Shown here: one piece after another, positions 1 through 64,000 of the stretch
How the letters are laid out: every line of letters begins with the position of its first letter
How positions within the stretch are numbered: the first letter of the stretch is position 1
Assembly: GCA_963920765.1 (NCBI GenBank)
Contig: OY987245.1
Location: forward strand, 8,510,727 to 8,574,726
Direction of reading: 5' to 3'
DNA length: 64,000 nt
Origin: Ulota crispa
Taxonomy: Eukaryota > Streptophyta > Bryopsida > Orthotrichales > Orthotrichaceae
Notes under the pieces: model-generated
The model's input: the letters and a program-made list of their open reading frames with translations, nothing else
Database searches by the model: none
Told to the model about the DNA's origin: nothing
Translations under genes and position numbers: made by a program

Positions 1-571
1 TTAAGGCTGCCAGCGTGACTCCAGGGGTACTGCAAACACTCTTTGCAAACTTGTACTTATAGGGGTCTACGTTTGTGAACTTGTTGTTATCCTTTTAGGG
101 GAACACATGCGGGAAATCTGAGTAAGCGTTCTGCGTGGACCTAGGAAACAAGGATACGCGGCTTCTCTTGTGTAAGGGTGACGCAAATTGTAGTCTAGAA
201 TGGCAATTGCTGCAACAGATATTTGTGTTTGTACATGGAATTGAGCGGTTTGCACTACATTGAGGGATTGCAGAGGAGCAATGCAGCTTTGTCTAGGGTT
301 GTGGAAGTGAATAGTGGGAAGGATTTAGGGTATCCGTTGCGATTGAAGAGTCGTTGGGAGCAGAGAGAGACATTGATATGCAACTGCCGGCGTTTTTGGT
401 TTCTCATCGTTGCGCATTTACGCTTGTAGAATCAACATCGGTAACGTGGCAAAGATGTGAAGCTTGTTGCCTCAATTGCCACTGCAATTTTGAAGATTTC
501 ATTGCAAGTAGCTAGAGGCCCTAGGTGTGTGTATTGCTGGCTTCCTTAGGTTTACCAAAATAGTGGCCACA

Positions 572-1411
572 ATGAGAAGGCCACGGCGGCGCAAGGATGA
601 CTATGTTTGGCCGGAGCCACCGCCTCCTCCTACCAAATTTATGCATACGGTTGCCATTCTGTCGACTTGGGCAAGAACCATGTGTTTATTGCCAGCAAAG
701 GTACAAATTCTACTTGGGTTCCTTAATTGCAGGTACTTGCTCTTCCATCCAATTCTTGTTGATGCCCAAGGGTTTGAAGCATTGGACAATTTGCATGGGG
801 CGTAGTTATGTTATCTATTCTACCGTAACTGTGCAAGACTTTTGGGTTGGAGTACCAGATGAGAAGAAGGCAGCAATGATGGCTTCCCACCCAAGCTTCA
901 CATCCACTTGCAGAGATGTGTCTTTCCATGATGTGCTTGTCCATGGATTGGCACTTTTACACAAAGCTTTTCATGCAAGGGTTTTGGCGCGCTGCAGGGG
1001 GGAGTTCCATTCATGCACCCTTATTGCCGGAGCGTGCAGAGCCTGATGCCATCACAAATTGTTTGCGGAGTACTGAGATCAACTATAAGGAGCATGGGCA
1101 AGAGGCATCGTGGGAAGGCAGCATTGCAATGAAGCCAAAGTAGAAATACGTTTGCAAGCCTAAATTCTGCAACGAGGACATTCCCAATGAAGGGGCCGTG
1201 CCACTGCCAGCCTCACCAAAATAGAAATGTAAGTATACACGTCAAAAATATGATGGGCCAATGGGATGCTCTAATGCTAGAATGGAAGAAGACAGTGTTG
1301 AGAGTGAGCCACCCAATCTGCACGGTGGGATAGGCGGGCGCGGTCGAGGAAGAGGACGGGGTTGTGGAGGACGAGGTCGTGGAGGATGAGCCCGTGGAGG
1401 ACAGGGTCTGG
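572..1411 (+). other. Possible 5' exons of the decayed piggyBac gene
   Basis: This stretch may hold the upstream part of the piggyBac transposase gene, but no domain proves it. An ATG at 572 opens a basic, then proline-rich peptide (MRRPRRRKDDYVWPEPPPPP) that runs to a plausible splice donor at 701. Further on, 1318-1411 encodes an Arg-Gly-rich box (GGRGRGRGRGCGGRGRGG). A basic start, an RGG box and then the acidic stretch at 2268 would suit a transposase N-terminus. No continuous frame links the pieces. Nothing else recognisable was seen from 1 to 2267. The window opens with TTAA, the piggyBac target word, but the first bases do not match the transposon end near 20770, so I do not call it a boundary. 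Confidence 0.3.
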
Positions 1412-2267
1412 GACAAGATGTACCCATCAACCTGCGGAGCTCCACCAGCGACGCCAAAGATCTTATAGTAATGTCGTCTCACTTTAGCACTTTCCTCCCA
1501 CCAGTTACCAGGTCCAGTTCCAATGCATTGCGTTGTGTTTGAGTGTTCTTGCGTTATCTTCTTTGGGGTGGGGAGGTGCTTGATGTGCCTTGCCCATTTG
1601 CTGAGGGTAGTGTATTGTCTACTGAAGTCAAATTGGATGGAAACAAATTCCTTGAGGTAGACTTTGGACCATACTTTGGTGTTTAGCTGTTACCACGCAA
1701 AGTTTGCAAAGACATGGACCTGAGCAGTATAGCTGGTGCCCTCTTATGCCGAGGAGAAGGCCTTTGTCACACTGCAGCAACTGCTAATCATCCAGCAACA
1801 TTGGCTACACATGTCCAGCAGGTGAGGGCTTTGACGATCTTTGTCTGTTTTGTTTTGGTGCACATGTATTCACACGCACGCATATTGTACTTAGACCTCT
1901 TCTAACATTTGGTTGCATTTGTAGGGTCTTGTCACAGGTGCCAGTCAACTCCCCCCTCCCCCCAAATTCCACCTTTAGCAGTCTATCACGCATTGCTACA
2001 ATGGGCCTTGTCACTAAGGTGTGCCTCTGAAATTTTCTCAGTATAGTGTTTGATTGAATGATAGTATTACTATGGCCTAGCTTCGTTTATTCATCTAACC
2101 TAAACTGCCTGCTTCAGTGTGTATGAATACTGTTTGTAGTGTCCACAAGTAGTAGGTACAACCTCCATGCTTATTTTGTCTAGATCTGATTGTCAAAGCC
2201 TTACATTTCGATATCTCAGTCCCACCAGCCGTGCATCGTGTAGGACATTGCCTCTAGAGGGTGGGAA

Positions 2268-3271
2268 TTGGCTGATAGTGACTTGGACCATGATTGGGAC
2301 CCGGCACTCTCCGACTTGGAAAGTGAGCAGGGCTCCATCTTGAGTGGGGCCAGCTCTATTGATCTACTTGAAGATGACCCCCTTGCCCTACTAGGTGAAA
2401 TAGGGGTTTACCCTTGCAGACTTGAACCAAAGACCAGTAACTTGGAGGAGAAATATTAGGACGCCAATTGGCATGCTTGGGCATGGACTCTCCAATAGTG
2501 CCGACCATTCACAGGGAAGACTCTAAGCCCTAGTGAGCATCTTCCTGCCAACACTCTCTTGATGCCCGTTGAGTACTTTGCCCTATTTTGGGATGAGACA
2601 TTGCAGCGGAAAATAGTGCGAGAAAGTAATTACTATGCAGAGTTTATTGATCTTGAGACTAGGAAGCACAAGGGGGGTGATTCTTCAGCCAAGCGCATCA
2701 CGCTTGAAGAGTTTAGACAGTTCACTGGCATTTGTTGCATTATGGATGTTAGGAAGCAGCCTAGCATTTTTTATTATTGGCAAAGGGGCAAGGAGCTTTA
2801 TACTGCAAAGACATGGCCAACACCATGCCTTGCTGACAATTTGAGTATATTTTATGTTGCCTACATATGACTTTGAGGTTTGAGTATGTCACTGACAAAA
2901 CCAGCCCTAGCTATGATCCAATTGGCAAATGTAGGTGGATTTTAGAGCACGTGGAGGGCAGGTTTCAGCGGTATTGGAACCTCTCTTTGTGTGTCATAGT
3001 TGATGAGTGCATGGTTGCTTACAATGGCCGCTTCTATTCCTTCAAGCAGTATCTTCCAGCAAAGCCAATTACTGATGGCATCAAGATTTGGGCTTTGGCG
3101 TGCTTTGTCACTAGTTACCTGTACAAGCTTGAGATATATGTTGGCAAAGACAACGGGCATCTTGGAGGATTAGCCTCCGTGCACATTGGCATGGCGGGGC
3201 AAGCTGTGCATCATTTGACTGCTAGCCTTGGAGGTCACTAGTACACTCTCACTAGTGATAAATATTTCACT
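2268..3271 (+). pseudogene. piggyBac transposase, N-terminal half (interrupted)
   Basis: This is the first half of a piggyBac (DDE_Tnp_1_7) transposase, which excises and inserts DNA at TTAA. An acidic leader (DSDLDHDWDPALSDLE) starts at 2268. From about 2559 the family N-terminus reads PVEYFALFWDETLQ and ESNYYAEF. From 2867 the catalytic core follows: RFEYVTDK, VDECMVAYNGR with a catalytic Asp, KQYLPAKPITDGIKIWAL, then LYKLEIYVGKDNGH. The frame runs on through an in-frame TAG at 3239 to YTLTSDKYFT, where it stops exactly at the left end of the 15.5 kb insertion. The remaining coding sequence resumes at 18747. Besides the insertion there are stops (for example after 2459) and at least one frame change near 2860, so the gene is dead. 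Family assignment is confident. Confidence 0.88.
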
Positions 3272-3291
3272 GGTGATTGCAAGAAACACTT
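3272..3291 (+). repeat. Left terminal inverted repeat of the 15.5 kb element
   Basis: GGTGATTGCAAGAAACACTT is the exact reverse complement of 18727-18746. Similarity stops abruptly after base 20. The base before it ends the piggyBac codon for Thr in KYFT. Confidence 0.9.
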
Positions 3292-5559
3292 CATTGTGTT
3301 CTCTCAAAACCAGTGTTTTTTGCTGTAGCGCTGCTAGTGCTGCGACGACTACAAGTACTGCACATCATTCTTGCAGTGCAGATCTTAACCATCCATCTTA
3401 TTGAAGATTTACTGCAATGCTAGCAAGTGGCTTTACATTAGTGGAGCCCTTTAATACCAATAGCTTCTATAGTTGATGGTGGCTTGGAGGGATCGGCACG
3501 TGGCACACAGCGGGCGACCATTCATCTATGGGAAACGTGGATGATATTCAAGTTTGGATAGCTTCCTGGTCACGGTGCAGGGGTCGAAAGTTTAGGGTTT
3601 TCACAATGCTGTCATACGGTTTGAAGTGCAGCTTGATGACTAATAGTGCTATTGCCAGCAACAAATTTTGTAACAAGCAATTTGGGGGTGCGCGGTTAAG
3701 GGTTTAGGGTTTAGCGGTTCACAATTTAGCACGTACAATGTTGTTGGTTCAGAGTTCAAGAGCCAAGATAGGGCACTGTTATAGGGATTGAGTCTCTTGC
3801 GTACCTTCAAGAGCGGCGTCGGAGATTGGTGGGGGTGGGGATTGCTCACTTTGTCTTCGGGGAGTGCGAGGCATGATTGTCTTTGCCAGAAAATCCGTTC
3901 CAATAATGACAAAGGTAAGCCCATACTGAAACCCTTGCTCCTGTCCTAGTTTCATGTTTTGAAAAAGAACTTTGTGCGGATTTAGGGTTTACAGTGAAAC
4001 ATTCTTGTCAATGCATTTGTAGTTACTTAGGGAAAAATGCTTGCCGCTGTGATCAAGTGTAGAATCCCTCCTCAACTAAGGTTTACAATTACTTTACAAT
4101 GACATTGGCCTGTTGCCGTAGGAGTCTTCACCGTGTCCATTGTTGCGCTCTGGAGTTTGCCCCCTGGTTTGTGGGGTAGTGCTATGCTGCTGGAGAACAA
4201 TGGGAGCTTCCTTCTAGAAAACGTGTAGATTGGAATTAGGGTGTCCTCTTCTATGGAATTTGCTTTGAATGTAGGGTTAGTCCTTGATGCAAGTGACAGC
4301 AGAGTGGTGGTTTAGGGGTTTAGGTACAACTAAATGTTGGGCGCCATATGTCTTTATAGATGCCCTCTGCATATTTTCTCCTTTTGTCCAAGTATAGTGC
4401 TTAGGGATTCTTCATATGCTGCCTATAGCTATCTTTTTAATTCAATTGGAATTCCGACCTCTCTAGTGAAAAGTGAGAGCAAAGAGCAGTCATAAACTCT
4501 TAAGCACCCATAGCAACACACACTGCTCTTTGAAGTATTTGCTATGTTTTTTTTCCTTTCCATAGAGATTTCTTGTCCAAATTTTTAAAATTCATTCAGA
4601 GGCAATGATGCCAATAATTCCGCTTTCAAAAACACCGGTGCTCTAACAAACCAGGTAGTTCCAAACAATAAATATAATTCCATTTACTACCACCAAACCC
4701 ACAATATAGAAACTAAGTTGAAACATTACACTTGAAGCAACAACCATGTATCAATAGTATTGTTGTCAAATCCTTCAAATGTTCATAACTAATTTTGGCT
4801 TACAACTACCCACTTAATTTGAAGAGAATGTCCTTGGTGTCCTCAAACATGAATCTCTTCTAGGATGCTACTGTTTGAATCATTGCAACAAGGCTAGAAC
4901 TTCCTAATGTACCACTGCATATGTATAAGGGTTTTTTTGATCAAACATAATTGAATACTACTCTTGCAAATGAAGGCATTGGAAAGTTTAGTTACACTTA
5001 CAAGAATAAGCTACATCTCTCAAAAATCTTAAACAATTAATCAAAATACCGATTCATGTCATACCTTGGAAGAACATGGTATTTTCCTATATAAATCATT
5101 GAACATACTAGCAACACAAACGACTATTCACTCCCATGAGAACCAGCTTTTTTCTTATAGAACACGTAGGGCACAGTATGATTATAATGGACATGACACC
5201 GTGATGCAACATGAATAGCATGCACATGCCAAATTTTGCAATGAAGAAATCTCATACTTGAATTCTGACATAAAGGTCATCTTAGGTTTTACATCACACC
5301 AAAAAATTACAATAGCTACTTACATTATTTACAACATTTTCCTACAAATACTGAATATCAATCTCTTCCCAATCTGATATGCACAATACAACTGTTGGTT
5401 TAGTGTTGTTTAAGTGTTCAAAGCCTAAAATTGCAGTTTCAGTCTTTACCATGCACCCTGGAGCCACACGTCCTACTGAAGAACCTTAATCTTCTCAACA
5501 ATTGCCTCAACTCCAGAACACTATAGCCTCCTCTCATACTTCAACCCCTAATCCACCGA
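3292..5559. other. Left subterminal region of the 15.5 kb element, no gene seen
   Basis: I see no coding region here. Telomere-like TTTAGGG or GGGTTTAGGG words recur at about 3591, 3695-3715, 3984 and 4313, in a T/G-rich stretch. From 4400 to 5560 the sequence is AT-rich without recognisable motifs. It may contain the promoter and 5' leader of the plus-strand gene. Confidence 0.4.
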
Positions 5560-6330
5560 TTGAGTAGTACATTGCCTTCCTCCCCAGTACTTAATATTGT
5601 ACTCATGCGGTACTCCTTTATGGTGTTCTAACAATAGCTGCTGTCATGACTCTAGTTGAGGGGCTGCTGCCATGTACATGGTATGCATTGTCATGTCTGT
5701 AGTACCGGCGCTAGTCTTATCAGTACTTTGGAACAAAAATGGTTCTCTCCAGATCTCAAAGTTTTGTTACTAGATAGCTGCTGATGGTCTTCCTACAGGT
5801 TGTAGTCAGATGATTGAATCCTGACCAAGTACTCAACCATACATAGTGGTACTGCTTCTCTTCTAGCCTGCTTTGTAGTGCTCCTGATCAGTACTAGGAA
5901 AAGACCTCAGGGCTTCTCTTTGTTCATGTGGTACTATTCTAGTCCTTCACAGTCAATATTCCCACCTACAAGTATCAAGAGTGCTTGTCCTACATCCTAT
6001 GCTACTTTTCCATTCTCGGCCGCTGCTATCAAGAGTCCCTCTCTTCTCTACCACTTGTATTGAAAGTAGCATTACACCGCGGCTACATATGTAAGGTACC
6101 CGCATTCCCAAGGACGCCTTGGCAATGTACTAGTACTTTCACTACATCCAGTGATACTGATATAAGAGACGCAAGTACCTTTAGTACTCTCTCCATCACT
6201 TCTAAATCCTACTTACTAACGTCATTAGTACCCACCGTAGCTTTGGTAATCATTGTTGCAAGTGCATGTGCAATACTTTTTAGTACTGCATGGGCACTTC
6301 CTATAGGCTTTAGTGGGCGGTTGTAGTCCT
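5560..6330. repeat. GTAC-rich island 1
   Basis: At least 16 GTAC tetramers, mostly as AGTACT, TAGTACC or GGTACT, fall in about 770 bp, where roughly three are expected by chance. The plus strand is pyrimidine-rich. The island lies just upstream of the plus-strand gene of the 15.5 kb element. GTAC is the core site of plant SBP/SPL-type transcription factors, so a regulatory array is possible but unproven. Confidence 0.55.
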
Positions 6331-6529
6331 ACGACGACCACTACACTATGCTACATGCACAAGCAAAAGCCATCAAAGGAGGTACCTATTGTCATGCTTG
6401 CATATGATTTTGTATATTCACTGTTGTGGCTAGTCCCCACTTGTCCAATGAAGGTAGTTTGTCATATTAGGCCAAGATTGCACTTTCTTTGATGCATTAG
6501 TCTTCTTTGCCGTTTCTCAGGGTGGTCAA

Positions 6530-9500
6530 TTGGATACAACCTCACGAGAACCCCGCAAATCTCATAAAGTGAAGCTTCATGCTAAAGGAGGACTTCATGA
6601 CGTCGCTGAGCAGGCCCGTTTGAAAAGCAGCATCTTTTGACAAATGCATTGCACACCACACTCGATGGCAATCATGGACGATTCTCGGAAACTTTTAAGA
6701 AGACGTTTTTGTTGAGGAGCAAGAACTCTGGGGATTTGGCGTCCTCTAGGTTAGAGACGCACTAGACAGCATCGACAACGTCCACCACAATTTTGGGTGA
6801 AGCATGGATGGGTACTGGAACCTCTGTAGAAGGCACAAATGGCACTTAGGGTGTTTACCATCCTAGACCTCGCTTGGCCCTACTGTTTCCTAGCATTCAC
6901 AGACATGACGACAACACCGTCAATGATGTTCAAGCGCAAGAACGGTATTCTAGAGGGCCTCCTTGCACCCCCGTGAAGTGGAGGCGGTTGAAGGGTGGAG
7001 TTGACGTTTCTTCTCACCCTTTTGCACAAGATAGTTGCAAACAAGAAAAGACAGGGAATGGTGGAATTGGGCAGTCAACCATATCTAATGCAACACGTGT
7101 ATGGCAAGAAAAACATCAGAGGAAAGCTGACTCCAACGTGTTTGACTACCACACAAAAGAAGAAGACGACAACGATGACGGCAACTCTTCCTTGGACAAA
7201 CTAGTCGACTCCCAAGTAACTTGCAATTTCAACTCTCTAAACACTCTTCCCTCTTTACATTGCCACTGTAGACAACAGGGAGACAATCAGTAGTTCTTGA
7301 GACTATGCTATTGTGTGGGTGGAGTTCACTAATTGCTCTTGCCATTGGTATCTTTGCAGCAGCCAAAGCGTGAGAAGAAGATCTACACCGCTGAACAATG
7401 CAGAAAGGCGTTGTAGGAACTTCAATTGCCGTTAAGGAGGCCACCTCGCATCCTCTCGAAGGAAGATTTTTGGAAGGAGTTCAACCTCAGCAGTGTCGGC
7501 ATCAATCCACACAAGCTAAAACTTGGTAAGCACATTCTTGCGTCTGAAGTTGAGGATGTTTTTGGGCCAGACAAGAACCGCAACGGCTACAATTTAGCAG
7601 ATAGACTACCTAACGCAGAGCGGCGCTAAGTGGAGGCCCTCTACTACCTATGTTACCAGAAGGAATTGCCATTCCATCATATTGCAAAGGAACTAGTGAT
7701 GGGGTGGGTACTGGAGCGCTGAAAAGGCAAGAAGATTGATTGGGCCGAGTTTGCTACTGAGACCAACCACGTCTAGCAGTGCAATTACCACATTCGTGTG
7801 AAGATGTGGCTCCTCTGCCTTCAATCAGCTGAGAAGAGCGACATAGTGGTAGCCACTGAATTGGACGCAATTATCCTAGGCAAGGCCGTTGGCAAGATCA
7901 AAGAAGTTGTCTTGAAGGGATTCTGCCACCATGGGGATGTAGGCTTTGTCATAGAGAACCAAAAGGCTCCTGAGTCAACCTTCACCATGCCAACGTTGGA
8001 CTTCAACATGTTGTCCTCTAGGTAATCACCCTCTTTGCCTTTGTGCTCAGTGGACGTAGTAATTGCCGTTGTTATTCCACATTGCGGCTTGAAATGAGGA
8101 ATTGGCGTTCTCTTATGGCGCAATCACCATTGGTTTTGGTGAACGTATTGTAGGAGCTTAGACATGGAGGCCTTACTTGATAAAGTTGAAATGGAGGTGG
8201 ATATCCTTGTCAAAGACGCCTCCGACATTGCAAACAGACAAGGAGGTGTCTTTCACTAGTGCAATTGTAAATCAGCTCATAAAACAATTTGCCAAGTTTG
8301 GAACCAATTTTGATCTTCAAGGAGGCAATGATTGGGAAGGATGTTGGGAGAAGGTTGTCAAAGACGGCTTCATGCATGACATGTTGCAAAAGAACATTGA
8401 CGAGCACGCCAACCTCTTAATACGGAAGCGGTTCCTTGATGTTGAGTAGATGTGTATCAGCCTTCGTTTGCAAGCCTTGAGCCATTACCTCATGGCACTC
8501 CAGGCCAAGCATGCAATGTTGCAGTCAGGCTGCATTGGCTGCGTTATGCATCCGGCACCCATTCTTGCACCTGGGCTTGATGTTCCCTTGATTCCGGACT
8601 TTGGAATAATGCCACCTACTCTTGTATGTGCCCTAAGCTCGGACGGCTTTCCATACAGGCACGCCCTCATCTGCAGCTGCAAGCACCTATACCATCTATG
8701 GTGTGCAGCCTTGTGGTTTCAAGATTCATCCAATTGCGTGGTGAGAAAGTGCGGACGCGTTTCACCAATGTGATTGAAAGCATGCGGGTTCAAAGGTTCC
8801 ATAGATGAAGATTAAAGCACAGCCACACGCGACAGCATCACTCCCACCGCTCACGTTGGAGGTTTTGACTTGAATTCTGCGGGTGCTCATCCGTCCATTG
8901 GTAATGAAAGAGTCTACATTGTAGCTTCGTCTATAACTTCCTCACATTGCGGCTTATGTGTCCATAGTATTGTTGAACCACCTTCTAGGCAGTTCTCAAG
9001 TACGTAGGAGGATGATTGTAGACGATTTGTGACAGTGTTCTGACATCCTTGTTGTGAGCCGCGGGACACGCATTTTTATATTTAGCTATGGTGAATTGCA
9101 TTTTTAGTACAACCAAGGTAAACCATGGAGTGATATCTTCCCTGGAAATGTATTAGATTGCAAACTACATCATTTTCTATTGCTAGTTTGACTAACATGT
9201 GTACTATAGAATTTCACATGAGTATGAAATGCAAGAAGTAGGCCTGCCTTGCACACGAGTAGCGTTAGTGCATTCTCCTTTCTTGTTGTAACTGTATTTT
9301 GTAGTAGGGGTGTCATTAACATGCGTATTAGGTATTTGACTGAACAATATGTTTTTATTTGTTGAGCAGGTTCACACTTGTTTGGGCATGGTGTAGGAAC
9401 CGCTTCTGTGTCCGGAAGTACATTCTCCACGTCTATTCCGGAGGCTGGCGACACAGCTAGGTTGGTTCCGGGGCAGCCAGCGTCACATGCCTTTGGGTCA

Positions 9501-12289
9501 GAGTTGTTGCAAGTATCCCTTGCATTACCTCCAACTTCCTTATACTCACCCCCGCATGCATGGTAGGTCTCGCCGGAAGCTGTGACGTCCCTCCATCACC
9601 GTTCACATCAGGTGTAGAGATTGCTACCACTCCACGCTCGTTGATAGACATTATCATCAATGGCGACGTTAATGGTGCATCTCATGGAGATGTTGAGGCC
9701 ATTGACGTACTGACAAGAGAAGAGTTGTCTATCCTGCATGCAGAGCTGGTGCCCAATGACATGCAGGTGGGTTTCTACTTGCTCCCACAAGTGCTTCTTG
9801 TTGTGTGGAATTTCACCCCCTCCTATAAAGGATGTCTGATTTAGTGCTCTTTTTTCTTGGTGATCGGCTCCAAGGTTTGCGCTCAGGCTGCTGTGGCATC
9901 ACCGAGAGTAGCAACAGCTCAATCCATGGAAGACTTCCCCCTCTGTGACCAACCTCCACCGCCCATAAAAGATGTGTACATGGAGTTCTTTGAGGAGGAA
10001 GCATAGAGAGAGTTGAATAAGCTGCAAACAAGTACGGAAACTTGCCGCTAAACTTCACATCTCTAACTTGCTTGTCTGGTTAATGCATTTGTAGGAAGGG
10101 AATATGACATCCATGCATGCGGTGTGGATTGTTGTAGGTCAAGACAAGGTGGAGGAAGTTTTGGCACATGCGGTAGCCGAAGACAGTGCCTTGGAAAGTG
10201 CACGTCTTTTGTTGCCAACTATAGCTCAACAATAGTTCAAAGGGCGTAGTTCAATGTAGTAGCAGTCCTTCTTGTTTGCAGCATGAACCTGCCCTGTCTA
10301 AGCGCAACAAATCACTTTGGTCGTTGAAGCAATCGCCAACTGGATCATCAATTCCAAAAATGAAGGGGCCTTGCGCAGTATGTGTACCTAGGAAAATGAA
10401 GGTAACAAAGAGGTGATTATGGTGTGGGGTTGTTTTTCATTGAATCTGCGAGTGTGGACATGACGCAAAGGTAGAGCACTTGGAACGTCGTACTGCAATC
10501 TTCAAGCGGTATTGCCCATGATTGCCCATTGGAAGTGCTGCAGTGATTGTAGGGAAGTTCTGCATTTTGTCTTTGTTTCTAGCCATTAAGGGCTCTTTTG
10601 AAATGGAATTGATATTTAGTTTTGCAAACACATCTTCTTGTCTCAGAAAATTTGAATGCGCCGTTGTCGTTGGCAACCTCTTGCAAACGTATTGGCGCTG
10701 TACCGTTCTAGCGCTTCCTGTAGACTTGCTATGTGGTATAGCATTTTGCTTGCATGTGGACAGAAACCGCCCCAATGTTCTACCTTTTGTGCTTGTCAAG
10801 CTTGGGTAGGGCTTGTTCTGGTCTTTCTCTATGCTTTTCCCATTCTCTTAAAAGTATATTATCAACACAAGACCGCAATGAGTTGGACTGCTCTCAAGAT
10901 CTTGAGAGCATTCCTATTCGCTACTCTTGGCGTGGTGGCATTGGTGAAGCCCCATATTGGGATGTTTCCTCTTACAATTACACGCTTTGTCCAATGCTTC
11001 ACTCCTCTGTATTGTCAAGAACAGTAGTCACATCTCCCTCTGTAGAGAACTTGTCCAGCTATAGAAGTTCTTGCACCAATTGAAGTGGCGGGTGCTGCTG
11101 CTGTATTTCCAATGGCGGCTGTGCGTACACCAAGGATGGCCGCTTCAAGGACCGTATTATCCAACAGGTACTCCCACCCCTTTGTAACTGCTCTTACATT
11201 ATTGTAGGAGGGATTGTGGTTCTGGCTCATGGGATTGTGGATAGCAATGTAGAATTTTATGAGTAGTAGAAAGCATGAAGGTGGTCGTCTATGTCCCCTT
11301 CTAATATCATCTAATTTTTTTGCAATTCTTGAAGTGCAGAGATGGAGGTAATCCCTGGACTGTCCATTGCTTGAGGGATTTTCTTTGCAGAGGTCATTGG
11401 AGCAGAGCTTGCCCCGGTCATGTGCAGCGTCTTTACATCAAGGAGTGCACGTTGGAGTGCCCATCGGAGTGCCCGTCAGAGTGCCATTGTAGCTCCAACT
11501 ATGGTAATTGCGTTATGCAACAAGGAATCACAGTGCCGCTTGAGGTGGGGATTATCAAGTTTTCTACCTTTCTGTATTGGTCAGCCTTTTTTGGTTTTGC
11601 TTTTCCAAGGTTGATAAATACTCATAATCCTGTGCGCTGTAGCTTTTCTATGGAAGCACTAAAAAGGGTTGGGGTGTTTGTATCCTCTAGCCGATTTGTA
11701 GAGGATGCTTTCTCTTTGAGTATGCTGGCAAAGTCATTGCAGACGCGGAGTTGTTTGCACGTGGAAAAAGGAGCGTGTACTCAGTATTGCTAGATGCGCA
11801 CTAGCAGTCCGAGTGCTCCAAGGGGGATGACAAGTTATTCTGCATTGATGCCAGATATAATACAAATGTAGCGCGGTGGATGAACCATAGGTATTCACTT
11901 ACGTTCAACCTCTTAGTGGAACATGTTGAATTGAACCCTTTCATGGTGTTGATTATGACCAGTGCTTGCAGATGCTCTGATGTGAACATCATGGACATGC
12001 CAGTCTACATGCAGAGTACTCAGCCAACACTATATCACGTAAGTACTAGGACATGTTGGAGAGTGTTTTCAGTGACCGATCAATTTGCATGGGGTAATTT
12101 TGTGTTCTGGTGTTGAAGGTTGTTCTTTTTTTTTGCAATGCAATGCAAGTTGCATTCTACGCAAACAAAGATATTGCACTCGGGGAGGAGCTAACTTTGG
12201 ATTATGGGGTTCAATTCAAAAACTCTCAATCTAGGAAAACTTTCCCTTTTGCTTGCGTTTGTGACAGTCCCTTCTGTAGGCAGTGTTAA
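6530..12289 (+). pseudogene. Decayed plus-strand gene ending in a SUV39-type SET domain
   Basis: This is a multi-exon gene inside the 15.5 kb element. Readable pieces in order: an acidic/basic region around 6874-7290 (HTKEEDDNDDGNSSLDKL); a conserved-looking block at 7360-8025 (WKEFNLSSVGINPHKLKLG, then VVATELDAIILGKAVGKIKE); a block at 8177-8770 ending in a Cys/His cluster (ICSCKHLYHLWC, CVVRKCG) that could bind zinc; a Ser/Thr/Pro-rich linker; and from 10877 a pre-SET/SET/post-SET methyltransferase domain. Many joints are plausible GT-AG introns. In-frame stops near 7627, 7721, 7773 and 8447 and at least one frame change show that it no longer encodes a full protein. The start is not fixed. 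The gene converges on the minus-strand gene, with about 480 bp between the two stops. Confidence 0.6.
10877..12289 (+). pseudogene. SUV39-type pre-SET/SET/post-SET methyltransferase domain
   Basis: This is the catalytic end of the plus-strand gene. H3K9 methyltransferases of this family transfer methyl groups from S-adenosylmethionine to histone H3 Lys9. Pre-SET pieces are LDCSQDLESIPIRYSW (10883) and KECTLECPSECPSECHCSS followed by NCVMQQGITVPLE (to 11544, with a GT donor next). SET pieces are KRVGVFVSSS (near 11664), FLFEYAGKVIADAELF, then FCIDARYNTNVARWMNH (to 11883). The last exon encodes VAFYANKDIALGEELTLDYG and the post-SET cysteines CVCDSPFCRQC before the stop at 12287. Order and spacing match the family. 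The conserved NHSC appears as NH-R-C if the acceptor before 11971 is used. A TAG at about 11803, a frame change near 11700 and an imperfect last intron phase argue that it is inactive. Confidence 0.8.
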
Positions 12290-12766
12290 GCACATTCAAG
12301 CTCCGACATATGGTACTCTTATAGGGAGAGGACATGCGCAAACATGGTTTCTTGGTTCTAGTCTGAGTACCGTTGGGGAATGCATGCACTTGGGGTTCCT
12401 GATACATGGAATGAAGAGGGAGTCATAGTCTATATTCCGATTGTTCATTCTGGGACTTAAAGGATCAGACCAATGTATTCCTCACGGTACTTGGTAGAAG
12501 CAACAACGGATAGTGTTTTAATAAACCTCAGACCTAACTATGTACTATAATTTATAGGATAAATTAAAAGAACTCTCGAGGATCGGATGTAATTTATAGG
12601 AAAGACAAATGAATTAAAGGCGTTGTATGGAAGCAGTCTTCATTGTAGACGGCTTAATGCAATTTTGAGGTGGGTCAGCATCACTTGATTGACATTGCAC
12701 ATTTGACTTCAAAAATGTTCTTTAAATGTCATAGAATCCTCACTACAAGTATTAAGTATTCCTACT
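12290..12766. other. Tail-to-tail spacer between the two genes of the 15.5 kb element
   Basis: No coding region is seen. The spacer separates the stop of the SET gene from the stop of the minus-strand gene and probably holds both poly(A) regions. Confidence 0.5.
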
Positions 12767-15700
12767 TCATTGGCAATTGTGGTACTCTTCTAACGCACAA
12801 GTAATGACATCAGCGCTCTTGGGTGGGAGAGAGTACACTGGATCACCACCCTTTACTCTATGCGCATGAGGTATCATTTGAAATTTACAAGCTAGTACTA
12901 TGTCAGTGTCTATGTGCCCTGCTCTTGAGTCCTTCAAGTACATGTAGTTGTGAGACCCTATTCGTCTCCACTTTTTATAGTACGTAGCAGTGATGATGGA
13001 GTTGCCTTGTTTCAAATTTTCCCCCCATGGAAATTGAAAATCTTCTTGTACAATGTGCTTTGCGGATTGGCATTGCAGTATGTAGAATGAAACTCCCTCT
13101 GCGTTGCTCGTTTCCGCAGGTATTGCAAAATTGTTGCCCGGCTAGACCAAGTCTGACATGTTTCCCTTGTTTTCTTTGTACTTCCAGTTCCCTTTGTCAT
13201 TGTTGTCTTCATTTTCTAGTACTTCTTGTGTGTAAGTGTTGTTAATCGGTTGAATCTTGTGGACCTTCCAGCACGGCACGTATGACTGCTGCTCACAAGT
13301 ACCAAAATCCTCTTCTAGACAAGGTTTGCAAAAGCAACTCCAAGGGCGGACCATGACCTAAGTTGGATCCCGAGCGTCTGGTGCAAAGACGGAGTGGAAT
13401 TTAGAAGACCCGAGTATTTGGTGACAGGCGTGCGCATGGCTGCGGTCAACCTTGTCGACTCCTACAAGATGAAAATATTGGTACGACCTGGAAGCAAAAA
13501 TAAAGAGTAAGTTAGCAGGTACGGGTAGTGGACTGAAATGTTTTGAGCATTGGTTAATATCGCAGTCAATATCTTCTAGGACATTGAACAAGCTTCTATC
13601 TTTTTTTACTGTAAGGAAAATGTGTAATTGTACATGGATTTAATTTTAATGTCCACCGACTTGTACCTTACAGGTCACTAACACCCCAGCTCATTTGCTA
13701 TTGGTATTTCTAGCTGAATGAGTTGTAATATTTGCATTGCAATGCAGATGTAGTTACTTCTGTTTCTACATTGTTTGTGTCGATAACATCTAACCAATAA
13801 TGTACGCCACCAATGTCATGTTGATGATTGAAACTATAGAATATTCATGCAAGTAGGATCCCAACTTGGTCAATTACAATTGCACTCTCATGTTTAGTGA
13901 AGGTCACTTGTATATAAAACAAGTAGATGATATAGTAATTGAAAATGTGAAACCTTTCTCAGTAACGGTCTCTAGCAATACACAAGACTTTGTTGTGCCA
14001 TAAATTATAAGTGTATTCAAAATAGTGACACTCATGGGTGTAGTGTATTTTAATTAAAATTTACCAATGTCACTTGTGAATCCCTAGCACTTTTACACAT
14101 TGGAAATTTTCTCTTTGTGACAAACAAAGAATGTGACAAAGAACGTGCAAACTACTTTAGGTAGAGAAGATCCCTTATTCCTCTTTTGGACTACTGTGTT
14201 TTCAACATACCTCATCCGTCCGTTTTGGACCGCCATTGGACCCCCCATAGTGTCGCCTAAGAAGGAGACGTATTGTCGGGCATTTTGAAGAAGTTGATCT
14301 AGATTTCTGAGCTGCTCTTGGCAAAGAGTCCTCTTTACAACTGCCCTAGCGCCATCCCATTCTCTTTTATCGTGACTAGAGCCGTAGAAGTTTCAAATCA
14401 TCCTACAACCTCCTGTAAGAGATGGGTACCAGGAATAAAGGACAAAGAGAAGAACCAGTCAAGAACCAGAACAATAGAAGATGAGAGCAAGGTCAAACAT
14501 GGGGGAGTCCACACAGGGGGAAGTACCTGACAACAAAATATAGAGACCTTGCACCTTTGAATTGAGCTGAGCAACCGTCACTAAAGACAAGGTGCATATC
14601 AAGGGTGCATCCACTTTCCACCAACCACCGCCAGTGTTGCAACATACAATGCTGTACGAATAAAATATCATGGGCTTTGTCATCAGATATCCAATAGTGA
14701 GTTTCACAAATGAGGATTGGATTGCTGCCGCTGTGGTCTTCTATAACTTCCATCCCGTACACAACTTGCACCTTTTTTGTGACCTGCGTTGACTGGTAAC
14801 ACATGGACTAGATTTTGTTTTGAACTTGAAAAGTATAGTTTTTAGCAAAGTCAATGTGCGTCAATATTGCACCCCGGGGCAAGCTCTCCTTTGCTAGCTT
14901 GGCTTGATTAGATTGCCAATGGGCACAAAAGTTGTGGATGACAAACGTTTGTAGATTTGGCCTCAAGAACTCTATGAATGCGGTAAAAAGAGTGTTGCGG
15001 ATGACCTCCTTGATTTGCTTTTGCGGCTTATTTAAATCAACGGCTTCAACAATTTTGTACTCAAATTTTTTCTACTTAATAAAACAATGGGGTCCTTCCA
15101 CTCTTTCAAGTGGGCAAAGACAAAATGTTTGGACGCCACAATGCTCACAAGATCCCATTAAGCAATTGCAAGGATCGTGAATAGTAACAGATCATCAAAC
15201 ACAATGGACTTGCCTTTGAAGTGGAGGAAACAACAAACAAGATGGTGTGATTACAGAAGCTGACCTTATGTTGTGGAACTTGGCGTCTTCTTGTTTCTCA
15301 CATAGGATGGACATCCACATTTTGGTCACACCGGAGAAACGACTAGCCCCAACGTGGCAACTTCCCTCAGCGCCTACACTACAAATACCACAACAACAAG
15401 TGCAATGGAATAGGATGTGCGCCCCTTGTTGTGGATCACGGAATGCATTCAAGGCTTGCAATAAGAATAGGATTTGAATGTGGTGCCGGCAGCAGCAAAC
15501 ATTTTGTTCTTTGCATCTGATAATGAATAATGGCCGCAAGTTGACAAAAGAGCGCATCATTATCTAGAATTTAGAATGACCTTGTCAAAACTATCAAAAA
15601 AATTGGCCTACAACGCCATCCACTTTGTGAACATTGGGTACTTGGGAGTAATACAAAGGACTGGAAGTATGACAAATAGTACTTGAACATAAACCTAGTA

Positions 15701-18114
15701 CATAAGCAATACTAAGAAATGCAAGCACAGTGTTAGTTGGTACTAGGGAAGGGATAGAGTTGAGTGTTTGTAGTACTATCCAGTGTAGCGGCGCTTATGT
15801 AGAAAATACTAGTACATTGGATGAAGTACTGCAAGGCCCTAGTAATGCTGGGCAATACTCAGAGTATGCACCATCACTGTGTGCAGCAGATCGGGAAATG
15901 GTCATACTACCCTCAACCTCCTGGAGAGGACTATGAAGATGTAGATGCACTTTAGAAGTAACTTGCTGTGAGGTGTGAGTACTATCTTCTAGCAACATGA
16001 CATAGTAATTACAGACCAGTATACAAGAGAAGTAGAAACGGGTGGAAGTACTATAGTCAATATTGGCACGTGAACTCAATATTGACATAGTACTAGATAA
16101 TGCAAGCATGTTGTTAGTGGGTACTAGAGAAAGGACAAGGGAGACTATTCCTACTATTGGCCATGACGTGCTGCGCATACGTAGATTGTACTAGTACATG
16201 GAGAGTACTGTCTTTCTGCAATGACAACGTTGTGCACCGCTCACAATATGCATCTTCAGTGTAGGCGATAGTCTACTAAGCGGTTCTAATACCCTGACTA
16301 ACAAGAGAGGACAGCTGGAGGAAAAGTATGCAGAGGTACTTCAAAAGTATCCCCGCTGTGCAGTGTCAATTCTATCTCCCAGCCGGAGGAAAAACTGAAT
16401 GCCCACTAGTACTTTGCAAGGTGGCCAGGTTTGCAACAGTAATACTATCCATCGTCCGCAAGAGCTAGGAGGACAAAGCAGAACTGGTCTTCATCAAAGA
16501 TAATCATGCCAAGGTACCACATAGTATTCATTTCCACTTGAGGGCTGCATTTCAGGTTGTGAATCATTGTTACGGTTATAGAAGTCAATCATGTCTAGAA
16601 AATATTCGTAACTCTAAAGATGTATGTAGCAATAGGAGTGAGAGCATGTAGTAGGGACGCAGTGCTATGCGGTACACCATAAACCCTTGGAATGCCACTA
16701 GGAGGTATTCACCCGCATACAACATGTACCTAATACATGGTGTATGTAATGTGGACATGTCTTCTATTTGTAGTATCGTAGATTGCAGTTCTGAGAGCAT
16801 AGCACAGATAGTGCATGATACTGACAAGCCTATCAAAGCGTTCAGAAGTTATTGTATGCAGCAAAGGCATGATACAAACAAGAGCAGTGGAACAGAGAGA
16901 ACGTGGGTAGATCATGAGCCCAAAAAGAGAGGACTGAATACTGGGTAAGATGAAATGCGTTATAGTTATGTGAAGTGGAGTTGGTTTCAAGCAAATTAAA
17001 CTAACTACGGAAGATTAGCCCCGCAGTGCAGAATGCAAAGACTATGCACTCTCTAACTGAATCAGGACATGTACTAAAAAGGTAATGCAGAACCGCAATT
17101 GCTACCATTTAGAGAAGCCATTGCGTAAGTGTACTCAGAAGATTGAAATTGTTGTATACCTGGCTTTCCATTAGTAAAGGGCAGCATGTCGTTCATACTG
17201 GCTTCGCTTAAGTCTCTTCTTCTGCACTTGCTTCCAATTGGAACTAACTCTAGTCTCATCAGTCCACCAAGCAATCTCGGCAGCCTACACTTCCTCTAGA
17301 ATATTGCTGTCATGCTTCTTCTTGCATGGAATTTTAAAACGGAATGTTGTTTGGGTCTAGCTTCTTCAAGCCTACGCATTGCTAAGTCCACATTTTGCTT
17401 CCGAGTCCCTAAAATTTTGTGGAATTGACTAGAGTTGCAATCCCATTCCAATACAACCGCTTCCAGGATCGTGCACTTTCGAGCCAACATACCACTACAG
17501 TGTGGGATTTTCATCACTTGCAAGTCAAGCCTAATATTTTGCAAAATGTCATGCTGGGCTCTCACGTCTTTTGGAGTGGGGTAGTAATCCGAGAGCAACA
17601 TTTGGATTGTCTAGTTCTTGAACACTATGTCCAGCACGGCTGCCCTCAACTCCTGGTCAGGTAAATGTTCCAAGTGGTAGATCAAGTCCCTTGACAATTC
17701 TGCAGCTTGTTGGTGTAGTGTGGCATGAAATGGGACAGAATTTCCATCCTCCAACACTATGTGACTTTGCTCCCGCAATCGTTGGCAATACCAGCGCTGC
17801 TTATCCCTCCATTGTCTTTGCCTCCTGTCCTCGGATATGCGCTCCATTTCTTGCCTTGTCCTGGGCTCTAGACGCACCCCTCTGGCGCTGCGTGATGCCA
17901 TGGATCCGTTGCAGGAGGCACAGCATGACAATTCTAACCTACCTCCTACGCCTACAGTTGAAGTGTAAACAGAATGCTGGAGAAGTTCCAAGAGCAAAAC
18001 CAAACGGCACCTCCTCGGCAAAGGGCGTTTGAAGATCGGAGCCACTCTGAAGTAGTTCCTGTCGAGGAAGACGACAACAGGAGTCCAACTTCCAATAACA
18101 GTCATTGAATTCAT
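12767..18114 (-). pseudogene. Decayed transposase-like gene (DFAKNY / SDGCSAQFK family)
   Basis: The minus strand encodes a long multi-exon protein. In order from 18114: a basic, Gln/Arg-rich N-terminus (RQEMERISEDRRQRQWRDKQ); RKCTILEAVVLEWD and RKQNVDLAMRRLEEARPK (about 17500-17370); WWTDETRVSSNWKQVQKKR (about 17230); RCKEQNVCCCRHHIQILF (15510); CTCCCGICSVGAEGSCH; KMWMSILCEKQEDAKFHN; CLMGSCEHCGVQTFCLCPLE; LTHIDFAKNYTFQVQ (about 14850); ETHYWISDDKAHDILFVQH; LVFSDGCSAQFKGARSLYF (14600); NFYGSSHDKREWDGARAVVK (about 14380); and VMVRPWSCFCKPCLEEDFGT (13350). From memory, uncharacterised eukaryotic proteins share DFSENY, SDDLxHD, SDGCxxQYK and HGKGxxDGxG in this order. The acidic residues suggest an RNase-H-like DDE nuclease, which is inference. 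Stops break several pieces, so it is not functional as it stands. Confidence 0.62.
15620..16520. repeat. GTAC-rich island 2, within the minus-strand gene
   Basis: About 17 GTAC tetramers lie in 900 bp, mostly AGTACT or TAGTAC. Here the plus strand is purine-rich, the mirror of island 1, so each island is pyrimidine-rich when read in the direction of its own gene. It sits between coding blocks of the minus-strand gene, probably in an intron. Confidence 0.55.
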
Positions 18115-18726
18115 GGATGAAAAAGGGTAGGTTACCCGTGGACAATGTCAAGGGTCAGTAGTACTTTGTAGTGCTAGTAGTGGCAGCAGAGAGTTGTGGA
18201 CGCCTTTGGAGCTAAAATTACCAAAAATTGGGTTTTTTCATGTTTTGAATTTTAGTAATTCCAAAAACACTCCAAAAATTATTCCAAAAATTGGCCATTG
18301 TAGTCCTTCTTGAGATACTTACAGTGATCTAGTTACTTTTTTGAGTAAGTTTTTTTTGTTTTTTGCAATGCTACCCAACAAACACCCACTTTGAGAGCAT
18401 GTAGAAGGCACACAATTCAAAGTTTAAGAAAACCCTCCTACATGTTCATGTAAGACTATGTGTTAAACAACATTCTTGATTTTTGAGACAAAATTTGAAT
18501 TTTTGGGTCACCAATAGTACTAGAAACCCTTGAAATGGCAAAGGTAGACACCTAATTGGGCCCTCTCTGAAAATAGTAAATTAATTTTTAAATTCCCAAA
18601 AAAAAACATAATGTGCCAAACTCCCACGTGTACCTTCCCTAAAAATTTCAGCTGAAAATCTTTTTGGACACAAAAGACATGATCAAAAAACCACCGTGCA
18701 AAGGCCAAGGGGACAAAAAATAGTAC
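18115..18726. other. Right subterminal region of the 15.5 kb element
   Basis: This is AT-rich sequence with short repeats of ccaaaaatt around 18220-18290. No gene is visible. It lies between the start of the minus-strand gene and the right inverted repeat, so it probably contains that gene's promoter. Confidence 0.4.
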
Positions 18727-18746
18727 AAGTGTTTCTTGCAATCACC
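18727..18746 (-). repeat. Right terminal inverted repeat of the 15.5 kb element
   Basis: AAGTGTTTCTTGCAATCACC is the perfect inverse of 3272-3291. Three codons later the piggyBac frame resumes as SPYLFDNLLTQGF. Confidence 0.9.
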
Positions 18747-19499
18747 TCCACATCCCCTTATCTCTTTGACAACTTGCTTACTCAAGGATTCTACGCTGTT
18801 GGCACTACTTGCAAGCAATGAAAAGGCTTCCCCACAAGCCTAGGCGTTGCGGGCAATGAGCCCCGCAAAACACTGCATATTTGAGTTCACAAAGATAAGA
18901 AGATGGCTGTAATCCTTTGGCAAGATACAAAATGGGTCTATTTCTTAGCCACAGCTACTGATCCTATGATTCCTAGTGGAGTTGTGATGAACAAGGTGTT
19001 AAGGCAAAAGATTGCAGAAGTCTTGACATCCCCAATCCAAATCCTGTATTCACAGAACATGGGCGGAGTTGACGTAGCCGATTAGAACCGGTCTTATTAT
19101 AGTATACAGATAGCCACCAAGAAATGGTGGCATTGTGTATTTTTCTTCTGCCTAGACTCATTGTTGGCTAATCCTTTCACTATGCACAAGGAGACGTCAA
19201 AGAGGTTGCTTGAGAGACCCATGACTCATAAAGAATTTCAACTTTGTTTAGCATACGCTCTCATGGGACGGCCTTACCGAGCAGACTCTGGAGGGTGCAG
19301 TAGAAGACCTAGATGGGAGCTCCCACCGCAGCCAATTTTGTTGCTCCTGTGCCACTTCTCGGAGAAGATAGCATTGTGCCAAGTTTGCTATGTGTGCAAG
19401 CGGAGGACCTTCTCAATTTGCCGCCAATGCGATGAGGTTTGCCTTTGCACATCCTCAGATTGTTTCCAATTTTTCTACTCCAAGAACCGTCCGCTGTAG
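18747..19499 (+). pseudogene. piggyBac transposase, C-terminal half
   Basis: The reading frame cut at 3271 resumes here with TSPYLFDNLLTQGFYAVGTT. After a stop near 18818 it continues with KMAVILWQDTKWVYFLATAT, then YSQNMGGVDVAD, the classic MGGVDxxD motif with the last catalytic Asp. A TAG at 19084 replaces the expected Gln; NRSYYSIQIATKKWWHCVFF follows. The protein ends in a cysteine-rich zinc-binding tail (CQVCYVCKRRTFSICRQC, CLCTSSDC) with a stop at 19497. Length and motif order fit full piggyBac transposases once the insertion is set aside. It is dead: the gene is split and carries several stops. Confidence 0.9.
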
Positions 19500-20825
19500 C
19501 ATTCCTTGCAAGTATTGTTGATTGCTGGAGAGTGAATACTCCAAGTATTTGTATTAGTTTTAGATTTGTCATTAAAATGGAATGATGCTAGGTAGAGTTG
19601 GAGATGCTGAATCTTTCTTATGCCGACATTGTTTTTAAAGTAGTTCGTTGAACATGGATGTGTGCAGCAATTTCCAAGATCAACTTCAGGAACTGGACAT
19701 GGCGGCCAACTTCAAGAGCTGGACGTGGCGGCCGACTTTGAGGAGCTCATGCGGAACCAACCCCATCATCTTAGACCTCAAAGGCGGATTCTTGTTTTGT
19801 GTTTGTTTGTTGTCCTGTCTGCTCAACCATTTCTTTTTAGTTCACGTGGTGAATGAGAGTAGATGCTGGTTTTAGTGAGCAAGCAAAGCACCTGAGCTGC
19901 TATTCTAGAGGGTATTGAATTGGATTCAAAGATCCAGTAGGCCGCGTAGAATTTGATTCAAACCTTTCGTAAATTGGGATAGCCTCCCTATCCACTTATG
20001 TGTCCAAAAGTCTTTTCCTCCATGGTGCTTGTCATGTGTTTTTTGGTGAAGCCAATGTGTGTATGTGGTCAATGAAACATGGCTGATGAGGACCAACAAC
20101 TCCCTTTGTCATTTCATTTTTCTTGTTTCATTCAAGAAACTTGTTGCATGTAGACAAGAAGCTCATGTGCAATTTTGTGGTTGTTGATATGTTCATGAGA
20201 GCACATTCAGCTCATTTTGTCACCATTGCCCCTAAACCCTAGAGAGCTAAACCGCACTGTAACACCGTTACTATAAACCTAGACACATTAACAAAGTCAT
20301 CGTTTGAAGTGGAACCCCTGATGCAAGAGGAACACGAGGAGGTTCAGTAGGAAAAAAACGTCCAGGTTCAGCTAAAGCCCTTGGCTCCCGTACCAGTGCA
20401 ATCTAGATACTCTTGGGGAACTTTAGGCAAGCGTTCTCAGGAGCCTGCAAGTAAACTTGCCACCCATAATGAAGCAAAAAGAGAGGCCACGTGGTCCAGT
20501 AAAAAGCTTGAAGAGAACCATGTAAAGAAATACGGACTAGGACCGTAGTCCCTACACCTTATTTATACAAAAATTTGTACAAAGATAACAAAACTTACTT
20601 CAAATTGTACGAAATTATGAAAAAATTATGTCTACAAGTAATCCAAGGAATGACTTGGCAATCCATACGGTTGGATTTGTGGTACCCTTTACTAATTGAC
20701 CCTAAACACATTTTCCCTAGATGTGATTATACGCCCTTGCCCACCCCCCTAAACGACCACAGTCGTTAAAGGGTTAACTTGAAATTGCTATGTTAGCTAA
20801 ATCTAATGGTCATGTTCATTAGGAA
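19500..20825. other. piggyBac 3' flank, no gene recognised
   Basis: At 19690-19745 a 27-bp unit is imperfectly duplicated (ctggacatggcggccaactt / ctggacgtggcggccgactt). At 20296-20540 a short open stretch (VEPLMQEEHEEVQ, then SWGTLGKRSQEPASK) matches nothing I know. AAAGGG followed by TTAA at 20771-20777 looks like the right end of a piggyBac-type element whose left end I could not find. It might be the end of the large piggyBac transposon itself. Confidence 0.4.
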
Positions 20826-21740
20826 TTAACCCTTTAAAGACCACACACATTTTCACAAAATCCACAAGAAACCGGGGTAGTAAAGTGAAATGCGTAGTTG
20901 AAACAAATGTGGACCTAAATTGCATAATCCAACCATACAAACGCAAAGAACACCTTCTTTAATATAAACCATCAAAATTTCAACTAGATCTACTATTGGA
21001 GGTGAAATACTATAATGATTGAGTGAGATGTAGGTGGAAAATCTATAGTTTTTCATGCTTGTATGGTTTTGGATCTTACGGCTTCATACACGCTTTGCTT
21101 GAGAGGAGCCTTATATTTTCTAGAAAGTAGGGTTTCCCACCTTTTTAATAAGACTAGTTTCACACAAAATGAATAAAAATAGCAATCACAAAGTGTAGCT
21201 AAGTGGACAAAAATGATTAAAAATCCCACTTTATCTACTACATTAAAATAGTTCTACAAGAAATTTGATAAATACTATGGAAAATCCAATGGGTGAAAAC
21301 AATCAAGAATTGGCCTTAAATGTAGGATGACAAATTATAAAAATGAATGATAGCACAATTTTAGTTGATCTTCAAATACTATAATTATACTACCACCATA
21401 TAATGAAACAATACAAGTATATTTCTTAAGCAATTTGAAATTTTTTAAGACTGCACAATTGAAATGTGGCATTCTTGTTGGATGTTTGACATATTGTGTT
21501 GTTGCTTTGATCCTTCTTTGACCAAATATGGATACGTATTTTGAAATCATGCCGTATAAACACCATTATTTATCAACTTGTATATCCAATTCTAATGTTG
21601 ATTTTTTGGTTGGATGCAAAATTCTTGTGACCACAAGTGTTTTTCAAGAATAACTTCCAAATTGTTGAGTGATTTTACTCTATAGGCCAAAAACCACTCT
21701 ACTGAACCAAAATATGGTTTGGTGGTCTCTAAAGGGTTAA
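20826..21740. mobile_element. piggyBac-type MITE with TTAA target duplication
   Basis: The left end is TTAA followed by CCCTTTAAAGACCAC (20826). The right end is GTGGTCTCTAAAGGG followed by TTAA (to 21740). The inverted ends and TTAA duplication are the piggyBac signature. It is about 915 bp, AT-rich and without coding capacity. Its right TTAA is also the left TTAA of the next element. Confidence 0.75.
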
Positions 21741-23412
21741 CCCCTAAAGGACCAAACCCTTTTTTTTTGCCAAAATTACACAAAACTATCACTTCTAGGG
21801 GATGACTAGAATGATAGATTTTTTTCTTATTTTTTGGAAATCCAACCGTAGGATCTTGACTTAGACTAGGAAAGGTACTTGTGGGAAAAAAAATCAAGTC
21901 ATTATAAATGGAGAGGATTGAGGGAGATATTTATATCTCAAGGGGAAAAAAAGGTTCTTCTCATTGCTGCCCAAAAATTTCAGAAGCCTTTGACAACTCT
22001 TATACAAATTTTTTTGCTCTACCCAAAGTTGCAATATCATTTCACCATGTACGAGATCAAGTTAGATATATGTTGGAGAATTCTCAAATCAATTGGAATT
22101 GTACAACACATGGAAAAAAAAAGTAAGTAAAGGAAGTAGAGAGTAAGTAAAGGAAGTAGAGAGTAAGTGAAATCACTTAATTGTTAAGAATTTATTTATT
22201 GAAATAAAAAATGTAAATTTCAATGATTATAATGTTGTAATATACAATTTACTTCCTTAGGTTTAGTTTTTTTTCCAAAATATTGAAAATTGAGTAGAAA
22301 AAAGGACTTCAAAGTTTATCTTAACCCCCAAAGGACCAACTGTCTCCTTAATGAACAAATGGGATCTTGGGCATGTACTTACAACTAAACTTTGTATGAT
22401 TTTTAGAAATTTTTATTGAAAATGGGGAATTCTAAGATTTATGTGGGCATCTAGTGTTTTCTTCATTCTAGAATTTTTTGAAGAAGTTGAAAATGAATTC
22501 ATGGGAAAATGTTGAGATCGGGCAGCCCAAAAATTCTTTAAAAATTACATTTAAAAAAAATAAAAAAATAAAAAAGGTTCTTTAGACTTACATACAGGTG
22601 GAGAGCTTTGAATCATTCAATTTTCATTAATGAGATGAAAGTCATGAGAAGTTTTTGTTTGCAGGTAGGTGCAATTTTGAGAGAAACCATACCTACCGCA
22701 AACAAAAACTTCTCATAACTTTCATCTCATCAATGAAAATTGAATGATTCAAAGCTCCACACTTATATATAAGTCTAAAGAACCTATTTCAATTTTTTTT
22801 TTAAATGTAACTTTTAAAAATTGTTTAGGTTGCCCAATCTGGACCTTTTTCCATAAACTCATTTTTTACTTTTTCAAGAAATGTTAAAATGAAGAAAATT
22901 TAGATGCCCACGTAGATCTTTGAATTCACCATCTTCCATAAAAATGTCAAAAAATCATACAAAGTATTTCAATTGTAAGTACATGCCCAAATTCTTATTT
23001 GTTCCCTAAGGAGATAGTTGGTCCTTTGGGGGTTAAAGTAGAGAATTCATAAGTATTGGCAAACAAAAACTCCTCATAACATTCATGTTTTTGATTGAAA
23101 TTGAATGATTCAAAGCTTTTCACATATAAAAAAATGTAAAGAAGCAATTCCAAATTTTTCTTTTAAAAAATGTGAATTTTAAAAAAGTTTTTTGGGTTGC
23201 TTGGATGGGTAGTCCTCCCCAAATTTTCATCAATCCTTGCATAACTTCTTTGTCAAATGTCAAAATGAAGAAAAATTTAGATGCCCACATAAATCTCTAA
23301 ATTCTGCATCTTCATTAAAAGTTTCAAAAAATCTCACAAAGTAGCTTATCCAAAAGTACATGCCCAAAATCTCATTTGTCCCCCGCGAGGGCAATGATCC
23401 TTTAGGGGTTAA
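21737..23412. mobile_element. Composite piggyBac-type MITE, TTAA-flanked
   Basis: The left end is TTAACCCCTAAAGGACCA at 21737. The right end is TGATCCTTTAGGGG then TTAA at 23412. Inside lies a complete foldback MITE (22321-23036). The stretch 23037-23412 is another copy of that MITE's right arm, so the block probably grew by insertion of related elements into each other. It has no coding capacity. Confidence 0.65.
22321..23036. mobile_element. Foldback MITE with ~340-bp arms, TTAA-flanked
   Basis: The two arms, 22321 to about 22672 and about 22686 to 23036, are long imperfect inverted repeats. They begin TTAACCCCCAAAGGACCAAC and end with its complement, and they meet near 22679. The RNA would fold into a hairpin of roughly 340 bp. 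Confidence 0.82.
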
Positions 23413-23846
23413 GTAATGTACATAATGTATTGTATTATGATTTATTTTGTACATTTTAAATATTGATATTTGAATATATTGTAGTATAGCATTAATATGT
23501 GTATAATTTTTTTTTGATACAATACTGCAAAAAAATAAATATTGTACTTTGATTTTTGATAACTCTAATGATATTGATACAATACTACAAAAGTATTGAA
23601 AAAAAGATTTTTTATTTATTATTGTAATACTTTTACTATGTTTTATATTTATACAGTATTAATAAAATATAAACGCAGTATTGCATTATTTTTGAAAAAT
23701 ATATATTCTATATCTATATATGCATTTGCAGTATTAAGCGAGTATTGCATCAATATTAACCTGTGCAGACCCTCATGTAGTACTGCAATTATATGAACGG
23801 AGGGACTGGGCACTTTCCTGATGCTTTGCAATTGAGGTAACGGAAG
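23413..23846. other. AT-rich spacer
   Basis: This is very AT-rich sequence with repeated atattgatacaatact words (23470-23720). No gene or element was recognised. It separates the MITE cluster from the centrin promoter. Confidence 0.4.
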
Positions 23847-23906
23847 ACGAAATGTGTGGTGAACGAACGAAATGTGTGGTAAACGAACGAAATATGGAGT
23901 GAACGA
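23847..23906. promoter_or_regulatory. Three 20-bp tandem repeats upstream of the centrin gene
   Basis: The unit acgaaatgtgtggtgaacga occurs three times head to tail (23847, 23867, 23887), the third with three changes, followed by a partial fourth. It ends about 365 bp upstream of the centrin ATG. A promoter role is inferred from position only. Confidence 0.4.
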
Positions 23907-24271
23907 ACTAAATCGGCGCATAACCGCTTCCGTTTGTAGACGAGAGACGGTTTGGGGACGGTTGCAAGGGACGACGGGGTGCCGGCCAATAATAACGCGC
24001 TTTTGCTACCTAGCTCGCGTTGAACAGTCAGTTACATCGACACGGGGATAGGAACGGGAGGGTGTGACCGTCCCTACCGACTACCTTCCCGGATTCTTGG
24101 CATAACCCTTACCCTGTTCGCTCTTTTCCCTTTCTTTGCACAAACCATGCTCTGATCTTTGCAGTAGTGGCAGGTGATTTCTCGTGTGCGAAGTCGAGGT
24201 GCTCCTGAACTTTTCTATTAGCAGGCGATCGAGAAACATTTCGCGGTGCAAGACGAAGCTTTGCTGCAACC

Positions 24272-28451
<4,180 letters not shown>

Positions 28452-29322
28452 TGTTTGGGAGGGGCTGAACGTCTCCATGCGAGATTGCAGTTCTCTCGAA
28501 AGAGATCCTGCATGAAGGTTCTTGCTCATGGATGGAGTACGAGGATAACTTACAGAGTGCACACAATGCCACGACTGAATACTTTTGCTGATTATCCAAC
28601 TTGTGAGAATTCAGCTTTTTGGGAAGGTGACATCGTCATGTGCAGAGTTATCCCTTGTGGTAGGTAACTGAAATACGTACGAAGGAAAATTGCTCGCATA
28701 TCTTCTGCACAAATCGAACTGGGCGCTGGCTTAGCCATCCGAAAGCACAATTTTGGTCAAGGGATATGGTAGTCTCGGTAAGCCTGAAAGAGGACAGATA
28801 TATATATTCTGCTCTGAGGTGTGAAGTTCTGTCGCAGCTCTGCGGTGTTTGGGGCCCACTACATTTGCAGAACTTAGATCACATTTAGGCCAGGTTAGAG
28901 GTCAGATGAGCCTCTTTTTTAGTCCTCAAGCTAAAGACGAAAATAGAAACGTTAAAAATGTTTTTGAAAACAGTTACCAGTACAAATGCTCTCTTTATTT
29001 CCCTGATGTGACTATGTATTTAGTGCATGTGTTCTTGCACCAGGTGAGTGGAAATTTTGTGTATTACATGCATGCTCTTGCTCAGCAACTTATTACCATA
29101 TCTTTACGGAGGCAATGATGCTCACAGCTGACTTGGACTGTTCAAGAACTTGCTTGAATTGCAGAACTGGGACAGAGTGCTTGAACAAGAAATGCTCCCA
29201 CTAACTTCGTGACTATCATATATCTTTTACGCGGCTCTTCCCAATGTGGTGTGCATATTTTGCTCTAATGGCTAAAAACACTACTAAGCGTTTCAGGATT
29301 GCCAATAGATTTCTACACCAAA
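28452..29322. other. Centrin 3' region, no further gene
   Basis: This probably includes the centrin 3' UTR. Short open frames here (for example 28849-29118) show no motif. Nothing else was recognised. Confidence 0.4.
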
Positions 29323-29497
29323 TAAGGAGCACCCATTACCAACATTGTACGTAATGCCGTCACTCTAGTCATCACTCTATTCATTCTAGAATTTAAATCT
29401 AGGTATGGCATATCTAGATTTAAGTTCTACAATGACTACCATGTGTAGAGAGTGACGCCATTAGGTACTATGTGAGTAATGGGTGCTCCTACCTTAG
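29323..29497. repeat. Inverted-repeat (MITE-like) element
   Basis: The left arm taaggagcacccattac and the following ~70 bp (including gccgtcactct and tttaaatctag) are mirrored by the right arm ending gtaatgggtgctccta. It could form a hairpin of about 80 bp. No clear target duplication was found. Confidence 0.55.
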
Positions 29498-29498
29498 T

Positions 29499-29771
29499 GC
29501 ATTTAGGTTGCCCCATACTAATTTCTCAACATTTCACATTATTTAAATATGTATTGTTGCTATAGTGATTTCCATCAATAATTACTGCAATAAGCAACTT
29601 CTAAATGCCTTGACAACAATAACGTAGTTGCAGAATGACAAGCTAAATCCACGTGGTAAACCATGTGAAACCATAGTATCTAAACAAAATCATGCACTGC
29701 CAAGTGGCCAAGCCATGAGTCATGAGGTAACTTTCAATGGTAAGGCAACCTAATTCTTAAGGTAACCTAAA
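29499..29771. repeat. Short inverted-repeat element
   Basis: GCATTTAGGTTGCC at 29499 is mirrored by GGTAACCTAAATGC near 29758-29771, with a second inner match (ggcaaccta near 29744). This is probably a small non-autonomous element. Confidence 0.4.
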
Positions 29772-30056
29772 TGCTAAACCATTTATTTGATGTAATTTAA
29801 CAGCGGCTTTCACATTTACTTGTCGCTACAAAGAAATTGATGTAAATCTTACTAAAGTTAGCCAGTTCTGCGTACATTGCACAGTAGACTACATGGATGT
29901 TTGGATTTGTATATCTTCAAATAACAGGGCTAGTCTCATGTTTCGTTCTCGAAGCTGGTGAAAGAGTTCAATCACAAACCTCTCGGCACTTCGGACAAAA
30001 TCCTCTCCCCAGGCTTATAACCCATAAGCATTGCACAGGTAGCTTCGCATCGCTGG

Positions 30057-30063
30057 TATAAAG
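30057..30063 (+). promoter_or_regulatory. TATA box of the U5 snRNA gene
   Basis: TATAAAG lies about 30 bp before the predicted U5 start, the position used in plant snRNA genes. Just upstream, cttcgcatcg only loosely resembles the plant upstream sequence element, so that element is not called. Confidence 0.5.
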
Positions 30064-30089
30064 CCCCTTCGTGATTCATTCAACCACAC

Positions 30090-30205
30090 AGCCGGGTGCT
30101 CAGCACAGAGCGAACTATTCTTTCGCCTTTTACTAAAGAATACCGTGCGCTGGGTACACCTGCCGGCATACCCCTTTTTTTGGACTGCCCCTCACGGGGC
30201 CCAAC
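30090..30205 (+). ncRNA. U5 spliceosomal snRNA
   Basis: U5 snRNA is a core spliceosome RNA; its loop 1 aligns the two exons. The hallmark loop 1 with its stem, CTTTCGCCTTTTACTAAAG, is at 30120-30138. Flanks pair into the long 5' stem (gccgggtg near 30090 with cacctgccggc near 30157-30167). An Sm-binding site cccctttttttggact (30171-30186) follows, then a 3' stem-loop gcccctcacggggc (30187-30200). Order and size (about 115 nt) match known U5. A TATA box sits about 30 bp upstream. Both ends are estimated to within a few bases. Confidence 0.92.
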
Positions 30206-30307
30206 CAATCGAAAACCCTAACCAGGAAATATTCAGCAGGTGAACTTTTTGGGTAGCACTGGAGGGTTCACAGGGAGCTTGCCCCCGAACAGCCACGTGC
30301 AGCCGAA

Positions 30308-30517
30308 GTGCAGCCCAGGGTTTTTACCTGATTTAGGGTGCAGCCCAGGGTTTTTACCTGATTTAGGGTGCAGCCCAGGGTTTTTACCTGATTTAGGGTG
30401 CAGCCCAGGGTTTTTACCTGATTTAGGGTGCAGCCTAGGGTTTTTACCTGATTTAGGGTGCAGCCCAGGGTTTTTACCTGATTTAGGGTGCAGCCCAGGG
30501 TTTTTACCTGATTTAGG
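30308..30517. repeat. 30-bp tandem repeat, seven copies
   Basis: The unit begins gtgcagcccagggtttttac and ends ctgatttagg. Seven head-to-tail copies are nearly identical; copy five has one C-to-T change. Because 30 is divisible by 3 the array stays open in frame (CSPGFLPDLG), but there is no other sign of coding. It begins about 100 bp after U5. Confidence 0.9.
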
Positions 30518-31344
30518 GTTTAGTTGTTTCTTATTGTTTTTGTGTTCAGTTTCAGCCCTTGCGACTTGGAGTTCTCTACTACATGTTTAGAGTTGGATCT
30601 CCTTTTGCAACTTCTATCAAATTTTTATCACATTCTTTTAAAATTTATTCTCTAGTTTTTGTTTTTGTGCTGTTCATTTCTTGTTTATCTTTTTTTTTCA
30701 TGAAGTTCTATTACTGTAAGAATATTCAAACAGAGTAAGGAGTATGCAATTCTCATGATGCATTTTGAAGCTTATGTTTTACTTCCATTTGTTGTCTACA
30801 TTAAAGGTTGAATTTAATCTATAAGGGCCAAAGTTTACTTCGTTAGGGTAGTACAACCGCTCACTTTCCCAAATGAGCTTTGTCTGTACATGTTCTTATT
30901 CATAGCCTTTTAGTAATGTACATTGGACATGCATTTGAGGAGGCGGGCAGTTTTAGAGCCCTATGGCCTTTCCACTTCAAAATTTCATAACTAACTCCAC
31001 AAAGTTTCAAAAATTATGAAAAAACTTGGGCTAGATGCCAATTCCTCTTGTCTTTCAAGTAAAACTCACCAAAAACTATTTCAAAAATTTCCACCTCCCA
31101 AAATTCAGTTTTAGCCCTTAGATGGTTGGGTTTTGAGTGTCTTACCTTAGCTTCAAAGGGGTAAAACCAGAGCAGAATTAATGTTTGAGAGGGGTCCCGT
31201 ACGTGAGGCTGGGCTCTCCCACGTACGAGCCCTCAGCCCTCAAAATGCCTCCAAAAAAATCGGATCTGGAACCAAAAGTGCAAAATATGGTGACATGTGC
31301 GTGTACCAACTAGGTGTTACAAATGATAATCGCTATTGTACTGT

Positions 31345-31435
31345 TAGGGAGCAAAAGTCTTCGGTCAAGACTAGTTCACTTACAAACTCACAAGTTTGTA
31401 AGTGAACAAGTCAACCAGAGAATTTTGCTCCTTGA
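31345..31435. repeat. Long imperfect hairpin
   Basis: The core GTTCACTTACAAACT-cac-AAGTTTGTAAGTGAAC is perfect. Outer arms (gggagcaaaag / ttttgctcc) extend it to about 44 bp per side. It lies in otherwise featureless sequence. Confidence 0.7.
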
Positions 31436-32486
31436 CTATACATTCATCCATTGGCTCTCTTTGTCATCCTTTTTATGATCTAAATATACTAAAGTTCATC
31501 CAATTTTGACAATTGGAAATATTTTTGAGAATCTTATCCTTGTTCTTGACCCTGTTTATTTATTTATTCGTGGCCAATAACAAAATAAAGGAAAGTCTTA
31601 GCACATAGTTTGTCACAACATTGATTCAAACATCATGAATGAAATTTGAAATGCAATATAAAGCTTCAATAATTACAATGGACCTTGAGGTTGAGGCTTG
31701 TTTTTGTTGAGTGAACACAATATCTAAATAAAAATTCACACTTATATTGATTAGTGCAAAAGTGTTCTTAGGACATCAAGTTAGGATGGTTAGCATGATG
31801 GATGATTCTTTTTCTTTTCATTGGCAAATCTCACCAAACTAAAACTGCTGCTCAACTTCTCTTCTATTTCCATTCTTTAACTATAATTGCTAACAAAGCT
31901 AGAGTCATTTGTCAAAACAATTTGAAATTTTGTAACAATCGTTACTTGTAAAACTCTATTTAACTATCAACTCAATTCTTCAATGCACTATATAATAGTA
32001 TAAATTTCTCAAAAAAACTGAACCAATGAAAAATATTATTTTATCAATCATCAAAGTACCATGAATTCAAGTTGTATCACTTCAATTACTCTTCTATCAA
32101 GTCTACTTTTTACTTTTAAATAGGAAAACTGTATTAAGAGGACAATAAATGGCTAGCTTAGATAAGGTCAAATGAATGCTTTGGGAGAGAAAAACTATTG
32201 ATCATATCCAAGCATTGACTTTAAAGAAACACTTCATTCAACTACCTAGAAGAATTCAACAAAAAAAAGAATGAGGACCTTGACACTATCCCAAATATTT
32301 CTTTTAAAACGGTTGACCTTATCCAAGTACTAGTGCAGTAGCTTCACTATACATACATTAGCCCCTTAATGCCCATGACACCAGAATGCGGTGTTTTCAA
32401 CATTGAAACTTGGGACCGTGGGCATTTAGGGGTTAGTAACTAATATATAGCCCGTCGTACCGACAAGATTATATCCTCCGTGGTCC

Positions 32487-32605
32487 CCATGACCCCATGC
32501 CCTTTCCATGACCCCACGCCCAAGTGCCCCTTCCATGACCCCACATCCAAGTGCCCCTTCCATGACCCCACATCCAAGTGCCCCTTCCATGACCCCACGC
32601 CCCTA
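32487..32605. repeat. 27-bp C-rich tandem repeat
   Basis: The unit ccttccatgaccccacatcc plus aagtgcc is repeated about four times with small changes. It keeps frame (KCPFHDPTS) but shows no coding context. Confidence 0.75.
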
Positions 32606-33747
32606 TGCCCCCCATGCCATCTCCTCATGCCACCAATGGTTGAAATTGTACTTTACTTTGGTTAAACTTGTAGTCTACTATATCTCTATTTTTAGATAGA
32701 TATTCAAATTTTACTTTAGTCAAGCTTGTACTCTACCTTATTTTTACACAAAACTTGTCCTCGACCAATCGAGTGGAGGACCAAGCTTCAAAAATTGATC
32801 AATTAAAAAATAGAGGACCAACTCTCAAAAGTTGATCAAATTCAATTATATAAGTAGATTAGTTTACTCACCCATTGTACCAACGGGTTGATCCTTATGC
32901 CCCCTGTCCCCGTGCTCCCTATCCCCATGCTCCCCTATCCTCGTGCCCCCTTATTCCCATGCCACTCAAATTTTACTTTATTCTATATATAAATTTAATT
33001 AAACTTGTACTATACTCTATTTTTAAGTGGAACTAAAGATGGACTCTGTGGAATTGTCCTCCTCATCTACGAAACCGTTGAGTTTGACAGCCACCTGATA
33101 TTTTGTTATTATACACGAGTATATTGTCCGTTGTACCAAGATTATGCCCTCCATCCCCCCGTGCCTCCTATCCCTGTACCCTCTTTTTGCCAAGAGAAAG
33201 TTGTGGTGCAATTGCCAATGATATGTTGTTAACATCTAGTAAAGAGTTGTAAGTGATTTTATTTTAATCCATTTACAAACTTAAGTCAAACTTGAACTCT
33301 ACTATATTTTTAAGTGGAACTAAAAATGGGCCTTATGGAATAGTCCTCCCCGCCCATGGAGCCGTCGAGTTCGACCATGGCCGCGCAATATTCAATTATT
33401 ATAAAGAAGAAGATAGATATAGATAGATTAGTACCTAAGCGCCGAATTGATCAGAATAAAAATAGCATGGTCGTTTGCAGGGTAGCTAGCTATAGCGGGC
33501 CCTGTAACGTCGTCTTCCTCGAGCAAGGGCATTTGTGTTTCCCACCTTTACCTTTGCTCTTTCCTGCCGCGTCCTTGAGCTTCATTGCTTCGACGCCTGC
33601 AAGTCCTTCTCTGCCATGGCCTTGCTTCTACTGCTCTTTTCGTAACATACCTTATTGCGGACCTGCTGGCTTCCGCTTAAAGCTCTCTCCTCTTCTCCTT
33701 CATCCGCCTTGTGGTAAGCTTAATTGTTTTGTTTCTCTCTCTCAATC

Positions 33748-38575
<4,828 letters not shown>

Positions 38576-39145
38576 TCAGCTTCCAATGGTCCCAGGTAGA
38601 AAGACACGTTTGCTGGACATTGAAGTGCCAGAGTTGGATGCTTTCTCTTTAAATTCTTGAGCTGCCTTGAGATGTCCCGTTACCAAGAACCAAGAGGAAA
38701 TATTCATTTTTGATAGAAATCTGTGCCATTGGAGTGAAATTTATCGATGAAAGTCTAAAACCAATTGATTAGGTTACCAACCTAATAGCATATATTGCAG
38801 ACAACTGCTGTCACCAAAGCGCAAGGATTGATTCACAGACTATGACTTTCTAGGACTAAAGTATTGAAGAGCATTATCCTCCTCTTTGTTCGATTCCATG
38901 TTGGTCATTTCTTTGTGGTGGCTCATCTGAGGTTGACCTCGAGGTGACTAATTTATTGGTGCAAACGGCCACGAGTATACTAGAGGTAAAACCAAAGGAA
39001 TCATTTTCCTACTTAAGTAACCTCTGGGGCATGTTCTCTTAATATATGTGCCATTCTCTCTTGCTTGGCCACTTTGTCGTTGCTCACTTTTACATCTGTT
39101 CATTGTTAATTGTTTGCATTCTTTGCCAAGTTCCCACATTTTGTT

Positions 39146-39255
39146 CACTACAAGAAAACCATGGTCGAATTTACAAAAAATTAATAAAGAGTGTGACCTA
39201 ATTAGGTCACAATTTGTCAACTTTTTGTAGATTCAACCATGATTTTCTTGTTGTG
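39146..39255. mobile_element. CACTA-type MITE
   Basis: It starts CACTACAAGAAAACCATGGT and ends ACCATGATTTTCTTGTTGTG, imperfect inverted ends of the CACTA (EnSpm) class. It is flanked by a 3-bp duplication, GTT. The middle is a palindrome (tgtgacctaattaggtcaca). It is 110 bp long, and the same insertion is present in the duplicated copy at 53011. Confidence 0.85.
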
Positions 39256-41412
39256 GTTGAAATTTGGGCTTGTTGAAATGCACTGAGATAATAGCATCGC
39301 CAGCATTTCCTTCCTAAAATATAACTTACCTAGGGTTGAAAATGAAACATGCGTTCTTACCAATTTCACCAAAAAATTCAGTTGTTCCCAAAGATACACC
39401 ATTGTCATGTTGTGTACTTTCTCAGTAAAGGACTTGGTTTGCAAGGCACTCAAGTTTCATCATCAGTTACCATAAACCCCAATTGTAAAGGACCACAGAA
39501 TTGACCCCAAATGTCACAGATTCTGCAAGCAGTTGTGACATATATGACAATTGGGTAAACTTTGCAGTGGATATAGTGTTGTGTTTTGAAGGGTGGGTCC
39601 AACTTTCATGTGACGTGTTGAAGTTTTATCAAAAGAAATTGGGCATGCTGATAAGGATTGTTAAATGTCGATTAACTAAACTTGGAAACTTCATTCAAAT
39701 CTCATATAAATGAAAATGAAGTTTCACTAAAATCCAATAAATCAACAAAATATGTCTAAAATTTCAAACAAAAGTTAACACATTAGTGAAGCCTACAATT
39801 GAGGTACTACTAATTCATTGTGATAAACGTGAGTCTATACTATATAGTGCTTCAAGCCGCTTCATATACAAAATTGTTAAACCAATCCAAAATTTCAGTT
39901 CTTTTCCCACATAAAGATACCCTCATAAATGTATTTAATGCTCTAGAAGTAGAAGTAGAATTTTAGAAGTTGCTTTGGGCTTTAGGCAATTTGGCTCCTT
40001 GTTGAGCAATTGTGCACCATTAACCCTAAAGACCTCTCTTTAGCCATATCCATGTACTATATAGATGTATCATTGTATATCTCTTTGACCCATACTTGTC
40101 TTAGTTGCCCGCCTATATTCTTCATGTGACCTTCAACTTTTCAGCTAACCTTCTAAGTGAATGTCACCACTTTTTTCCACCTTTCACAATTTCAATGTCA
40201 ATTTAACTTTTGCCCTTCATTTTAAGAGGAATCATTTTTTCTCCCTTTCATTTTGAGGCTTTTCACTGTTAAGGGCATTACAACCTTCAAAGTATAACAT
40301 TGAGTGGAAACCTACCTTGTTTGGTTATGTTTTACCACCAATAACCTAATTCTAGTATTTTCTCTTTGCAAGAGGAAATTTTGAAACTTGGCCCAATAGA
40401 AAGGGCAACCATCATTATATAACATACAATGAATCAACCATTTGGCTATAACTAAATACAACCAAATACTTTGAGATGGTCAAAAATTTTGGTTCTCTAT
40501 TGCAGTTAAAGAAAATCTTAATTGCAATTGCAAATAAACTCTTGTCAAGTGTGTAAATCTTGCACTAATAACAATAGTCTAAATTGCCAACCAACCATAG
40601 AAGAAAGATATTGAGCATAATAATAACAATTATATCTCCACCCGCTTTTTACATTACAATGGATATGCACTTACTAGTGGTGTAAATAAGTGGTGTAACT
40701 TTTAAAGTAATTTTTTAACTCTTCCAACTACCAAAATCCCATGGTGCTTTAGCTATCACAAAACCAATAGATCTAAGGTTCATACACACTCAAACTTGAG
40801 GGTCTAGGCTAAGGTGGTGTTATAGTGAAAATTGTGTGTGTCTTGCCATGTTCACAAAATGTTGAGCTTAGACAAATGGCCACTTGGCACATGACAACAA
40901 CATTAGTCAATTAAAAAAAAGGATCTTCTTGCAATGATAATGTGATATTTGACAAACATTATGGATGTCAAGAATAAGGAAAAATGAAACTTCCCAAGTT
41001 TCCAAGAGTGTTACTTCATGCGGTCAAGGCTTTTTTTTTCATTTTTTAAGTGTGAAGGTGGCTATTTAAAATGTTATAGTGGTGCTCCAAATTTCAACAT
41101 TTATCCACATATTGGATAGAAAATATCACATTAGTATATACTATATGTCCAAAATTTGGTTTTCATCCACAATTTGGCGACTTCATCCAATTTTAAAAAG
41201 AAATTCAAGACTAGTGGCAAAATCATCCAAGTTTTTTGGCATTTTTTTAATGATTTTTAGCCAGATTTATTTTTGGGTGCAATCTGGCACCAAAAAGCCA
41301 AAAAAAAAAAAAAAAAAACCCTGATGTGGGTCACGATGGCCAAATATGAAAAACAACATCCCTTCTTATTACATGTCCACTCAAAGCTGACATGGCATTG
41401 CCCTTAACATAC

Positions 41413-41604
41413 TCAGATAATCATGTGTAAACATAATTCACAAATATTACCTTCACTGCTCCTCTCAAAATCACAACGGGGTATAGAATTCCCTATCCTT
41501 TCAATTTGACCCACCCAGGCAGTAATATCTTTTTGCACATGCTGCTTCATAAACCCAGGTGTGCACATACCTTTAGTTAATTGAACTAACAACGAGGAAT
41601 TCAA
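41413..41604 (-). other. Short conserved open frame of unknown nature
   Basis: 63 codons (MNSSLLVQLTKGMCTP, then ITAWVGQIERIGNSI and CDFERSSEGNICE). The second copy at 56830-57033 keeps the frame with about 80% identity. It could be an exon of an unrecognised minus-strand gene or simply recently duplicated noncoding DNA. No domain is known to me. Confidence 0.25.
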
Positions 41605-43560
41605 TTCCAGGAAAACCTCTCATTAAACTGCTTGATTACCCATATCCCCAGCAGGGGTTTACAACGCCACACAAATATCGTCTAAGAAATCTCAGAAATA
41701 CAACCTTGAATTTTACATTGAAAAAAGCCACTTGCTGAAAGAAAAATATTGCAAACCAGTTGAAATGCTCCAAACTTCAACTGTTGACGTTTATTCCTAT
41801 AGAGCAGATACACTCCTCATACTGCGTGTGCCAGAATTATCGTTTCAAGGCAGGTAAATATAAACTCCGTTCTGCCAGATAAATTCTTCACTTATTAATT
41901 TTTTCTATAAACACGCAAAACCAAAATACTATGTCTTCCTAAAACAATCTCCCAACTCCCATCCACGCGTATGTGTATGCAACGAAGACACACCTAAGTC
42001 TTCCATGTCTCAAAGTCGAGTTTTGGCAACAGAAAGGAGCTGGCATTGAGGTGACCTCCACCTCCATAGGCCTGGACCAATAACAAAAGAAGTCAAATTC
42101 AAATTTTCAAACTACCTACGCTCAGAAAAGGTCTTTGTCTTGGCATGAAGTGCTCTAACTTACTGCTGCATTATGTGGTTCACATTCAAAACCTTGAAGA
42201 CTAGATTGTTTCAGCACTAGACGAGATCCAAGAGAATCCAAGTAAATATGATAACATAATAGAAGAGCATATATAACAAACGGCTGTGACAAAAGAAAAA
42301 GTGAAATGTCACACGATGCGAGTATACCACTGTATAATCCTCTGTATACTTAGTGCAGTACACGCGTAAGGATACATTCACACCAAGGGCAATGCGATGA
42401 AAAAGCGAGGTATAAAACATAATCTTGCGAGTTCTTGAGGAGTTTAACATATTACACATGTGAGAATAACTACACTCCCACGGTCGGCCCCTGAGCGCCC
42501 AGGCCATTTTCATCAAAATCAGGCTTGCGGAGACCTACAACTTTGATGCATCGTATCTTAGTCAATTGGATGATTCACAAAAATGACCATTGAAAATAGT
42601 GAAACACCTACTTAGAAAATGGCTTGCAAGTTTTGGGAACAATTGATCTTGGAGGATGGGAGACTATGATATTTGATCAAATAACTTGTGATGGCAAAAT
42701 CTCATTTTTGGCAAGTAGTTACTATTTAGTGATTTTTACAAAATTCTATAAGATCCTAATTCATCTCAAATTTTGTGAGTAACAAGATTAGATGTGAATG
42801 CACACATTTGCATATTATTGCAAGATTTTACTTTGTTGTTAGTTAAGTTTTAGGGCTTCAATTTGCTATTGCACAAAAAACAATGATTTGCACAATTGGT
42901 GGGGGTTGCCCCAACAAGGGTTTAGAACATGCTTGAATCCTTAATGGTGGATTTCCCACAACCACAAAGCACATGCAGGGAAGCTTGCAATGAGTGTTGA
43001 TTAGTTGTAATTTCTAAGACATTGCTTGCCACCACACCCGTATGATGTTGCACCTAATTAAAACTCTTGAGACACTTGTATAACAATTGACTTGCCTTGC
43101 CATTACTCCACTTGCATGAACTATTTGGATACCTTCATAATTGTAGTTAATAGCTACGTCAAAAAGTTCGATCCAATACCTTAAACAAGCATGTGAAATC
43201 CTGTGAGGACCATTTTGGTCCTCTGGGGCGTTCAAGGGTTAAGAGCTCATTCATTCACGCAAAAAGGGGAAAGATAACCTTCAAGGGGTTTCAAGGGGTG
43301 TGCATGAACAAAAAGATCCCACCCTCCCCAAAGGGTTTTAAAATACCCTCACCATTCTCATCTAACGTCTATTCAACATCCAAATACTTTGAAGATCTTA
43401 ATTTCCCTCAAGAGTTTAAGATACAACGCACTCGCCCAGTCATTTGGCACATCAGATCAGGGTTTAAATTGGACCTCTGGGTGCAAGCACTCAATGAGAG
43501 TTTAAAATCCTCGTGAGTTTCGATTTTTTCTTTCTGTGTGAATGTACCCAAGGAAAACAC

Positions 43561-46500
43561 TCATTCAAACTCACTGCAGAAAATGTTGCTGTTCCTGTAC
43601 AAAACTTCTAGGGAAAATGAAAAATTGGAGGTCCATGCGGGATGCCTCCCGTTCTACAAGAGACCGACCAGGAGGGATGCCGGATTTAATCCCTCACACA
43701 CTGACTTGTTGAGAGATATGATTGCAGTTAAGCACACCTTAGAGATTTGTGACGTATCAGCATCTCCTATGCTTCGTAAGCTCACTTTGAACATAGAAGC
43801 ATCTTTTAGTGCTTCCTCCACATACACAACAGCCCCAATTGGCCTGTCCAGAATTGTAATATTAGGATCAGTCATAAGAAATTCACCCTCAAGCATCTCC
43901 TCTTGCACAAACACGATTTCATAATGTGCAATCTCACAACTACTGCATTATATGCAGCACAAAAAGTGTGCAGATATCAGACCGAATTACCACATCGTCG
44001 TAATGATCTGAAAAACTTACCGGAGACCTTGCTTTTTACTTTTGGCAGCCAGTTGGTTGCCAATTTCGCTTCGGAGATCTGCCCCTACATTGTCTTGTAC
44101 TGCCTGAGAAAACATTCCTCAGGTGTGGATGTTGTCAGAAACATGAACCAAAGCACAACACTCGCAGAAGCATTTTCTTTTATAAAATTCGAGGTACCAG
44201 ATTTGCAACACCTACCCAAAATGAGCCACACCAAAATCTTGCACAATGAGTACAGCTTGAACTTAAGAACGTACACTACCTCAACATCGGAATTTTTGTA
44301 TGTTTTTAGGTCATCTACCAATAAAACCTTTAACTCTTAACATTTTAGTATTAGATGTCCAAATAGTGCATTCGAAAGTGCATTAAAATTGCCTTTGATT
44401 TGCAAGTAAGAATCTTCAAAATTTAAACATCGTAATACTAGTAGCTATGTTCAGCACTTGCAGGTTAGCTTTTAGGTTTAGTTCCCTTACCGCATTAAAA
44501 ATTCACAAAAGTTCAAGAGTGTTGGGAGCCCTCACCAGGCACTGACCGAACTTTCCTTTACCGAGATTTATTGCAAGAGACTTCTCCAGTACTCGGTCAA
44601 TGATCTTCTGCTTTTCCTCAAGGCTCACTTTCCCCTTTTTGATGAGGACTTTGGGATCCAACGCCATTAACTGCCAAAGAACCAACAAGTTCTGTATCTG
44701 AGCAACATTCAACAATATTTCACTGACAACATGCAGAATTCTAGTGATATGGTTCGAGTTTCCTCTTGTAAAAAGTACTGTTTGTTACTTATAAGCTTGG
44801 TGATCTGGTTGTACCTGGTCAAAAACCTTGGCATTTTTGGGCACGCTGAACTCAATCTTGGAATCCTCTAAGCCGCTGCTAAAAGCTTTACTATCTGGTA
44901 AAGCCCAAGTCCACAAATCTTTATCTTGAACGTACTTGATAAGAGTTTCCAGATGTGGAGCTGTATCAGTGTGAACGAGACTTCGGGATGGAAACTGGGC
45001 TTTAAGTTTTTGGGAGAAGTACTCGTATGCAATAATAGCACCGCTCCTCTTCATGTCAAGCAGGATTTGCAAGTTCGGAGGGCCTGTGCCATTCGGTGGA
45101 AGAGTCTCCAGTGCTGTCTTGTGATGATCCAAAACCACAACTCTGCTATGCACCACAAGATGCTACATCAGATCTGACAGCACCAAAAACTCTTGTACCT
45201 GATTTCATGCTGTGATTCAACAACAAGGTTCAGTTTTCCAAGATGTTTAAATTTTCCATCAAAGAGACAAGAGGCGTGTTAGCATAAATGAATGATCTAA
45301 TCATGCTTTCCCCAAACAAGCTAGTATAGAGAAACAGCGAGCATAGGCTGAGCCTCCTAAACCTCTAGAAACCAAGGATCCATGGTTAAATAACCAATCT
45401 GATTGATCATGTTCTGAAAAGTATAATTCAGATAGAACCAAATTTTAAGTAACCGGAGTCTGTGAAGAGCGTTGTATTTGTTGGTCCAAAAATTAAATTA
45501 AAACAAACGAGGACCAAAGAAAGTTCCTCCACAAACTACTCAAAACTGCTAAATAAACATATGGCCCAAATCAAACTTTCTGGGGTTCATGTAAACAAAG
45601 AACGTCAACAAATTCATGTGAACTGAAGCACTTACTGGTTAGCCCGCTTTGCTAGCTCGACTGCGAATCCTTGTGGACCGGCGAAGTCCAAGAGGTAAAA
45701 AGTCTCAACATTTTCAATAGACAGATCTTGAGCCCTATTCAAAAATCGCCAGAAAAAAACAGGCAAGATTAGAGACATATACTTCCTACATTCAAAAATC
45801 AAGTATATCGTAAAGAATTACAGATTAAACCCTGAACCTTAAACCCTAAACCCTGAAACAAGGCCGTAGGGGCCGGGCTGCCCATGTGTAACTTTATTCT
45901 AGACAGCAGAGGCAGAATGACCTGTCTACAGCATATGTACAATTACAGACACGTAATGTTCTCATGATTATGAACTACCATCAAACTATGGACTTGGAGC
46001 ATAGCATTCAAATCTAAGTTCAACAAGCAAAAGAAAAGCTTACAAACGTGCAAACAACAGAAAGTTCAATAATAGACATTGTCAATCTTATGAGGTAAAG
46101 AACTTACTATCACCATATTAGGTAAATTGGGAAAAACAGGTAAATTGGGAAAAACAGGACATTTTGGGACTTCTAAAGGATTAAGGTGATCACCTTAACT
46201 CCTAAAGGACCATTGTCCCTTTGGGGGATAAATGGGATTTTGGGCAGGTACCTACAGCCTCAATTTTTGTTCTAATTTTTTGAAACTTTTTTTGAAGAAA
46301 GGAAAACATATTAGCTTTTGGGAATATAATTTTTATTCCAATTGATGCCAGGTAGCAAAAGTTATACCCAAATAAGCACAAATTTGGGGACTAGGGACAG
46401 CAAAAAAAATTCTTATAAAAACTTGAAAAAAAAAATAATTTTTTTTTCTCATAGATTATATCTTTAGTTACTTCTGAAGCTTTGATTCATTCCATTTGGA

Positions 46501-48283
46501 CTAGTTATGAGAAAGTTATGGACAATTTTTTTTTCCGGGCAACTCAAGCATCTTCTTGAAAAAATAACTTATAAACTTCATTTTTGAATGCAGCTTTAAC
46601 ATTTTTTCAAAAAAAATTGTTGGAGAGGGTGAAGTTTGCTTTCTAGAACAATTTCACCATTGGGATTATTGCATTTCAATTCCATTGCAAGGTTATTAGC
46701 AATTTAAGTTTTTCTTCAATCTCATACCTTCCTGTACCTAATGTTTTCTTAAAGAATGAAAATTAAGAATTCTTTTTTGAAATTTTTTCCCAAGATTCCC
46801 AACTCAACTTCCCACCATGCAAAAATAGAATTCCAAACTCTGTGGTGCAAAAATTTTAATATAAAAATGTTCAAAGTTAAAAAATCTAGTCAAGCAAGGT
46901 GCAAAAAAAATTGTTTTTTCCTTTTTAAATGCAAATATCTTCCAATCTGTGCGGTCAAAGTTCTTGAGTTTTGTATGACACATTCTTATAATAGTCTAGC
47001 ACAAGATCCTACAATCAAATATGCAAAATGCCTGATTTTCAAACTTTTTTACTCTTTGCCATAGAGGTGGCAACTTTGAGTGTTTTTTGACAAAATAAAG
47101 GCCATGGTCCTTTAGAGGTTAATTCAAGCTCCAACATTTTTTTGGGTACACGTGGCCTCACCTGAGAGGAGGAATTTGAGAGGGAAAAAATCTTAGTGGC
47201 TTATGATACCTTCGAATCTGGTTTAAGGTAACTTTTTGGGTTTAAGGTTGAGTACAAAATGGTACCCCTGTTTTGCCCAATTTCACCTAATATGGCTATT
47301 ATAGCAAGTATTTTAACCATGCCTAAAAGGTTCAAATGGTAACACTACAGTAATCATCTTTGCATTTTTTTCCAAAAGCACATCTTATTTCCCTTACAAT
47401 AGGTTGGTATGCATCCACTTTGTAATGAAACTCTTCCACAAAAAAGAGTCCCGGACTTCCTAAAAGGTACAAAGGGGCTTATGGCAAGCGACACAAAGAA
47501 ATCAGACTTTTGACACCGTAACAATCAAAAGGGAGCATCTTGATGCTTGAAAAAGGAAGAGAGCGAGGGTAAAAGTCAACTGCCGAGTTCTAACTTTGAA
47601 TTTGCAACATTTGAGAACGCCCTCATGCTAGCGCAAAAGAAGGAGATGAACTTAACAAGTATATCACAAACACAGACTATCACAGCAGCAGTTACACCCG
47701 TGGTATGTCATTTGATTTCAAACAACTCCTCTCAATACTGAAATAAAAAGAGAGACAATAGTTAAAGACCCTGAAAAAACTCAACTCATACCTGAAATGC
47801 ACGACCTAAAACTGTTTCTCTTACAAGGGCAAAGTAGTAACAATCGCTCAAAAAGCCCGGCATCAGAAAGTCGACCAACCACACTTCGTTCAGTGCAGTT
47901 CCTTAAATGCCATGGTTGTGGAAAGAGAGGGCATTATAAAAGTGACTGTCCAGAAGCTGAAAAGACTACAACACCAAATCCTGCTCGTCTTGCAGAGGTG
48001 AGCTTGCTTCAACTTGTCGGTGATAGCAGAGTGCATATAATCGATCCCGAGGTGATGAATACCAAGAGAGGACGACCTCACAAAGAGAAATTGGAGATCA
48101 AATCGGTATGTTATCGTACCTCAAAGGGGCATAAACAGGATTGGGAAGGAAGGAAACGGGTCGACCAACGGCTTTATGGTAAAGATGCGCAGCCAAAGCG
48201 GCAAAGATGCCGTCCTCACAAGGATAATGGTAGAGCACCACGCTCTTCCGTGGTGGCTCACTCGTAACCATGCGCATTGCCAT
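43561..48283 (-). CDS. DHH/DHHA1-family phosphoesterase
   Basis: DHH phosphoesterases hydrolyse phosphodiester or pyrophosphate bonds using two Mn ions; the substrate of this plant group is unknown to me. Minus-strand exons: 48283-48120, 45734-45636, 45145-44815, 44670-44536, 44103-44021, 43942-43738 and 43653-43561. All joints are GT-AG with consistent phase, giving 369 residues. Motif I is VVLYHYPCEDGIFAALAAHL. Motif II is FYLLDFAGPQGF. The DHH motif is VVVLDHHKTALETLP. Motif IV is VQDKDLWTW. The linker holds LDPKVLIKKGKVS, then NLGKGKFGQCL and LRSEIGNQLAAKSKKQGLR. The DHHA1 part has IGAVVYVEEALK and SLRSIGDADTS. The final GGGH-type motif is degenerate (GRHPAWTSNFSFS). Intron 1 is 2.4 kb and holds nested mobile DNA. 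No second copy of this gene exists in the duplicated block downstream. Confidence 0.86.
46113..47295. mobile_element. Inverted-repeat element carrying a nested MITE
   Basis: The left end CCATATTAGGTAAATTGGGA mirrors the right end CCCAATTTCACCTAATATGG, with aaaacagg continuing the match inside. At the left an 18-bp piece (ggtaaattgggaaaaaca) is doubled. A complete TTAA element is inserted within it. It lies in intron 1 of the DHH gene. The superfamily is unknown. Confidence 0.65.
46195..47122. mobile_element. piggyBac-type MITE nested in DHH intron 1
   Basis: TTAACTCCTAAAGGACCAT on the left and ATGGTCCTTTAGAGGTTAA on the right form near-perfect inverted ends with a TTAA duplication. It is 928 bp, AT-rich and without coding capacity. 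Confidence 0.78.
47400..48060 (+). mobile_element. LTR-retrotransposon gag fossil
   Basis: This is a broken remnant of a gag-like region on the plus strand, in intron 1 of the DHH gene and antisense to it. The recognisable part is one CCHC zinc knuckle (CHGCGKRGHYKSDC) preceded by a Ser/Lys-rich linker, the usual layout of Ty3- or Ty1-type gag ends. No pol region or LTRs were found, so it is a fragment, clearly old, with several breaks. The exact family is uncertain. Confidence 0.5.
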
Positions 48284-48429
48284 GGATGCAGCAATCCAGC
48301 TCCTCCTCCTGATCCTCCGCTACTCGGGTTCTGATAACAACACGACAGCAAGCTTTCCCTCCCAAATGGATTTCTCGCAAAGCTGAATTGGATTACCAGC
48401 GCAGGATTGTTTATACAGGTAAGCTTATA

Positions 48430-48560
48430 TGAGCGGTGAGCGCGGGGCCGACGAGCGTGGAGGCGACGAGAGTGGGGGCGACGAGCGTGGGACCGACGAG
48501 ACGAGCGTGGGACCGACGAGACGAGCGTGGGACCGATGAGACGAGCGTGGGGGCGATGAG
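48430..48560. repeat. ~20-bp GC-rich tandem repeat
   Basis: Variants of gacgagcgtgggaccgacga are repeated about six times just upstream of the DHH gene start. A shorter version is at 60466-60520 in the second duplicated block. Confidence 0.75.
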
Positions 48561-50406
48561 CGTAGGGGTGGTGAGGCTAGGCTCTGCCTAGGGTGTACCA
48601 AATAGGCCATGCCTTGCTAGGAGGCTTGTAAACCGACCATCTAAGCGTTAAAACTGAATTTTAGGGAGGTGGAGCTTCTTGAAATATTTTTCAATAAATT
48701 GACATCTAACACAAGTTGTTTCATATTTTTCAGAGTTTTATGGAATTAATTATGAAATTTTGAAGAGGAAGTGGCATAGGGCTCTACAACCCTCCCACCT
48801 CTTCAAATGTACATCTCTTGTACATTTTGAAAACCTATGAAAAAAAGCATGTATAGTGGGAGTACATTTAAGAGGGTGGGCAGTTTTAGAGCCTGAACAG
48901 TTTATGAGCCTCTTACCTTAGTGGGTCACTAGGAGACTTCATCGACAACTCAAGTACTTAGAGCATTTTCAACCTTGTATTCAAGCAGGACACTCCAAGC
49001 AAGGTTTGGTGTGCTGCATGTCGTGTGCAGGGAGCTACTCTCAACTCAAGAACCAGTCTTCCTCGTCAAAAACAAATGCCACTTGCTCAGGGTGGGGTCA
49101 CAAGTTTGCTAAAATTGAAACCTTCTTGCCTTGCTCCTCAAGACGCACAAGCAAGCTCGCTAGAAAATAAAACCATCTCTTGTTTCTTTTGTTGTTTGAG
49201 AAGTATAGCTAGAAACTTCCAAAAAAAGAAGCGTGAAACAAGCACTGAGAAATTTAACATTGGCACTAGAACTTGGTGTCTATGAGGCAAAATTTGGCAA
49301 GGCGTGCCAAAAATATTTGGTTTCATTAGCAAAATTCTAAACCCTCCAAAAGGCCCCTAAAAATCTATGCCGCTCTACATAACGGAGGTGAATGAAACAA
49401 TAATTTATTTTTATTTATTTTTATTTTTTTTAAATACTAAAACCGTTGTGGCACATCATATGACACATTGCAAAGGTCAGAAATGGCAGCTTTTTTCTCT
49501 ATATGCACATCTCTCAAGTGGAGTTAGGGGCCTTCTGGAGGGCTCAAAATTTTGCTAATGGTATAGTTCTATTGGACCTCAAATTGCAGCCTGGCCAAGC
49601 CCGGGTGCAGGACTTGCCGTGTGGCAAGAAAGGCTGGTGGTGCTCTTAGGGCTAGTTTCCATGGGTGATCAAAATTGAAGGCCCTTCCGGGGTGACCATG
49701 GGCAAAACTAAGAAAATTTATGAAATCTTCATGACAAGTAGAGTTTAGAAAGCAACCTCCAATTTTGGAACAAAGCCCTCCAAGGATGTAATTTGACTTT
49801 TGTAGAATTGGAGGCAAGACATCCAGGCCAGATCCCTCTAGTCCCACCTATGGAAACTGGCCCTTAAGGCGGCTTTACACTAGAAGTCAATGCCATGAAA
49901 ATTTGGGGCCGTTTTGGCCAAAATTTCAGTCCAAATGGCCTCAAGAACAGCCCCAAGTGGCAAGTGCCCATTATAACATGAATATAGTGGGGGCCAACTC
50001 TCTTGTGTGTTTTTACTAAATTTGGTCATGATCACCCTAACATTAAAATCTCTACAGAAGGAATTTTGAATTTTTTTGGAAATGTTTGTTTGAAAGGAAG
50101 ATGTGCATATAGATTTCTCCTACATATCCATGCAATCAAATCTTAAAAATTCATCACCACTATTTATTAATCAACTTTCTTGTAAAACCATGATTTTGAC
50201 ACAAAACCATTTACCAAAAATAGGACTTTGGGTTTTGGTAGTTGAAATTTGATATGCTTGATCAAGATTGCATGAGGATCGCATATTAAAATTGTGAGAA
50301 TGAAATATCACTTGTATTCTTTGTTATACATGAGTTATACATACTTTTTTGGATGCCATAAAAGGGTGTTATGTACTCTTTCTTTTGGGTACTGTACAAG
50401 ACCCAA
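48561..50406. other. Repeat-derived intergenic region
   Basis: 48625-48900 is the inverted relative of the repeat at 30945-31150. 48930-49860 is shared with 60590-61490 (for example aggtttggtgtgctgcatg and gggctagtttccatgggtga), so it belongs to the duplication. 50060-50280 is an extra copy of one arm of the foldback element that follows. No gene was recognised. Confidence 0.5.
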
Positions 50407-51281
50407 AAACATAGATACGTACCAGCCCCTTTGGCATTCAGAAAACTTGCAGTTCTTGCTTCAAAATGGGGGTCAATTTGCCTCTTTTAGGCTTGAACAT
50501 TTAATATTTTATTCTTACCCAAATCCTAATCAAGTATATCAAAATCTAACCTCAAAAAATTTTAATCCAATTTTTGATAAATTGTTTTGGGTAAAATATC
50601 ATGTTTTTACTAGAAAACTTGATTGAAAAACATTGGTGATGAATTTTAGAGATTTGATTGCTTGGGTATATAGGTAACATCCATACGCACATCCTCCATG
50701 CTAATAAAAGAAATCCTTAAATAACAAAACTTTGATCTTCAAAGGATTTAGTGTGACTTGTGATATGTTCAAATTTTGTAAATTAGATATTTTTAATTTC
50801 TAGTAAGCTTTTCACCAAATAAACACAACATCATGTCCAAAGGTACAAACTTGGTCATAGCGTATGAGTCAAATAGCAAAAAAATATTTTGAAAAATAAA
50901 AATCTAATTTAAAAAATTTGGACATATCACAAGTCACACTAAATCCTTTGAATATCAAAACTTTTTTACTTAAGGGTTTTTTTCATTAGCATGGAGGATG
51001 TGCATATGGATGTTACCTATATACCCATGCAATCAAATCTCTAAAATTCATCACCAATGTTTTTCAATCAAGTTTCTTGTAAAACCATGATCTTTGACAC
51101 AAAACGATTTATTAAAAATTAGGTATTAGTTTTTTGAGATTAGATTTTGATGTACTTGATTAGGATTGGGGTAAGAACAAAATATAAAATATTCAAGCCT
51201 AAAAGAGGCAAACTGACCCCATTTTGAATGAAGAACTGCAAGTTTTCTAAATGCCAAAAGGGCTGGTACCTATTTATGTTT
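50407..51281. repeat. Foldback element with ~410-bp arms
   Basis: The left arm starts aacatagatacgtaccagcc. The right arm ends ggctggtacctatttatgtt. Homology continues inward through gtgtgacttgtgatatg and its complement to a spacer of about 75 bp near 50815-50890. No coding capacity was seen. Confidence 0.78.
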
Positions 51282-51339
51282 CCGCAGTAGTTAGAATACA
51301 TGTGAAAAATCTTCATCATTGTTGCAACCGAGGGATGGC

Positions 51340-52440
51340 TGTTTGTGATTATATTCCGAGAAACAGATTATTCTCGTTCTCACAACTCCTCAATTACATT
51401 ATCGATGCATTTCAGTGCGTTTTATTCTATTCTGATTCTGAATACTCTGCATTGTAGGCTTGTAGCTGGAGGTAGATATTCAAACATTGATAATCGTTAG
51501 AATAAATAATAATCCAAGTTACACTTGAATTAGTAGAGGAACGATAATATCCCGTTTTCTCATAGCCGAGATTCTGTTTGTATTAACCCTTATAGGACTG
51601 ACTTTGAACCCATGGCTCAATCCAAGAAAGTGTGCACTGTTAATGGGCAACCAACAGCCTGTGGCATGTGTACAAGAGAGATAATATTCTCCCCAAAAGA
51701 AGGAAAAGTCAATAGTGTATCCTGCCCTCACAAAAAGGGCAGCAGGGACCTTGTACATCTCTTTACAAATTGGTGTTTTAAAAAATTTGGAGGCATTGAA
51801 AGTAGCTACTTTTGACATTCAGTGATGTGGCACATCTCTTTAACCACTTTCAAGAAAAAAATTTGAAAAAAATAGATTTTTCCACCCTTTGGGTGTGTTT
51901 TTGGCACTGAAAGGACGATTTTTGTCCTCTTGGACGGTTAAGGGTTAAATATGTTTGTTTTATGCTTCTGAATTTTGAGCCCTTAGATGATCCATTCATG
52001 AGCTTCCTACCTTAGTCCATTTTCCCTCTGAACCAACCTCACATTGTTCATTCTGGGGTTTACTTTTGTGTGTAACTGAACTTTTCCCCTACAAAATCAG
52101 AAATGTCCTCATAATTCCAAGATTACAGTGTTTGAATGTTTGCCCGATCCTGCTTGCTGCAGACCGTTCTATATGTATATGACCCAATTGAGGTAAAACA
52201 AGATCAGGAGATTGCGGGTTCAATCGAATTATCTCAGAGCAAGGAAAACCCACGGTTTTTAAACATTTTCTTGAAGTACAGGTATGTTTCGTTGAGGCTG
52301 TGAGCTGTAATTCAGCCAGTGTGTGGTTTTGGATGTCAATGATTGTAAGGTGTTTAGAATGTTGTTGGGTTTATATTTCTGGTTTGGTTATTTGCAGATC
52401 GGGAAATCGGGAGTGTGTGAAGGAGTTAGTGATGAGATGA
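51340..52440 (+). pseudogene. Truncated PRMT6-type copy (intron 2 piece plus exons 12-13)
   Basis: 51350-51965 matches intron 2 of the PRMT6-type gene (34140-34375), interrupted by a TTAA MITE. At about 52010 it jumps to sequence matching 38150, so exons 3-11 are missing; exons 1-2 are absent as well. Exon 12 (52163-52281) and exon 13 (52398-52440) match the parent without protein change. It cannot encode an enzyme: motif I, the double-E loop and the THW motif are all gone. Confidence 0.85.
51583..51948. mobile_element. piggyBac-type MITE with visible empty site
   Basis: The parent sequence reads gtttgtgTTAAatatg (TTAA at 34356-34359). Here TTAA, 358 bp and a second TTAA stand in its place. 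The ends are CCCTTATAGGACTGAC and GTCCTCTTGGACGGTTAAGGG, with weak inverted symmetry at the tips. This is direct evidence of insertion at TTAA after the duplication. Confidence 0.88.
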
Positions 52441-53010
52441 TCAGCTTCCAATGGTCCCAGGTAGAAAGACACGTTTGCTGGACATTGAAGTGCCAGAGTT
52501 GGATGCTTTCTCTTTAAATTCTTGAGCTGCCTTGAGATGTCCCGTTACCAAGAACCAAGAGGAAATATTCATTTTTGATAGAAATCTGTGCCATTGGAGT
52601 GAAATTTATCGATGAAAGTCTAAAACCAATTGATTAGGTTACCAACCTAATAGCATATATTGCAGACAACTGCTGTCACCAAAGCGCAAGGATTGATTCA
52701 CAGACTATGACTTTCTAGGACTAAAGTATTGAAGAGCATTATCCTCCTCTTTGTTCGATTCCATGTTGGTCATTTCTTTGTGGTGGCTCATCTGAGGTTG
52801 ACCTCGAGGTGACTAATTTATTGGTGCAAACGGCCACGAGTATACTAGAGGTAAAACCAAAGGAATCATTTTCCTACTTAAGTAACCTCTGGGGCATGTT
52901 CTCTTAATATATGTGCCATTCTCTCTTGCTTGGCCACTTTGTCGTTGCTCACTTTTACATCTGTTCATTGTTAATTGTTTGCATTCTTTGCCAAGTTCCC
53001 ACATTTTGTT

Positions 53011-53120
53011 CACTACAAGAAAACCATGGTCAAATCTACAAAAAATTAACAAAGATTGTGACCTAATTAGGTCACAATTTGTCAACTTTTTGTAGATTCA
53101 ACCATGATTTTCTTGTTGTG
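53011..53120. mobile_element. CACTA-type MITE, duplicated copy
   Basis: Same element and same flanks as 39146-39255, so it was in place before the block duplicated. A few base differences separate the two copies. Confidence 0.85.
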
Positions 53121-53428
53121 GTTGAAATTTGGGCTTGTTGAAATGCACTGAGATAATAGCATCGCCAGCATTTCCTTCCTAAAATATAACTTACCTAGGG
53201 TTGAAAATGAAACACGCGTTCTTACCAATTTCACCAAAAAATTCAGTTGTTCCTAAAGATACACCATTGTCGTGTTGTGTACTTCCTCAATATAGGATTT
53301 GGTTTGCAAGGCACTCAAGTTTCATGAACAATTACCATAGACCCCGATTGTTACATAATTTGCAAGCAAAGTTGTGACATGTAGCAAAGTATTTGAAAGT
53401 TTGGTAAACTTTGCAGTGGATATAGTGT

Positions 53429-53927
53429 TGTCATAACATTCAATAGCACTAATAAAGGCTGCCCTCCCTCCAAGAGAATGGTGTGGAATATTCCACACCA
53501 TTCTTTAGCTATGACCTATGGGGGCATTTGGTTGGATTTGTTAGAGTTTATGAAAGAGTGGTTCAATTTAGTGCACATATGTCAATGTAGAGGTCCAGCC
53601 AGAAAAGAAAATTAGTAATAATAATAATAAAATAAAATAAAATTTGATTTTTTTTTTTGTTAGGATGAAGTTTGTCAATGATACCTAAAGAGAGGGAAAG
53701 GCAGCCTCTTTTTAGGCTACTGAATGTTATTTGGGCATTTGAGGGATTATTCATACTGGCACCTATAATAGAAGCTTTTTCAAGTGAGTGGTCACCTCAC
53801 TTTTGTACTCAAAGCAATGGCGTGTATCACTACACCTTGCCAACCAAATTCACTAATTTTTATGTATTAAACCACCTATGGTAGGTCCAAGGACGTGACC
53901 CCTTCTAGCCCATACCGGCCTTCAGAG
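53429..53927. mobile_element. ~500-bp insertion specific to copy B
   Basis: It is absent from copy A, where tatagtgttgt runs straight into gttttgaaggg; here a tagtgttgt-like word flanks both sides. It shares gaatggtgtggaatattccaca, ttagtgcacatac/tgtcaatgt and gagagggaaaggcagcctct with 57755-58015, so both belong to one unnamed repeat family. Confidence 0.6.
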
Positions 53928-55377
53928 ATAGAGTGTTGTGTTTTGAAGGGTGGGTCCAACCTTCATGTGACATGTTGAAGCTTTATTCAAAGAAATTGGG
54001 CATGTTGATAAGAACTGTTAAATGTAGCTTACTAAACATGAAAACTTCATTCAAAATCTCATGTAAAATGAAGTTTCACTGAAATCCAATAAATCAACAA
54101 AATACGTTTAAAATTTTAAACAAAAGTTCACACATTAGTGAAGCCTACAATTTAGGTACTACTAATTCATTGTTATAAACATGAGTCTATACTTCAAGCC
54201 TCTTCATACACAATGTTGCTAAACCAATCCAAAATTTTAATTTCTTTCCCACTCAAAGATACCCTCATAAAAGTATATAATCCTCTAAGAAGTAGAATTA
54301 GAATTGTAGAAGTAAGTTGCTTTGGGCTTTAGGCAATTTGGCTCCTTGTTCTGCAATTGTGCACCCTTAACCCTAAAGACCTTCATTTAGCCATTGTCCA
54401 TGTACTATATAGATGTATCATTGTACATCTCCTTGGCCCATACTTGCCTTAGTTGCCTCTCTATATTCTTCATGTGTTCTGTTTTTAAGCTAACGGCTTT
54501 TAAGTGAAGGTTACCACTTTTTTCCACCTTTCACAACTGCAATGTCAATTCAACTTTTGCTCTTCATTTGAAGAGCAATCATTTTTTCTCCTTCTCATTT
54601 TGAGGCTTTTCACATGTTAAGGGCATTACAACCTTCAAAGTATAACATTGAGTGGAAACCTACCTTGTTTGAATATGTTTTACCACCAATAACCTAATTC
54701 TAGTATTTTCTCTTTGCAAGAGGAAATTTTGAAACTTGGCCCAATAGAAAGGGCAACCATCATTATATAACATGCAATGAATCAACCATTTGGCTTGTAA
54801 ATAAATATAACCAAATAATTTGAGAGTTGATAAAGATGGTCAAAAAAATTGGTTCTCTCTTGTAATTAAAAGAAAACCTTAATTGCATCACAAATAGACT
54901 CCTGTCAAGTATGTAAATCTTGCACTAATAATAATAGTTTAAATTGCCAACCAACCATAGAAGAAAGATATTGAGCATAATAATAACAATTATATCTCCA
55001 CCCGCTTTTTACATTACAATGGATATGCACTTACTAGTGGTGTAAATAAGCGGTGAAACCTTTTAAGTAACTTCTTAACTCTTCCAATTACCAATGTCCC
55101 GTGGTGCTTTAGCTATCACAAAACCAATGGACCTAAGGTTTGTACACACTCAAACTTGAGGATCTAGGCCAAGGTGTTGTTATAGTGAAAATTGTGTGTT
55201 CAAACTTGCCATGTTCATGGAATGTTAAGCTTAGGTAGACGGCTAGGCACATGATAACAACATTAGTCAATCAAAGAAAAAAGGACCTTCTTGCAATGGT
55301 AATGCAATATTTGGCAAATATGATGTAGGTCAAGAATAAGGAAAATGAAGCTTTCAAGTTTCCAAGAGCAATGTTAC

Positions 55378-56030
55378 TTACCCCCTAAATGCCAAGGCCC
55401 TTTTTGAGCTTTTAGGAATTTGTTCTAAGTTGAAAAAAAAGCTAACTTTTGATAAGTTGTATCACCTTTTTTAAAGTGAAATCATACAAAATCAAACTAG
55501 ATATGTTAGAGATCACATAGGAAAAGAAAACACAACTATATCACTTATGGATTGAAAGATTATAATGCTTGATCCAGAGGGTGTTAAAACTGTGAAAATG
55601 ACTTCAAGTCTTTCAATCATCTTTTCACATACTAGATCTAAAAAAATGATCACAAAAAAATCATGAGGTTAACAAGCATAAGACACTTAACTCCAATCAA
55701 TTTACAGCTTTTCAAAATCTCTTCTACAAAAAAATCAAATGAATTTCTAGTGTAAAGTTTTCCCCAAGATTTAGTGTATTTGAGGCTCATTTCCAAGAGC
55801 TCTCAACACTAAAAAAGTCAAGATTGCAACGAACACCCTTGCACAAAATATTGAATAGAAAAATTATAATCAAGAATTTACAAAATCGGATTTTTGATGC
55901 TAAAACTAGACTTTAGAAAGAGTAGTTAAAAAATAAAACATACGCTAAAAATAACAACTTAGTAAAGTTTTATAGAAGTTCAAAGTATTGTTAACACCAA
56001 AATGTGGTGCCTTGGGCATTTAGGGGTTAA
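55378..56030. mobile_element. piggyBac-type MITE
   Basis: The ends CCCCCTAAATGCC and GGGCATTTAGGGG are followed by TTAA on the right and TTAC on the left. It is absent at the matching place in copy A (near 41015). Its interior matches the MITE at 57059-57704 in the opposite orientation. Confidence 0.65.
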
Positions 56031-57058
56031 CCCATAAATGTGGTTGCAGCCATTTTGTGGCTTCTAGATGACTGAATATTGCTTTGACAGTGGAATAACA
56101 CTATTTCTCATCCAAAATTCCATTGGAATATGAATAATGCAATTTAGAGCATGTAGATAAATAGCTTTTGCATGCACTATGTTCACAAAAGGGTCCCACT
56201 TGCCAATCAAGTAATAACAATGCACCATTGTGTAGTGTATTTTGAATTTTGAGGATCTTTTTACCAAAACTTAGTGTGAGTTATTCAAGTAATGTGTTTT
56301 TAGTTTGAGCATAACTAGCAGGAGAAGGTTTACCAGATCTAGTTTCTCCTTGTACTTTAAGTTTTTGAAAAGTGGTGTTGAATTTTTTACTACTATCACA
56401 ACTAAATACCTATTACCATGGAATGGTTACTTTTTCTAAATTACTAACATGGGAAGAAAAATTCTATCATAATGATCTTCTTTGTGATTCATATTCATGA
56501 TAAATTGATATAAATGAATACATTTTGTATTTAATATGAATTTCTTTAGAATTTGCTTCAAAAAGTTATAATGATTTCAAATTTTCACCAAAATTTATGA
56601 ATGTTTTTTATATATGTAACATGCACATACCTTCTTCTACTAAAATTATAATATTAAATTTTGATGTTGATTACATTGCCAAAATAACTCCTAGAAGATA
56701 ATTCCAATTCCATAAAAAATCCAGGGTTGTAGGCCCGATATTTAAGAGTTTATGTGGGTCGTGATGGCCAATTAGGAAAGACAACACCCCTTTCTTACAT
56801 GTCCACTCAAAGCTGACATGGCATTGCCCTTAACTTGCTAAAATAATTATGTATAAACGTGATTCACAAATATTACCTTCGCTGCTCCTCTCAAAATCAC
56901 AGCCTAGGGATATAGAATTCCCTACCCTTTCAATTTGACCCACCCAGGCAGTATTCTCTCTATATACATGCTGCTTCATAAGCACAGGTGTGCACATACC
57001 TTTAGTTAATTGAACTAACAATGAGGAATTCAATTCCAGGAAAACCTCTCATTAACAT

Positions 57059-57704
57059 TTAACCCCTCACCGCCCAAGGGGCCCAAATTGGGCCCCTCTG
57101 AATTAATTCAGTGCGACCTTTTTTTAAGATTTTTTTAGTGATTATTATTATTTTTCAAATTCTTATTGAAGTCTAGTTTTAGCATTAGGAGTTTAATTTT
57201 GAAAATGAATTAATATGATTTGTCTATTCAAGATTTTGAGCAAGGGTGTCCATTGCAAATCTTCACTTTCTAGTGTTGAAGGCTCTTGGAAATGAGCCTC
57301 AAGTACATTAGAACTTGGAGAAAAAATCACATTAAAAATTCAATTTAAAAAATTGTAGAATAAATTTGAGAAGCTGTAAATTGATTGGGGTTATGCATGT
57401 TATACTTTAATTACTTATGTTTTTTTGGTACCCTCAATTTTAGGTTTGAGATATAAAAAGAGGATTGAAAGACTTGAAATCACTTTTGCAGTTTTAACTC
57501 CCTCATGATCAAAAATTATAATTTTTCAATCCATAAGTGATATTGTTGTGATTTCTCTTCCTTGTGATCTATAACATATCTACTTTGAATTTGTACGGTT
57601 GCGCTTCAAAGAAAATTGCTAAGATTGATCAAAATGTCAACATTTTGTTCACTTTCAAGCAAATTCTAAGATACTCAAAAATAGCATAGGCGTTGAGGGG
57701 TTAA
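57059..57704. mobile_element. piggyBac-type MITE
   Basis: TTAACCCCTCACCGCC on the left and GGCGTTGAGGGGTTAA on the right form inverted ends with a TTAA duplication. It is part of a larger insertion at the TTAA of copy A's ctctcattaaactg (41625). Confidence 0.78.
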
Positions 57705-58298
57705 GCCCTAAACTTTACATTCAGTAGCACAACTGTGAGCTGCCTTGGAGGGTGTGGATTATGCCACACCATTCCATCCATGGGATGGAATGGTTGGATG
57801 GAATGGTGTGAAATATTCCACACCCATTTTTAGCTATGGGGACACTTGGCTGAATTTGTTAGAGAGTTTATGAAAGAGAGGCTCAATTTAGTGCACATAC
57901 ATCAATGTGGGGGGCCAAGCCATGTCAAGATAAAGAAAAAAAAAAGAAATTGTCAAGATAAAGTTCATGGATGATACCTGAAGAGAGGGAAAGGCAGCCT
58001 CTCTTCAGGCTATAGAATGTTATGAACATTGAGGAGGACAAAAAAATTCTTTCAATCTAAAAAAAGATTTTGTGCTTCACAAAAAAGTGGTTTTTCATGT
58101 AATTTTTTTTCAAAAGTGATCATAAGCATATGGTCCATAATGGAAGGTAAAAAATTACCTCATCAAATGCATTCATAGTTTTTTAGGTAACCCAAATTGT
58201 GATTAGTTTTAGAAACACAGTGTTAGATCCCAAGTTGCCATTCTTGCAATTTTCATGAGGGCACTATGCACTGTGACTCTTGCAACTTTAGGAAATAA
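57705..58298. other. Second copy of the repeat seen at 53429, plus unassigned DNA
   Basis: 57755-57850 is palindromic (ccacaccattccatccat / atggatggaatggtgtg) and continues into sequence shared with 53460-53745. 58020-58298 shows nothing recognisable. Confidence 0.45.
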
Positions 58299-58300
58299 TA

Positions 58301-58656
58301 CTCCCTCCGTCCCAAAATGATCTTCTTATTACACAAAATGTTATAAATTAAGCTCAAAAAGAATTTTTTTTCAATGTTTTTTTGACCTATGAATAGACTT
58401 TGATGTCTTCCCATTGTTCCCAAATTTTGAGTTTCAAATTAGTTTTTAAAATGTGATTTCAAAATGCTTGAAAATTGAATTTTTTAGGCTTTTTTGAAGA
58501 GCACCAGTGGTCACTCACTTGATGGCATGGAATTGGTTAGCATGCCCATGCTTTTGGACTATGTGCAAGTGTTGCTAGCTCCCTTCCTCCTCCAACAAGA
58601 TCATTTTGGGACACTAAATAAGGGTCGACATGAAGATCATTTTGGAACACAGGGAG
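58301..58656. mobile_element. Stowaway-type (Tc1/mariner) MITE
   Basis: CTCCCTCCGTCCCAAAATGA at the left mirrors TCATTTTGGAACACAGGGAG at the right, flanked by TA on both sides. The CTCCCTCCGT terminus is the known Stowaway signature of plants. Confidence 0.88.
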
Positions 58657-58748
58657 TACTATAATTGCTAGGCACTGATATGAACAGTATTAAATACTCT
58701 AGCCACGCTGATCATGGTAACAAGCCCTGCGTTTAAGGGTTGAAATTA

Positions 58749-60411
58749 AACTGCTTGATTACCCATATCCCCAGCAGGGGTTTACAACGCCACACAAATA
58801 TCGTCTAAGAAATCTCAGAAATACAACCTTGAATTTTACATTGAAAAAAGCCACTTGCTGAAAGAAAAATATTGCAAACCAGTTGAAATGCTCCAAACTT
58901 CAACTGTTGACGTTTATTCCTATAGAGCAGATACACTCCTCATACTGCGTGTGCCAGAATTATCGTTTCAAGGCAGGTAAATATAAACTCCGTTCTGCCA
59001 GATAAATTCTTCACTTATTAATTTTTTCTATAAACACGCAAAACCAAAATACTATGTCTTCCTAAAACAATCTCCCAACTCCCATCCACGCGTATGTGTA
59101 TGCAACGAAGACACACCTAAGTCTTCCATGTCTCAAAGTCGAGTTTTGGCAACAGAAAGGAGCTGGCATTGAGGTGACCTCCACCTCCATAGGCCTGGAC
59201 CAATAACAAAAGAAGTCAAATTCAAATTTTCAAACTACCTACGCTCAGAAAAGGTCTTTGTCTTGGCATGAAGTGCTCTAACTTACTGCTGCATTATGTG
59301 GTTCACATTCAAAACCTTGAAGACTAGATTGTTTCAGCACTAGACGAGATCCAAGAGAATCCAAGTAAATATGATAACATAATAGAAGAGCATATATAAC
59401 AAACGGCTGTGACAAAAGAAAAAGTGAAATGTCACACGATGCGAGTATACCACTGTATAATCCTCTGTATACTTAGTGCAGTACACGCGTAAGGATACAT
59501 TCACACCAAGGGCAATGCGATGAAAAAGCGAGGTATAAAACATAATCTTGCGAGTTCTTGAGGAGTTTAACATATTACACATGTGAGAATAACTACACTC
59601 CCACGGTCGGCCCCTGAGCGCCCAGGCCATTTTCATCAAAATCAGGCTTGCGGAGACCTACAACTTTGATGCATCGTATCTTAGTCAATTGGATGATTCA
59701 CAAAAATGACCATTGAAAATAGTGAAACACCTACTTAGAAAATGGCTTGCAAGTTTTGGGAACAATTGATCTTGGAGGATGGGAGACTATGATATTTGAT
59801 CAAATAACTTGTGATGGCAAAATCTCATTTTTGGCAAGTAGTTACTATTTAGTGATTTTTACAAAATTCTATAAGATCCTAATTCATCTCAAATTTTGTG
59901 AGTAACAAGATTAGATGTGAATGCACACATTTGCATATTATTGCAAGATTTTACTTTGTTGTTAGTTAAGTTTTAGGGCTTCAATTTGCTATTGCACAAA
60001 AAACAATGATTTGCACAATTGGTGGGGGTTGCCCCAACAAGGGTTTAGAACATGCTTGAATCCTTAATGGTGGATTTCCCACAACCACAAAGCACATGCA
60101 GGGAAGCTTGCAATGAGTGTTGATTAGTTGTAATTTCTAAGACATTGCTTGCCACCACACCCGTATGATGTTGCACCTAATTAAAACTCTTGAGACACTT
60201 GTATAACAATTGACTTGCCTTGCCATTACTCCACTTGCATGAACTATTTGGATACCTTCATAATTGTAGTTAATAGCTACGTCAAAAAGTTCGATCCAAT
60301 ACCTTAAACAAGCATGTGAAATCCTGTGAGGACCATTTTGGTCCTCTGGGGCGTTCAAGGGTTAAGAGCTCATTCATTCATGCAAAAAGGGGAAAGATAA
60401 CCTTCAAGGGG
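58749..60411. repeat. Near-identical 1.66 kb duplicate of 41626-43288
   Basis: Constant offset of 17,123 bp; I saw only isolated differences near the right end. It begins right after the composite insertion (57056-58747) and ends where copy A continues into the DHH gene. No gene was recognised in either copy. Confidence 0.85.
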
Positions 60412-61491
60412 TGAGCATGACCAAAAAAGATCCCACCCTCCCCAAGGGGTTTTAAAATACCCTGAGCGGTGAGCGTGGGGCCGACGAGACGAGTGTGGGG
60501 GCGATGAGCGTAGGGGTGGTGAGGCTAGGCTCTGCCTAGGGTGTACCAGATAGGCCATGCCTTGCTCGTGTTTAATGTCGCGGGTCACCAGGACTCCATC
60601 GACAACCCAAGTGGCCAAGTCCTTAGAGCATCTTCAGCCTTGTACTCCAAGTAGAACACTGTATAACAGTACACCCATCAGTGACACCAGCCATTTAGTG
60701 ACTGCTAAAATTAAACCTAAAAGTAAGCATTCGTGCACTCAAACAAGAAACACATGCACTCAAATCGGACACTTAAGTTGACATGAGGAAACATAAACTG
60801 TGTAGGTGGCGGTTTATGATTGGGTGTGACATTGTTTTTTTGTTATTGCTTTTTCAAGGGTCTAATGTTTACAATAGGTCAATCTAGGGAGTTACTTGCA
60901 ACAATTCATAATTTATTCATATGATCTCAGAAAATTATGAAAACAATTTTGCTTGAATTTGCACCCATTTTCTAACAAGCATATGCCATTACATTCTCAA
61001 AAGACCCTCCAAATTACCACACATAAGGTAAGTGTCACTTTTGGGTGTACATACGTTAAGGTTTGGTGTGCTGCATGTTGTGTGCAGGGAGCTCCTCCTA
61101 GCTGAAGACCTAGTCTTTGTCGCCAAAAACAGACACTACTCGCTCAGGATGAGGTCACAAGTTTGCTAACATTGAAACCCTCTTGCCTGCTCTCCAGGAC
61201 ACGCAAGCAAACTTGTTGGCAAACAGAACCATCTCTTGTTTCTTTTGTCATTTGAGAGGTAGAGCCAGAAACTTCCAAAAAAAGAAGCATGAAACAAGCA
61301 TTGGGAAATTTAACATGGGGACTGGAACTTGATGTCTGTGAGACAAAATTTGGCGAGACGTGCCAAAAATCTTCAATTTGGAGAGTTCCGTTGGACCTCA
61401 ATTTGTAGTCTGGCCGAGCCCAGGCGTGGGACTTGCCCGTGTGGCAAGAAAGGCTGGAGGTGCTCTTAGGGCTAGTTTCCATGGGTGATCA
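60412..61491. repeat. Duplicate of the region upstream of the DHH gene
   Basis: At about 60462 the sequence jumps from copy A position about 43338 to about 48430, so the whole DHH gene is absent. The GC-rich 20-bp array is short here. From 60590 to 61490 the sequence follows 48930-49690 with divergence and indels. Confidence 0.65.
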
Positions 61492-61639
61492 CACTAGTAG
61501 AAAACTCCTTCCAAAACAACAAAAAACCAACAGTTTCTTGTTGATTTGGGCACTTGCCCACGCTAATTGACTAATTTAACAGAATTCTGTAAAAAACTAA
61601 ATACGTTCTGTTGATTTGGATACCATTATCTAAATCAAC

Positions 61640-62340
61640 AGAAATTTTGGAATCTTTTGAAGATCTTTTGGGAATATTTTGTGAATTTTTAAGAATCTTC
61701 AAGAATCTTTTGGGAATCATTGAGAATCTTTTCATGATTTTTAAGAATATTTAAGAATCTTTTTGAGATTTTAGAATTGTTGAGAATCTTTTAGGAATCT
61801 TCATGAATCTTTGGAAATCTTTTGGAATCTTTTCAAGTTTTTTTGGAATCTTAGAAAATCTTTGAGAATCTTTGAGAATCTTTGAGAATCTTTTTGGAAT
61901 CTTTGAGAATTTTTTGGAATCTTTGGAAATCTTTTCAAGTTTTTTTAGAATCTTTGAGAATGTTTGAGAACAATTGAGAATCTTTGAGAATCTTCAAGAA
62001 TCTTTGAGAATCTTTTTGGAATCTTTGAGAATCTTTTGGAATCTTTCAGAATCTTTTCAAGTTTTTTTGGAATCTTTGAAAATGTTTGAGAACAATTGAG
62101 AATCTTTGAGAATCTTTGGGAATCTTTGAGAATCTTTTGGAATCTTTGGAAATCTTTTCAAGTTTTTTTGGAATCTTTGAGAATGTTTGAGAACAATTGA
62201 GAATCTTTGAGAATCTTTGGGAATCTTTTGAAAATCTTTTTTGAAATTCAAAAAATCTTTGAAAATCTCTAAGAATTTTCAAGAACCTTTTTGGAATCTT
62301 TGAGAATCTTTTTAAAATCTTTATGGAATTTGTTAAAGTA
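61640..62340. repeat. GAATCTTT-rich degenerate tandem array
   Basis: Words such as gagaatctttgagaatcttt and ttttggaatc recur every 10-16 bp for about 700 bp. Longer internal units of about 100 bp (ttttcaagtttttttggaat to acaattgagaatc) repeat three or more times. Confidence 0.82.
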
Positions 62341-63182
62341 CTTCAAAATACTTATAGAAATAGAATCTCTTAGACTGAATTAGAGTCCTTTAGGAATCTT
62401 TTTGTAAATCATCAAAATTCTTTCAAAAAAACTATCACAATAGTTTAGGTTTGTTTTTGAAATCTTTCTAAAATCTTTTTGAACCTCATTAAATTTTTTT
62501 GAAGTTTTAAAAAATAAAAGAAGTTTTCAAAAAAAATAGAATCTTTTAGAAGTTTGAGTGTACATTGACTGGTTTTATTTTCTTTACTTTTCACAATTTG
62601 GTAAGATTTAAAATTAGCAGCCTTTAAAGTCAAGTAAAAACATGACCGTAATAACAAAAAACTCAACAGTTTTTTGTTGATCTACATACTTTTGGACACA
62701 ACTTCACTAATTCAACAAAATTTTATACAAAAATTACAACATTTTGTTGTTTTAAATATCAAAATTTCTTTACAAACAAATGTAAATGATGCTCCTCAAT
62801 TCTTTGAAGAAATCATAAATGTCCTTTAAGGATTAAAAGTACCAAAAATATCTTTGTGTTACATGATAACCAAGTGTATAGTTTAATGCAAATTCTTACA
62901 AGAAACCAAACGTGATTTTTATATTTCAAATAACACAAGGATATATTTAACATTTCAAAATAGAAGAGTTATTTTATTAATTTTCCAAAATAATAGGAGT
63001 ATAATTGATATTCCTACAAAAAATAAGGACTACTTTTTATGTTTCACATATTTTTGGCGTAAACTTGATATTTTGAAAGACTTTAAAGGTATTTTTAGTA
63101 ATTTTCCTTCTATTACTAACCAAATGAATTAAAAAAAAAAATCTTATAAAATATTTTTATAAGCTTTAAAAGATGGGAATTG

Positions 63183-63575
63183 ATATGTGTACCACCCTTC
63201 TAATTACTATACCACACCATGAGGTAAATTTTAGATTTCTACCATCAAAAAGCTGAATTTGAAAATTTTGAATTCAGATTTGGACTTAGAGACCATGGTA
63301 TTGTCTAGAACCATAAAAAAAGTTGCAATTCAACAACCCCCAATGAAAAAGTTTAGTTAGGGAGAAAATTGTTAATTTTACGTTTGTTTGTAAAAAAGAT
63401 AAGCTTTTTCATTGGGTGTTGTTGAATTGCAACTTTTTTTATGGTTTTAGACAATATCATGGTCTCTAAGTCCAAATTTGAATTCAAAATTCTCAAACTC
63501 AAATTTTTGATGGTAGAAATCTAAAATTTACCCCAAGGATGTGGTACAGTAGTTCAAAGGGTGTGGTTCACATAT
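63183..63575. repeat. Foldback element with ~165-bp arms
   Basis: The arms from atatgtgtaccacccttc to caacccccaatgaaaaag and back are near-perfect inverted repeats around a centre near 63375. It is probably nested inside the CACTA-type element. Confidence 0.78.
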
Positions 63576-64000
63576 TAATGCCCTTACAAAATATCCAAAA
63601 CTATTCAAAAGTCAATAGAATTTTGATTTTATAATTGCAAGGATTTAATTTTGTAACTTTTCACGACTTCATGTTATTTGAAGCTATCAAACTATGGAGG
63701 CTATTTTAACAAAATAAGGTTCTTTTTACAAAAAAACTAGCACTAAATAATAATTATTAATGAATCCAACCTTTGCCTGCAACAATCCTTATGAGATTTG
63801 TGAATTCCAAAAAAAAATTAAAAACAAAATTAAAAGGATGGAAATAAACAATTTATTTAAAATTTCTAAACACCTTCTTTGATTTTAGCTCATAACTTTT
63901 GATAAAAAGATGGAAATCCAAAAAAAATTGTTGGAGGTGAAAGAAAAACACATTTACCAACTTTTCTTAGTTCTAAGTTTTTTGAAAAAAAGTCTTTTAA

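Follow-up and report, generated by a model that had tools for sequence, protein, structure and literature searches.

A perfect 20-bp inverted repeat at positions 3272-3291 and 18727-18746 bounds a unit of 15,475 bp (ca. 15.5 kb) in the 64-kb stretch of DNA that was analyzed, hereafter called the window. Between these ends the unit holds a SET gene of apparent SUV39/G9a class on the plus strand (10.88-12.29 kb), which perhaps starts near 6.85 kb, and a large gene in convergent orientation on the minus strand (18.15-12.77 kb). This pairing had been proposed in an earlier inspection of the letters alone (the sequence-only reading) and it agrees with the positions of two motifs of the large gene, SDGC near 14580 and DFAKNY near 14850, both on the minus strand. 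The coordinates of all features are collected in Table 1.

Table 1. Features of the unit and of its insertion site (window positions; expected GTAC counts were derived from base composition).
Feature	Position	Strand	Remarks
piggyBac-type transposase pseudogene, 5' part, insertion target	2499..3271	+	two frames
TTCACT, left copy of candidate degraded 6-bp target-site duplication	3266..3271		sequence and alignment surplus
Left terminal inverted repeat (TIR), GGTGATTGCAAGAAACACTT	3272..3291	+	exact 20-mer
Left GTAC array	5540..6320		18 GTAC in 781 bp, 2.8 expected
Coding remains 5' of SET (separate gene or N-terminal part)	7351..8022	+	4 in-frame stops
Further coding remains ending in weak RING-like match (Pfam E 0.014, under cut-off)	8252..8808	+	2 in-frame stops
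Pre-SET-like region, first part	10880..11165	+	1 TGA
Pre-SET-like region, second part, cysteine cluster	11401..11547	+	
SET domain, first part (GWGV, EYAGKVI, DARYNTNVARWMNH)	11652..11888	+	two TAG
SET domain end (GEELTLDYG) and post-SET	12149..12289	+	TAA at end
C-terminal coding part of partner gene	12769..13480	-	2 TAG inside
Next coding part of partner gene (SSHDKREWDGARAVVKR)	14203..14380	-	
Partner gene core (putative transposase), DFAKNY and FSDGCSAQFK	14496..15149	-	2 TAG
Right GTAC array, mirror position	15650..16430		15 GTAC in 781 bp, 2.8 expected
Coding remains, perhaps 5' part of partner gene (joining inferred)	17155..18147	-	2 TAG
Right terminal inverted repeat	18727..18746	-	exact copy of left TIR
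TCCACA, right copy of candidate duplication	18747..18752		4/6 identical to left
piggyBac-type transposase pseudogene, 3' part	18747..19499	+	Pfam/PDB match of joined flanks

Ends and insertion site

The terminal 20-mer GGTGATTGCAAGAAACACTT occurred exactly twice in the 64 kb, in inverted orientation, and no further match with up to three mismatches was found elsewhere in the window. Shuffled sequences contained it 0.02 times on average, and two or more copies arose in 1 of 100 shuffles. When the left part of the unit (3272-7000) was compared with the right part (14901-18746) by short-word blastn, the TIR was the sole strong match (E 1.2e-5; runner-up E 0.045). The termini read GG..CC. Searches for other copies or fragments within the window returned four blastn matches of 19-26 nt at E 1 (E 0.18-0.63) and none by tblastx at E 1e-3, and the exact TIR had 0 matches in IMG/VR. 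The unit is known here from a single copy.

The unit interrupts a piggyBac-type frame exactly at its TIR ends. The left and right flanks, when joined, matched the Pfam family DDE_Tnp_1_7 with an E-value of 1.3e-48, and over 255 residues they matched the solved transposases piggyBat (9.9e-9) and piggyBac (2.7e-5). That the flanks at 2499-3271 and 18747-19499 are the halves of one piggyBac-type transposase is the strongest sign that the repeat delimits an insertion. The TIR-bounded structure is real, and both the ends given in the sequence-only reading and its view that they enclose one insertion were confirmed by the exact inverted 20-mer, by the coincidence of the ends with the frame break and by the single match of the joined flanks.

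The joined flank protein carried two surplus residues in both piggyBac-family alignments, with the gap placed 2 residues beyond the junction in one and 4 in the other; since other gaps lie nearby, we regard this evidence as moderate. This surplus of about six nucleotides is compatible with a degraded 6-bp target-site duplication. Identity of at least 4/6 between the candidate copies is expected by chance in ca. 4% of cases (binomial estimate by hand).

The piggyBac-type pseudogene, which lies in a probable plant genome, has a cysteine-rich end; such ends are also typical of piggyBac proteins. Several other features were observed in the window. Dense inverted and direct repeats with a G+C content of 0.30 occupy 22321-23383; among them are six inverted pairs, 65-137 nt per arm and 72-90% complementary. 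A 627-codon open frame with recurring motifs lies at 24445-26325; it matched nothing in Pfam at E 0.5 and is not known as a gene. A full-length match to U5 spliceosomal RNA (Rfam, 86.9 bits) lies at 30090-30202, with a repeat-bearing ORF shortly after it (30222-30587), and an ORF at 47716-48264, whose match to a zinc knuckle falls slightly short of Pfam's cut-off, is perhaps the remnant of a retroelement gag.

The SET gene

When all six frames were scanned against Pfam (3300-18200 for the plus frames, 4000-18700 for the minus frames, stops written as X), the SET domain appeared in two of them, at E-values of 0.0021 and 0.02, neither of which passes Pfam's cut-off. The other four frames gave no match at E 0.1. 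When we joined the SET pieces the Pfam SET match reached 2.9e-13; no Pre-SET match was obtained with the joined protein at E 0.5. Among the best 60 of 90 PDB sequences under E 0.001, H3K9 enzymes were on top, namely EHMT2/G9a (4.4e-25), EHMT1 (3.3e-22) and Clr4 (1.8e-16), followed by DIM-5 (3.4e-14) and SUV39H2 (8.8e-14). Below these came SETMAR (1.1e-13), the H3K36 enzyme SETD2 (7.4e-13) and plant SUVH6 (1.7e-11). The EHMT2 alignment covered residues 53-277 of the 279 in the joined protein, from pre-SET through post-SET. These similarities suggest that the gene belongs to the SUV39/KMT1 class and is nearer to EHMT than to SUVH, a hit list being something other than a phylogeny; the earlier description as a SUV39-type SET gene is borne out by the Pfam and EHMT2 scores. 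Because SETD2 outscores SUVH6, the list is no proof of an H3K9 target.

After ARWM the SET frame continues as N-H-R-Y and not as NHSC, and 3 in-frame stops interrupt the 269 codons chosen for the remains. Neither an intact NHSC motif nor an open frame was found in the SET gene, and judged from its reading frame this copy encodes no working enzyme. A GT-AG intron read from the sequence at about 12039-12149 would set the last SET part apart from what precedes it, and such an intron would argue for capture of the SET gene at the DNA level rather than as a retrocopy. The coding remains at 7351-8808 may belong to the SET protein. No relatives of the SET protein, of the protein encoded by these upstream remains or of the partner gene were confirmed in IMG/VR.

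The convergent partner gene

The coding remains of the partner gene run on the minus strand from 18147 down to 12769, where a TGA is its probable end. FSDGCSAQFK lies near 14585 and SSHDKREWDG near 14380. The DFAKNY and FSDG blocks resemble what we take to be the catalytic blocks of DDE transposases. No match to the gene was found in Pfam, either in the six-frame scan or with the joined pieces, and the best E-values in PHROGs (0.11), NCBIfam (0.054, far below the cut-off) and the PDB (0.96) gave none either. The six frames also contained no Pfam match at E 0.1 to a MULE-type transposase or to a Harbinger-type (PHIS) DDE transposase, and decay could hide a divergent example of the latter. A single-sequence AlphaFold model of the partner core had a pLDDT of 36.7, which makes it useless and of no weight for the fold, and no relatives of the core were confirmed in prokaryote genomes.

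By resemblance of these motifs the partner gene is probably the DDE-type transposase of the element. The sequence-only reading had called it a large transposase-like gene, which is a fair description; the name transposase itself was not confirmed by Pfam, PHROGs, NCBIfam or the PDB. The lack of a match in all four libraries would also suit a partner gene that is no transposase, in which case the unit would be non-autonomous, moved by another element and loaded with two captured genes. With the DFAKNY and FSDG blocks speaking against it, we give this little credence.

GTAC arrays and integrity of the unit

Two arrays of the tetranucleotide GTAC, the core of plant SBP-box binding sites, lie inside the unit and are the densest 800-bp stretches in the 64 kb. 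The extended motif TAGTAC/GTACTA occurs 36 times in the unit (mean 12.6 and maximum 24 in 500 second-order shuffles), and its densest 1200 bp contain 14 occurrences against a shuffle maximum of 9. The center of the left array is 2653 bp from the left end and that of the right array 2702 bp from the right, which puts them in mirror positions to within 49 bp. When two clusters were placed uniformly, such placement was matched in 0.6% of trials (p about 0.006); the motif and the array bounds had been chosen from the data before testing, so the odds are optimistic. The left array precedes the plus-strand remains and the right array is located between the 17155-18147 piece and the partner gene core. 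Through this symmetry the inner genes are linked to the outer TIRs.

The same layout bears on whether the SET gene was a mere passenger, that is, a host SUV39-class gene or gene fragment that was taken up once, as in Pack-type elements, and never served the element. Plant TIR elements commonly capture genes, and the single known copy with its broken genes would fit such an event. Nevertheless, the SET remains run from the pre-SET region to the terminal stop with few interruptions (3 in the 269 codons), and the mirror arrays enclose both the plus-strand genes and the partner core, which suggests an integrated layout. We consider passenger capture somewhat unlikely.

Alternatively, the SET gene, perhaps along with the 10 kb enclosed by the arrays, could be a separate element nested in the TIR unit, and the arrays could then lie close to the ends of that inner element. 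Inverted pairs of at least 11 bp that enclose the SET region numbered 28, compared to a mean of 13.4 and a maximum of 25 in 100 shuffles, and this excess weighs mildly against a single unit. At least two of these enclosing pairs fall in the GTAC arrays. An imperfect 18-bp inverted pair (6123/15802) and the SET stretch, where CWG loss is lowest among the parts of the unit (see below), point the same way. Yet just one of the 28 pairs, of 11 bp at 6393/16110, had a flanking duplication of at least 3 bp (4 bp in length), and 49 of the 100 shuffles reached at least 3 bp and 18 at least 4 bp. The 18-bp pair had no flanking duplication, and a single 14-bp direct repeat encloses the region. A separate SET insertion is what the sequence-only reading had named as refuting it; we looked for one and found no convincing ends of its own. 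Nesting therefore appears quite improbable to us.

Sequence decay

The chosen coding stretches contain 20 stop codons (13 TAG, 6 TGA and 1 TAA), a tally that leaves out the piggyBac region 2499-2836. In the unit's own genes TAG accounts for 11 of 15 stops, leaving out the TGA at 12769. Neither the in-frame stops of both genes nor the failure of the libraries to recognize the partner gene had figured in the sequence-only reading. At the TAG in the piggyBac-type frame (VDVAD*NRSYY) both solved relatives have Q. Relative to first-order expectation the unit had ratios of 0.65/0.62 for CAG/CTG, 1.28/1.21 for TAG/CTA and 1.23/1.25 for CAA/TTG. CAG/CTG stood at 0.68/0.61 in one flank, 0.45/0.51 in the other and 0.77/0.73 elsewhere in the window; the depletion is window-wide, and the unit shows no more of it than its flanks do. 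In the open frame at 24445-26325 (1,881 bp) it was 1.06/1.10, a contrast to which coding bias may add. The CWG share was highest in the stretch with the upstream remains and the SET gene (0.459) and ranged from 0.356 to 0.418 in the left end, the 3' half of the partner gene, the right end and the piggyBac flanks. The high share of the SET stretch could reflect younger sequence or coding bias.

A changed genetic code in which TAG stands for glutamine was considered and rejected. The depletion of both CAG and CTG together with the excess of TAG and CTA indicates a change at the level of the DNA and not recoding, and TGA and TAA stops occur as well. Fungal-type RIP, whose sequence preference is expected to deplete CAA/TTG, was thought unlikely since CAA/TTG was not depleted. 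The trinucleotide ratios and the stop codons suggest that the decay is due to losses at methylated CHG sites, which would point to a plant host.

Comparison with known elements

The sequence-only reading knew of no described DNA transposon with this pair of cargo genes. As a claim of novel cargo this gave way to a precedent: according to PMC12730594, which cites Kojima and Jurka (Repbase Reports 2014), HarbingerS and MuDR DNA transposons of Phytophthora carry SET methyltransferase genes. Like the unit, these are DNA transposons with a SET histone methyltransferase gene. The unit appears to be set apart from them by its probable plant host, by its paired GTAC arrays and by the lack of a Pfam match to a Harbinger or MuDR transposase in the six frames scanned. 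According to PMC10045372, the duplications of MuDR (with IS256) are 4-10 bp, a range that includes the candidate 6-bp duplication, which thus does not separate the unit from MuDR.

Two other groups were considered and rejected by their termini. According to PMC10045372, IS3EU/GingerRoot elements have 6-bp duplications, which the unit may share, and mostly TA..TA termini in contrast to its GG..CC. The CMCT clade (EnSpm, Plavaka, Lanisha and others), which is also characterized by C(2)C and H(3-4)H motifs between the second D and the last E, has according to PMC12730594 2-5 bp duplications and mostly CA..TG termini, again different from GG..CC.

Enzymes acting on epigenetic marks have been found in TIR elements before: TET/JBP carried by fungal TIR DNA transposons is the subject of PMC12730594 (2025). 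TET/JBP acts to remove a DNA mark, whereas a SUV39-class enzyme of the unit would add a silencing mark. Charophyte and dinoflagellate retrotransposons encode cytosine DNA methyltransferases (PMC5890265) and resemble the unit as mobile elements with a silencing methyltransferase, the difference being retrotransposon and DNA methylation on one side and DNA transposon and histone methylation on the other; a term search of that paper found none of six SET or H3K9 terms. Among the literature matches listed, a scope outside which most subscription papers fall, none described a SUV39-class gene carried by a DNA transposon of a plant. SETMAR, one of the PDB matches of the joined SET protein (E 1.1e-13), likewise brings SET and transposase together; it is a domesticated primate fusion of a SET gene to a mariner transposase and not cargo in an element. 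That the element is of an entirely new kind is not upheld, and the make-up of the unit appears to differ from that of the reported SET elements.

Proposed origin and significance

We favor the reading, with a probability of roughly 60%, that the unit is an old, dead copy of a large cut-and-paste plant DNA transposon with two convergent genes, a captured SET gene and a partner that is probably the transposase. The sequence itself shows the ends, the broken piggyBac frame, the SET homology, the arrays and the decay, whereas transposase function, the 6-bp duplication, gene capture, H3K9 as target and a benefit to the element are inferences. An element with 20-bp TIRs and two GTAC-rich arrays in mirror positions would have landed in an older piggyBac pseudogene, probably with a 6-bp target duplication. 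Its SUV39/G9a-class SET gene was probably captured from a host gene at the DNA level, introns included. While intact, the product of this gene would most likely have methylated H3K9 in chromatin on or around the element and so kept the element's own or competing copies in check. Once the copy was silenced, it would have been worn down by CHG methylation, chiefly through conversion of CAG to TAG.

The role proposed for the TET/JBP elements of fungi is the removal of silencing marks, and an H3K9 writer would pose the question why a parasite writes its own silencing mark. Candidate benefits are self-control of copy number, silencing of rivals and steering into heterochromatin. Going further, the unit could represent a plant DNA-transposon lineage in which an unclassified transposase goes together with an H3K9 methyltransferase gene as stable cargo and with paired GTAC arrays controlling the element's genes, a proposal that we hold to be unlikely on present evidence. 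If it were true, a mobile element would write the silencing mark of its host and feed the H3K9-CHG methylation loop that erodes its own copies.
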